DNA of 64,000 nt, taken from Peromyscus leucopus. Taxonomy: Eukaryota > Chordata > Mammalia > Rodentia > Cricetidae. Both the position numbers and the translations under genes were made by a program. A model generated the notes under the pieces. That model saw nothing but the letters and a program-made list of their open reading frames with translations. It was not told the origin of the DNA and did not search any database. Location: the NCBI RefSeq assembly GCF_004664715.2, contig NC_051068.1, positions 48,666,953 through 48,730,952 on the forward strand. The letters run 5' to 3'. Each line of letters starts with the position of its first letter. Position 1 is the first letter of the stretch. Below are positions 1 to 64,000 of this stretch, in pieces.

Positions 1-1360
1 ATAGTAATATAGGTTTAAGGCATGAGCTGCACACTATTTTGCCCATTAATCAGAATAACAGCTATTTTAGAATATTCAAGTTTCATCCATTTCAGTGGCA
101 GAGGTTATATTTTACTGAGTATAGTTGCTCTTGCTTTTATGTTATTTGATTTTTAGAATGGTAGATAACTGGATTATTTGATATGGAGAAGCTGAAAAGA
201 AAATTTAATTATATATATATACACACACACAATCCTTTTGTTTTTAAAATTTATTATATATGTGTGAGATTTGCCTCTATGCATTTCTATGTACCATGTG
301 GTCACAGACAACAGAAAAAGAAGTTTGAACCCTTGGACCTGGAATTACACATAGCTGTGAGCTACCATGTGGATGCAGGGAATGAACCTGCATTTTTTTG
401 GTAGAATACTCAGTGCCCTTAACCACTGAAGTAACTCATGTGTATTTATGTTAATTGGACTCATCCTTGTCAATGTTTATGATGTGCACTTACATTTGAA
501 TTACATCAGATCTAGGGAAGTCTGACATATTTATGTTTCCATATATATTTTACTAACAATCTTTATTGCCCTTAAAACAAACACTGAATGCTGATAAGAG
601 TATATTACACTAAAAGATTACACATTGCATAATTGGGAGGTGTTTTTGTTTTACTGTAAACATATATACAAAGGAGTACAGTGATGAGAAGAAGAAAGTG
701 GTTTCTTATAAATAGCTTTGGCAGCAGAGAGTTGACCTAATTACAATGTGAGATTTGGTTATTGGTGTAGTCCTATAGCAATTGTAGGGCAAGGAATGCA
801 TATATTATATGTCCTTGATGGAAGAAATTGAGTTCATAGTTCCAGATAGAGATCATTGAATGATAATTGGACAAAAATATTTGTTAATCAACCTGGGGAA
901 AGCCAAGTCAATGTGGCACTCCACAATGTTAACCAAAAGAATTTCACTGAGGGCGGTAATAGGCAGATACCTTGTAAAATATTCCTGAAGTTACACCCAA
1001 GAGCAAAGCAGGCACTGATAATGCATACTAAAGTCATTCCTGTTCAAGTACATTAAACAGGAAAATTAGTTTTAATATTGTTGCTGTGAATTTGAAAAAA
1101 AAATCTGAAGTGTTGTTTAATTAGCGTGTATTAATGGCATAAAGTGGTAGGTTTCAATGTGACAGCTCCATATGTTCAAACAATAATATTCTTTGTCATT
1201 TTCATCCCCTCTCCCATGTTTCATTTTACCACTCCATTAACCTTTTTCATACCCACAGTAGTAACTCTTCTCCTTTCAAGCAGTTTAATTCAGGAACTAC
1301 ACATAAGAAAGGGGAAAAGGGGAATGCCTTTGAGAAGAAAACCAAAATCTGAGGACTAAG
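1..1360. other. Mostly unassigned non-coding DNA
   Basis: AT-rich sequence with no gene I can support. About 285-440 resembles a very decayed minus-strand B2/B3-type SINE, because it keeps a 'gagctaccatgtggatgcagg' style core and a 'cttaaccactga' end. A short AT/AC run lies near 215-232. The short open frames here lack codon structure or family resemblance and look like chance. Confidence 0.5.
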
Positions 1361-3413
1361 GTTATCACAATTCTCTTTCTCCCCATACTTATTTTAACTC
1401 TTTAGAACCATTTTTTAAATATTTTAATATCTTAAAATTTAAACTTTATCTCTTAATATTAATAGTATTTGTTTTCCACATTGAACAAAAATATTTCCCA
1501 ACAGCTATTTCTGAAGTCTCCAGAAGGACGATGGGGCCACACTACAATGATTCTACCTAGTTCATATTAATGCCATTAAGCATATAAACTTCACTCAAAG
1601 AATGACCTTGGACTACAAAGTGGTCAGGAGAATTCCAAGGTGGCAGCAGAGATGGTCCACTGTCATATACCACTGTAGCCAAAACTTCAGATAAGCTTTA
1701 CCTATTTCTCTGAGACTGGCTACAAATGTTATAGCTAGTCCTCATGTGACTTAACCATTGTTTTAGTTTTTTACAGGATCCCACAGATTTGCCATTGCCC
1801 CTAGAGAGTAAGAAGTAATTCTAAGATAACAGCGTCTTCTGTTCCAACAGGTTTTTGTTTTCTCAGGGTTATGGATAATTGTGATCTGTTAGGGGTTGGT
1901 TATAAATTGTTATAGGGTTGGGGATGGAACAAAAATGTTTAGACTCAGGAATCTCTTTTGGAATACTAAACGGGGGATATATAGGATAGGACAATATGGT
2001 AGATTATTGTTTCTACTTGTAAACTAAAACTGCAATTATAAGTTTTAGATAATTCGCATATAAGTGTAATTTTTTTCTATTCCTGTTTAAGATAATTTGT
2101 ATATTGATAAAGATTCAAAACTATATTTGTTATATTGTACATATATTCCTACTTCTTTTTAAAATGTTGTATATAATGATACAAATATAAAATTATTTTG
2201 TCATACTATATGTATGTTTCTACTTCTGTTTAGGATATTTTGTATATGATGTAAATTAAGCATTTTTTGTCATATTGCACTATACATTTCTACCTCTGTT
2301 TAAGATATTTTTGTATAAATTCAAGGTCACTCTCCTTAAGTTATATGTAAGTTTAGAGATTGTTTCTTTTATAATGTGAAGTTATATAAGTTGATAAGAA
2401 TTACACCCATGCTTGTCAAATTATAGTCATATTAGTTAGGTTTTCTAGATAAATAGAGATACATTTCAGATGGATAACTAATCTTCAAACATTTCAAAGA
2501 CCCATAGAATATGGCATTTAAATGATTTTTTAAATTTTGCCTTTTTTTTTGTTTGTTTGTTTTTTGAGACAGGGTTTCCCTGTGTAATTTTGGTGCCTGT
2601 CCTGGATCTCACTCTGTAGACCAGGCTGGCCTCGAACTCACAAAGATCTACCTGGCTCTGTCTCCTGGCATTTAAATGTTTTAATAACTTAAAATTCTAT
2701 TGATGTGAAAGACAATTGCTCCTTGCAGCACTGATCTACTCCTGAGAGGATGTTGGGCATCAAAGACACTCCCTGTGGAGTTTGTCTTTTTCTTGGCAAA
2801 AATAGTCTGTTGAGCAAAGAACTGCCTTTGCCTTGACTGCTGATAGTATGCTGTCCAAACTGGAGGAGCAGGATACAAGGGAAGGCAACTGTTGAACCTC
2901 GAGAAGACATGGTAGGACAGTCTTTCAAATTTTCCTGCTTCTGAAAATCATCTGTCAGATATTCTAGGCATGTAGCCAAAAGTGGATTCCCTAAAGTTGC
3001 AGAGAAACACTGGGTGACTGTCCAGGCAGCCAGCTGTTTCTGTCATTTCTTACATACTTCAGGAGTTCCTTGCTTGCACTTTCTGCTTACTCAGGTAATA
3101 TCATTTTCCTTCTCATGGTTTTGACGGAGTTGAAGACTATGTAGATACAGTTGCCATCCATTTATATCTTAGCTAAGAGCTTATCAGGTACAAGACTTAA
3201 AATTACCAGGATAGGACAGCCATTGGAGTAATCCCTGCAATGTGTAGGCATTTAGTATATGTTTCTAGCTTGATGTTGTTCTTGTTGGTTATAGCTCCAT
3301 TTTTGCTTATGTTATTACCCTTTCTTTCTTCTGGACAATACTTGATAATTGTTCTTATTATATATAGTTTTGTATTACGTTTAGAACCTTCTTATTTAGA
3401 CAAAAAAAGGAAG
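1360..3413 (+). mobile_element. 3' internal region of an old class II ERV (ERV-0)
   Basis: This stretch runs parallel to the non-coding 3' part of ERV-1 (about 33560-35400). Shared blocks include 'cagaagtctccagaag' near 1515, a series of 'tttgtatattgataca' type AT-rich blocks, a 'gcatttaaat..aacttagaattctgt' block near 2690, and 'ccaggcagccagctgtttctg' near 3025. It ends at 'cttatttagacaaaaaaaggaag' (about 3393-3413), the position and wording of the polypurine tract of ERV-1. A 5'-truncated B1 interrupts it at 2525-2666. No gag or pol part is present, so this is a 3' fragment. Confidence 0.7.
2525..2666 (-). mobile_element. B1 SINE (truncated), with target-site duplication
   Basis: Minus-strand B1: a T-rich tail is followed by 'gagacagggtttccctgtg' and 'caggctggcctcgaactcac'. 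The SINE breaks off before the usual 'gggattaaaggc' head, so it is 5'-truncated. The 12-bp duplication GGCATTTAAATG occurs at 2513-2524 and 2667-2678 and shows retrotransposition into ERV-0. Confidence 0.85.
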
Positions 3414-3622
3414 TGTTTTGGGAATTCATTATGTTCAGCCAATGACTTTGGGTTACAAGCATTAGGGCTGGGCTTTGTCTGCATATGTAACCCCTTAAGA
3501 GCTGAAAGAGAGGAGTGGGGTGCTCTCTTGGGTGGCAAGGACTGAGTCAGGTGGCATGGAGCAGCTTGTGGTTGGTCACCAGCTCCCCTTGGCAGAACAG
3601 CAAGACTTGGCAACTGGAGCAG

Positions 3623-4297
3623 TGTAGCAGGAATCTTAAAAGTTCTTATTAATAAAATCAAACCTGAGGCAAGTTATTGGGGTCCATGCTGGTAGATCAG
3701 AGAGACAGAACAAGCCACAGCTAACCTCACCTGGCCAACTTCTCAGCTAGTCCTGTTTCCTCAGACTGGAAGCTTCTGTATCCTCATCTAGAATGAATCT
3801 CAGCTGAAAGCCTGAAGCTTAACCAGCCACATGCTTAACCAGCCAAATGCTGCTAGTTTCTGGTCCTCACACCTTATATATCTTTCTGCTTTCTACCACC
3901 ACTCTCTGGGATTAAAGGCTGGCTTTCTGGGATTAAAGGTGTGTGTCACCATGCTTGGCTTTTTCCAATGTGGCCTTGAACTCACAGAGATCCAGAGGGA
4001 TTTCTTTTTTTTTTTTTTTCCGAGACAGGGTTTCTCTGTGTAGCTTTGCGCCTTTCCTGGAACTCACTTGGTAGACCAGGCTGGCCTCGAACTCACAGAG
4101 ATCCGCCTGCCTCTGCCTCCCGAGTGCTGGGATTAAAGGCGTGCGCCACCACCGCCCGGCTCAGAGGGATTTCTATCTCTGGAATGCTAGGATTAAAGGT
4201 GTGTGCTATCACTGCCTAACTAGTGGCTTTTCTGTTCTCTGACCCCAGATAAGTTTATTAAGGTACACGATATTTTGGGGAACACAATACCACCACA
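3623..4297 (-). mobile_element. Solo LTR of the mys/MYSERV-like superfamily
   Basis: Read on the minus strand it starts TGTGGTGGTATTGTG at 4297 and ends in CA at 3623. The direct 6-bp duplication GAGCAG lies at 3617-3622 and 4298-4303, as expected for a class II ERV. It contains B1-like segments ('cacacctttaatccca', 'gatctctgtgagttcaagg') as part of its own body and also carries a later B1 insertion at 4005-4161. The same LTR type is seen at 6819, 10612, 25069, 42222 and 57919. Confidence 0.85.
4005..4161 (-). mobile_element. B1 SINE, young, full-length, nested in the solo LTR
   Basis: Minus-strand full B1 with poly-T tail, 'gagacagggtttctctgtg', 'gcgcctttcctggaactcac' and an intact head 'gtgctgggattaaaggcg'. 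Several CpGs survive, so it is recent. The 12-bp duplication CAGAGGGATTTC is found at 3993-4004 and 4162-4173. Confidence 0.92.
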
Positions 4298-4405
4298 GAG
4301 CAGTGACTGTGTCTTCCTTATTCTGTGTCAGTGAGTGTATTACTTCCATTTTATACTTTAATAAATTCTTGAGATCCTTTAACAGACTTTTGTGGGTTCA
4401 CACAA

Positions 4406-6818
4406 TATAGGAAAGGGAAAAAAAGGTTTACCTATGAAAAACCAGTTTATTTTGCTTAGCCTGATAATCTCCAATTCAATCCATTTTCTGTAAAAATAAA
4501 CAACTTTATTATTCTTTATGGCTAAATAGAACTCTGCCAATCATTAATTCATTTGTATGTGAGCTAATTCTATAATATGATTTTTGTGAGTAGTTCAGCC
4601 TCAAGCATGAGTGTGTCATTGACTCTGTTATATGTTGGTTTGGCATATTTTGAGTATATTTTCAGGAGTGTTATGGTTGTTCATTTTGATTTTCAACTTC
4701 TCTGAATTAATAAAAAACATAGGGTGTTACTAATACCTTTTGGTATGTTTGTAATGGCATTTCCAGAAATTCCCAGAGAAGATTAACCAAGGAACACAGA
4801 TCTGCCCTGAATGTAGGGCTGAGGTCCCAAATCAAGGAAAAATAACAAAAATTAGAAATCGGTTAAACACCACCTTTTGCCTCTCTCTGCTTGCCCACAA
4901 TGGACACATTCACCAGCCACTATCTGCCAGCTGTGGAGTCTTTTCCTCCACGGTGAACAATATTCCTTTAAACTGTGAGCTAAAATATGCATTTGTTGTT
5001 GATTTTTTCAGTGATTCTGTCACAGCAGAGAGAAAAGTAACTAGCTGAAATGGTGTAGCTGATGACATTGAGATCTACGTCCGGTTGTCTGAGTTCTGCA
5101 CTCAAGGTCACAGCAGCTGCACTAGCTCACCCTTCCACCAGTAGGGTGTGAGGACTCCCTTCCCCAGTGCCTCCTCACTCACATTTCCAGGTTTTGTTTC
5201 TCTTGGTCACAGTTCTCTCTAGGTGTGATGAACCCACAATGTGCCTTTGATTTTCATTCTTCCAATGGATAATGAAAGTACAGTTTTTTCATGAGTTTAT
5301 CTGGAATTTGCACTAATTAAAAATCGCCTGTTTGGGTATTTTGCCTATTTATTTATTAGATTACATCTTTGCTTGATGTTGATTTGGGGACCTTTATGCA
5401 TTCTAAAAGTTTATTCTTTTGCAGATGACTGAGTTGGTAAAGATTTTTCTACCATTCTGTAATATGTCTTTTCTCTTCAGAAGCATTTCAATCATTCAAT
5501 TCTATTCATCAATTATTATCATTTCCTAGACTATTAGAGTGTATCCCCCCAAAACTTTGTCTATCTCAATCGTGTATCTCTGTAATATGTTCTTACAGAA
5601 GTCTAAAGTACTTTAATCCATTTAAAATCTATTAATTGGTTCATTTTATTAGAGATACAGGCAAACTTCTGGCTTCTGGTTTCTACATGTATATGTCCAT
5701 TTCCGCCAATGCCATTTGCTACATGCAGAATCTGGGTACCTCTATTCTAATGTTTTGTTCTTGGCAATTTTGTGAGGAATCATTTGGCTGTAGTTGCGTG
5801 GGCTTATTCATATTTTGTTCTTTTATAAGGGTCAGAGTGGTTTGAGTCAGGACCATTCTCTTATGGTTACTATGGCTCTGAGATGATATAATTTGAAATC
5901 ATGTCCTTTGAGAGGTCCAGTACTTTCTTCTTCTGTCAGGATTATTTTAGTTGCTTACAACCTTTGGCATATGGATGTGCATTTAGGACTGGTTTCCTTT
6001 TCTTTCCTCTTTATTTTTTTCCCTGATGGCATTAGATTTGGGGGGATGTAATTGTGTTGTATCTAGATCTCATTGGTTATAATAAAGCCATTGTAACCAT
6101 TCTGCCTCCCCATTAACATGAGTGATATTTTATTTTCTAACACTAATTATATTCTCTTTCTTAAATGTTAATGTTAAGTATTAAATGTCTTATAATCTAA
6201 AAAGCTTAATTGAAAATCCAGTGCTTCACTGATGGAGTTGGCCAGCAGCTGATAATGAAAGGGATGTTCCAGGGACAATGATGAGTGTCTAGGATAACAT
6301 ACTTTTATTCTTCATCAACTTTGACTTATGATGCGTTAAGAATGAAATGTTTCATTATAAATATGAAATTCAATTCAAAAGACATTATGATTCAAATTTA
6401 ATTGTTTTCTTGCAAATACTCAGATATTCATGGAGTAGCATACACTCCTGCTGGCTTCTGTGTTTTACATTGGATTTTCAAACTAAGCTGACAAAACCAA
6501 ACAGAAAAAAGACAGACAGTAATAGGTGAAAATTTTCATTGTCAGGTACCTTTTTTACTTTCCAAGACATATTTGTGCTTAAAAGATGCTAAGACACAAA
6601 GAGGGCAGTAACTCTTGCTGCTTACCTCTCACTTTAAACAAAACCACTATGTTTAATAATTGTAATATTAAAAGTAAAAATGTTTGGGATGCTTCGGGAA
6701 GTAGGATATGGAGGCATGAATACATAATTGAAACTAATGGAAGTTATGGTCAGGTGTTGAGTGCAATATACTTTCTTTTTCATTTTTTAATGTATCCTTT
6801 AAAGGATGCTTTCTATTC
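4406..6818. other. Unassigned DNA with a weak MaLR-like patch
   Basis: No gene seen. About 4790-5045 resembles the 3' part of a rodent MaLR-type LTR, since it has a 'tttaaactgtgagctaaaat' block followed by a 'gtcacagcagagagaaaagtaac' end; this is a tentative call. The rest is AT-rich without features I recognise. Confidence 0.4.
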
Positions 6819-6985
6819 TGTGGTGGTATTGTGTTCCCCAAAATATTGTTCACCCTAATAAACTTATCTGGGGTCAGAGAACAGAACAACCACTAGATAG
6901 AGGCTAGAAAATGGTGGCATACACACCTTTAATCCTAGCATTCCAGAGGCAGAGATCTACCAGGATCTCTGTGTGTTCAAGGTGC
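6819..6985 (+). mobile_element. LTR fragment, mys-like superfamily
   Basis: Starts TGTGGTGGTATTGTGTTCC and follows the 3623-4297 LTR through 'aataaacttatctggggtcag' and the internal B1-like part, then stops abruptly near 6985. The 3' half is missing and no target duplication can be paired. Confidence 0.75.
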
Positions 6986-8404
6986 TGGAAGTCCTTCAAG
7001 GCCTGCACTTTAAAATGTTGCTCCTCTTCTTGCTAATACTACAACATTGCCGAACATTTCATGAAGCAAATCCAAGTACAAGTTTTGCATGATTGGGGTA
7101 TATTTTTTAAGAGCATTTTACACTTACTCTCACTTCTTGTTCATCTTGAGGTTATAACCTTGTCCTGCCTGTCACTCTTGCCCTGCCTTGTCCTAGACCC
7201 AAAAGCCCCAGAGTCACACAACTCTGAAATCTCTGAAGTAATTATCTGAAGTCATGAAGAAAATAAAATGCTTCTTTTGAAAGATGATTATTTCTGGTAT
7301 TTTCTACAGTAACAAAAAGAGCTCATGTTCCCCACTCACATAATGCTAATTGAAGGAGTCGATATTTTGACATTATCTGCTCACATGGTATATGCTTTAC
7401 AACTATTTTCTCACATTATTTAAGTGACCTTTTTATCTAAGTGTGGTGTAGTCTAATTTGATTATTTTTCTTCTTTGTCCTGTATTTTTGGGTTGTATTA
7501 AAGTTCATTGTCATATTTAATATTCCAAATGGTATTTCTATGTTTCTGCATAAGATTTATAGGCTATTTTCTCTTCCAGTTATTTTTTTCAACTTTATTT
7601 TTCTTTGTGTTGTAAGATCAGAGCCCAACATCATTCATTTTCCAACACTAACACTCAATAGTCTTGGTGTTCACACCAAAAATCATTTGATTTCTAAATT
7701 CAAACTTATTTATTTATTATTCTATATTTTCCTAATATGTTCTATTCATCTCATTCATTGTGGGAATGACACACTGCCCTGGGAAGGAGTGGATGTAGGT
7801 CATATTATATCTCACGTAGAGAAAGAATTTACCAAATATTCCAGGATTTTCTTCCCTCGGGTCTCTCTGGCTTCTTTTCTTGTCATCTATGTCTTGTTCT
7901 TGAGTGCATTCCTGCTATGCTGTGACCTGCCAAAAGGTTATCAGCCAGATGGACTCACAAGAGCAGGTGTCCTGCAGTTGATATTTTCTACTTCTGCAAT
8001 ATTAGGCTAGAGCTATCTTCAGAAGTACCCAGTTTTGTGTAATTACCAATAATGATGTATAATGAGCTAATATAGTTTATAAATCCTTAAAATTAAGTTT
8101 TAAATTCATTATTTTCTGTACCCCACAATATCAGTCTTATTTGTATTTAACCTTTATTAATTTTAGATATTTCTGTACCACTTCATTTTATAGTTTCTTC
8201 AACTATCAATTTAGAGTATATGTTTGAGATAATTTTCTTTTCAATAGAAGTATAAGCTTAATCTCAGTAACATTTTCTCTGTGTCCTTTACTTTTTAGGT
8301 TATGTTCTGGGTTACGTTTCTGTTGATATTCTCAATTTTCCTTATAACTTGCTCGATATACTAATATTTAAATTTATGATAAGTTCTGTAAGTATAGAGA
8401 CCCA
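6986..8404. other. Unassigned non-coding DNA
   Basis: No recognisable repeat or gene. A 156-codon open frame from 7540 to 8010 is composed mainly of hydrophobic residues from T-rich DNA and has no similarity I recognise, so it is not called as a gene. Confidence 0.45.
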
Positions 8405-8753
8405 CAAACATTTCTTAGAACTTACTCAGGGTCCGAGAATCTGAGTTTGCTTTACCCAGCAGAGCTGCATAAGGGGGTGATTTGACCACAGGCATGGTTA
8501 CCAAGTGTTTGGAAGGGTCTGTACTTGGCTATGCAATATGCATTGATCCAACCAGGGGGAGGTCTTTTGCCCCACGCCTTGGCATTGTTATGAAAAGCCC
8601 TTTTGAAGAGACAGAAGGATTTTGATCCAGGTCCTCCCAAAGCTATCCTGTGTTTCTGTCTGTCTCCTCTCTGCTATCTTTCTATCTAAAAGTTTCTTAT
8701 TCCTCTCTCCTCCACATAGGAACCCTTTAAAAGGTGGGAGCTGGCCTCCCACA
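8405..8753 (+). mobile_element. ERV LTR fragment, different family
   Basis: Contains a run I recognise as a rodent ERV LTR: 'cagcagagctgcataagg', 'ggcatggttaccaagtgt', 'ctatgcaatatgcattgatcc', 'gagacagaaggattttgatcc' and a terminal 'gcctcccaca'. It lacks the TGTGGTG start of the mys-like LTRs. Boundaries are approximate and the family name is not certain. Confidence 0.55.
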
Positions 8754-9258
8754 CATAAGTCTCAATTTTCTATATTTCATTCTACTGTTGATGTGCAGTT
8801 GAATTCTGTCATGACATAAACATCATTTGTGCAAATCAATGGTCTGGTAATTCTATGACTCATTTTGAACTATTTTCTCCTATTGCATAGCATCACAATT
8901 TTGGCTTATAAAAAAAGTAGATGGGTATTGTATTCTCTTCCTGGAGGCTTAATAGCACAAAATATCAAGTGAACTTGCCTCCAGTTAAGGTCTTTATGCT
9001 GTATTAACTACCATACAGCAGGTTATTAAAGAAGGAAAAAAAAGTTGAACATACCCTCTGTTTCATAAAATAATTGTACCCAAAGGAATGTAGCTCATAC
9101 GAATTAATCACTTTTAATGAACCTAACATTTAATATTGTTACAATCACAATTAAAATTCAAAAGTCAGTTTTAAGGGAAAAATTTTTAAAAAAGCAGTAG
9201 TTCAATGTGTTTTCAATTCTGGAAAATATCCCAGGTATAAAAATCATGTGTATTTTCT
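8754..9258. other. Unassigned non-coding DNA
   Basis: AT-rich DNA. I see no gene, no SINE and no LTR in this stretch. Confidence 0.5.
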
Positions 9259-9477
9259 GTTTCTTTTCTTTGTTTTTCTTTTATTTAAATAACTTTGTAG
9301 TGTGATCTGTATATTGTGGTAGGTCTAATTTGTCTATACTCTGAAGCTTGCTATTTCTTTATTCTCTACTCCATAGATTTTTCACTCATTACTGTAGTAG
9401 AATATTGAGTCTTTTTATTATCAGTATGTTGGTGATTCTTTCATTAAAGCTGTCAATATTTGATTCCTATAAACTTA
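9259..9477 (+). repeat. 219-bp direct duplication, copy A
   Basis: This segment, from 'gtttcttttctttg' to 'cctataaactta', recurs at 10387-10605. I see one difference by eye (gatctGtata versus gatctAtata). The copies are in the same orientation and about 0.9 kb apart. It does not match a repeat family I know. Confidence 0.9.
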
Positions 9478-10386
9478 GGAACTCTTGAAATTTGTGCGCA
9501 AGTACTTATATTATTAAATCACTTGAATATGTTTGTCCCTTTATCAATCATGTCTGTGTTTTTCTGTTGTAAATGTTTTTTTTTTATTACACTCACTTTT
9601 GTTTGGAATTTGTACAGTCATTCCTATTCTGTTAAGTGTTTTCAGTATATATTTATCCATATATATAAAATTAATTTCTTATAGATCAAGTATTTTGTTA
9701 TTTAAAAATATCCTACCTGATAATTCATGTCATTCTACAATATTATCACTTAAACTTGTATGAACTTACAGAGTAATTTGTAATGCTTTGATGTATGTAT
9801 ATATCCTATAATTTCAAATTTGGATAATTGTGTTTCTGGAAATAATTTTCTCTTATGGAAAAAATATTCAAGAGCATTTTTAGTATCATTGTTTGTAATG
9901 TGTAATTCGGTTTAACATGAAATATATTTCTTTTCTATAATTCCAAATTCATGCCTTTATGCCAACAGTTCTCATGATTTACTGACCCCTACTCTTCCAC
10001 GATTTTGATAATCATCCCCCTGCTCTTAATTTCTAACATAAGCCTTTAAATTCAGCACAAATCAGGTTTGTCATTTTGCACTTGGCATATTTCACTTGAT
10101 ATAATGGCTTCCTAGTTTCATCCATTTTGCAACAAATATGTAGGTTTTATTCTTTTTTTTGGATTAGTTATGTAACATGCTTTTTAATAATTCATTAAAT
10201 GTTCATTAATGTTCAATGACAGTTAGGCCATTTCCATCATTTCCATTTCTTTTACTTTATAGATAATGCTACAATAACTATGATGGGGAGACATCTATCT
10301 ATTACACTAATACCATTGTCTTTGCTTGTACTGAGGAGTGGGATTATTGGATCATATGAAATGGTCTTATAATGTTTCTTTTCTTT
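9478..10386. other. Spacer between duplicated copies, with an old L1-like fragment
   Basis: About 10070-10370 resembles antisense L1 of an old family ('tggcttcctagtttcatcc', a 'gaggagtgggattattggatcat' block). The first 500 bases are unassigned AT-rich DNA. Confidence 0.4.
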
Positions 10387-10605
10387 GTTTCTTTTCTTTG
10401 TTTTTCTTTTATTTAAATAACTTTGTAGTGTGATCTATATATTGTGGTAGGTCTAATTTGTCTATACTCTGAAGCTTGCTATTTCTTTATTCTCTACTCC
10501 ATAGATTTTTCACTCATTACTGTAGTAGAATATTGAGTCTTTTTATTATCAGTATGTTGGTGATTCTTTCATTAAAGCTGTCAATATTTGATTCCTATAA
10601 ACTTA
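10387..10605 (+). repeat. 219-bp direct duplication, copy B
   Basis: Near-identical to 9259-9477. It ends directly beside a minus-strand solo LTR (10612-11083). The tract 'tttctttgtttcttttctttg' at its left edge is itself slightly tandem. Confidence 0.9.
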
Positions 10606-10611
10606 TTTATA

Positions 10612-11083
10612 GGAGCCAGATATTGGGGTAAAGATCAGAGAGACAAAGGAACAAGCCACAGCTACTTTTCACCTCACAAACTCCAGGAATCCTCTGACTG
10701 AATGTCTCTGAGTCCTCATCTGAAGGTTGTCCAGCCAAAAAAACTCTTAGCTTCTGTCTCCTCACACTTTATATACATTTCTCCCCACCCAGCTATATTA
10801 CTTCCTTCTTAATGCTGGGATTAAAGGCATGTGTTTCCCAAGCACTGGGATTAAAGGTGTGTGCCACCACTGCCTGGCTCTGTTTCTCTCCTAGACTGAA
10901 ACAATCTCATGTGGTACAGGGTGGCTTTGAACTCACAGAGATCCAAAAGTATCTTTCCCTCCCAAGTGCTAGGATTAAAGATGTGTGCCACTACTGCCTG
11001 GCCTCTATGTTTAATCTAGTGGCTTGTTCTCTCCTCTGATTTTTTTAGGCAAATTTTATTAGGGTACACAATATATCACCACA
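10612..11083 (-). mobile_element. Solo LTR, mys-like superfamily
   Basis: On the minus strand it starts TGTGGTGATATATTGTG at 11083 and runs to a 'ccccaatatctggctcc' end at about 10612. Two B1-like heads ('gggattaaaggcatgtg', 'gggattaaaggtgtgtgcc') are embedded. I cannot pair a target duplication, and the 3' end seems truncated. Confidence 0.75.
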
Positions 11084-12073
11084 ACATTATACATATATAT
11101 TATTTAGTCAATTTAGTATTAACTTTGAGCAGTTTCAAGGTTGATCACTGTGTATTTGATGACCACTTAGGAAGCTCATGCTTTACTCTTTTGCAGAAAC
11201 TTATTTTTTTCTTTTGGATCTGTCAGTGAAACCATAGATTACCTTTGTTTTCTGCTATTTCCTTATTTTGGCACAAGTTGTAGAGTGTCTTATATCAGGA
11301 CAACATAAGTATTCCTCTGAGAACCTCAGTTTGCTCCATTGCTTTTGCCACAGAGGAGAAGTCTTGGTAAGTGAAATTTCCTTTTTGCATGCATTACACT
11401 GCACAGGAAGAGAGGTGTGATCGTCACTGTAAAACACCAACTGTCATGTTTTTTTTTTTTTCAGGAATTTCTTATTGGTATTATATAAGCTCCAGTATAC
11501 AAGTATTTTTACTGATCCCCTGAAAACTCATAGAAGCCATTCATTCTTAATTTTGTTCATTGGTCAGTGTTTCTGTGGGTACTTCTCAGCCCACCATTTT
11601 GCTGACATCTTTACAATTCATTTATAATTATTTTGCTTCATTTCATCAAGTGAACAGATAAACACACAAATTTGTCTCTTTGGCAAATTTTTATTTACTT
11701 TTCTGTCTAAGATAACTCCTTGATAGAAACATTAACATCAGTTACATAGTTATTTTCTGTATTTTCTTTTCTTTGATTTGTGTGTGAGCACATGCTTATA
11801 TAGGACTTCAGCTTTCTATGAAAATTAATTAATATGAATAACTTTTAAATTCATAAATAACACTCTGTTAAATTATAGTATCTAAATCTGAAGTAAGATA
11901 CTTAATTATTTATGATGATGCAAATATGAAATGTGTTTTACATTTATTCTTTTTCTGGGTCAGAACAAAGACAAATGTGAAACCATCTGAGAGCCTAACA
12001 CAATTTCAGAACAGGACAGACAGAGTATTTGGTACTTCCTGGAATCAACCCAGAGTAATTGAGTATTGATCTC
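11084..12073. other. Unassigned non-coding DNA
   Basis: No gene or clear repeat recognised. There is a short T-run near 11449-11462 only. Confidence 0.5.
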
Positions 12074-12445
12074 TGTAGCAAAAGGCTTGTCTGTGTCCCA
12101 CCTTATCCCACATCAGGCTTCCAAATAACCACTCAGAGACTTATATTAATTATAAATGCTTGGCCATTAGCTCAGGCTTATTACTAACTAGGTCTTACTT
12201 AAATTAACCCGTAATTCTTATCTATGTTTGGCGAAATGGCTTGGTAGCTTTTCTCTGTCTGGATTTCTCATGTTGCTTCCTCTGAGTCTGCTGGCAACTC
12301 CTGACTCTGTCCTTCCTCTTCCCTGAATTATCCTAATCTGGTCACCCCACCTGTACTTCCTCCCTATCTACTGGCCAATCAGCATTTTATTAAAACAATT
12401 CAAGTGACAAATCTTTACAGTGTACAAGAGCATTATCCCACAGCA
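12074..12445 (-). mobile_element. Solo LTR, second class II-type family
   Basis: On the minus strand it starts TGCTGTGGGATAATG at 12445 and ends at 12074. It contains 'gctgattggccagtagatag'-like and 'ggaggaagtacaggtgggg' blocks that parallel the nested LTR at 58343-58734. Flanks GATCTC (12068-12073) and GATGTC (12446-12451) form a 6-bp duplication with one mismatch. Confidence 0.75.
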
Positions 12446-14170
12446 GATGTCCTAATGGAAAATGGTAGGATCAATACACATCAACCTAGACTGCATATGA
12501 TATCTGAATATTAAAATCAATTGGAGAGTGGTATTGAAATATTTCTTGAAAATCTGATATTGCAGGTCAAAGATTTATATTAGAAATAGATATGGGGACT
12601 AATGTTTTACACTTATCTTTTGATTCTCTTCTACAACATTTAACAATTTCGAGTCTAGAAAAATTTCTACTTGTGGCTCTGTTTGATAAGAAAGTTGTTT
12701 GAGTTGAAGCTGTGGCATGATAGAAGTTATTATAAATTCTAACATCCCCACATTCTGGATGCAGTAATAGGGGCATGGCTGTGTATAAACTTTAGAGGCA
12801 TGGTATGAAGTGAGTGGTTTGGACTTGTAATTCACATAGGTTTTACATAGAATATTTCCAGATTGGATCTTGATACCCAGCAAGAGCAGATTAGAAGAAA
12901 GTTAATTAGTAAAATGCATGGAAATCAAAAGTTATGAGGAAAGGAATCCTGGTTTATATAATCCAGTATATCATACCACAAGCTTAATGATCTATAACTA
13001 AAATATGATGTATATGTACTCTACCACCTTGCTCCAACACACATGCTCACTTTTTCTATAGAAACTAGGTGCCATTTTGGGTAGAAAGTTTTATAATGAA
13101 GTTATGTACCCAAACACTGGTCATTTACTAATTATAACTGCATGTGTTGATACTTTTATGAATGTAATTGATACCATGCAATTATGATTTTTGTTCCTGG
13201 ATCTGGAATAAGACTAACTTTTCCATATCTGGAATATTTGAAATTGAGAGGAAAAATTATCTTTGCCTATCTTCATTTCTATTAAAAACAATTTGCTACA
13301 AATCCTTACATCTGACCTACAGCATTGCAACAACTATGTAAAATGTTTGAGTGTATTTACCTTAGGTAATCAGTAGCTTCCACTAACCCAAATGCTAAGA
13401 ATATCATCAGATAGCATCAGAAACCTACAACAGAGATTTCCCTACCTTGCTATAATGTACATATCTGATATAACCACCATTTTATTTGATAAATGTATTT
13501 ATTTATGGCTTCACTTTATTCAGCGACTAGAAAGCTTTTATACGACATTTCATTCAACTCAGTCATGATTCTCATGCCATGATAATTTGTATTTGGCTCA
13601 GAATAAACTGCCCTTTACTCTATTTGGAATAAAACCTTTGCTTTGCATTGGAAATTATCAGTAGAATATAGTATGAAAACATCTACATTATCATAGAAAA
13701 TGTCTCACACACAAAAAAGAAAATTGAATATACAATAAGTTATAACTCTTCAAACTTAGAAAAGTTATAAACCTCAAAATACTTATTCTACTGGTACCAC
13801 AGCAAGATCCACTAAGTATTTCTGCATTTGAACAATGTTACCTGTCAGCAACTATCTCATATATGCATATATAAGTATATATAATGTACACATTAATAAA
13901 TTTTCCTTATAATTATCAGGAAGTATACAAAACACAAAAAGAAAGAAAATGCAGAATTATGTGCTTTATGACTCTGGGGAATGCATATTCAAGCATAGTT
14001 AAGATAAAAGATGGAATAAATTTTTAGTGATCAAGAATGGCTTAAGAATGTATTTTAGGGCAATACAGGAATTGATCATATCTGTTAGTATGTTCTTGGC
14101 AGGTCATTTAAGGACTTTGGATTTAAAAGTGTATGATTTCCTTTGTGTGAGAGGGCAGAAATATCCACAT
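12446..14170. other. Unassigned non-coding DNA
   Basis: AT-rich, many stops in all frames, and no repeat I can name. The short open frames here show no family resemblance. Confidence 0.5.
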
Positions 14171-14290
14171 ATCCACAAATTTGGCTTTGTTCTTTGTTTC
14201 TTTTCGTTTCTTTTGAGATTATTATATAGTCATATCACTTTCACATTCCTCCTTTTAAACCCTCCCATATACCCTTGCTATCTTTAAATG

Positions 14291-14342
<52 letters not shown>

Positions 14343-15015
14343 CCTAAATATAATCTTCTCATTTGTATGATATTACTTGTATGAATGTTCAGGGCTGAAA
14401 TTTTGGTATTGGAAACCAATTGTTATGTCCTCCCCTATAGATGATTTCTGCTGTACTTGGCACTTCTTAGTTGCCTATAGTTCCTGTAGAGTGGAGACCT
14501 GTGGTCTTTCCCCTGTCTTCTACTTTGACATATATATAGTTGATTTCTTTGTACAGCTCATGGTGAGACCTCATGAGTGTAACTTACTAGGAGACATGGT
14601 GTCACAAAGAACTCTCTGATCCTCTGACTTTTACATTTTTTCTGTCTCCTCTTCCACAGTTTTCCCTGAACTCCAAGAGTGGTTTCTTAGGTGTATTGTT
14701 TGGGACTGAGCTCCAAAGCTCGGCGTTTTGATTGATTGTAGTTTTATGTAATGACTACCAACTGTTGTCAAGAGCAGTTTTCTTGATGAGGGTAAGAACT
14801 ACACTTGTCTGTGGATATTAAGATAAATATTTAGAATGTAGTTAGGGATTGTGCTACTTTAGTAGAGTGGTGGTTGTAGATTCTCCTCTAAGATCCATGA
14901 TTTCACTAGTCCTGGGTACTTGGCTGGGTTTTTAGAACCACACAGGATTTCCAGATCCTTATGAATATGGTAGTTTTGGATTTCACCAAAACATTTTCTT
15001 TTTTACAGTTGACCA
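14171..15015 (-). mobile_element. L1 3' UTR fragment (antisense) with AT microsatellite
   Basis: The region shares phrases with 43470-43840 ('gttttgattg..tag', 'gttagggattatgct', 'gtagattctcct', 'acttggctgggtttttagaacca'), a combination I know from the antisense 3' UTR of rodent L1 (Lx-like). An (AT)n run of about 26 units lies at 14290-14341. Confidence 0.6.
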
Positions 15016-15366
15016 TAGCTTGCCTGTTGTCTATTTATTATGGTTTCAGTACTGTGAATTTAAAAACTCGTAGTTCATTGTGTATTTATGTGTATAGCAG
15101 ATAACCTTGGTTGTCAACACAACACATCTGGAAAGCATGAACTTCAATTCAAAAATAGTTTCAATAAGATACCTCTTATGGGCATATCTGTGTGGCATTT
15201 TATTTTATTGAAAATTGATATTGGAGGGACCAACCTACTATGAGAAGGCCCTCTCCTATGCAGGTGGGTGTGGCTGGTTTGGGAATGTTAATCATAAAGC
15301 AGAAGGAAGCAAGCCACTAAGTAGTGTTTTACAATGGTCTTTCCTTCACTTCATGCCTCCAGGTCC

Positions 15367-16782
15367 CCCACTTGAAATATTTTCTTTTTAGATTAATATA
15401 AATGTTTATTTTAAGTTTTTTTTTTTATTTTACAACACCATTCAGTTCCACATAATAGCCACAGATTCCCCTGCTCTCCCCCTCCCGCCCTCCCCCCTTC
15501 CCCCAGCCCACCCCCCATTCCCACCTCCTCCAGATCAAGGTCTCCCCCGAAGACCGGGATCGACCTGATTGACTCAGTCCAGGCAGGTCCAGTCCTCCCC
15601 TCCCAGACCGAGCCAAGCGTCGTCCCTGCATAAGTCCCAGGATTCAAACAGCCAACTCATGCAACGAGCCCAGGACCAGGCACCACCGCACAGCTGTCTC
15701 CCAAACAGATCAAGCCAAGTGACTGTCTCACCCATTCAGAGGGCCTGATCCAGTTGGGGCCCCTCAGCCTTTGGTTCATAGTTCATGTGCTTCCATTCAT
15801 TTGGCTATTTGTCCCTGTGCTTTATCCAACCTTGGCTTCAACAATTCTCGCTCATATAAACCCTCCTCTTTCTCACTAATTAGACTCCCAGTGCTCCACC
15901 AGGGGCCCAGCCATGGATATCTGCATCCAGATTCCTCAGTCATTGGATGGGGTTTATGGCACAACTATCAGGGTGTTTGGCCATCCCATCACCAGAGTAG
16001 GTCAGTCCCGGCCGTCTCTTGACCATTGCCAGCAGTCTTTTGCGGGGGTATCTTTGTGGATCTCCATGGGCCTCCCTAGCTCTCTGCTTCCTCCCCTTCT
16101 CATGTGTTCTTCATTTAGCATGGTCTCCTATTCCTTGTTCTCCCTCTCTTTCCTTGATCCAGCTAGGATCTCCCGTTCTCTTTCCCAACACCAGTAGCGC
16201 AGACACTGAGACAAACAATCAATCAATGGGACCTCTTGAAATTGAGAAGCTTTTGTAGAGCAAAGGATATGGTCAATAAGGCAAAGCAACAGCCTACAGT
16301 ATGAAAAAAGATCTTCACCAACCCCACATGTGACAGAGGACTGATATCCAGAATATATAAGGAACTCAAGAAATTAGACATCAAAACGACCAACAGTCAA
16401 ATTGAGAAATGGGCTTTAGAACTAAACAGAGAATTCTCAACAGAGGAAACTCAAATGGCTGAAAGACATTTAAGGAATTGCTCAACATCCCTAATCATCA
16501 GGGAAATGCAAATGAAAACAACTCCGAGATACCACCTTACGCCTGTCAGAATGACTAAGATCAAAAACACTGAAGACACTTTATGCTGGAGAGGATTTGG
16601 AACTAGGGGAACTCTCCTCCACTGCTGGTGGGAATGCAAGCTTGTACAACCACTTTGGAAATCAATATGGCATTTTCTTAGAAAATTGGGAATCAATCTC
16701 CCCCAAGATCCAGCTATACCACTCCTGGGCATATACCCAAGAAATGCTCATTCATACCACAAGAGCCCACTTGAAATATTTT
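15367..16782 (-). mobile_element. 5'-inverted (twin-primed) L1 with target-site duplication
   Basis: Left part, about 15415-16200, is antisense L1 3' UTR with its poly-T end and G/C-rich tract. Right part, about 16225-16765, is sense L1 ORF2 C-terminus: its translation contains a [12 protein letters not shown] cysteine-rich motif and [11 protein letters not shown]. So the 5' segment is inverted relative to the 3' end, as in twin priming. The 17-bp duplication CCCACTTGAAATATTTT lies at 15367-15383 and 16766-16782. About 35 bases of non-L1 AT-rich sequence lie between the left duplication and the poly-T. Confidence 0.9.
16455..16770 (+). pseudogene. L1 ORF2 C-terminal fragment
   Basis: An open frame of about 100 codons encodes the C-terminal part of L1 ORF2p, the reverse transcriptase/endonuclease protein of LINE-1. 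Visible are the block ending [10 protein letters not shown], the basic [13 protein letters not shown] block, and the cysteine-bearing [12 protein letters not shown] with the following [14 protein letters not shown]. Neither endonuclease nor polymerase domain is present. It lies in the inverted 5' part of the twin-primed L1 and is inactive. Confidence 0.85.
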
Positions 16783-18049
16783 TAATAATAAATTTCAATA
16801 ATGGAGAGCATCTTAGAAATGTAAGCCAAAAAGTTAAAACCTTTTCTCACTACCCAAATTAATTTTGGACAGTGTATTAACATAGTAAGAGAAACTAAAG
16901 TAATAGAAAGGGGATCAAGTGAACAGGACTAATGGAAATTTTTGTCCTACATCACTATAGACATAGAAAAGCATCAGTTTTAGGCATTCTTTCCTTCCTG
17001 ATCTGTGTCCTTTATGAGATGTAACCACTTTTCCTTTGAAAGACAAATGGACCATCTGAACCACGGTTTATGCTTTGCTGTTTAGTCATGGTGTCCTGCT
17101 CTACAAAAGAATTATGTGCCATGTATGGACTCAAAATTGGAGATTTTCAGCTTAAATGACAAAACTTTTCATGAAGAATGGTGATCATGACAAGTTATGT
17201 TCAGAATCTATTTAAAATATTAACTTCTGGTCCAGATAAAGAATATATTCATTTCAATAACTGGCTTTTAAAACAAATGCATGTTATGATTTGAATTTTA
17301 AATTTAACCAAATGTGTTCCTAAAATTCTAATCATGCATCTTTCATTTTGGAACTGCAATTAGCAATAAGGCACTTGAATAAGATACAGAAAACTTTGAG
17401 AGTGCAATAGAAATTTTAAATGAGAATCGAATAAAGAAAGTACTCTTTCTCCATGGTAAGGAATTAATTGGACATGAAGATTGTCACTCTTAAATTTTCA
17501 CTGTTATATTGTACCTGAAAATGCTCTCTGCTTTACCATATATAATGTCTTGTACATACAAAAGTGTTATTACATCTGATCATCCATAAATCAATAATTG
17601 TAACATTCATAATCATTGTTTATAGAAATAGGATAAATGCGGGTTGTTTTAGGAGGAATTTATTTGCAGAGTAAGGATTAGACAAAATCATCAAATTAAA
17701 TTCTCTGCTTCTAAGCCATTTGTAGATACCTTTGGAAACATTTACCAAAATTGTATCATGCCAAAGAACTATGAAATCAAGGAATACTCAAAAAATAAGT
17801 AATTCATGGGTGACCCCCTTATAATAACAAGTAATTGTAGATGAAAGGGTGTAGAAAATTTACTGAAATTACAGAATTCATAATCATATGTTGCATCATT
17901 GCTTTCATATTGTGAGTGTTTACCTAACCTTTTATTGTTATATATTGATAACTGAAAGAGTAATTCGTAAACTAGATGATGACATCAACAAGGTGTTTGA
18001 AAATGCCTTTGCTTACAATCACATCTTACACGTTTTTATAAAATATGTT
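16783..18049. other. Unassigned non-coding DNA
   Basis: AT-rich; no repeat or gene recognised. Confidence 0.5.
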
Positions 18050-18215
18050 TGATTTTATTTTTAATTGTGTGTGTGTGTGTGTGTGTGTGTGCAAACACAT
18101 GTGTGCATGCTCTATAGAGCACATGTGGAGGTTAGAGAACTTTCAGAAACTGTTTGTCTTCTTCATTGAGTGAACCCAGGGACAAAACACATGTCCTCAG
18201 GCTTGGTTCCAAGTG
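18050..18215 (-). repeat. (TG)n run with a degenerate B3-type SINE
   Basis: A (TG)n tract at 18067-18091 is followed by 'tggaggttagagaac', 'gtgaacccagggac' and 'cctcaggcttggttccaagtgc', matching antisense of the B3-type SINE whose sense version is seen near 40640-40870. Confidence 0.55.
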
Positions 18216-19346
18216 CATTTATTTACTGACACTCCTTGCTCCCCCAAGTTTCATACTTTTAAATCAAAAATAATGTATAATGTTGTGCTCCTGGTGCTGG
18301 TAGGTGGTACTCTGCACTGGAAAAGAAAGGTATTCATTCAGCTACAAACTCTGGAATCTACATCAGTGACCTACCTGAAAGATAAACTGATGCAATAGTG
18401 GGACAAATATTAAAAAAATGTGCATAACTACTTTTTGTTGGTTTGGAGGTCCAAATCATGAGATAGAACCCATCCCTGACACTATTAAAATAGCCACAAA
18501 CCTGAGAGTAGAAATGTTGTGGGCATAGGGGAAAACACACTGCTAATATTCTGCTAAATGAACATTGCAATAAAATGATTCCTAATAACATATTGCTATA
18601 CTCACAGATCAGTGTCTCACTCAAGCCTCAGCAGAGGAGCTCCTTGAAGTATGTTGGGATTACGAAAGAGACTCACAATTGAACCATGTGCAGAGAGTGA
18701 GAGTCTTTGTAGCTTCAGTCCCAAGTGGTATCACTTCATCAAAACCATCTCTGAAGGCTCAGGGATCAATGCAGAAGGTGGGATGATGGTAAGAGCCAGA
18801 GATTGTGAATGTCACTAAGAAACCAGAGTATTCCAAATGCAACAGGACTGCTGTGCATAGGAACTCATAGAGACAGTAGAAGTATGCATTGCACCTGCCT
18901 GTGTTCAAGCCTCATGGAGTCCCAGCAATGAAAGGAGTAAAGAGATAGGGTCTCAAGAAGCTATTTTCAGGTGACACCTCTTGTCACAGACTAAAATCAC
19001 GTTTCTCCAATATAATGCTACTCGGTATATCAACCACACTCCAGGGCAGGCTCCATCCTCAGGAGCAGCTGGCTAACACAAAATAAATTCTATCTGGGTT
19101 TTTGGTGGGTTTAATTTTTAATTGTTTCATTTGACATATTTTCTTATGTTTTTGTTTTTTCTTGTTGTGTTGTGATTTTGGGTTGTTTGAGAGAGAGAAA
19201 GACAATGAAGTTGCTTGGGTAGGGAGATGAGGAGGATCTGGGAGAAGTAGAGGCAGGGGAAAAACATGCTCAAAATGTATTTAATGGAAAAAAGTTTTAA
19301 ACAACAAAAAAAGAAAAGAAAATTTATTATTATCTTACTTTCTTCC
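18216..19346. other. Unassigned non-coding DNA
   Basis: About 18600-19320 is purine-rich, ending in 'gagagagagaaagacaatg' and an A-rich run. I cannot assign it to a family and see no gene. Confidence 0.4.
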
Positions 19347-19704
19347 TGTGCTGGCTAGTTTTATGTCAACTTGACATAAGCTGGAATTATCTGAATAGAG
19401 GCAGCATCAATTGAGAAAATGCCTCCATAATATCAGGCTGAACGAAAGCCTGTAGGTCATTTTCTTAATAGCTCAAACCATTGTGGGTGGGGCCACATGT
19501 AGACTTCTGTTTCTGGCTTCTATAAGAAAACAGGCTGAGCAAGACATGTGGGGAAAGCCAGTAAGGAGCAACCCTTCATGGCCTCTCTATCAGCTCCTAT
19601 ATCCATGTTCTGGTCACGTTTGAGTTCTTATCCTGACTTCCTTCAGTGATGGACTATGGATGTGGAAGCATAAGCCAAATAAACCCTTTCCTCCCCGACT
19701 TGCT
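19347..19704 (+). mobile_element. MT-family MaLR LTR (ERVL-MaLR)
   Basis: Starts TGTGCTGGCTAGTTTTATG and continues through 'gtcaacttgacataagct', 'attgagaaaatgcctcc', 'tataagaaaacaggctgagcaag', 'cttccttcagtgatggac' and 'aagccaaataaaccctttcctcc'. These are the successive blocks of rodent MT LTRs, a non-autonomous ERVL-related family. The promoter-like 'tataag' and the polyadenylation signal AATAAA are still present. Confidence 0.85.
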
Positions 19705-22700
19705 GGCACCACATGTACGATACTGCTAAGTTTGGCTGCAGTCTTAAAAGTCTTGGCCCCCTTGAATTGCACTTATAGAAGTTTACATAATTTCTTTCTA
19801 GGAGATAATGAAGCCTTAAGATCTCTCTTCCAAGCTGGAAGCATAGAATGGAGGTTTTATTTGAGGGCACCCTTCTCTTCATCCCAGTGCTGAAGGAATA
19901 CCCTCTCCTTATTTATGCTAATTGACTATTATATTCTCTAGACCATCACATTTCTTGGCTATAGCATCAAGCTTATTTGCTACTCCAAACTGAACAGTTT
20001 GGATTTCTTTCTGTCTTACTTGTTTTTTTTTTTTTACAGATTCATGCAACAAATAAAGAGTAAAAACCAAACCACAGATTCAACTTTTCCCTCTCTTGAA
20101 ATTTCCTCTGCCTAAACATATTGGTTCACTACTTTTTATTTTATTCTTAGGCAAGTTCTCAGAACATGAGCAAAATGCAACAAGAGTCTTTGCCAAATAT
20201 CATAGGAATGGCATCTCTTATAAAAGAAAACATTTATGGAGGGTCTTTCTTATAGTTTTAGAATGTTAATCTATGATTAATCATTATGGCAGGGAGCAGA
20301 CATGTATGATGCTGGAGAAGTTGCTGAGAGCTTTATATTTTGATTTACAGACAGCTAGTAGAGAGACATATTGGGTTTGTCATAGGCCTTTGAAACCTCA
20401 AAGCCCATTCTCTGAGCCATTGATCCTCAATTGAGCCATACCTCCTAATCTTTTTTAAACAATTCCACTAACTGAGGACCAAGCATTTAAACCTATGACA
20501 CTATGGGACATTCTCATTCTAACCACAACATCCTCTGAAACTTCTTTGGTCTGTCCTCTACCGTTGTATTTCTTACAGCATTACAGTCTCCAGGCTCTTA
20601 GTAGAATGACCCATTAAGCCTTGATTATACCAGCTAACTACTCCTGACTAAAAAAACAAAAACAAAAACAAAAAAACAACTACAACAACAACAACAACCC
20701 CCCCCCAATATCCACATCATCATGATCAGGCTTTTCAGAGCATCAGCCTATTCTCTAGTAACAACTTTTATATTAGTTACTCTTCTCTTCCCATAATAAA
20801 ATATCATGGCAAGGCAGTTTATTGAAGAGTTTATTTTGTGTCGCTGTTCCAGAGGATTAGAGTCCATCAGGTCATGGCAGAGGCACAACAGCAAATGGTT
20901 TATGGAATCTACCTCATCTTATCAACTCTCAAATTACAGTGGCCCATCCTTGATGAATTCTCATCTTCTCTACCCCCATCCATTTATAATGGTTTCATCC
21001 ACATTTCTCGCCTTTATTTATGGTCAGTATGCTAGTGACTACTAAATGTGTCTCCTGTCTGATAATATGATTTCTAGATCTAACTATGCAATAGTATACT
21101 CAAATATTACCACTTGGCAAAAAAGAAACTTACCTTCTAAAATCCCCACAATTCCTCCCCGAATATTATCTGGTTATTCAATCCATTTGAGATAAGTGTG
21201 TAAATTATGTTTTAAAATCTTTAGGACAAAATTTTTACAGTGCTCTTTGCCTTTAATTTTTTCTCTTAAGCACCCCATTGGTTGAAAGCATCAGAGAACC
21301 TGTTGGATTTCTCTTCTAAGTCCAGCCACTTATAATCATATTATGATTAGTTAATTTCTGATATACTATTATTGCTTCCATGTATTATAGTCAACCTCAT
21401 TGTTATATCTTTGTCCTAATACCACTCGTGGTAATATTACATGAAGAATTATCCCCTTTAAGCCATTAGTCAAATCCTGGCATGCCTTTCTTCAAAAACT
21501 TCACAATACCCTCTTATTTCAGAGCAGAGTAAAATCAAAGCCTTGTGATTTCCAGGCTCCCCCTTGCTCTGCCCTATTCATTTGTACAACTTCAGCTCAG
21601 TTGGTTGGTTTTTTCTTGGCTTACACCTCTCCAGCCGTGTTAACATCCCCAGAATTCTTCCAGCTGGACTGGTTCCCTACTAAACACCTTTGTATCTGTC
21701 CTTTCTATGTGAAATAGCACTTGTATCAGCTGCTCCTGTCATTGCTTAAATGTCCTGCTCTCAGTGTGGCCCCTCATTATCTCCATGCTCAAAGTACAAT
21801 GTCTTGATACTTTGCTTTAATTTCTGCTTTTATTTGCACCATATCTTCACTTGAACCTGCAGATATTATTTGTCTATGTTTAATTCTTAGCTCACTGATA
21901 TCACTATGTTAGGAGATGAAGATAGGGACCTTTGCTTGCTTTGACAGTAGTGATGACAAATATTGCAAACCAAACATATTCTGTTAAATGACAAATAAAT
22001 GAATATTTAAAGTGATAAGAGGAATGTTTGATGCTGAGTTATATAAAGAATCACAACTTGTTTATATTCAAGAGGTGTGAAAACGCTAATTTTGACGAGG
22101 CAAGTAACAACACAAAAGCAAGAACTGAAAAGTTTTACTCGAAAACATATAGAAGAGAGGTATATCTTTCATAGCATGGATGCATCTGAAAGTTTCAGTC
22201 TTTTTGGAAAAAAAAGGTCAGAGCATCAGATATATTTAATAATAAACATCGATCAAAGATTTGAGTTGTGTTTATGCTTAGTCAATAGTGGGATTATTTC
22301 AGAGCCCTAATCTAATAGAATTTCTAGGTGATAATAATAGACATGAATGTCCAAATACTAAGGGTACTAGAATTTGTCCACACTATGCAGGTAGGCATTG
22401 AACACTTGATTCTTAGTGTTCTTCTGACTGTGATATATTTTATTGCTCATGTTTTACAAAGTTTCTATAATATGAAAAAATATATGTTAAAATCAAACTT
22501 AATGTAAGGAGAAATCTTATATAGATATTTAATAGAATAACAGATAAAACAAAAATAAAAACTGAGAATAATTTCAAATTAATTCAGATCAAGTTAAAAA
22601 GAATATTTTACAGTTATATCTATGTCCACTTTTAGTAGGGACTGGATACAATAACACAGTCTTAATGTCTTTCAATAAAATACATATTCCTAAAATAATG

Positions 22701-23046
22701 AATGTACTAATATTTATTGTTTTTTATGTGCATTAATGATAAGTTTTATAATCTGATAATCACCTTTATTTTCATTTTCCTGAAATGAATACCTCTCTTA
22801 GTTTCTAAACTGTGTTCATTAGCTCATGAATTAAATAAATTATTCATTACTTGGAATTCTTCTGTACCTACATTTTGATGACAGTAGCAACAAACTTCTG
22901 TTATGAAATTTCCAAATGCAAACTGGATACAGTACACTTAATAGCAAATTGTGATGTGATATAAACATGTCACAGATTTAACATGTATTCTATATTTTTA
23001 ATATTGCTATAAATTTATTATTTTTTTTACTGAGAAGCTATCTCTG
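19705..23046. other. Mostly unassigned DNA with decayed repeats
   Basis: A (CAA)n/A-rich tract and a C-run lie at about 20650-20706. About 20290-20520 and 20780-21050 have wording that I associate with rodent interspersed repeats ('aaacctcaaagcccat', 'gagtttattttgtgt..ttccagaggattagagtcc') but cannot name securely. The rest is AT-rich without a gene. Confidence 0.35.
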
Positions 23047-23062
23047 ATATAATTGTTTTTTA

Positions 23063-23234
23063 AAAATTTATTTATTTATTATGTATACAGTATTCTGTCT
23101 GCATGAATGCCCGGAGGTCACCAAGATCTCATTATGGATGGTTGTAAGCCACCATGTGGTTGCTGGGAATTGAACTCAGGACCTCTGGAAGAACAGTTAG
23201 TGCTCTTAACCACTGAGCCATCTCTCCAGCCCCA
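23063..23234 (-). mobile_element. B2 SINE with target-site duplication
   Basis: Minus-strand B2 ends with 'cttaaccactgagccatctctccagcccc', the complement of the tRNA-related B2 head with its Pol III promoter boxes. 'ccaccatgtggttgctggg' and an AT-rich tail are present. Flanks ATATAATTGTTTTTAA (23047-23062, shared with the tail) and ATATAGTTGTTTTTAA (23235-23250) form the duplication with one mismatch. Confidence 0.9.
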
Positions 23235-23250
23235 ATATAGTTGTTTTTAA

Positions 23251-24539
23251 TAAAAGTAATGGAGAAATATATCTATTTTCCATAGATTGAATATTACATG
23301 AGCTTCATTTTAGAAACAATGTGATTTTTCTGTGTACTGTTCAATTTAATGATTTTTGTACCATGTTTTAAGCTAGTTTTCTTCTTAAATTGTGAATGTT
23401 TAGGACTTGAAGAGCATATTTTATGAATCACTTTTTTTCAATTTCCATTTCCAACATACCTTTAAGATCAAGAATATTGTATTTACTTTAAAAAGTATAT
23501 GCAGAGTTCACTACTATTGTTTAATTATTATAAGAGCATGAAAAAATTAAGGTGTTATGTGAAAATTTCCTTTGACAGTTTACCATGGTTTATTTCTTGT
23601 GGATACTGAAATCTTTATGTGGAAATTAAAAATAAATGTGTGCTTTAATTTCATGAAATGATGCTATTTTATGGAACTACTGCTTTTAAGTCAGTAAATA
23701 TACCAGTTATACCATCAGTTTTCTTATTTCTCATCATTAACTGGACTTAGGCCTAAAAAGAAACAAACTCTAATCAATCTTTCACTGACAGGCTACTTTT
23801 ATCAATGGTATGCAGTGTTTATACATAATGTATAAATATGTATGGACTGGGCACTTTGATCACAAGATAAGATTCCTATTAAAATGTTTTCTACCTGAAT
23901 CACAAAAACTAAGTACTGAAATTACAGTGTAAAGTCTGATTCTGAGAGATACCCGGGTAGATAATTGAATAAAGCTTTGTGTACATTTAAAAAAAATTAC
24001 GATTGTAAGAGGTCAATAAACCATAGCATGAAATATTTTATTTGGCATCCTGATTAACTGAATTACATAGTAATGATAATGAATAAATATTTTCCATATA
24101 TACTAAACAATTATCCTGGAAAAAGATAACCAGTTATATTTGTCTTCGAAGGAACTAAAATTTAAATGGTGAGACAAAATCTAAAATATCATATTGATCT
24201 TTTAACCCAAACTCTGAAACAAACTTCACATAGTCTCTTTTATTGGAGGCCCATAGTTCCAAATATTTAGATGTGACTATGTAGCCTGTGGTCAACACAG
24301 AAACCAAGAAAGTGAAACAGGAATGTTGCCTTGATAGAGATGAGAATGCCACAGTACAGTGGAAATGGGAAAGGGGAGCTTCGTTGATAGGGGGAGGGAG
24401 GTAACACAGAAGATGGAGATATGTAGATAAAATAACAATATAGATGGCTGCAAAGCCACCAACTATCATACTATTCACGAATTACCTAAAATATAACCAA
24501 TAATGTGTGGAACTCAGTGTATAAATGTCCCTATATAGT
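23251..24539. other. Unassigned non-coding DNA
   Basis: No gene or repeat recognised; AT-rich. Confidence 0.5.
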
Positions 24540-25068
24540 TTTAAAAATATTTATTTATTTATTTTACATCCCAACCCCAGTTTTCCCTCCCTCTTCTCCT
24601 TCTCGTTCCTCTCCCAACTCCTTCTACCTTCCTATCCACTCCTCCTCCATTTCTGTTCAGAAAAGGGCAGGCCTCCCATGGGTATCAACAAAACATGGCA
24701 TATCAAGTTGCAGTAAGATTGAACATCTCATTTTGTATTAAGATTAAGCAAGGTGACCCAGTATGAGGATTAGGGCCCCAAAAGGCACAAAAAAGTTAGA
24801 GACAGCCCCTGCTCCCGTTATTGGGAGTCCTACAAGAAGACCAAGCTACAAAAGTATAACATGGATACAGAATGTCTACTTCAGTCTCTTGCAGGCTCCT
24901 TGGTTATCGATTCAGACTCTGTGAACTCCTATGGGCCAAGGTTATTTGATTTTGTAGGTATTCTGGAGATATCCTCGACCAACTCTTCATTTCATTGACT
25001 CTTTTGTTCTCTTTGTTTCTATTTTATTAATTTCAGCCCTCAGTTTGACTATTTCCTGCTGTCTACTC

Positions 25069-25775
25069 TGTGGTGATATTTTATCTGTGTACTCCAATAA
25101 AGCTTATCTGAGGATCAGAGGGAAATGCCAGTCACTATATTAAACATAGAAGTCATTCAATGGTAGCACACACATTTTATCGTAGTATTCAGGAGATAGA
25201 GATCCACCAAGATCTCTGTGAGTTCAAGGCAATACTGGGAAACAAAACCAGGCATGGTGACATGGAGGTCTGGAGGTCTATAGAGACAGACAGGAAGTGA
25301 TGTAGCTGGGTGGAGAGAGAAAGTGAGACTGCAAAACAGAAAGGCATATAGGCATGGGTATACAGGAAGTAAGTCTCTTTGGAGAATGAGGCATCTGTAA
25401 GGTGAGGTTAGCTGTGGCTTTTCCTATTCCTCTGGTCTCTCAGATTTTTACCCCAATATCTGGCTCTGGTTTTTTATTGATAAGACCGTTTAGCAATTCG
25501 GTTTTTTTTCCTTTTATTTTATTTTACAATACCATTCAGTTCTACATATCAGCCACGGATTCCCTTGTTCTCCCCACTCCCACCCCCTCCCCTTCCCCCC
25601 AGCCCACACCCCATTCCCACCTCCTCCAGGGCAAAGCCTCTCCCAAGGACTGAGATCGACCTGGTAGACTCAGTCCAGGCAGGTCCAGTCCCCTCCTCCC
25701 AGATTGAGCCAAGTGTCCCTGCATAAGTCCCAGGTTTCAAACAGCCAATTCATGCAATGAGCAATTCATTTTACA
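25069..25775 (+). mobile_element. Solo LTR in L1, itself interrupted by an L1 tail
   Basis: Starts TGTGGTGATATT and ends TTTTACA at 25775, matching the LTR at 57919-58784. B1-like text ('gatctctgtgagttcaagg') is embedded. The L1 reads on from '...gctgtctactc' to 'ccttgagtgcttgcttc'. The 6-bp flanks CTACTC and CCACCC agree at only four bases, so the duplication has decayed or is shifted. Confidence 0.75.
25500..25760 (-). mobile_element. 5'-truncated L1 3' end nested in the solo LTR
   Basis: Antisense L1 3' UTR starting from the poly-T end, nearly the same as the left part of the L1 at 15415. It lies between two copies of GCAATTC (25493-25499 and 25761-25767), which give the target duplication and restore LTR continuity. 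Confidence 0.85.
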
Positions 25776-26274
25776 CCACCCCCCTTGAGTGCTTGCTTCT
25801 TTTTGTTCTCGAGCTTTCAGTGTGCGGTTAAGCAGCTAGTATGAGTTCTCTCCAAACTCTTTATGAAGGCACTTAGTGTTATGAACTTTCCTTTTAGCAC
25901 AGCTTTCATTATGTACCATAAGTTTGGGTATGTTTTGCTTTCATTTTCATTTAATTATAGAAAGTCTTTAATTTCTTTCTTTCTTTCTTCCTTGACCCAG
26001 TGGTAACTCAGTAGAGAGTTATTCAGTTTCATGGGTTTGTAGGCTCTCTGCTGTTTCTGTTGTTGAAATCCAGCTTTAATCCATGGTGGTGTCATAAGAT
26101 ACAAGGGGTTATTTCAATTTTTTTGCATCTCTTGAGACTTGCTTTTATTGCCTGTGGCTGAGTATGTGATCAGTTTTGGAAAAGGTTCCATGAGGTCTTG
26201 AGGAAAGGTATATTCTTTTGTGTTTGGGTGAATGTTATGTAGATATCTTTTAGGTCCATATGAGTCATAACATC

Positions 26275-26829
26275 TGTTGTTGTTGAATATTAGTTTAAGA
26301 TGTGTTGCATTCATTTATACTGTGGAATATTTGTTTAATGATGTAAAGATGTGTTGCATTCTTTTATGTTGCATGTTTTTAACTCTGTGAAGCTGTGTTA
26401 CTTTCCTGCCTAAAATATCTGATTTGTCTATTAAAGAGCTGAACAACCAACAGTTAGGCAGGAGAGGAAAATAGGCAGGGCTGTCAGTCATAGAGAATAA
26501 ATAAATAAAAATAAATAAAATAAATAAACTAGGGAATAGAGGGAGAAGGGAGAAAAGGAGGACAGGACACCAGTGGCAAGTAACCCAGCCACACAGTCAG
26601 CCATGGAGTATGGGGGAGAGAAAGATATAGAATAAAGGAAGATAAAAAGCCCAGAGGCAAAGTGTTGTTAAAGAGAAATGGGATAATTCAAGTTAGAAAA
26701 GCAGGCTAGAAACAAGTCAAGCTAAGGCCAGGTATTCATAAATAAGAATCAATCTCCATGTATTTATGTGGGAGCTGGGTGGTGTGCTCCCACAGAGTAA
26801 ACAAACAAACCAAAAGAAAAACAACTACA
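26275..26829 (+). mobile_element. Solo LTR of a third family, in L1
   Basis: Parallels the LTR at 61624-62082: 'tgttgttgaatatta' start, 'gaacaaccaacagttaggcagga', an AATAAA-rich patch, 'gaggcaaagtgttg', 'gggagctgggtggtg' and a terminal 'ctaca'. The 'agatgtgttgcattc' block occurs twice near its start. The left edge is approximate and I cannot pair a target duplication. Confidence 0.7.
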
Positions 26830-27576
26830 GTCTATAAGTTCCATTATTTCTCTGTTTAGTTTCTGTCTGGATGATCTGTCCATTGGTGATAGTGGGATGT
26901 TGAAACCTCCCACTATTAGCGTGTGAGGTTCAATGTGTAACTTAAGCTTTAGTAATGTTTCCTTTTCAAGTGTGGGTTCCGTTCATTTGGGGAATAGATG
27001 TTCAGAATTGAAACATCATTTTGTTGTATTTTTTCTTTGAAGAGTATGAAATGCCCTTCTCCATCTCTTTTAATTAATTTTGGTTTGAAGTCTTAGGTAT
27101 TAGGATAGCTACACATCTTAGGTCTGTTTTGTTGGAAAAATATTTTTCCAACCCTTTACACTGAGGTAATGCCTGTCTTTGATGTTGAGGTGTGTTTCAT
27201 ATATGCAGCAGAAGGATCAATCCTGTTTATATATCCATTCTGTTAGCCTGTGTCTTTTTATTGGCAAATTGAGTCCATTGATATTGAGAGACATTAATGA
27301 CCATTGATTGTTAATTCCTGTTATTTCTTTGCTGATATTGTTGGTGGTGGTAGTGTGTGTCTCTGTGTGTTTGTTTCTCTACTATGGGTTTTGCTGGTGT
27401 GAGATTATCTATTTCCTGTGTTTTTCAGGGTGGAGTTAACTTCCTATGCCTGGAGTTTTCCTTTTAGTTCCTTTCTCATGACTGGATTTGTGGATAGATA
27501 TTGTTTAACTTTGCCTTTGTCATGAAATATCCTGTTTTATCCATTTATGGTAGTTTTACTGGGTATAGGAGTCTGG

Positions 27577-27871
27577 TGTAGTGGGTAGACATTCCAGCTT
27601 GGATCTGGAAGTTCCAACCCTCATGAAGACTCTGGCAACTGTCACACCTACAAGGCGCCTAGAGACCCGAGACCTGGATGGGCAAGTGCTCTCTCTCTGT
27701 GCCGGGACCCTGAACGGTGGAGGTTGACTGAGCAGAGCTCCAGAGAACACCACTGGACTACGATACACCTTCCCCAGACCCTGCGACCTACCTATCCCTT
27801 AATTTGTGAATTACGCCATTAAATAAATATCTTTCTAACTACGTGGAGTGGCCTTAATAATTTCTCCAATA
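27577..27871 (+). repeat. ERV-1 5' LTR
   Basis: Starts TGTAGTGGGTAGACATTCC and ends at '..ctccaata', two bases before the primer-binding site. It lacks a short 'ggggccaggggaggc' block that the 3' and the inverted copies keep, and differs from the 3' LTR at many sites, which points to an old insertion. AATAAA occurs near its end. Confidence 0.9.
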
Positions 27872-27873
27872 TC

Positions 27874-27891
27874 TGGTGCTCACATGAGGCA
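27874..27891 (+). promoter_or_regulatory. ERV-1 primer-binding site (tRNA-Lys1,2), decayed
   Basis: TGGTGCTCACATGAGGC aligns to the Lys1,2 primer site (complement of the tRNA 3' end) with C-to-T changes and one missing base. The tRNA-Lys(CUU) segment at 35709-35778 independently identifies the primer. Confidence 0.7.
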
Positions 27892-28193
27892 AATTCCAAA
27901 GGCCTGGGCGGCTCCTGCCCTCTCTTCCCTAGCTGGCGGGTACTTAAACCCACCTGCAAAGTTCCATATAACCAGGGAACGCCTACAAGGTTCCATTCCT
28001 GAAAAAGGGAGCAGCTAGTCCATCTCAGTTCCCTATCTTAGCCTAGAGACCAGCGAAAGAGGCAGGGGAGTGCTGGCTCCGATTTCCTCCATCTCCAACT
28101 CCAGCCAAGACCGCCAGCAGGCCCTGTTTTGGAACTGTACCAACGCCAACTGCTGGCTGAAAAGTGCTACTACATGCCCCCAAACCAGGAAAG

Positions 28194-28200
28194 GTAAGCA
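28194..28200 (+). promoter_or_regulatory. Candidate retroviral splice donor, ERV-1
   Basis: 'ggaaag/gtaagca' is close to the consensus donor and lies about 80 bases before the gag ATG. A donor at the same relative place is present in ERV-2. No matching acceptor is proven. Confidence 0.4.
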
Positions 28201-28275
28201 TATTGTTTCAAGTAAAGGTACTTGATAATTTTACACCTTAAAATTGACTAACAAATTTTGAGTAATTCTTGTAAT

Positions 28276-29918
28276 ATGGCCGACAACATTACCTCACAAG
28301 AATTTAAAAACCTTTTTGCCAGTATGATGAATGACATCTTCCTGGAAATCTACGACATTCCTAAGGCATATCTGGCCTGTGCCATTTTGACATTCATCAT
28401 AATAATTCACACAGTGTTTAAACACTGGTTTAAGAACAAAGATGAGTCATTATTGGGACTGATAAAGGCTTTAAAAGATAGCAATGAAGACTTACAGAAA
28501 AAGATTCTCTTCTGGAATCTGCTTTAAAAGATAGCAATGAAGGCTTACAGAAAAAGATTCTCTCTCTGGAATCTGCTAACCAGAATTTACAGGCTTTCAA
28601 AGATAGCAATGAAGGCTTACAGAAAAAGATTCTTTCTCTAGAATCTGCTAATCAAGGTTTACAAAACAGGCTTGTACCCAAAATTGATTTTATTGATAAT
28701 ACATATGAATATTTAATGGATAGAACACTAACTCTCCAGAGTGAAGTTGTGGTTACTCAGACAGTATATAAGGAAGAAAGATTATCGTTAATTGATAAGA
28801 TAAGGTCCATGGAATCATGTGTATCTGAGGAACATAAAAACTTCTATGATTCCATGAGAAATCTTGGGTCCCTTGCAAGAGAGGAGGTTCACTCCCTAGA
28901 ACAGACTCTAGGTGCTCGTTTGCAAGCCCTAGAAGAAACTCTCAGTAAACATGACAAGGGAACTAATAAGCAGAAGGTCTCCAAATGGCTCTCATACAAT
29001 GGCTTATCCTGTTATCGTCCATGAGAAGCCAGCAGATGACACACACCCTGAGCCATACATTACAACCAATTTCAACAAGGGACTTTAAAAATATAAAGGA
29101 AGCAGTAGTTATGTATGGGATACACACCACATATGTAAAACAGATGTTAAATTCGTGGTCTACCTCACACAGAATCATTTCAGATGACTGGCATCAGTTA
29201 ATTTCAGCTGTTCTAGAATATAGCCAGCAATTGCAGTGGAAAAGCTGATTGAGAGAAGAGGCAAAAAAAAATTAGAACAACAAGGTAAAATCAGAGGTTT
29301 TGGGATCTCCCAAGATCAAATACTTGGTGAGGGATGTTTTGCTGACAGGAATGTACAAGCCATTTATGATGAGCATACAATATCCCTATGCCATATGGCA
29401 GGTCTAAATGCTTGGGAAAAAATTCCAGAACCTGGGAAACCAACTGAGGTATACACAAAGATATTTCAAGGACCGCACGAACCCTTCACTGATTTTTTTT
29501 TTTACAAAGACTGAACACAGCTATAACAAGAGCTGTGTCAGACAAAGAATTAAGAAAAGTATTAACTGAGTCCTTTGTGTTTGACAATGCTAATACAGAA
29601 TACAAAAGAATACTTACACCATTAAAGATCAGATCAGCTCCTTTGGAAGAATGGATTCAATATACTAATGGTGTTCAGTCTCTTAACTACAGTAATGAGG
29701 CTTGGATAGGAGAGACAAATCACAGAGGTGAAAGAAGGCCCCGTGTTACCAAATGTTTTAAATGTGGTACACCAGGTCATATAAGTAAAAACTGTACATG
29801 GGGTACTCCTAGAAGTAATACTCCTTCTAGGAATAGCCTAAACAGGAGACCCCAACCACCTCCTGGATTATGTAGAAGATGTGGCAAAGGCCGACATTGG
29901 ACCAGTGAGTGCAGATAA
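28276..29918 (+). pseudogene. ERV-1 gag, broken
   Basis: Gag is the structural polyprotein that assembles the particle. The first ATG is at 28276; the open frame upstream of it starts with TTG. The N-terminal part has a hydrophobic segment (AYLACAILTFIIIIHTVF) at about residues 31-48, then a tandemly repeated helix-forming unit (KDSNEDLQKK and variants) at 28471-28660. Later come capsid-like sequence and two CCHC fingers, CFKCGTPGHISKNC and [14 protein letters not shown]. The frame changes near 28515, 28980, 29240 and 29515, and a stop at 29916 follows the second finger. It is non-functional. Confidence 0.88.
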
Positions 29919-32211
29919 AAAATAGATATACAAGGCAACCCTTTACTGGCATGAAATGCCTCAGGGGGCCTCTTGAAGGCCCCCAAATCAAATGTAGTAT
30001 GAACATTCCCAGCCACTGTGAAAGAAATTCCTCTCCAGGACAACTGAATAAACCAATGCCTAATGTAAAAACCAATACTGCAATGGATGATAAAACAGCT
30101 TTGATAGATGGATCACAGTTTACAAAGAACACTATAAAACAAATATTTTGGCAGACTTCCATAAATGAACAAAGACCAAAGCTTAGAATTCGAATTAATG
30201 GCCTGGTTCTGGAGGGCCTGGTAGACACAGGTGCAGATGTGACTATAATTACACCAAAATCATGGCATCTGAATTGGCATCTTCAAGAGGTAGATGTCCA
30301 ACTTTTAGGGATTGGCACCCTATCTCAGATAAAACAGAGTTCAAGATGGGTTGAATGCGTAGGGCCAGAAGGACAAAGAGGAAGGCTGAAGCCATATGTA
30401 GCAAATGTAGCAGTAAATCTTTGGGGCCGAGATCTGTTACAACAGTGGAATACCCAGATTAAAATTCCTACACTTTCAGAGAAGGAATACAGACCAATGC
30501 ATGTTTCTAGGAATAATATCATGACATGCTATAAAAATCAGTCACCATCCATTCAGGCTGTTCACAAACAGAGCATGACTGTTGTTGAACTCTCAGAAGT
30601 ACCAACTGCCTTACCTTTAAAATGGCTAACTAATAAACTTGTCTGGGTTGGACAATGGCCTTTGACAAAAGAGAAGCTGCAAGCTTTAGAGCAGCTGGTT
30701 CGAGAGCAGTTAAATGCTCAACACATTGAAGAATCTACCAGCCCTTGGAATTCTCCTGTATTTGTTATTTAAAAAAATCTGGTAATTGGAGAACGCTGAC
30801 AGATCTGAGAGCTAGTAATAAAGTAATTCAGCCAATGGGCTCTCTACAGAATGGGATGCCCTTGCCCTCTCTGCTACCCAAAGAATGGCCTATAATAGTT
30901 ATTGACTTAAAAGACTGTTTCTTTACCATACCCTTACAAGAAAATGATAGAGAAAAAATTGCCTTCACAGTACCTAATTATAATAATTCTCAGCCAGTCA
31001 AGAGATATCAATGGAAGGTCCTCCCACAGGGAATGTTAAACAGCCCTACTTTGTGCCAATACTTTGTGCAGAAACCATTAGAGATAATTCGTGTTAAGTT
31101 TCCACAATCCATAATTTATCACTATATGGATGATATCCTATTAGCTGATCCAAAGTTACATTACATTACATACATTAGAAAGCATGTTTGAAGAAGTAAA
31201 AAAAAAGTTTTGCCTTACTGGGGACTGCAAATTGCTCCTGACAAAATACAAAGAGGAGATTCTATTAATTACTTAGGATATAAGATAGAGCTTCAAAAAA
31301 TTAGACCCCAAAAGGTACAACTAAGGAGAGATAGATTGAAGACTCTTAATGATTTTCAAAAGTTATTACGAAGCATTTCCAACTTACTGGGTATCATGGG
31401 AATACCCATAGATGGACTACAAAATTTGGCTAATACTCTAGAAGGGGACAAAGAATTAAATAGTCCAAGAGAATTATCAGCTGAAGCTGAAAAGGAATTG
31501 GCTCTAGTAGAAAAGATAATTTGAGAAGCACATGTGGATCATGTGAATCCAGAACTTAAATGCATTCTTGTCATATTCCCCTCCAGACATTTCCCAAACA
31601 GGTATTTTGATGCAGAGGGAAGATATTATATTGGAATGGATAGTCCTACCATGTAAACCAAATAAGATATAGAAAAGGTCTCTGATTTGATTCAAAAGGG
31701 TAAATTAAGACTTCACCAGTTGACAGGAATTGACCCAGCAGAAACTGTAGTACCTTTAATTAATGAGGAAATTTCATCACTATGGAAAGATAATGAATAC
31801 TGGCAGAGAGCGTGCAGTAACTTTTTGGGAGATATTAACAACCACTGTCCCAAAAGCAAAAGAATAGAATTCATAAAGAAGACTGAATGGGTCGTTCCTC
31901 ACATTGTATGACAAAAGCCAATTTCTGGAGTCCTCACATTCTATACTGATGCAAATAAATCAGGGAAAGCAGGATATAAATCAGAAGACTTAAGTAAAGT
32001 GGTACAAAGTCCATACAGCTCTGTACAAAAGGTAGAACTGTATGCCATTCTTATGGTACTGATGGACATCACAGATCCCCTCAAATTAGTCACTGACTCT
32101 CAATATGCAGAGAGAGTTGTTTTACATATTGAAACTGCTGAATTTATTCCTGATAATACAGAATTAACTTCATTATTCATTCAATTGCAGGAAATGATCA
32201 GAAAAAGGGAA

Positions 32212-32258
<47 letters not shown>

Positions 32259-33111
32259 ATATTAGATCCCATATAGGTCTGCCAGGACCTCTAGCACAAG
32301 GTAATGATGAGATTGAACAGCTAGTAATAGGTAATGTGCTGGAAGCCTCAGAATGTCATAAGAAATACCATGTAAATAGCAAAGGTTTGAAGAAGGATTT
32401 CTCCATCACTTGGCAACAGGCTAAGGATATTGTGAAAAAATGTCCTACTTGTTCCATCTATAACCAAACTCCATTACCTGCAGGGAGCAATCCAAAAGGT
32501 ATACAAAGAAATGAAATTTGGCAGATGGATGTGTTTCATTTTGCAGAATATGGAAGATTAAAGTATGTACATCATACCATTGATACCTACTCAGGATTTC
32601 AATGGGCAATTCCTATGAGTTCTGAATAGGCTGATTCTGTGATTACACACCTATTAGAAGTTATGGCCATCATGGGTATACCTGTAAAAATTAAGACAGA
32701 CAATGCCCCAGCATATGTCTCCAATAAAATGAGACAATTCTTTGCTTATTACAATATAAAGCATGTTATAGGTATACCACACAATCCCACAGGCCAAACA
32801 GTCATAGAAAGATCTAATTGAACTTTAAAGGATATGCTAAATAAACAGCAACAGGTAACAATGACTCCTAGAAATAGACTGCATAGTGCTTTATTAACCT
32901 TGAATTTTCTCAATGCTGATGAGAAAGGAACAGCTGCAGAGAGACATTGGATGACAGACAAAACTCCTGAGCTAAGCCAACCGGTTTATTTCAAGGATGT
33001 GCTGACCTCAGAATGGAAACCTGGATATGTTCTACGTTTGGGAAGGGGTTTTGCCTTTGTTTCTGCAGGAGAAGAAAAGCTATGGATACCAACAAAATTA
33101 ATAAAAATTTG
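29909..33111 (+). pseudogene. ERV-1 pro-pol, broken
   Basis: Remnant of protease, reverse transcriptase, RNase H and integrase. Visible motifs: protease VDTGADVT (about 30220), [13 protein letters not shown] (about 31025) and YMDD (31123-31134), RNase H VTDSQYAERV (about 32090), integrase HHCC remnants (32355-32450) and catalytic-core text around WQMDVFHF and KTDNAP. Lesions: frame change in the A-run at about 30770, an insertion near 31155, in-frame stops at about 31522, 31909, 32627 and 32819, and a (TA)n expansion at 32216-32254. Its relation to gag is -1. Confidence 0.9.
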
Positions 33112-33149
33112 ATTTGAACAGGAAAAACCCCTTGATGAAGAGAAGTAAA

Positions 33150-35400
33150 AGATCATCCACCAATGTGACATCTCTACAAGTTGTAAGAAAAATTTAACAA
33201 ACAAAGGGTGGTGTAGGATTCTGTTTTTGTCTTCCCATGATAATGGAAATACCCATTTTCCAAAAATCATAAGGCCTTGGATATCCGGATGTTTACAGCA
33301 GAAAGAAAGAATCTATTGGTACCAATCTACACATGGTAAAATCTCACTGTCTAACATCTATCTCTCTATCAATCTAGAAAAGTTGTGGTTCAAATTCAAT
33401 TATAAGCCAAGCTGGTTTTGGAGATGGAATTGGCTCGTTCCTTCTCTAAACCCAAGCATATTGCTAAAAGGAAAGTTTGAGAGATTCTTCAGTCCCGTAT
33501 CAGAAGAGCCCTCTGGTGTGAGACAGAAGGATACCAATAAAAAGGGACCATTGTCTTCTAAATTCTAATTCTCTCCATGCTTACTCTTGATTTCTCAGAA
33601 TCCTTTCTTACATGCTATGTCCTCTTTAAATCCAAACCTTCCATTTTTGATAACAAATAAGTTTTTCTAATAGCAATCTCAGAAGTCTCCAGAAGGAAGA
33701 TGGGGCCCCAACAACAACAACTCGACCCAATCCAGAATGATGCCATGTAAATCATCATCATACTACACTTCTTGCCAGAATTTCAGACAATCTTACCCAT
33801 TACTCTAAAATTTGCCACAGAACCTACAGCTAGTCTAACTCAGATTTAACTATCTGAGGTTTCTCACAGTACCCAACAGAGATAACATCACCCCCTAAAC
33901 GGCAGGAAGCAATTCTAAGAAAACGACGTCCCTTCTCCCTTAGGTCATAATTCTCAGGGTTATAGATGGTGGTTATATGGTTGGGGGCAGAAGAAATTAT
34001 TAGACTCAGTATTCAAAAAAAAGAGGGGTATGATGGTAGATCATTGTATATACTAGTAAACAAATTTAGTAAAATAGCGACCTTAGATAATTTGCACTGT
34101 AATTTGTACTGTTATAGATTCTTATATGTTGATACAAATGTAAACTATTTTTATATTCCTGTTTAAGATAATTTGTATATTGATACAAATACAGAACTAT
34201 ATTTGTTATAATGTACATATATTTCTACTCTTATTTGAAATATTTTTATATTGATACAAATGTAAATTTATATCTGTCATACTTTATGTATGTTCTACTT
34301 CTGTTTAGGATATTGAGTATATTGATATATATTTAAGATTATTGTCATATTGCATGTCACACTATGTATTCCTACCTCTGTTATAAATATCTTGTGTATT
34401 GTCACAATTTTGAAGTCATCGTTCTTCACCATACATTTGCTTATAGACTGTTTACCTAGTTTATGTGAAGCCTCAGTCCTTAGGTTATTTCAGTAGATAA
34501 GACTTATAGATTTATAGTCACATATGCTTGTCATCTCTATAGTTACGTTAGTTAGGTTATCCAGATTTACAGATATGTAGGTCAGATGGACAGGTAATCT
34601 TCAAACACTTCATAGACCTGGAGAATATGGCATTTAAATAACTTAGAATTCTGTTGACATGAGACACAATTGCTCCTGGCTGCACCAATTTGATCCCGAG
34701 AGAATGTTGGGCTTCTAAAACATTTCCATTTGGAAGTTTGTCTTTTTGACACAAAATGGCCTACTGGGCAAAGAACGGCCCTTGCCTTGATGGCTGACAG
34801 TACAAATGCAATGCTGTCCTTTCTGGACAAGCGGGACACAAGGAAAGCAACCACTGTACTCTGCCAAGACAGGGTAAGATGATCTTTCAGAATTCCTGCT
34901 TCTGAAAATGGTCTGTCAGATACTCTAGGCCTGTAGCCAATTTGAATGCACCAACAATGCTGAGAAACATTAGGTGACTGTCTAGGCTGCCAGCTGTCTT
35001 GGTCTACTCTTGCAAGATTCCCAAAAGTTGCTTTCATCCATCTACCATTTCTCAGGTACCATTATGTTCCTTCTCAGGTCTTTGATGGGATTGAAGACTA
35101 ATGTTATAGTTAAAACTTGATATATATAATATCTTAGATAGAACATATTAATTATTAGATTCAGGTTCTTTAGGATAGGACACTTTTTGGAATGATCTTT
35201 ATAACATGCCATTTACCTATGCTCTATACTTCTCTGGATTTTAGTATGTGTTTCTTGCTTGATATTGTTTGCATTGGTTGTAGTTCCATCTTATCTAGGT
35301 CATTATCCCTCATTATTCCTGGACAGTATTTGATAACCATTCCTTTGTATAGTGTCTTTTATTAGTTTAGAACCTTCTTATTTAGACAAAAAGGGGGAGA
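33150..35400 (+). other. ERV-1 3' non-coding region, no env seen
   Basis: No envelope motifs or long frame. AT-rich blocks repeated as 'gatacaaat..aac' lie at 34080-34300. A part at 34620-35050 is shared with ERV-0, ERV-2 and the fragment at 42.5-43.5 kb. It ends in the polypurine tract 'aaaaagggggaga' just before 35401. Confidence 0.7.
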
Positions 35401-35707
35401 TGTAGTGGGTAGACATTCCAGCTTGGATCTAGAAGTTCCAACCCCCATTGAGACTTGGCAACTGTCATGCCTATGAGGCGGGGCCAGGGGAGGCGCCTGG
35501 AGACCTAAGAGCTGGATGGTCGAGCACTCTCTCTGTGCCGGGACCCTGAATGGTGTAGATGGACCGATCAGAGCTCCAGAGAACACCGCTGGACTGCAAT
35601 ACACCTTCCCCAGACCCTGAGACCTACCTATCCCTTAATTTGTGAGTTACACCATTAAATAAATATCCTTTTAACTACGTGGAGTGGTCTTAATAATTTC
35701 ACCAATA
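35401..35707 (+). repeat. ERV-1 3' LTR
   Basis: Starts TGTAGTGGG right after the polypurine tract and ends '..caccaata'. AATAAA lies at 35658-35663. Unlike a normal right end it is not followed by host DNA but by tRNA-derived sequence. Confidence 0.9.
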
Positions 35708-35708
35708 T

Positions 35709-35778
35709 CTAGCTCAGTCATTAGAGCATGAGACTCTTAATCCCAGGGTCATGGGTTCGTGCCCCACGTTGGGTGCCA
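35709..35778 (+). other. tRNA-Lys(CUU)-derived segment with CCA, fused to the LTR
   Basis: Runs from tRNA position 7 or 8 to the 3' terminus: 'tagctcagtc', anticodon loop CTCTTAA (anticodon CTT), 'gggttcgtgccccac', 'gttgggtgCCA'. The terminal CCA (35776-35778) is added after transcription and is not in tRNA genes, so a mature tRNA was copied. Its 3' 18 bases are complementary to the Lys1,2 primer site. The first six or so tRNA bases are absent. It is not a gene: there is no complete acceptor stem and it sits inside the ERV target duplication. T stands where the tRNA has A58, a methylated base. Confidence 0.92.
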
Positions 35779-35882
35779 AATATTGGTGCCTCCCCTGGCC
35801 CTGCCTTGTAGGTGAGACAGTTACCAGAGTCTCAATGGGGGTTGGAACTTCCAGAATCAAGCTGGAATGTCTACCCACTACA
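35779..35882 (-). repeat. Inverted, internally deleted ERV-1 LTR
   Basis: On the minus strand it begins TGTAGTGGGTAGACATTCC at 35882, runs through 'cagggccaggggaggc', then jumps to 'accaatatt', the U5 end, losing roughly 190 bases of the middle. On the plus strand it starts right after CCA, which is where minus-strand strong-stop DNA would start on a tRNA primer. The outer end is followed by GTCTGG. Confidence 0.92.
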
Positions 35883-37099
35883 GTCTGGTCTGGCATGCAT
35901 GGTCTCTTAGAGTCTGCAAGGCATCAGTTAGCCTCTTCTGGATCTTAGGGTCTCTGTTGAAAAGTCAGGTGTGATCCTAATAGATATGCCTCTATATATT
36001 ACTAGGTCTTTCCACTTTTAATATTCTTTATTTGTTCTGTATGTTTAGTGTTTTGATTATTATGTGGCAAGGGAACTGTCTTTTCTGTTACAATATATTT
36101 GGTGCTCTGTAAGTCTCTTATACCTTTATAGGCATGCTCCTCTTTAGTTTGGAAAATTATTTTTTATGATTTTATTAAGTATATTCTTTGGGTTTTTGTG
36201 CTGGAATTCTTCTCGTTCCTCTATTCTGATTATTCTTAAGCTTGGTCTTTTCATGCTGTTCCAGATTTCCTGAATGTTTTTGTGTTAGGAATTTTTTAGA
36301 TTTAACATTTTCTTTGAGTGATGCATCTATTTCCTTTATTGTGTCTTCAATGCCTGTGACTCTTTCTTCTGTCTTTGTATTCTTTTGGTAATACTTGCAT
36401 CTGTAGTTCCTGTTCACTTACCCAGACTTTCCATTTCCAGAATTCTCTGTTTGTGTTTTCTTTATGGCTTCTATTTCCATTTTCAGGTCTGGAACTGTTT
36501 CCTTCACTTGCTTGGTTTTTCTTGCCTTTCTTTAAGTAATTCATTGCTCTCCTCCAAATATTTGTTTGTCTTTTCCTCAATTTCTTTAAGGTACTTTTTT
36601 TTCAGGCCTTCTTTAAGGACCTCTATCATTTTCATAAAATTATTTTTAAGGCCATTTTCTTGTACTTGTCTGCTTTGGATTATTCTGGTCTTGCTGCCAC
36701 AGGATAGCTGAGTTCTGGTGGTGCCATATTGCCCTTTCTGTTATTGAATGTGTTCTTATACTGGCTTTTAGGCATTGGGTTTGAGATAATTATAGGTCTA
36801 GGTGTTGATTCCCATGATTGTCTTTATTGGATGTGTACTTTGCTTCTTGATTTTTGTTTCCTCTCTGGTCTCGCAGCCTAAGTGGCCAGGGCTTTTTGTG
36901 ATTGGTGAGTCTTCAGGTTCAGTATGGTATCTCCTCTGAGATTTTCTGATCCTACAAGATTCCCAGCATTTTGGATGCCAACATTGCCTCTGCAGTTCTA
37001 AGTGCCTGTATGACCTGTTGTGATTGCCTGCTTGACCTCTGGGATTCCTAGAAAGGTGTGGCCTCCAGTGCAGCAGAAGCTTTCTGCTATATCTGGGCA

Positions 37100-37560
37100 G
37101 TCTTCCAGTAAGGTTGAAATCTTCTTCCAAAGTTGTATGTTGGAATATGAATCCAAAGGGAGTGGGTACAATCTGGGGTTGTTAGGTGGACTTAAAATGG
37201 TCTAGTGGCCTATGGATGGTGTCTTACCTCAAGTCACTAGGACCAGCCAGGCCTGTGGTAAAGATGAATGTACTGTGAACCCAAATATGGAGCCATGGGA
37301 AGTGTAGTTTGGTGTTGTTGGATGGGCTTTAAGGAGTTTTAATGGGATAAAAGCAGTGTTTTACCTGGGGTCCCTAGAGCTGCCCTGGCCTCTAGTAAAG
37401 CTGAAGTCTTCTTCCAAAGTTGTATGCCAGAATATGGAGCTCAAGGGAGGGGATACAGATTGTGGTTGTTGGTCAAGCCTAATGGGACCATCCTGTCCTC
37501 TGGTAAAGATGCCAGGGCTGTGGGCTACATGAGCCTTTTTCATCTGGACCAATGGTACTC
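37100..37560 (-). repeat. L1 5' tandem monomer-like units
   Basis: Three related units share 'aatatg.a.ccaaag' and 'ggttgtt.g' blocks; the 'aatatg' markers sit at about 37147, 37284 and 37432, so the period is about 137-148 bases. 'cttcttccaaagttgtatg' occurs in the first and third. This fits the tandem promoter monomers of rodent L1 5' ends and places the 5' end of the host L1 here. Confidence 0.6.
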
Positions 37561-37581
37561 CCTTCAAGAGCCAAAGACTAT

Positions 37582-37583
<2 letters not shown>

Positions 37584-37633
<50 letters not shown>
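37584..37633 (+). repeat. (CA)n microsatellite
   Basis: About 25 CA units followed by an A-run. Confidence 0.95.
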
Positions 37634-37637
<4 letters not shown>

Positions 37638-37639
37638 AA

Positions 37640-38625
37640 AAAAAAACCCAGACATAAGAAGCTTTCTTTTAAGTTCTTGGCCAGACATATCTAAGAGACT
37701 CCCAAAACACACAGAATATTGAGGTTGTCCTTAGTTACCCCCAGATATTTCTAAAGATACTACATATTTCTAAAAAAGGGCCCAGAAACTCCTGATCTAG
37801 AAGTGACCAGAATGGTCTCCCCCCGAGGACTAGCTTTCATGATATCAGAATCTGCTATGCAAGCTTCCAAAAGAGGGAGGAGGAGAATCTGTAATAACTA
37901 ATTTACTAAACCAGGATGATACCTAACAACAATCTATAAATATAAGGATAACCAAAGGTAAGTGTTGTCTTTACCCCTCATCAAGGAAACTTCTCTTTGC
38001 AACAGACAGAGACCACTACAGAAAACTACTACAAATCAAAATGCAGAGTTGTGGATTCCCGTCCCAAAGGATACATCTGTATAACACTCCTACACCTAAG
38101 CTTCAGGAAATGTTGTGGAAAAGGTAGTGGAAAGATTGTAAGAGCAAGAGGATCAGATAGTTTATTGTGTGACTAATGGTTATGTCTTCTCATAACATCA
38201 AGAGCTATAGCCATAAAAATATCACCACCAAGACTACCCAACTGTGAGCTGACCAAGATGCCACCATTGAACATGACAAACTGCATGGGAAAAAACTGAA
38301 GAGACCTCAACCTTACACAAACACTGCAGACATTTGAGCAAAGCTATGAGTGGGAGAGGTGATCCTACCTAGTGCAACAGTTGGTTATCTATGACCAGTC
38401 AGCCCTGAAAACATGCATACAACTAACATGATATGGACTCAACTGGTTACATCAAGAAATACATATGTATCTACAAATATAAATGTGCATGTAGTAACAA
38501 TTTATGAAAAAAAGAGGTCATGAATTTGAAGAAGAGCAAGAAGAGGCATACGGGAGGGCTTGGAGGGAGGAAAGGGAAGGGAGGAACATTTTAATTAAAT
38601 TACAGTCTCAACACTTTCACTAAAC
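37640..38625 (+). mobile_element. L1 3' UTR fragment
   Basis: Sense L1 3' UTR wording: 'atgcagagttgtggattccc', 'gagtgggagaggtgatcc', 'atttgaagaagagcaagaag' and the purine tract 'ggagggaggaaagggaagggagg' near the end, which is typical of rodent L1 3' ends. Confidence 0.65.
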
Positions 38626-40639
38626 AGTTTATGGATTAAGAAAAATATTTACATTGAAGTTATCATCTATATATAGAAAGAAAAATAAGGTTTTTGGGGA
38701 GACAGATGCTTTCAGAGAACTCACAGTTAACACTGATATGTCTCTATAGTCAGTCGTCAGTGTTCATAGAATGTGCTGACTTCTTACTCTAGATGTGAGA
38801 AGTAGACACATGCTGATGTTGTTCACTTAATCTAGCGAGAGTTGACTGTGAAACATTCAACTCTAAAATACACCATAGCAGGAGAATTAATTTCCTTAAC
38901 TTAATATGGACTTCTAAAATTAACCCCTCTGCCCTTCACTTCCAGCAGGGTAAACAAGATGGTCTCCCAAATATGACACAGACAGGAGAGTTACCTACTG
39001 TGTGTCTAAAAAGACACATTATTTTATCATTATAATTTAATTTGACAAATGGCATTATGTTGTTCATCTACAATGTGATGTATCAAGGTATACATTATGA
39101 GATGCTTGGCTGTAGGTAGTTACCAAATGCATTCCCCCACAAGTCAGTATTTTTTTCTTAATATTGTCTTCATGGATCCATTGAATGTGAGGTATGGAAT
39201 TGATTGGGGAAAAGGAAAATGTTCTTGACAGCCCTGAGCTTTTTCTCTGTCTTAAGGAATTAGAATCTGTCTTTTCTTACTCCAATAAAAGGGAAAAACA
39301 AACAAAGAAAAAGGTAATGCTCCTGATTTTATCAATCAGTCCACTGTAGGAAGTTAACAAACTCCACGGGATCTAAACAACATTGGAAGTTATTCCTCTA
39401 ATCATATGATGTTTCCTGTGAGCAAAGCTGTGGGTGGGCTTTGATCTCCACATGGTTGCATTTGTGATCCCACATGAGGAACTTAATGGTGGCTTAAGTC
39501 CTTCACGGAGCTGACCACCAGAGGCTGCCATACTGGGTCTGTGACTAACCAATACCTCTTAGGCTTACTTGACAGGGTGTGCTGGTTTATTTGGTACAGG
39601 TGCTGAAGAAGTGTTGTTTTCACAGAATCCATGCAGACTGATAAACATCTCCGATCTCAATTCTTCTAGGCAAGTGCTCTAATCCAGAGGCACGTCACAG
39701 CCCCAAATTTCTATGCTTCATTTTTAAGGTTGCTAGAAAAAATATAATAAAAATTATTTATTGTTTAACCTAAATTAAAACTTGTCTGGGAATACTATAT
39801 ATCTTTATTTTCTAACTGAGGCAATTCTGTTTTCCTTTGTATGTTAGCTTGAGTCCCAGGGAAGCCACAGGATTTTAAAAGTGTGTACACTTTGAAGATT
39901 TGCAGTCTAATCAATGGCAGTGGTGAAAGTGATCACATTTAATGTGGTGGTTCTCTGGGGAAAATTTCAGAGGCTTACAGGTGCATCTGTGAAAATCGTG
40001 TTTAAAAATATGTTGCTGGTAATCGTTAAGACAAGGGACCTTGAAAAATATAGTCAGTTTTTACTCATTGAAAACATACATCCCATTGGTTTAAAACAAA
40101 AGCAATCAAATAAAACAAAAATAAGAAAACCTTACATCCTCTATTATAGAAGTGCATCACTAAGCAAAGAAAATGCTAAGTCATAGCATGTGATTTTAAA
40201 CTAAAGCCTTCATATGCCAAATAGTATAATTCCTTGAGGTAACATTAAATGTGTATTGATTTATCAAATATTTATTAAAAATAACTTTAAGATCAGGTGA
40301 GATGGTGTTGCAAGAATCTTTCTGGAATAAACACTCTAACATGAAGATGTCACTGGCGGACTGGCCAGGACAGCTCCTGAAAGGCTTTGATTCCTGGTCC
40401 AGTTAGCATTGTCATTTTGTACTCTATAACCATAAGGTGGGACAGGCAGGCAAGCAAGATTTTACAGAAGCATATGTTGCAGTCAGCAGGTTGTAAAGTC
40501 CAATGTCCAATTGTTTTAGCTATGTCTCCATGTCCTTTTGTTCCAGGTAGCAAGTGAAGTCAGCTTGGCAGAGAAGTAGTAGACACAGTGCTTAAAGAAA
40601 GTAAATCACTAAATTTATTAATAAACCATTGTCTGATAG
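38626..40639. other. Unassigned non-coding DNA
   Basis: No gene and no repeat family recognised. The open frame at 39914-40186 lacks any family features. Confidence 0.5.
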
Positions 40640-40875
40640 TATCTACTTAATTCTATATCCAGCAGGTAAAGATGCCTGCTCATAAGCCTGATGATCTGAG
40701 TTCTGTCTGGACCTATGTTATGGAAGGAAAAGACCAACTTCTGAAATGTGTTCTATGATCTACCTACAGACACAATACCATGCATGCATGTTTTATGGGC
40801 ACAGGCTAACATGTGCACACACACAGACATACACACACACATGCATGCATTCATGCATTTGAATACATTAATTAA
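40640..40875 (+). mobile_element. Degenerate B3-type SINE
   Basis: 'ccagcaggtaaagatgcctgc', 'aagcctgatgatctgag' and a terminal CA-rich tract match the tRNA-related head and tail of a B3-type SINE with many substitutions. Confidence 0.6.
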
Positions 40876-41408
40876 TTAAAATATGTTAAAAAAACTTCCT
40901 ACTGTAATGTCTATAATGATTGCTCCTTGAGTTAAGTAGTTAATTAAAATACACTAAAAAAGAGACTTCCTACTGTAATGTCCATAAAGATTGTTGCTTG
41001 AAGGCAGCGCTTTGCCATGGGTGATTATAAGCTTCAGAATCATCTGCCTGATTTGAATTTTATCCTCATTTTTTATCTAACTGGTGACATTGCACAAGCT
41101 ACTCAATATTCTGTTATACCTTTCTACCCACTCTAAAATAAATAAAGGTGACCAACTATGTTACCCATACAATTACATTCATATGAATATCCATTACATA
41201 GAAAGTTAATGTGTTTCATTCATTTCATCATTGCCTGAACAAACTATGTCCTCATAACACATCAAATGTTATTTTCATCTATAACATCATCTGATAAAGA
41301 AAGAATAAGTTCCACAACTAACTGTGAGAGATGTTAAAATGATTAATGAAGAGTGAGTATAAGTGTTACTATGTTAAAACACAGACTAACTTTTCTTGGT
41401 TTATGTCA

Positions 41409-41413
<5 letters not shown>

Positions 41414-41448
<35 letters not shown>

Positions 41449-41593
41449 GTTTTTCGAGACAGGGTTTCTCTGTGTAGCTTTGTGCCTTTCCTGGAACTCA
41501 CTTGGTAGCCCAGGCTGGCCTTGAACTCACAGAGATTCACCTGGCTCTCCCTCCCGAGTGCTGGATTAAAGGTGTGGGCCACCACCGCCCAGC
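41414..41593 (-). mobile_element. B1 SINE, full-length, with target-site duplication
   Basis: Long poly-T tail, then 'cgagacagggtttctctgtg' through 'ccaccaccgcccagc'. The duplication TTATGTCAGTATT is at 41401-41413 and 41594-41606. The long tail and few changes point to a recent insertion. Confidence 0.93.
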
Positions 41594-41916
41594 TTATGTC
41601 AGTATTTATGCAGTTAATCCATAGCATAAACTTAGGGAGTAATGTGAAAAGGATTTCTATCATCTGGTCTTGAACATCTTCATGGAAGATGTCCTTTGTA
41701 CTGATTGTCAACAACTTGGCAGAAAACAAGAAGGAAGTTTTCATGTTAAAGTTTATATACTTGGTTGTGTCAATTTAAAAATATCATTTAAGATGATTTT
41801 TTCGAATATCATATTTTAAAATTTTTACATTATAATTTGATTACATCTTTCTCTTCTCTTTCCTTTTCCAAAACCCAACCTTATACCCCTCCCAATCCTC
41901 TTTCAAATTCTAGTTG

Positions 41917-41920
<4 letters not shown>

Positions 41921-41960
<40 letters not shown>
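41921..41960 (+). repeat. (CA)n microsatellite
   Basis: About 20 AC units. Confidence 0.95.
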
Positions 41961-41966
<6 letters not shown>

Positions 41967-42221
41967 AAATATAGCTTGACTCAATTTTTATAATGCTACT
42001 AGTGTATATATTTTCAGAACTGATCACTTGACTCTGGACAAACAATGGACATGCTCTTCCCTGGTGAAGGCCACCTCCTTTGATCCTATCTTTATTTAGT
42101 TGGCTACATGTCTTTGTCAAGTATTGTGGTCTCATGTGCATGCTGATTGGTGACACCCTTGATTGGTTCAAATTTGGTCAGTGACATTGGTGAGATTTTA
42201 TTGGTGCAACTATTTTTTTTT

Positions 42222-43465
42222 CAGGATGAAAGCGGAAAGATGAGAGAAGTAGAACAGCCAGCACTAGTTCTTACCTCTACGAAAGTGTCAGCCTAAAGAG
42301 AGTGAGTTCTTGTTTCCTCACACCTTATATACCTTTCTCTGCCCTGCCATATTACTTCCTGAGATTAAAGGTGTGTGTACTTCCCAAGCAAAGCTATGAG
42401 ATCTCAAGTACTGGGATTAGAGGTGTGTGCCAGTGTGTCACCACTGCCTGACCTCTATGTATAATCTAGTGGTTGGGTCTGTTCTTTGATCCTCAGGAAA
42501 GTTTATTAGGGTACACAATATATCATTAGGCTTTTTTTGTCTAAAATAACAATAAAAGGTTATAGCTTATTTAAGAAAAACTATATACAGTAAGTACAGT
42601 AAGTATATACAATATATACATTCAAGAATTACATTGATAATGCCCAGTCTATTAACATTTGACAGATTTAGAGAAAATACTCTATTATTTATCCTATTTT
42701 AGTGAGTTCCAAATGTTGTACCTAATTCACTTTCTATCCTAATTTGTATTACCAACCCAAAAATATCTTTGATATCTTTCAAACTTATATACTTTACACC
42801 TCTTTAGTGGGTTTCTTTTCTGAATTTGTTAACAAGAAAAACTATAACTATCTAATCTTCAACTCCCTCAGAGACCCAAGAAGGAAATAATATTAACTGA
42901 GTAAGCAGGATATGCAAACAAGAGACTTTTGTAAAATGCAAGAAATGACAGAAACAGCTGGCTGCCTGGACAGTCACCCAAGATTTCTCTGCACCATTGG
43001 GGCATCCATCTTCAGCCTACAGGCCTAGCATATCTGACACACTTATCTGTGAAGCAGGATTTTCTAAAGGGCCTTCCTACCTTGTTTTGCCAAGGTTCAG
43101 CAGTCCTTTCTTTTGTGTCTTGCTTGTCCACTTTGGACAGCATACTGTTAGCAGTTGAGGCAAGGGCATTTTTTTGCTCAGTGACTAACTTTTGCCACAA
43201 AGAAAGTAAACTCCATATGGAGTTTCTTAGATGTCCATCATCTTCTCTGAAATAGATTGGTGCTGCCAGGAGCAGACATGTCTCATTGTCATAAGAAAAG
43301 AATTGATGTTATTAAAACATCTTAAATGCTACATTCTGTTTATCTCTGAACTGTTTCAAGATGACCTGTCTATGTAAAATATATCTCTGTTTGACCTTAT
43401 AGACATATCTAACCTGACTACATGTTCAATTGTAATAGATGACTAAATATTAATTTGCATTTCAA
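42222..43465 (-). mobile_element. 3' end of an old ERV (ERV-3): LTR plus internal region
   Basis: On the minus strand, internal sequence (43465 to 42545) parallels the 3' non-coding part of ERV-2 (about 50880-51960), e.g. 'gactgtccaggcagccagctg', 'ttgggtctctgagggagttgaagatta' and 'gtatatagtttttctt'. It reaches a polypurine-tract-like 'ttagacaaaaaaag' (42531-42544) and then an LTR (42530 to about 42222) starting with a changed TGTGGTGATATATTGTG. No gag or pol remains. Confidence 0.7.
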
Positions 43466-43469
43466 CTTC

Positions 43470-43845
43470 TGATGTTAGTTGGAGACATAGTATCAAAGCA
43501 TACTCCTTGATCCTTTGGTTCTTAAAATCTTTCCAACTCCCTCTCAAAATGTTTCCTGAACCTTAGGTGTAGAAGTTGTTTGTAGATGTATCCATTTGGA
43601 CTAGAATTCACAACTATGTGTTTTGATTGTTAGTGGTCAGCAACTGTTACAAAGAGTTTTCTTCATTAGAGGAAAGACTACTCTTAAGTGGGTATATAAG
43701 AACAAATGTTTACAGACTGTTGTTAGGGATTATCCTGATTTATTAATTTAGTGATTGTAGATAATCCTGTAATAATCATGGCTTTACTAACATTGAATAG
43801 TTAGCTAAGTTTCCAGTACCAGACATGCAACCACATGTTTACATA
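43470..43845 (-). mobile_element. L1 3' UTR fragment (antisense)
   Basis: Shares block order with 14590-14950: 'tgttttgattg', 'caactgtt', 'cagttttcttgatgagg'-like text, 'gttagggatta', 'gtagata.tcct' and 'ttagctaagtttccagtaccag'. Confidence 0.6.
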
Positions 43846-43904
43846 AAAAATGGCCAAGAAGCCAATAATTTCAACACTTTGGAGTATTATAACTATCAAA
43901 TATA

Positions 43905-44407
43905 TGTGGTGGTAATCTAATTGTACTGAAATATTATTTTGATTGTATGTTAATAAATAAAGTTGTCTGGGGGTCAGAGCTATTAGAGCCATAGCAAGAG
44001 TGTGGCGGTGGTGGCACACGCCTTTAATCCCATAGATATCTGTGTGTTCAGGGTCAGAGCTATTAGAGCCATAGCAAGAGTGTGGCGGTGGTGGCACATG
44101 CCTTTAATCCCATAAGATCTCTGTGTGTTCAGGGATACAGTCAGCATTGGAGACATATGCCTTTAAGACCTAGGGGGCTGTACATTCAGACAGTGACGAG
44201 GCAGTCATGTGTTTGGGTTTACAACCAATGAGAAGGCAGAACGACATACTATAAAAAAAACGAACCGACAGGAAGTAGGTCTCTTTTCGCGAAGCTGGGA
44301 CAGCAGGAGGAAGGGTGAGATTTTAGCTCTGAGCTCTGACCTCTCGGCTTTCTCTTTTACATTGTTTCTGTGTTTCTTATTTAATAAGACGGTTGGTTAC
44401 ATCAATA
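43905..44407 (+). repeat. ERV-2 5' LTR
   Basis: Starts TGTGGTGGTAATC and ends '..acatcaata'. U3 has two units of about 80-81 bases (43971-44131), each holding a B1-like 'ggtggcacacgcctttaatccc'. CCAAT at 44225-44229 and TATAAAA at 44250-44256 form a plausible core promoter. CpGs survive (cgcgaagc, acgaacc). Confidence 0.92.
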
Positions 44408-44409
44408 TC

Positions 44410-44423
44410 TGGCGCCCAACGTG
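44410..44423 (+). promoter_or_regulatory. ERV-2 primer-binding site, tRNA-Lys1,2
   Basis: TGGCGCCCAACGTG, two bases after the LTR, is complementary to the 3' end of tRNA-Lys1,2 (CUU). Beyond 14 bases the match ends ('acaag'). It is the same primer whose DNA copy is found in ERV-1. Confidence 0.88.
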
Positions 44424-44746
44424 ACAAGAATCCATTAAAAACTGCTTGGCTTGGCGGCAGGTCCGCTTTCCCGCAAGGGCGGCAGGCGGCCCGCGGCTTC
44501 TTAATCCGAGCAGCAGCTTCTTAGCCTGGGTCTAGTTCTGCTTGACCACAGACTGGACTATCGGTGAGCTGCTTGCTTAAATCCTGCTTGCTTAAAGCCA
44601 GTGCTACAAACAACTCAGACCTGCCCTGCCGAACAGGGCCCTGCCTGTAAAGCCAACGCACGTGGTCGGAGCTTAAAGAAGCCAGACCCAAGCCTTGACT
44701 CGGCACAAGAGGGAACACGTGGCTGCATTTAAACTTTAGCCAGCTA

Positions 44747-44752
<6 letters not shown>

Positions 44753-44799
<47 letters not shown>
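44753..44799 (+). repeat. (CT)n microsatellite in the ERV-2 leader
   Basis: About 23 CT units between the primer-binding site and gag, absent at the corresponding place in ERV-1. It is probably a local expansion. Confidence 0.9.
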
Positions 44800-44805
<6 letters not shown>

Positions 44806-44878
44806 TGGATTTACACCTGGGACACTAGGTGGCTGCTTTGAAAATCCCCTCAGATTTCTACTGTTCTACGCAGATTTG

Positions 44879-44885
44879 GTAAGTC
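44879..44885 (+). promoter_or_regulatory. Candidate retroviral splice donor, ERV-2
   Basis: 'atttg/gtaagtc' matches the donor consensus and lies 70 bases before the gag ATG, as in ERV-1. Confidence 0.4.
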
Positions 44886-44948
44886 ATAACATATCAGATA
44901 TTTTAAAGGAAACTATCTAAAAGAGAATTTTTCCACATTAAAAAACAA

Positions 44949-46238
44949 ATGGGTTTTATGTGTACATTGGAAGAAAATTGGTTTTTGTTCGAAATTTTAG
45001 GCAGTCTGGCAATGGAACAACTATATAATATTAGTATTGGTGGAATTATGCACCTTATCACTATAATAATCCACATTTTAATATTTAAAAAGATAGTCAA
45101 TTTAAGTGCCAGGATAACAGCTTTAGAAGAATTTGTTAAACCTGTAAAAATTCAGACAGAAGAAATTAACAGTGAAGTTGTTTCAAGTCGGGATCATAAG
45201 GTTGCAGAAAGAAAGCCTGTTTTCACACAGTCACCCTTAATTTATCCTGTAACCGTACAGCAGATGCCTGATCAAATGGCTACGCAAAATACTTGGGCTC
45301 CAATTGAAATGTTGGATTTAAAAAGGTTTAAGGAGGCAATAGTATCTTATGGCATGCATTCCCCATATGTAAAGCAAATGTTAAACTCTTGGTCAACATA
45401 TAATAGGATAGTACCACAGGACTGGCGGGACCTCGCACAAGGTGTTCTGGAACCCAGCCAGAGACTTCAATTTCTGACTTGGTTTAAGGAGGAGGCTAAA
45501 AACATAGAAAAACAATGGAGGGATAAAGGAATACAAGTTTGCCAGGATCAGCTTATGGGCGAAGGCCAATATGCTTCAGCACAAACACAATGTTTATATG
45601 ATGTCCAAACCCTAATTTTATGTCAAACGGCAGCCTTGAATGCATGGGACAAAGTTGAGGAACCAGGAAAAAAATCTGAGTCATTTACAAAGGTGAAGCA
45701 AGGCCCAAAAGAGTCTTTTACAGATTTTTTACAAAGACTGGCTTCAGCAGTAAAGAGAATGGTCTCGGATTCAGAAGCTAGTAAGGCAATAATTGAATCT
45801 TTGGCCTTTGAGAACGCGAATGCAGCATGCAAAAGAATAATCAGGCCATTAAGGGCAAGATCTGCACCTATGGAAGATTGGATTAGAGAAACAATTAATG
45901 TTGAAGCTGATGAGCATGATGATACATGGGTAGGAGAAGTAATTTCAAAAGGTTTGAGGAGTGTTAGATGTTTTGGATGTGGAAAGCAAGGACATTTGAA
46001 AAGGGACTGTAGACAGGTCATTCCCAGAAACAATGTTTCTTCAAGGAACAATGGCAACAGAAGGCCCCTTCCTTCTGGAGTATGCAGAAGGTGTGGTAAG
46101 GGAAAACACTGGACCAACGAATGTAGATCAACAAAGGACAGACAGGGTAATCCTTTGCCTCAGTCTTCGGGAAACTCCCAGAGGGCCTCGCGCAGGCCCC
46201 CAGTGCAAATCCAGTTCAAACCTTTCCTGCAGCCATAG
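44949..46238 (+). CDS. gag: ERV-2 gag polyprotein, open
   Basis: 429 codons, uninterrupted. The first ATG (44949) or the one at 45012 (MEQLYN) could start it. A hydrophobic segment at about residues 29-47 (ISIGGIMHLITIIIHILIF) follows a short N-terminus, then basic residues: a membrane-anchor or signal-anchor layout, as known for the ER-directed Gag of IAP elements. The capsid region spans about 120-300, with the major homology region QGPKESFTDFLQRL at 251-264. Two CCHC fingers are at 341-354 (CFGCGKQGHLKRDC) and 379-392 (CRRCGKGKHWTNEC). The last 15 or so residues are probably out of the ancestral frame (see findings). Confidence 0.92.
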   Translation: MGFMCTLEENWFLFEILGSLAMEQLYNISIGGIMHLITIIIHILIFKKIVNLSARITALEEFVKPVKIQTEEINSEVVSSRDHKVAERKPVFTQSPLIYPVTVQQMPDQMATQNTWAPIEMLDLKRFKEAIVSYGMHSPYVKQMLNSWSTYNRIVPQDWRDLAQGVLEPSQRLQFLTWFKEEAKNIEKQWRDKGIQVCQDQLMGEGQYASAQTQCLYDVQTLILCQTAALNAWDKVEEPGKKSESFTKVKQGPKESFTDFLQRLASAVKRMVSDSEASKAIIESLAFENANAACKRIIRPLRARSAPMEDWIRETINVEADEHDDTWVGEVISKGLRSVRCFGCGKQGHLKRDCRQVIPRNNVSSRNNGNRRPLPSGVCRRCGKGKHWTNECRSTKDRQGNPLPQSSGNSQRASRRPPVQIQFKPFLQP

Positions 46239-49083
46239 AGGAAATGCCTGCTCTGGAGAGCGATTAAATAACCAAATGCCTATTGAAATAAATCATGCTG
46301 GTCAGGATGATGAAACAGAGAGAATAGAAAATTCAGGAGAAAACATAAAGAAAATTTTTTGGCAAACTTCTATTAATGAACAAAGACCAAAATTAACGAT
46401 AAAAGTAAATGGTGTTTTGTTGTCTGGTCTGGTAGACACAGGTGCGGACGTTACCATAATTGCACCAGAATTTTGGCATCCAACTTGGCCTCTTCAGGAG
46501 GTAAACGTTCAACTGTTAGGAATTGGGACATTATCTCAGGTGAAACAGAGTGCAAGATGGCTCGAATGTATAGGTCCAGAAGGACAGAGAGGAAAATTAA
46601 AACCATATGTGGCTAACATAACTATGAACCTGTGGGGTCGAGACTTGTTGCAACAATGGAATACTCAGATTAACATCCCTCCAATCTCAGAAACAAATCA
46701 TAAACTAGCACATGTTACTGAGAGAAATATTAGAAGATATTGTTCTAATGAGTGGTCACCAGCCATCCATATTATACAAGAACAGGGCACAATAACTGAT
46801 GATCTTCCAAAGACACCAACAGCTCTACCTTTAAAATGGTTAACAGACAAGCCTGTATGGGTCCAACAATGGCCTTTAACAACAGAGAAACTCCAGGCTT
46901 TAGAAGAGCTGGTAGAAGAACAGTTAAATGCTCAGCATATTGAAGAATCAACCAGCCCTTGGAATTCTCCTGTATTTGTTATTAAAAAGAAATCTGGTAA
47001 ATGGAGAATGGTAACAGACCTTAGAGCAATTAACAAAGTAATTCAGCCAATGGGCTCTCTACAATCTGGGATGCCTTTGCCTACTCTGTTACCAAAAGGA
47101 TGGCCTCTCATAGTTATTGATTTAAAAGACTGTTTCTTTTCAATACCCTTACAAGAAAAAGACAAAGAAAGATTTGCTTTTACAGTGCCTACTTATAATA
47201 ATTCTCAACCGGTTAAAAGATTTCAATGGAGGGTCCTCCCACAGGGAATGTTGAATAGCCCAACTCTGTGCCAATATTTTGTACAACAGCCATTGGAAGT
47301 GATACGTAAAAAATTTCCTAAATCTATAATTTATCATTATATGGACGATATTTTACTAGCTGACTCAAATGCAGATACTTTAGAAATAATATTTGAAGAA
47401 GTAAAGAAAATTTTGCCTTGCTGGGGATTACAAATTGCTCCTGAAAAGATACAAAGAGGAGATTCTATTAATTATTTAGGATATAAAATAGAGCTACAAA
47501 AAATTAGACCCCAAAAGGTGCAAATTCGGAGAGATAGACTACAGACTCTTAATGACTTTCAAAGATTATTTGGAGACATTTCTCATCTACGAACTATTGT
47601 TGGGGTAAAAAATGATGAACTGACTAATTTGTTCAGAACCTTAGAAGGTGACAAGGACTTAAATAGTCCAAGAGAATTATCACCTGAAGCTGAGAAAGAA
47701 TTGGCCTTGGTAGAAAAGAAAGTGCATGAAGGACACGTGGATCGTATTGATCCAAAGCTGGATTGCATTTTGGTTATTTTACCTTCTAGGCGTTCTCCTA
47801 CTGGAATATTAATGCAGAGGGAAGATATTATCTTGGAATGGATATTTTTACCAAATAAACCAAATAAAAAATTAAAAACTTATGTGGAAAAAATCTCTGA
47901 CTTGATTTACAAAGGAAAATTGAGACTTCGTCAATTAGCAGGCATAGACCCAGCAGAAATTGTCGTACCATTAACTAAGGAGGACATTGAAAAATTATGG
48001 ACAGAAAGTGAACCTTGGCAAAGAGCTTGCAGTAATTTTTTGGGAGAAATTAACAGCAAATATCCCAAAAGCAATAGAATTGATCTTATAAAGAGAGCTG
48101 AATGGATCTTGCCTCAAATTGTACGCCAAAAACCCATATCTGGAGTTCGTACATTTTATACAGATGCCAACAAAGAAGGAAAGGCAGGTTACAAATCAGA
48201 AAATTTAAGCAAAGTGGTTCAAAGTCCGTATAATTCAGTTCAAAAATCAGAATTGTATGCTATTCTATTGGTATTAATGGATTTTTCAGAACCTCTCAAC
48301 ATAGTAACTGACTCTCAGTATGCTGAAAGAGTGGTGTTACATATTGAGACTGCAGAATTTATCCCTGATGCTTCAGAATTAACTTCACTATTTATTCAAT
48401 TACAAGATACAATCAGGAAAAGGGATCATCCTTTATATATAACTCACATTCGATCCCATACTGGTCTGCCAGGCCCTCTAGCACAAGGCAATGATGAGAT
48501 TGATAAATTATTGATAGGAAATGTGCTGGAAGCCTCAGAATTTCATAAAAAACATCACGTCAATAGTAAAGGTTTAAAAAAAGATTTTTCCATAACCTGG
48601 CAACAAGCCAAAGAAATAGTAAAGAAATGTCCTACTTGTTCCGTCTACAATCAAACGCCATTACCAGCAGGATGTAACCCAAAGGGTACTCAGAGAAATG
48701 AAATCTGGCAGATGGACGTGTTTCACTTTGCAGAATTTGGAAAACTGAAATATGTACACCACACTATCGATACTTATTCAGGATTTCAATGGGCAACTGC
48801 TTTGAGTTCTGAAAAGGCTGATTCTGCAATCACTCATTTGCTAGAAGTTATGGCCATCATGGGTATACCTGCACAAATCAAAACTGACAATGCTCCATCA
48901 TATGTCTCTGTTAAAATGAAACAGTTTTTTGCTTATTACAATATAAAGCATATTACAGGCATACCACATAATCCTACAGGTCAAGCAGTTATAGAAAGAT
49001 CAAACAGAACTCTAAAGGATATGCTAAATAAACAGAAATGGGTAACAAAAACCCCAGAAATAGACTGCATAATGCTCTTCTAA
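46000..49083 (+). CDS. pol: ERV-2 pro-pol, open up to a late frameshift
   Basis: Open from 46000 after a stop; the first ATG is 46033, from which residues are counted, although expression would normally be by frameshift from gag. Protease has VDTGADVT with Asp135. RT has [10 protein letters not shown] and YMDD at 436-439. RNase H lies around 700-800 with FYTDAN, KSELYAI and VTDSQYA. Integrase has an HHCC finger at about 838-869 and the DDE triad Asp895, Asp952 and Glu988, with exactly 35 residues between the last two. No dUTPase is seen in the N-terminal stretch. The reading frame is lost near 49056 by what looks like one missing base, so the integrase C-terminal domain is cut off. Confidence 0.92.
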   Translation, partial: KGTVDRSFPETMFLQGTMATEGPFLLEYAEGVVRENTGPTNVDQQRTDRVILCLSLRETPRGPRAGPQCKSSSNLSCSHRGNACSGERLNNQMPIEINHAGQDDETERIENSGENIKKIFWQTSINEQRPKLTIKVNGVLLSGLVDTGADVTIIAPEFWHPTWPLQEVNVQLLGIGTLSQVKQSARWLECIGPEGQRGKLKPYVANITMNLWGRDLLQQWNTQINIPPISETNHKLAHVTERNIRRYCSNEWSPAIHIIQEQGTITDDLPKTPTALPLKWLTDKPVWVQQWPLTTEKLQALEELVEEQLNAQHIEESTSPWNSPVFVIKKKSGKWRMVTDLRAINKVIQPMGSLQSGMPLPTLLPKGWPLIVIDLKDCFFSIPLQEKDKERFAFTVPTYNNSQPVKRFQWRVLPQGMLNSPTLCQYFVQQPLEVIRKKFPKSIIYHYMDDILLADSNADTLEIIFEEVKKILPCWGLQIAPEKIQRGDSINYLGYKIELQKIRPQKVQIRRDRLQTLNDFQRLFGDISHLRTIVGVKNDELTNLFRTLEGDKDLNSPRELSPEAEKELALVEKKVHEGHVDRIDPKLDCILVILPSRRSPTGILMQREDIILEWIFLPNKPNKKLKTYVEKISDLIYKGKLRLRQLAGIDPAEIVVPLTKEDIEKLWTESEPWQRACSNFLGEINSKYPKSNRIDLIKRAEWILPQIVRQKPISGVRTFYTDANKEGKAGYKSENLSKVVQSPYNSVQKSELYAILLVLMDFSEPLNIVTDSQYAERVVLHIETAEFIPDASELTSLFIQLQDTIRKRDHPLYITHIRSHTGLPGPLAQGNDEIDKLLIGNVLEASEFHKKHHVNSKGLKKDFSITWQQAKEIVKKCPTCSVYNQTPLPAGCNPKGTQRNEIWQMDVFHFAEFGKLKYVHHTIDTYSGFQWATALSSEKADSAITHLLEVMAIMGIPAQIKTDNAPSYVSVKMKQFFAYYNIKHITGIPHNPTGQAVIERSNRTLKDMLNKQKWVTKTPEIDCIMLF

Positions 49084-49328
49084 CTTTGAATTTTCTGAAT
49101 GCCAATGAGAAAGGAACAACAGCTGCAGAGAGACATTGGATAATAGAAAAAACTACAGAATTAAATCAGCCTATATACTTTAAGGATGTGCTGACCTCAG
49201 AATGGAAACCAGGGTATGTATTACATTGGGGACGTGGTTTTGCTTTTGTTTCTACAGGAGAAGATAAGCTGTGGGTACCATCAAAATTGATAAAGGTTCG
49301 ATTTGAACAAGAGAGACCTCTTAATTGA
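49038..49328 (+). pseudogene. ERV-2 integrase C-terminal part, out of frame
   Basis: This frame continues the integrase after the break near 49056: residues resembling YFKDVLTSEWKPGYVL and LWVPSKLIKVRF parallel ERV-1 32990-33105. The region would be the small beta-barrel DNA-binding domain of integrase. It ends with a stop at 49326-49328. Confidence 0.85.
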
Positions 49329-51998
49329 GGAGGTGATAGTTCATCAACCAGCATGAACATCCAATTTAAACTAACTTGTATCAATAACACATGCCTTTTC
49401 ATTTAATCAGATAATAACTTGCCAAAAAGGAACATCCCCAAAATTAGTCTTGGGGAAAGGTTTTTGTTTTTGTCTTTTAGGAGAATGAAGGTTAAGGAAT
49501 CTAAAGAACACTGGACAAATGAGACAACTGAAGAAAAGGGACAAATCATCTATCCCAAGAAACAGAGTGAAACGGTGTATGGGTATATATTATCTAAAAA
49601 AAATTTTATGTCTTCCTAAATGTTTGTTTCTGCTTTTCTTTAAAGATTTAACACTATTGGTCTTCTAACAGTCCCAATTCAATTAAAATTTAAAGCTGAC
49701 TTTGGAGTTGGAGAATGGCTCTCTCCTTCTTTAAAATCAAGCATGTTGTTAAAAGGAAAATGCAAACTCCCTGTATCATGCCAGAATAAGAGCCATCTTC
49801 TGCTATGGTACAGGACAAAAGCAAAATTAATTAAGGGACTATTCTATTACTAATCTCAACTCTTTGATTCTATTCTGATTCTTTAAACTTTTCTCAAAGT
49901 ATAAATTTTATATCAAAATTTACAAGATTAATATATATATATACATTTTAAACTTTGTTAAGATATGAATGGTCACATAGAGTACTAACTAATTCTAGAA
50001 AAAAGGCTAGCTGCATATATATGTTTTTGTGTTCTAGTCTCTTATCAGTTTTCTGCAGGAAATCACGGCCAGGCCTAACATCAACTGAAGTCTCCAGAAA
50101 GAAGATGGGGCCCCACAACAACAACAATTCCACGTGGACAATAATAATATCATTAAGCTGACAAACATCATCCACAGATCAGCTTTGAACTACAAGGTGC
50201 TCAGAGCAATTTTGAGATGACTAGCTGAGATGATCCAGTCTCAAAGACTACTTGAATAAGGACTTGAGATAAACCCTGAACTTTGGCATTATACACAGAC
50301 TGGATAATGAAGGATATAGTTACCTCTCCTAGAATTTGACAATTAACCTAAAATTTTTCTTTCAGGATAAAGAAAACTTCGCCCATACCCAGCAGGAAGC
50401 AATTTTAAGAATACGACGCCCACATTCCCAAAGAGGTGGTGTGGGGCGGGTGGTTTTTTGGTCTTTTTAATGGGTTTTGGGTCTGGGATAATTTTCAGTA
50501 TTTAGGGGGGTTGGTTACAAGTTATTGTCAAGGGTTAGAAAAAAGGCTAAGCAAAGGAGATTAGATTTAAGGTTCTTGTTTAAAAAAAAAAAAAAAGAAA
50601 AGAAAAAGACAATTACTAATTTTAAATACTTTACATTGGATTGGATTGTTTTATATTGTATACAAATTTGAAACTGATATTGTTAGAAAATGCTATATGT
50701 ATATTTCTAATTGTATTTATTCCATCCATTTAACAATGTAATGCAAATTTCTGATCCTTGAATGTTATTATTATCAACTATTAGGATATAAAGAAATGAA
50801 AGCTAGTAGTTAGACATTATCATAGAACTTGTAGTCAGATTAGATATGTTTTAAAAATTAAGCAGAGATGTTTTAGACAGGTCATCTTCAAACCCTTCAG
50901 AGATCTACAGAATATGGCATTTAAAATGTTTTAATAACTTAGAAAATTTTTCTTTTTTGAGACATGTCAGCTCCTGGCAGTACTAATCTACTTCAGAGAA
51001 AATATGGGCATTGAAGAAACTGCATATGGAGTCAACTTTCCTTGTGGCAAAAGTTAGCCACTGGACAACAAAGTATCCTTGAATCAACAGGACAAAATGG
51101 ACAGACAGATCACGAAACAAGGGACTACTGATTCTTGCCAAAACAAGTGTGGTTATGGCTTTATCAAAAGGCATCTTCTGAGGCCAGGACAATATGGCCC
51201 CATCCCTGAAGTGGCCTTCGCATCCGGAAAAGGTACGGTGCCCTTTTCTTTGAAGGCAGCTTAACAGGCAGAGGGCCGATGGATTCTGTTGTACAATGGA
51301 ACAGCAGCTGAAAGCTCATGCCTCTCAAAAGTAGACTGGCATTCGATAGAGGGATGTGGAGAAGAAGGGGATGCTGAGATGAAGCCATATATACACAGCC
51401 AAGAAGAATGGACAGCTGAATTAAAAAACTGTCAACAATTTCCAGAATTTAAAATCCTGAATCATGACAGGACACTAGTGGAATTCAGGTGTTTCTGGTA
51501 CGTGGACTGCTCTCACCCAATGTGAGGTTGAACTGTTGACCTTGTGTACATCCTACTTCACAAATGAGTCTGTCAGATACACTAAGCCTATAGGCTGAAG
51601 ATGATGCCCCAACACTGCGGAGAAACCTCAGGTGACTGCCCAGGCAGCTGGCTGTTTCTGTCAACTCACAAAATTTTTTGGAAGTTGCTTGCATGCACTT
51701 CCTGTTTTTATTTTTGTTAGCTAATATTATTCCCTTCTTGGGTCTCTGAGGGAGTTGAAGATTAGTTAGTTATGGTTGAAGATTAGTTAGTTATAGTTGA
51801 AAATTAATTAGGATAGAAAGTGCATTAGATACATCTTGGATTTACCAAAATAGGATAGATAATGGAATTATTTTCTCTGATTTGTCAAATACCTGTTTAG
51901 GTATTTATCTTGTATATATTGTATATAGTTATTGTACTTTTGTATATAGTTTTTCTTTTGTTAGTTATAACCTTTTGCTTTTTTTCTTTTTATTAAAA
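49329..51998 (+). other. ERV-2 3' non-coding region, no env seen
   Basis: About 2.7 kb without a long frame, signal peptide, furin-like site or transmembrane-subunit features. 'tttttgtcttttag/gagaatg' at about 49465-49490 looks like a splice acceptor just after pol. Parts near 50080, 50880 and 51570-51780 are shared with ERV-0, ERV-1 and ERV-3. Confidence 0.7.
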
Positions 51999-52000
51999 TA

Positions 52001-52012
52001 GAAAAGGGGAAA
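52001..52012 (+). promoter_or_regulatory. ERV-2 polypurine tract
   Basis: GAAAAGGGGAAA lies directly before the 3' LTR and is the expected plus-strand primer. Confidence 0.9.
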
Positions 52013-52597
52013 TGTGGTGGTAATCTAATTGTACTGAAATATTATTTTGATTGTATGTTAATAAATAAAGTTGTCCGGGGGTCAGAGCTATTAGAGCCAT
52101 AGCAAGAGTGTGGCGGTGGTGGCACACGCCTTTAATCCCATAAGATCTCTGTGTGTTCAGGGTCAGAGCTATTAGAGCCATAGCAAGAGTGTGGCGGTGG
52201 TGGCACACGCCTTTAATCCCACAAGATCTCTGTGTGTTCAGGGTCAGAGCTATTAGAGCCATAGCAAGAGTGTGGCGGTGGTGGCACACGCCTTTAATCC
52301 CATAAGATCTCTGTGTGTTCAGGGATACAGTCAGCATTGGAGACATATGCCTTTAAGACCTAGGGGGCTGTACATTCAGACAGTGACGAGGCAGTCATGT
52401 GTTTGGGTTTACAACCAATGAGAAGGCAGAACGACATACTATAAAAAAAACGAACCAACAGGAAGTAGGTCTCTTTTCGCGAAGCTGGGACAGCAGGAGG
52501 AAGGGTGAGATTTTAGCTCTGAGCTCTGACCTCTCGGCTTTCTCTTTTACATTGTTTCTGTGTTTCTTATTTAATAAGACGGTTGGTTACATCAATA
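52013..52597 (+). repeat. ERV-2 3' LTR with three 81-bp units
   Basis: Nearly identical to the 5' LTR except that U3 has three units of 81 bases (52079-52321) instead of two. The surrounding sequence differs at only two sites by eye (tctggg/tccggg and gaaccg/gaacca). Confidence 0.93.
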
Positions 52598-52810
52598 AAT
52601 ATACTAAAGTACAAATCATGATTTGAAATGAGAATAAAATGTAGTATTACAATGTAGACTTAAGAGTATCTGTTACTTTAGAAAACTGGTTTCTGGAAAA
52701 AGAAAAGTCTACTTATTTCCTGATAATTTTGTGGTTTCACTTATGATGAGGTTTGTAGAAGACCCATTTCTTCCAGAATATATATAATATACATATATTT
52801 TTACGTGTAT

Positions 52811-52814
<4 letters not shown>

Positions 52815-52851
<37 letters not shown>
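52815..52851 (+). repeat. (AT)n microsatellite
   Basis: About 18 AT units in an AT-rich stretch. Confidence 0.9.
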
Positions 52852-52856
<5 letters not shown>

Positions 52857-53489
52857 AACACAGTATACACACATACACAAATACATGTACATAATATTAT
52901 GGTTAATCATGTTTGTTGACTTTATCATTTCTAGAATGAACTAAGAGACATAGCTCTGGGAAAGTCTGTAATAGAATTTTATAAAGTGTTAATTGAGGAG
53001 AAATGATTGTCCCTCATAGTGGCAGCATCTTCCAATGGATATATATACATAATACATGTAATATATGTCAGACTAAAATGACTTTTATTCTATGGAATGA
53101 AAGTATGGACAAGTCTCCTCCTTTTTAGTTGGGATGGCATTTGGGACTATTATGGTCTTCAGGGTTATTATTATTTATGTGGTTATTTCCTTTTTTTCTT
53201 TACCTTAACAACAACTTTGTAATGGATTTTCCCCAATACCTTTGGCCATTCTGGCTTACAAGGTACTATTTGCCTGGATTTACTGGAGGCATGCTCGAGT
53301 GTCCCTTTCCTAATTTTTCATATCTTCTTGTACTGTTTCCTTGCAATTAAAGTTTCTTTTTTCTTTCTTCTTTTTTTTCTTTCTTCTTCTTTTTTTTTTT
53401 TTTTTTTTTGCTTTACTAGGACAGTTTAGTTGGTGTCTGTTATTTTTGAGATATCACTTCTTAAAAAAAAATCTTTACAAACACTGGCT
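52852..53489. other. Unassigned DNA with T-rich runs
   Basis: No gene seen; T-rich tract at 53360-53410. Confidence 0.45.
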
Positions 53490-54700
53490 CCTTTCCTTCC
53501 CTTCCTTCCTTCCTTCCTTCCTTCCTTCCTTCCTTCCTTCCTTCCTTCCTTCTTTCCTTCCTTTCTTCTTTCCTTTTATATTTTTACACTCAACCCATAT
53601 CCCCTCTCTCCTCTCTTCCCACCCCATTCTTGTTCCCCACACCCATTTACTCCTATTGGGTTTCTATTCAGAAAAGAGCAGACCTCCCATGGTTATCAAC
53701 AAAATGTGGCATACCAAATTGCAGTAAGACTTAACACCTTGCCTCTTGTTAAGGCTGGAGAACTCAACCCAGTTTGAGGAATAGGGGACCAAAATCCAGG
53801 AAAAGAGTAAGAGACAGCCCATGTTCCCACTGTAAGGAACCACATAGAAGACCAAGCTCCAAAACTGTAACATATATGCAGAGCACCTAGGTCAATCCCA
53901 TGTAGGCTCTCTGGCTGTTGGTTTAGACTCGATGAGCTCCTACAAGCCCAGGTTTGTTGAGTCTGTGGGTTTACTTGTGGAGTCCTTGACTCTTTTTGCT
54001 TCTACTATCCTCCCCTCCCATAGGATTCCCCAAGCTCAACCTAATTTTTGGCAATGGGTCTCTGTATCTGTTTCCATAAACTGCTGGATGAACCTTTTCT
54101 GGTGGCAATTGGTCTAGGCCCCAATCTATGAGTATAGCAGAACATAATTTAGCATCATTACCTTGACATTTTCTTTTTTTACCAGTAATATTTGGTTCTA
54201 CCCTAGGTTTCTAGGCCATCCAGAATCTGGGTGCTGGCACTCCTAGCAGTGTCATGGGTGGGTTCACTCTCATGGCATGGGTCTCAGGCTGGACTAGTTA
54301 TTTGTTGGCCAATCCCACAATCTCTGTGCCACCCTTACCTTAGCATATCCCTGATGCAGGACAGACTGTAGGCTGAAGGTTAGGTGGCTAGAGGGACAGA
54401 TTGGTGTCCCTGTCCCTCTACTGGAAGTCTTGCCTGATCACAGGAGATTGCCTTTTCAGGCTCTGTATACCCTATTGCTAGGAGTCTTAGCTAGGAATCC
54501 TTGTAGATTCCTGGGAGTTCCTCTTGCACTAGGTTTATACCTCACCCTGGAAGTCCCCCTTTTTCCAGCAGTCTCTTTCAGTACTTGCCTCCTCCATAAT
54601 CCCCCAACTGATCCCTCACATTCCCATCCCCACCTGCCCCCAGTCCACTCACAGATCTATTTTACTCCCTCTTCCCAGGGAGATATTTATTTTTATTTAT
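53490..54700 (-). mobile_element. (TTCC)n tract and antisense L1 3' UTR
   Basis: A (CTTC)n run at 53490-53575 leads into antisense L1 3' UTR: 'agaaaagagcagacctccc', 'ggttatcaacaaaatgtggcat', 'gaagaccaagctcc'. It parallels 24640-24960 closely and ends at the TG repeat. Confidence 0.65.
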
Positions 54701-54702
54701 GT

Positions 54703-54703
<1 letters not shown>

Positions 54704-54755
<52 letters not shown>
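54704..54755 (+). repeat. (TG)n microsatellite
   Basis: About 25 TG units. Confidence 0.95.
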
Positions 54756-55009
54756 ATGTGCACACAGAGGCCAGAAGAGGGCATCAGAATCCCTGGAGCT
54801 AAACTTAAATAAAGGTGGTTGTAAACTAACTGACATGTGTACTGAGAACTGAAGCTCAGTCTATTGTTAGCACAACAATGTTTCTTAAATGCTGAGTCAT
54901 CTCTCTAGTGTCTTATTTCTTTCTTTCCATTATTTTGATCTTGTTCATTTCAGATTCAGTTATCTTCGCATGTAGTTTTGGCTTCATGTTTTCGAATAGC
55001 ATTATAGAA

Positions 55010-55325
55010 TAGGATCTTAAAGATCAATTCAAGTTAAAGTGAGGTCCCATTTAATACAAATGGACCCTAAGTAAGTGAGTAATTTTTTTTAAAGCCAGAG
55101 ATAGAGAAAAATATCCATGTAAAATGGGTGAAGAAAATGGCAGGTCAAGAAGGACCAACAATTGCTGGCAACCTTTAGCATAATGAAAGGAACCATGTGT
55201 TGAAAAAGCAGGAAACTTGATTTCAGATTTCTAGTTTGTAGAACTGTGAGCTTGAGAGAATAAATTTCTGTTACTTTAAGCCACATAGTCAATAGCAGTT
55301 TGTTATAGTGTTCCTAACAAACTCA
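55010..55325 (+). mobile_element. MLT1-like MaLR LTR (ancient)
   Basis: 'gatttcagatttctagtttg', 'agaactgtgagcttgagag', 'aataaatttctgttactttaagccac' and a 'tttgttatagtgttcctaacaaactcac' end match the 3' part of MLT1-type MaLR LTRs found across mammals. Confidence 0.65.
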
Positions 55326-57918
55326 CACCAATCTCTTATACATTTGACTGTAGGCTCTGGATTCTTTACTACAAATATAATCTAATCAAGAAAAAAATCA
55401 ATATCACTTTCACAGTATACTACAATTTAACAAGAAAGTACATAAATATGTGAGAAGGCATTGGACTTCAAAGGTGCCTGCTCTGTCCTCTGCTTTATTT
55501 ATCTATTTTTTTTAAATATTGCACAGGGCTTTTTTTCATTTACACTTCACAGTAATCTATCATTTTTATTTTTGAGATTATAATGTCATTACATCAATTA
55601 TCCTTCATTTTCTCCTGACCCCCAGCCCTCTCATATACCCTTCCTTGTTCTCTTTGAAATTCATAGCCTTCTTTTAAAAATTAACTGTTAGACCCAGAGG
55701 ATCAGGGAATTTGATGTAACACTTGTTCCTTAGTATTGTTAGAATCTATACTTAAAAGGTCTAACCACCACGACTGCCTAAACATCAGCTAAAGAAGGAC
55801 AACAACAACAGAGAGCCTAGGAAGCCTCAATCCTACACAAATAACCACCGACAACTAAGAAATTTGTTGAGAACTGGAGAAATAATCTTTCCCAAGGAGG
55901 AGCACATCTATTGTTTCTCAGATCCCAAATGGTCAGCCCAGCAATCTATGTTATTATACAATAATCATTACCATACTCCATTAATGAAGTAATGCAGAAA
56001 GAGGGATACTGCCTCCCAAAGAGCTTGTATATCAGTGTCATTATTGAATCCCATCTCAAGAAAACTCTAGTCAGAGTTAATCTAGCTTCTTATAATGGCT
56101 AATTTCATACTATGGAGAAAAAAGATCATTAGAAAGTAAAGAATCACAATTGTTATAAGTTGAAAAATTAATTTATTCAAATGACTGTGTTACTGGAAAT
56201 ACGAAATCTGTAAGACAGGCATAGGCACCTAGGACGTGTCTGCTTGTGATACTCAGTCCTCTGTCCAGATGCTCCTGTGTAGCCTCACAAACATAGAGAT
56301 TCAGAAAACAGGCTGAAACTGGCATGGTCATTATATTGATCAGGAAAATGAGATTTATACAAAGCGACTCTTCCACGAACATGTATCAGTTCCTGACAGA
56401 ACTGAGATCAATAGAAGTCCTGCTGAGAAATAGAAGACAAGCCAACAACTATTAGCACATAATTAATATGAGCCATCTGGGCTTCATAGCTTCCTTCTCA
56501 GGGATAAAATAGGAAGCCCAAGCATTACTAAGCAAACTCCACCACAGCTGCAGGCAGTACAGCAAGCAGCTGTGAGCAATGTGATTTTTATGAAACCATA
56601 CAGATGTTCTACATTACAGATATTGTTGAGACTGTAAATGGCATTTTAAATAAAGATGAATTACAAAGGTGATATTTGACAGTGACAGACAATGCATGTT
56701 TTCATGATATATAAATCATATTGCCTCCCGTGCATTACTTACTATGCTTTATAAAGGACAGATTTTTCAAGTCTAAGGCAAATGGAATACATTCAAATTA
56801 GCAACCCAAATTTTTTCTTTACTTTTCTTCTTGTCTCTAGTCATTAGAAAATTGATTGATATTAGATAAGCATGACAAATACTTCCGATGTTTGTAATTA
56901 AATCAAATTTAAACTAAATTAAATTTAATTAAAACTCATAATTGTGTTTAAGTTTGCAGTCTGGGTTATACCACAGCATAGCTCCCCTAAGGTACCTCAT
57001 GTTCTTCTTGAATCCATTAATTGGAAATTTTGTATAGTTTCACTTGCTCAAATCTAACAGAATGAGTTGTCTCTTACCTGTATCCTCAGGTACACAAATA
57101 ACTACTATGCTCATATTATTATAACAAGGAAAGGTTAAAGCTAGTCTTTTAACATTTTGAATGCATGCAAGATAATCACAGACAACTGATATGTGGGGAT
57201 GTAGATTGTACTTTATGCTATCAAGGTAGCAATCAATCTATAACAAGTGATTACCAACAAATTCCAAGTCAGTGATATTTTAATGAAACATCTGTAATTG
57301 CTTGTGCTTATAGGGCACTGAATTCCTCTACAGGTCTAGTTTAACTAAGTCTGGTGATGTGATGGGACAGGATGGACCTTTAAGCCCAAGTGTAGTAACC
57401 TCTGTGAACTTATCTGTGTATGAATACAAAAGACCTTAATGACAAATCATAGAAATGGGGCTCCTGTAACAGCTCAAGCATCACTCACACTTTTTGTCAC
57501 TCTTACTTTAAAGATAGTCTTTAGATGGTAACTAGCCTTATATACATTGAAAGAAATTCACTTATCAAACTGCAGCCAGATAAAGTTGTAATTCCACCAC
57601 TTGAAAAAAAATGAGGCAGAAGAGTGTTCTATATATAATCAGGATGTAATGATTTAAGATAATTTCATCTAGAAATAGACAAATTGGAAACCAGGATCTG
57701 GTTCATTAAGTAAATTGTCTGCTATATAAGCATAAATACTAGAGTTTGGCTTTCCAGTACACGCATAAAATACTGGCGCTACACCATTTGTCTATAACCC
57801 TAGTAATGAAAGAGATGACATGTGGAGACAGGAAGAACTTTGTAGCTCTTTGGCCATCCAAAACTAGCCCAATAGATGAGATTTAGGTTCACTGAGAGAC
57901 CCTATATCAAAAAGTGAG
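55326..57918. other. Unassigned non-coding DNA
   Basis: About 55560-56060 has L1-3'-UTR-like wording; otherwise no gene or repeat recognised. Confidence 0.4.
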
Positions 57919-58784
57919 TGTGGTGATATTTTAATTGTGCTGAAATGTGTTTTTATTTGTATGTTAATAAAGTTTACCTGGAGATCAGAGGTCATTAGTG
58001 GAGAACCAGGAATAGAAGTCAAGTGGTGGTAGCCCATGCCCTTAATCCAATCACATGGCAGGCAGAGTCTCTGTGTGGTCAAGGACACAGTCAAGTGTGG
58101 TGACCCTTGAGTCATTAATCTCAGTATCAACCATAGAGATCAGAAGGTCTGTATAGACAGGTGGTACAAGGAAGTCATGTGACTGGACTTGTGGCCAATG
58201 AGAAAGCAGAACAGGAAAGCAATAAAATGCAAGACACACAGGAAGAAAGTCTCTCTCTTAGGGAAAGGACAACAGTGAGTGGTAAGCTAAAGGGAGTCGT
58301 GGCTTTTGCTCTAATGTCTTAGGCTTTAACTCTGTATTTGACTGCTGTGGGATGGTCTGTATGTCAAATACTCTGATTGGTCAATAAATAAAACACTGAT
58401 TAGCCAGTGGCCAGGCAGGAAGTATAGGCGGAACTAACAGAGAGGAGAGGAGAAAGGAGTGAACAAGAAGACAGAGGGAGACACTGCCAGCTGCTGCCAT
58501 GACAAGAAGCATGTAAAGATGCCGGTAAACCACAAGCCATGTGGCAAGGTATAGATTTATGGAAATCGATTAATTTAAGCTATAAGAACAGTTAGCAAGA
58601 AGCCTGCCATGGCCATACAGTTTGTAAGCAATATAAGTCTCTGTGTTTACTTGGTTGGGTCTGAGCAGCTGTGGGACTGGCCGGTGACAGAGATTTGTCC
58701 TGACTGTGGGCAAGGCAGGAAAACTCTAGCTAAATTTGACTCTGTGTTTCTTATTTAATAAAACTGTTTAGAATTCCATTTACA
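57919..58784 (+). mobile_element. Solo LTR (mys-like) split by a second LTR
   Basis: Starts TGTGGTGATATTTTAATTG and ends TTTACA. The duplication AGTGAG lies at 57913-57918 and 58785-58790. B1-like text is embedded near 58022-58075. It is interrupted at 58343-58734 by another LTR. Confidence 0.88.
58343..58734 (+). mobile_element. Nested solo LTR, second class II-type family
   Basis: Starts TGCTGTGGGATGG and ends near CTCTAGCTAAA. TTTGAC is duplicated at 58337-58342 and 58735-58740. 'caataaataaaacactgatt', 'ggccaggcaggaagtata' and 'taagctataagaacagttagc' are typical of a common rodent ERV LTR; 12074-12445 is a relative. Confidence 0.85.
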
Positions 58785-59517
58785 AGTGAGGTAGAGAATT
58801 ATTGATGAGAACACTGGATGTCAATCTCTGGCTTCTCATACATCTCATTAGATGTACCCACATAAACAAATAAATATACAACACCTCCCCCACCACAAAG
58901 ATATGAAGAGATAGGGTTATTTTTCTATTTTCCTTGTGAGACTGAACCTTTCTTTGTTTCTCTGGATAATTTTTCTCTTAAGCCTTAGTCTCTGAATAGA
59001 AAGCTTGAGTAGAGTTGGATATTGTGCCCCAATGTTCCTTATTTTCAGATGAGTTAATTTATGACCAATCTAAACCACCTTCCTTCTCTCTCTTCATGTA
59101 TACTCAAACTCATCTCTCATGTCCAAAAGCTTAAATGGGTAGCCATTCCTCTGGGTATGTTATGTCTCTGGAAAGTTGAGCAATAATGCTAAGATTGGTA
59201 CTTAAATTAGGGATGATGCATAACCGATTACTAGTATTTATTTATTTATATTTATTGACTGAGAACTGAACTTATGGCCTCATGAATGCTAGGCAAGGGC
59301 TTTGTTACTGAGCAATATTCCCAGTGCCAGGTCATTTTTAACTGGTAATTTAGCAAAAATCTATAGCTTTATCATGTGATGTTTTGATGCAGGATATTAT
59401 ATTTATTTATTTTATATGATATCTATCACCATATATTACAGATGTAAATTTATTAAAACTTAATTATTTATGGTCAAACATTTAAATTATTTTCTTCTCA
59501 TCTCTTATTCTTTATTT
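58785..59517. other. Unassigned DNA with a weak ID-like patch
   Basis: About 59235-59330 reads like a very decayed antisense ID-type SINE ('ctcatgaatgctaggcaagggc', 'ttactgagcaatat'). No gene seen. Confidence 0.4.
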
Positions 59518-59652
59518 CTTTCTTTTTTTCCTTTTTTGGTTTTTTTGAGTCAGGGTTTCCCTGCATAGTTTTGGCCTTGAACTCACAGAGATCCACCTGG
59601 CTCTGCCTCTCAAGTCCTGGGATTAAAGGTGTGAGCTGCTGCTGCCTGGCTC
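59518..59652 (-). mobile_element. B1 SINE, degenerate
   Basis: Antisense B1 with T-rich tail, 'gagtcagggtttccctg', a deletion in the middle, 'ccttgaactcacagagatcc' and 'ctgggattaaaggtg'. Confidence 0.85.
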
Positions 59653-60244
59653 ATCTCTTGTTTCAAGTAGAGCACATCATCATTAACTATAGTCAATTCT
59701 CTATGTGACAATTTGACAAAAATCATATCTTTCTCTCCCACCCATTTATAACTTACCACTCCATAATCTACATCATCCCATGACTTTCTGTCCCTCAACC
59801 TCTGATTATCATCATTCTACTCTCAGCTTCTCTGAGATCAGCTTTTATATACTCCACATATGAATGTGATCATATGGTACGTATCTTTCTGTGTTAATAT
59901 GCCTTTCACTTTCTATAGATGTTGTTGGAAATGACAGGATTCCATTTTTTATGTTATGATTCATAACTATTACATAGCAGTTAATAATGATTTCTACTAA
60001 GCATTTAAAGGTAGTCTCAGGTATGAATATGGTTGTTATTCCTTGTTCTCTATTGTTTTCTGAATCTAACAGTGTAACTACAGAACAGAACACCTTATAG
60101 AGAAATACATATCTTGTTCTTTTGTTTATGTATATATCCTGTGTGTAAGGATATTGTTAAAGATAGAGTAAATTCATTAAAATTATTTGTGCCTAAAAAT
60201 CATTGAAATATCTGTTAATGTGAAGAAAGTTACAAGCAATTTTA

Positions 60245-60653
60245 TATGGTGATATTTTATTTGTACTAAAATGTAATTTTAATTTTATGTTAATAAATAA
60301 AGTTGCCCTGGGGTCAGAGCTATTAGAGCCATAGCAAGAGCGTGATGGTTAGAAGAGCTAGGTAGATTTCTGTGTGTTCAGGGATACAGCCAGTATTGGA
60401 GACATACGCCTTTAAGACCTGGAGGGCGGTACTTACAGGGAGTGATGAGGCAGTCATGTGGTTGGGTTTACAACCAATGAGAAGGCAGAACAGAAAGACT
60501 ATTTAAACACAGACAAACAGGAAGTAGCTCTCTCGGGGAAGTTAGGAGCACTGCAGGAGGTAAGATTTTATCTCTGAGCTCTGACCTCTCGGCTTTCTCT
60601 TTTACATTGGCTCTGTGTTTCTTATTTTAATAAGACGATTGGTTACATCTACA
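60245..60653 (+). mobile_element. Solo LTR, close relative of the ERV-2 LTR
   Basis: Follows the ERV-2 LTR from 'ggtgatattttatttgtac' to 'gacgattggttacatc', with one copy of the U3 unit that lacks the B1-like head. The first bases read TATGGTG where TGTGGTG is expected. ATTTTA is duplicated at 60239-60244 and 60654-60659. Confidence 0.88.
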
Positions 60654-60659
60654 ATTTTA

Positions 60660-61623
60660 GATTTAAAATCTAGAACCAAAATTCTAGATTTTTAACCACA
60701 AATGTTCTTGAAAGAAATATTTAAACTCTCCACTCATTAAAATAGCCATATGAAATAATATCGACATGGAAATCACATGGTGAAGTTGCAAGGGGTTTAT
60801 TTTTTCTTAAATTATGATTAATAGTTTGACTTAGCTGCATCAATTAAATTCTTTTTTGATAAACAAGCCAACTGAGTGAGAAATGTCTATATTTCTTAAG
60901 GCCACTGATACGTCATTCTCACAGAACTCAACATCATCTTACTGGTATGCAATTCCCAGCATTGTAAGCAGTTTATCACCATCCAAACTGAAAAGTCTAC
61001 AGGTGAAATAGATTAAAGTGATTTTGTTAGGAAGAAAATACAAAATAAGATTATGTCCTAAATTTATTTTATTTGCTTTAAAATGCAGACATTTAATACA
61101 AATAAATACAGACAATTTAGGAATGCTTACAGCAGAGCAGAAAATACAGTCTTCTCTGAGAGAGAGCACATATAAGAAATGTTATGCAGAATGAGCAGGC
61201 TGTATTGAGGAATACTTATACATATTAAAATATGTATATTCATTCAATAACAATTATTGAAAAAGAGGTGATGAATAAAATTAACAACAACAATAAGAAA
61301 AAGTGGAATATACAGGGTGTTTCAGAAGGGTAAAAGGAAGGGAGAAATGTAATTATATTATAACCTCAGAAATTTTAGAAAACTTAAAAATTTCATTCCC
61401 ACATTTTTTTTTTGCCCATGTAAAAATTGTTTCTGCTGTGTAAGTGTTTACACAGAAACCATTTTCATTACAGGATATATTGGCTAAATATCAAGAATTC
61501 AGTGTGTGTTAAAAGATCAGAAAAATATCTTAAATGAAGAAATTGACATCCAATTAGAAAATACTCTGATGCTAAAATGAATGATGTTTTTAACTCCTAG
61601 GATAACTAATGGTTGTATATAAT
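60660..61623. other. Unassigned DNA with an L1 3' tail remnant
   Basis: About 61255-61400 is a decayed sense L1 3' end ('aaaggaagggagaaatgtaatt'). The rest is unassigned. Confidence 0.45.
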
Positions 61624-62082
61624 TGTTGTTGAATATTATTTTAACTAGGAAAAGGTTTTTGCATTTATTTCACCTTGCCTACCTAAGGTACCTGATTGGT
61701 CTAATGAAAACCTGAACAGCCAATAGCTAGGCAGAGAAAGGATAGGCAGGGCTAGCAAGGAGAGAGAATAAATAGGAGGAGAAATCTAGGTTCAAAGAGA
61801 AGAAAAGAGGAGACAAGAGAGGAAGGAGAGACCAGGGAGATGCCTATGGCCAGAATCAGAAAGCTGCCAGCCAGCCAGACATATAGAAGCAGTGAAAACT
61901 AAGCTATACACAAGTAGGGATAGAAATAAGCCCTGAGGCAAAAGATGAAGAGAAACTGGTTAATGCAAGTTAAAAAAGCTAGTCAGAAATGTGCCTAAAC
62001 TAGGCCAAGCATTCAAAACTAATATGTCTCTGTGTCATGATTTGGGAGCTGGTTAGTGGCCCAAAAGAAAAGCCATACTACA
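61624..62082 (+). mobile_element. Solo LTR of the third family
   Basis: Starts TGTTGTTGAATATT and ends CTACA; TATAAT is duplicated at 61618-61623 and 62083-62088. 'cctgattggtctaatg', 'ggctagcaaggagagag' and 'gtcatgatttgggagctgg' parallel 26275-26829. Confidence 0.85.
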
Positions 62083-62088
62083 TATAAT

Positions 62089-64000
62089 GATGTACTTTAA
62101 TAAGATACAAACACAATAGAGGATTTAGATTCTCCTATTTAACTCGGGAGCCTGCAAAATGCTGTTGAAAATCATTTCAGTAGAGTACCTTGTAATTAAT
62201 TATCTTAGTCATTTCTGATGAGCCCTCCCTCATCAACAGCCATCCTGGAAATGTCATTCACTGCTGTAGAAACATTTTCCACTTTCTAAGTTGTTGTTGT
62301 AGAAAACAAAAGCAATCCAAAGCCTCCAGACTAGACCAGGATTAAGGATCTTAAGAATGAGACAGCTATATCGTATTTTTGGCATTTGAGAATTTTGGGG
62401 GCATCAAATTGGAGCGAGGTAAAAGGATGAAGTGGTTTTCTGTTTAAACTTTAGTACTTTACTGACGTGCTGAATTAAACCTCCTTCCCGCATTCAATGA
62501 AGAATGCCTGCTTTCTAGCCACAGGCTAAGCCACCCGCATTGTAAGACACTGGTACCAAGTGTTTCCCTGCTAAAATTTCTGAAAGAGAAACTAGATAGC
62601 TGCAAGTTTTTTTTTTTTTTTTTTTTTCCCACCCTGGGTTTTGTCCTCGGTTATCTTCCACTACGGAAGTTTCAATGTATTTTACTCTACTTTCTTTAGA
62701 GTTGGGAAACGCGGCAGGAGGATTGCACTCTTAGCTATTTGAAGGCATTCATGAGTGTGACCTAAATCCCTCCCATCTGCTCCCTTTTGCTCCATATGGT
62801 GTTGGTGCCCACACTTGCTAGAAGGGAAAAAGGAAATAAAAGGAAGATCAAAGAAGCAAAACCCTCATCGTGCTCTCATGGCAAGCCTCATTGTTTATTG
62901 CCTATCAGCCAAAAGAAAACAAGTGATCTTCTGTCTTTTCCAAGTGTCTCTCAATTCTCATCTTCACCAGAGGCTCTCTAGGACTCTCTAGGACACATAC
63001 TTTATCAGTGTGTACAAACCTTCTTCCTTGTTAACACCATTGTCTGACTTTTATTTGATTCAACAAATAGACCTTAATTTGTGCATTCATTTCCCTAAAA
63101 GTATTATGTATTTTCCTGTGCATTTTAATCAATGCCATTTCTATTTTTTCTTCTCAAAGTTTTTGTTTAAAATTTATCATTATGTTTGGACTATAAAATT
63201 TTAGAAATCCATCTAAAATAATACTACCAGGAAAATATTAGTTTTTTGAAATTTCCTATAATGATGTTTTCCTGTATTCTCTCTCCCCCCTAACCTTTCC
63301 CAAATACATGCACCCTCTTCTCCTTAGACAACTTGGTGTCCTCTATCTACTTATTATTTATTTTATCATGTCTAGTTTGTCCCCTATCATTAATCTTGGA
63401 GGTGTGGTCTTCGACTGAAACATGGTCAACCTACAAGTGGTTAAGTCCATATCTAAAGACTCTCTCACAGCAGCTACCAGTTGCCAGTAAATGGCTCCTT
63501 AACTATGGATACGACATCATGCCCATCTCTCCTCTCCATGTTGGAAATCAGTATGGTCTGAGTTTGCATAAGACTTGTGTAAGTTGTCATGACTGCTGTG
63601 AGTTCTTCTGTGTTCTGCCATACTAAGTCCAGAGGATGATGTTTCCTTATATACATTCACTGTCCTGACTCTCAAATTCTTACATTCTTTTAGCCTTCTC
63701 TTCTGGAAATGATCCTTGTACTTTAAGAGGAGGGCACGCAGTAGAGATGTAAAAGATATCGACAATTTCATATTGAAGAAGGGATTATCTGGGATTTAAA
63801 TTTTTAAAAAGTGTTTTGCTTCTTATGCCTAGAAGTTCCTTTGAAGCTTCCATAAAATTTAAATTTAAATTCATTATCTTCCTGTTTCAAAGGTTTTAAA
63901 ATGTGAGGTACCAAAATGGATGGGGAAAGGCTAGTGAGCTCCCAACGCTAGCTAAGGAGCTATTGGCTGTTGATGGCTGATGGGCAAAAGAGAGATAAGT
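62089..64000. other. Unassigned non-coding DNA
   Basis: A T-run lies at 62608-62627. No gene or repeat family recognised in this last stretch. Confidence 0.45.

Follow-up and report, generated by a model that had tools for sequence, protein, structure and literature searches.

The element analyzed here lies in a 64,000-nt stretch of the Peromyscus leucopus genome (the window) and is bracketed by a pair of GTCTGG hexamers (27571-27576 and 35883-35888), which direct reading of the sequence and a script place outermost on both sides and which we annotate as the left and right target-site duplications. Taken by itself, a pair of this kind is modest evidence. The element opens with a forward-strand 5' LTR of family A (27577-27873), placed by alignment, whose U5 end, ATATC, precedes TGG and which has a 15-bp deletion relative to the other two LTR arms described below. 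It is followed by a forward-strand lysine primer-binding site (27874-27890), recognized by comparison with the complement of the tRNA 3' end, that is one base shorter and decayed, and by broken gag-pro-pol remnants (28970-32626, forward strand), in which a Pfam scan recovered, as separate pieces, gag p24, zinc knuckles, protease, reverse transcriptase (RT), RT thumb, RNase H, and the zinc and core domains of integrase. A purine tract (35388-35400, forward strand) directly precedes U3 and, from this position, is a putative plus-strand primer. The forward-strand 3' LTR (35401-35709), delimited by alignment with its end fixed by script comparison, is 88.0% identical to the 5' LTR (265/301 aligned bases). 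The gag-pro-pol order, the lysine primer-binding site, and the 6-bp duplication are those of a class II (betaretrovirus-like) endogenous retrovirus, to which the element can be assigned on sequence grounds.

At the right end, the 3' LTR leads into a DNA copy of nt 7 to 76 of tRNA-Lys(CUU) (35709-35778, forward strand), identified by script comparison and Rfam and complete with the CCA (35776-35778). The CT at 35709-35710 is ambiguous, as it can be read either as the last base of U5 together with the T that follows or as tRNA nt 7 and 8. Relative to the tRNA reference, the copy has mismatches at nt 18, 19, 41, 49, 58, and 72, and script comparison places a T at position 58 (35760, forward strand), where the tRNA has an A. 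Its Rfam tRNA score of 28.9 bits is marginally below the gathering score of 29, and ARAGORN, run with the bacterial code, found no tRNA gene in the window. Immediately beyond the CCA stands AATATTGGTG, which is complementary to the final 10 nt of U5 (35779-35788, reverse strand; located by sequence, inverted repeats, and script), and this in turn is followed by the complement of approximately the first 94 nt of U3 (35789-35882, reverse strand; located by inverted repeats), which reaches the U3 terminus and ends in CCACTACA at 35882. The inverted LTR is without about 210 nt, comprising the remainder of U3, R, and most of U5. It is 87.3% identical to the 3' LTR and 86.7% identical to the 5' LTR; together with the 88.0% between the latter two, these near-equal values suggest that the three arms are of equal age. 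Both outer ends of the element are U3, instead of the U3 on the left and U5 on the right of an ordinary provirus. U5 sequence stands on both sides of the tRNA, as opposed to host DNA flanking a tRNA devoid of an LTR, and an LTR runs from U5 into the tRNA past nt 58, as in an extended plus-strand strong-stop DNA. Joining the flanks with one GTCTGG gives a sequence whose alignment to another copy of the same repeat, in locus L063, spans the insertion site (73.6%, 614 columns; query 197-792, with the site at 400). An earlier note on this DNA had described the order of the 3' LTR, tRNA-Lys(CUU) with CCA, and an inverted LTR reaching the U3 terminus, the GTCTGG on both outer sides, and an inverted arm beginning with the bases expected right after the primer, all of which the sequence and our scripts bear out. 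It had further taken the tRNA for a DNA copy of the primer, and the CCA, the junction with the U5 end, and the T at position 58 support a copy of the mature primer as opposed to a gene.

Genome searches revealed that this arrangement is widespread. The 18-nt tRNA end has 598 exact occurrences in the genome, and the tRNA body is also present in four of the first eight loci from that search (L003 to L006), one of which (L004) does not match the LTR of the window. Searching with the junction sequence recovered L010 and L036, in each of which inverted LTR arms flank the tRNA and the 6-bp duplication is exact (CAAGAC and GTCTAT, respectively, in the orientation as measured); having been picked by their likeness to the window, both are excluded from our counts. 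The counts rest on a pattern comprising the last 25 nt of the tRNA, which extends past position 58, with position 58 itself left free. This 25-mer has 163 exact sites in the genome and 322 sites at one mismatch or fewer, and the reversed pattern has zero sites genome-wide. Our sample consists of 60 of the 100 places listed for the 25-mer (the first 50 and the last 10), all 100 of which are exact matches, so that the sample is biased to younger copies; three loci bear two labels (L039 is L003, L040 is L005, and L041 is L006). The equivalent 25-mers of two other primers have one site (Phe, with T58) and two sites (Lys(UUU), both with A58) in the genome, too few for a rate in either case.

In all 60 loci, the tRNA body continues past the 25-mer, beyond nt 58, with the copy starting at nt 1 in 21 loci and at nt 2 to 42 in the others. 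The CCA adjoins a recognized U5 end in 58 loci; in the other two, L052 and L080, the CCA and T58 occur with no recognized LTR end. These 58 U5 ends belong to three families, namely, the window's own family A (34 loci), B (12 loci), and C (12 loci), the last with a 343-bp LTR that may resemble the mys element of Peromyscus. On the far side of the tRNA, as far as it has been mapped, lie a reversed LTR, the viral leader, the viral interior, or other sequence. An inverted match to the CCA-side arm is present in 16 of the 60 loci; that of L072 falls beyond the LTR and that of L082 does not end in U3, leaving 14 loci with U3 on both sides and hence with the U3-tRNA-inverted-U3 plan. Exact 6-bp target duplications enclose 11 of these 14 (L062, L064, L068, L077, L078, L084, L086, L088, L092, L094, and L097), an outcome with a chance probability of 7e-38 if each match is assumed to have a chance of 1 in 4,096. 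The remaining three are without an exact duplication, the paired sites agreeing at 4/6 bases in L053, 2/6 in L056, and 0/6 in L096. The duplication of L078 sits in a CA repeat.

In another 16 of the 60 loci, the far side of the tRNA carries a directly oriented copy of the LTR end, which in L040 amounts to just 30 bp. Exact 6-bp duplications were recognized by eye in 10 of them (L041, L046, L047, L054, L058, L067, L071, L072, L075, and L089), although two of the 10 need a one-base shift of the boundary and that of L047 lies in an AT repeat; no clear duplication was apparent by eye in L040, L043, L079, and L091, and L073 and L074, which form a tandem pair, were left out of this count. The other 30 loci fall in neither class, and in many of them a second LTR was not found within about 1.5 kb. 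The event at the window is one of a large class that recurs in at least three LTR families. We propose that U3 termini at both ends, a tRNA copy between them, and a 6-bp duplication define a class of elements, and the window element has all three. A single odd locus is ruled out by the recurrence among the 60 loci examined.

Base 58 of the tRNA copies has a distinctive spectrum. Across the 163 exact genome copies it is T in 127, A in 21, and G in 15, with no C; in the 60 loci it is T in 44, G in 7, and A in 9, so that 51 of 60 differ from the tRNA. Over nt 1 to 51 of the 60 loci, with two isodecoder sites excluded, mismatches amount to 34 of 2,460 bases (1.4%), and positions 17, 48, and 49 differ in 10 to 15%, well short of the 85% at position 58; positions 52 to 57 and 59 to 76 are fixed by the 25-mer pattern and yield no mismatch rate. 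T is the commonest base in each family (27/34 in A, 6/12 in B, and 9/12 in C) and in both isodecoders, and T, G, and A are each found in all three families. The 14 loci with the inverted plan have T (11 loci) or G (3 loci), and tRNA 3' ends whose next base is not C read A at position 58 in three of three cases. Position 58 of primer tRNAs is described as a 1-methyladenosine (m1A) that marks the normal end of plus-strand strong-stop synthesis (PMC13191261), and reverse transcription past m1A with G as the next base is described as giving mismatches low in C (PMC4787781). The excess of change at position 58, to T and G without C, is the pattern of m1A58 misreading, and we infer that such misreading produced it; that the host tRNA-Lys(CUU) bears m1A58 is presumed by analogy with primer tRNAs generally. 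The A58 in 21 of the 163 copies implies that some primers were unmodified or correctly read. For the window, T58 alone gives a likelihood ratio of about 27 to 39 under assumed divergences, which is not proof by itself.

On the basis of these observations, we propose that the right end of the window provirus, comprising the primer tRNA copy and the shortened inverted LTR, arose by read-through of m1A58 followed by a change of template, a reading to which we give a probability of roughly 0.8. RT would read past base 58, which is usually methylated, in the course of plus-strand strong-stop synthesis and go on copying into the tRNA primer. A plus strand ending in a tRNA copy would no longer suit the normal second strand transfer and would pair elsewhere, here with the plus strand of a second viral DNA through a few bases common to both; at the window, a full provirus would have supplied its U5 end as the partner, CT being the bases in common. 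Extension of one strand on the other would then generate an inverted molecule bounded by U3 on either side that integrase might insert with the usual 6-bp spacing. Landing on minus-strand DNA instead could give rise to LTR-tRNA-interior-LTR elements. Many of the mapped breakpoints lie near the 3' LTR and others lie further inside, which suggests that minus strands were perhaps often short at the time of landing. Landing on an RNA could likewise account for a product such as L060, where the tRNA copy (with A58) runs into antisense SRP RNA, which extends to SRP nt 1.

Several of the above results bear on what the earlier note had envisaged. Its suggestion that integrase used two U3 ends gains support from the 6-bp duplication in the window and in 11 of the 14 loci with the same plan. 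Its further proposal, that a strong-stop product was joined at the U5 end, holds with respect to the U5-tRNA junction and fails in that the second arm falls short of a complete U3-R-U5. The note had recommended a genome search for LTR-tRNA(CCA)-inverted-LTR junctions; with the plan present in 14 of 60 loci, the event is not singular. The note had also left the choice between template switch and end joining open; the other loci favor a template switch, and at the window the joining step may have been the work of RT or of a ligase.

The joints between the tRNA copy and its partner inform this choice. The 60 loci have 57 distinct joints, with one joint common to L056, L088, and L096 and another common to L073 and L074. 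The former three loci lie at different places, differ in base 58 (T, T, and G, respectively), and have in common GCCC(A/G)G, which occurs in both tRNA nt 1 to 6 and U3 at the joint; hence, this short homology probably served on more than one occasion. Shared bases at joints range from 0 to 6 nt, and filler is sometimes present. The strongest competing explanation, which we consider possible if somewhat doubtful, is that host end joining ligated a full provirus and a short LTR-tRNA read-through molecule tail to tail prior to integration. It would readily explain why the window joint shares CT alone and several others share just 0 to 2 nt, as well as the filler in L077 (17 bases), L094 (1 base), and L097 (5 bases). 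Against it stand the same 4 to 6 nt in use at L056, L088, and L096 and the entry of L060 into a cellular RNA sequence, which requires reverse transcription; the primer read-through step would be needed all the same. The shared 4 to 6 nt and the run of SRP RNA in L060 therefore favor template switching at these other loci. Against the read-through and template-switch explanation we count the unchanged A58 in 21 of the 163 copies, the want of an exact duplication in 3 of the 14 inverted loci, the joints with 0 to 2 shared nt, equally expected from end joining, the requirement that a template switch at the window copy a whole provirus or extend its finished plus strand, the two loci without a recognized LTR, and the rarity of the Phe and Lys(UUU) 25-mers.

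A very improbable alternative is that T58 was inherited, with one or a few master elements acquiring a T58 tRNA copy and then multiplying. The shared joints of L056/L088/L096 and L073/L074 would fit such a history, and a direct LTR copy would in principle allow an element to be recopied; however, the 57 distinct joints, the T58 in both isodecoder types, the 21 copies that end at tRNA nt 1 with different partners, the presence of each of the bases T, G, and A in every LTR family, and the T, T, and G within the trio with a shared joint all speak against it, and the distinct joints and the mixture of bases in every family in particular disfavor a single master. Still less credible is a later nested insertion, genomic rearrangement, or assembly error at the right end: all three arms are similarly diverged, as it would allow, yet a single GTCTGG pair encloses the entire element, the alignment of the flanks to another repeat copy spans the site, and the repetition of the plan in 14 of 60 other loci disfavors rearrangement as a general cause. 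Finally, CCA can occur on tRNA pseudogenes and L052 and L080 have no recognized LTR, but a tRNA gene or LINE-made pseudogene lying at the LTR by chance has next to no likelihood in view of the U5 end adjoining the CCA in 58 of 60 loci, the U5 on both sides of the tRNA and the T58 in the window, the A58 in all three tRNA 3' ends with a non-C next base, and the duplications that enclose LTR and tRNA together.

We consider it likely that the read-through of primers has left a large recurrent germline class in this genome, inclusive of palindromic two-U3 elements that inserted like a normal provirus, as a fossil record. To our knowledge, evidence for the plus-strand stop at m1A58 comes mainly from laboratory work on a few viruses. 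If our reading is correct, the T or G at position 58 would be a fossil record of tRNA modification, and the insertions would record which tRNA isodecoders served as primers and the template jumping of retroviruses in ancestral germ cells. With 163 exact copies past m1A58, the error spectrum of an old RT opposite a modified base could be counted over evolutionary time, and the arm identity of the inverted-plan elements, which ranges from 88% in the window to 100%, would make the read-through datable. From the U3-ended insertions it would follow that integrase could act on a pair of U3 ends and keep its normal 6-bp spacing, and the class may account for unusual annotations of LTR-tRNA or inverted-LTR sequences in other genomes.

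Among the open-access papers listed, as judged by titles and opening abstracts and with subscription papers mostly outside them, none describes integrated LTR-tRNA-inverted-LTR elements or m1A58 marks in endogenous retroviruses. The nearest known system is a circular DNA of murine leukemia virus in which a tRNA-Gly copy separates the LTRs (Colicelli and Goff 1986, as cited in PMC12220202). As presented there, it shares with the window a reverse-transcribed primer tRNA at the end of viral DNA, whereas it comes from cell culture and has LTRs in ordinary order; the elements described here are germline integrations with an inverted arm, two U3 ends, and the base-58 mark. The extended plus-strand strong-stop DNA described in PMC13191261 involves read-through of the same base at the same step but is a laboratory product that arises without m1A58, whereas the integrated copies mostly have base 58 misread. 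A cell line HIV provirus has an adjacent tRNA-Gly copy, for which the authors propose a separate self-primed insertion (PMC12220202); it shares with the window a tRNA copy that has CCA, is incomplete at its start (there by the first five nt), and lies beside a 3' LTR, but by that account the tRNA is not the viral primer, and, unlike in the window, there is no inverted LTR. In the hairpin-induced tRNA-mediated recombination of HIV-1 (Konstantinova 2006, as cited in PMC12220202), tRNA sequence is likewise patched into viral DNA, although as summarized there other tRNAs are involved and take the place, within the genome, of an inserted hairpin. Retroviral recombinants with 7SL or other host RNA are known (PMC4997597) and resemble L060 in having SRP (7SL) RNA in a viral element; what sets L060 apart from them, as described, is the copied primer tRNA next to the host RNA. 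The HIV-1 proviruses of PMC9278108, whose LTRs are asymmetric, have unequally complete arms explained by template switching, as in our elements, but in that description the deletions affect one LTR of an ordinary provirus, with no tRNA and inverted arm.

Incompleteness of the inverted arm is itself recurrent, its middle being missing in the window, L010, and L084. This gap might reflect an early minus-strand jump from U5 to U3 at GGTG or, alternatively, a later deletion or slippage in the palindrome, and we accord both of these proposals less weight than the preceding steps. Short shared bases are visible by eye at the edges of the missing middle, namely, GGTG in the window and TGGGG in L084, and the GGTG at 35785-35788 is compatible both with U5 and with a U3 variant that is present in L036.

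Two of the examined genome loci that carry the tRNA-Lys(CUU) 3' end, L052 and L080, have no recognised LTR after the CCA. Both are tRNA-Lys copies with the CCA and a T at tRNA position 58, and they perhaps reflect priming elsewhere than at the usual site. The corresponding 25-mer for tRNA-Phe, searched with up to one mismatch, has a single match in the genome (G000:C24:101088964-101088988, minus strand), in which position 58 is likewise T.

Among the other tRNA-Lys loci, L073 and L074 together occupy G000:C3:141142578-141146440 as LTR-tRNA-interior units in tandem, spaced by about 838 bp. The joint between the tRNA copy and its partner sequence is identical in both units, and the tandem arrangement probably arose by unequal recombination. 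At L060, SRP (7SL) RNA sequence starting from SRP nucleotide 1 (L060:1541-1904, minus strand) contains an internal insertion of about 70 nt and is flanked on one side by the copied tRNA-Lys and on the other by an apparent second primer-binding site and leader. At L085, a tandem repeat of 18 bp (TAGCTGAGGTCCCGCCCC) directly adjoins the tRNA copy, immediately upstream in the tRNA-sense orientation.

In the window itself, the 5' LTR of the provirus (27577-27873) lacks 15 bp that are present in each of the other two LTR arms, the 3' one and the inverted one; the missing segment adjoins short GGCG repeats.
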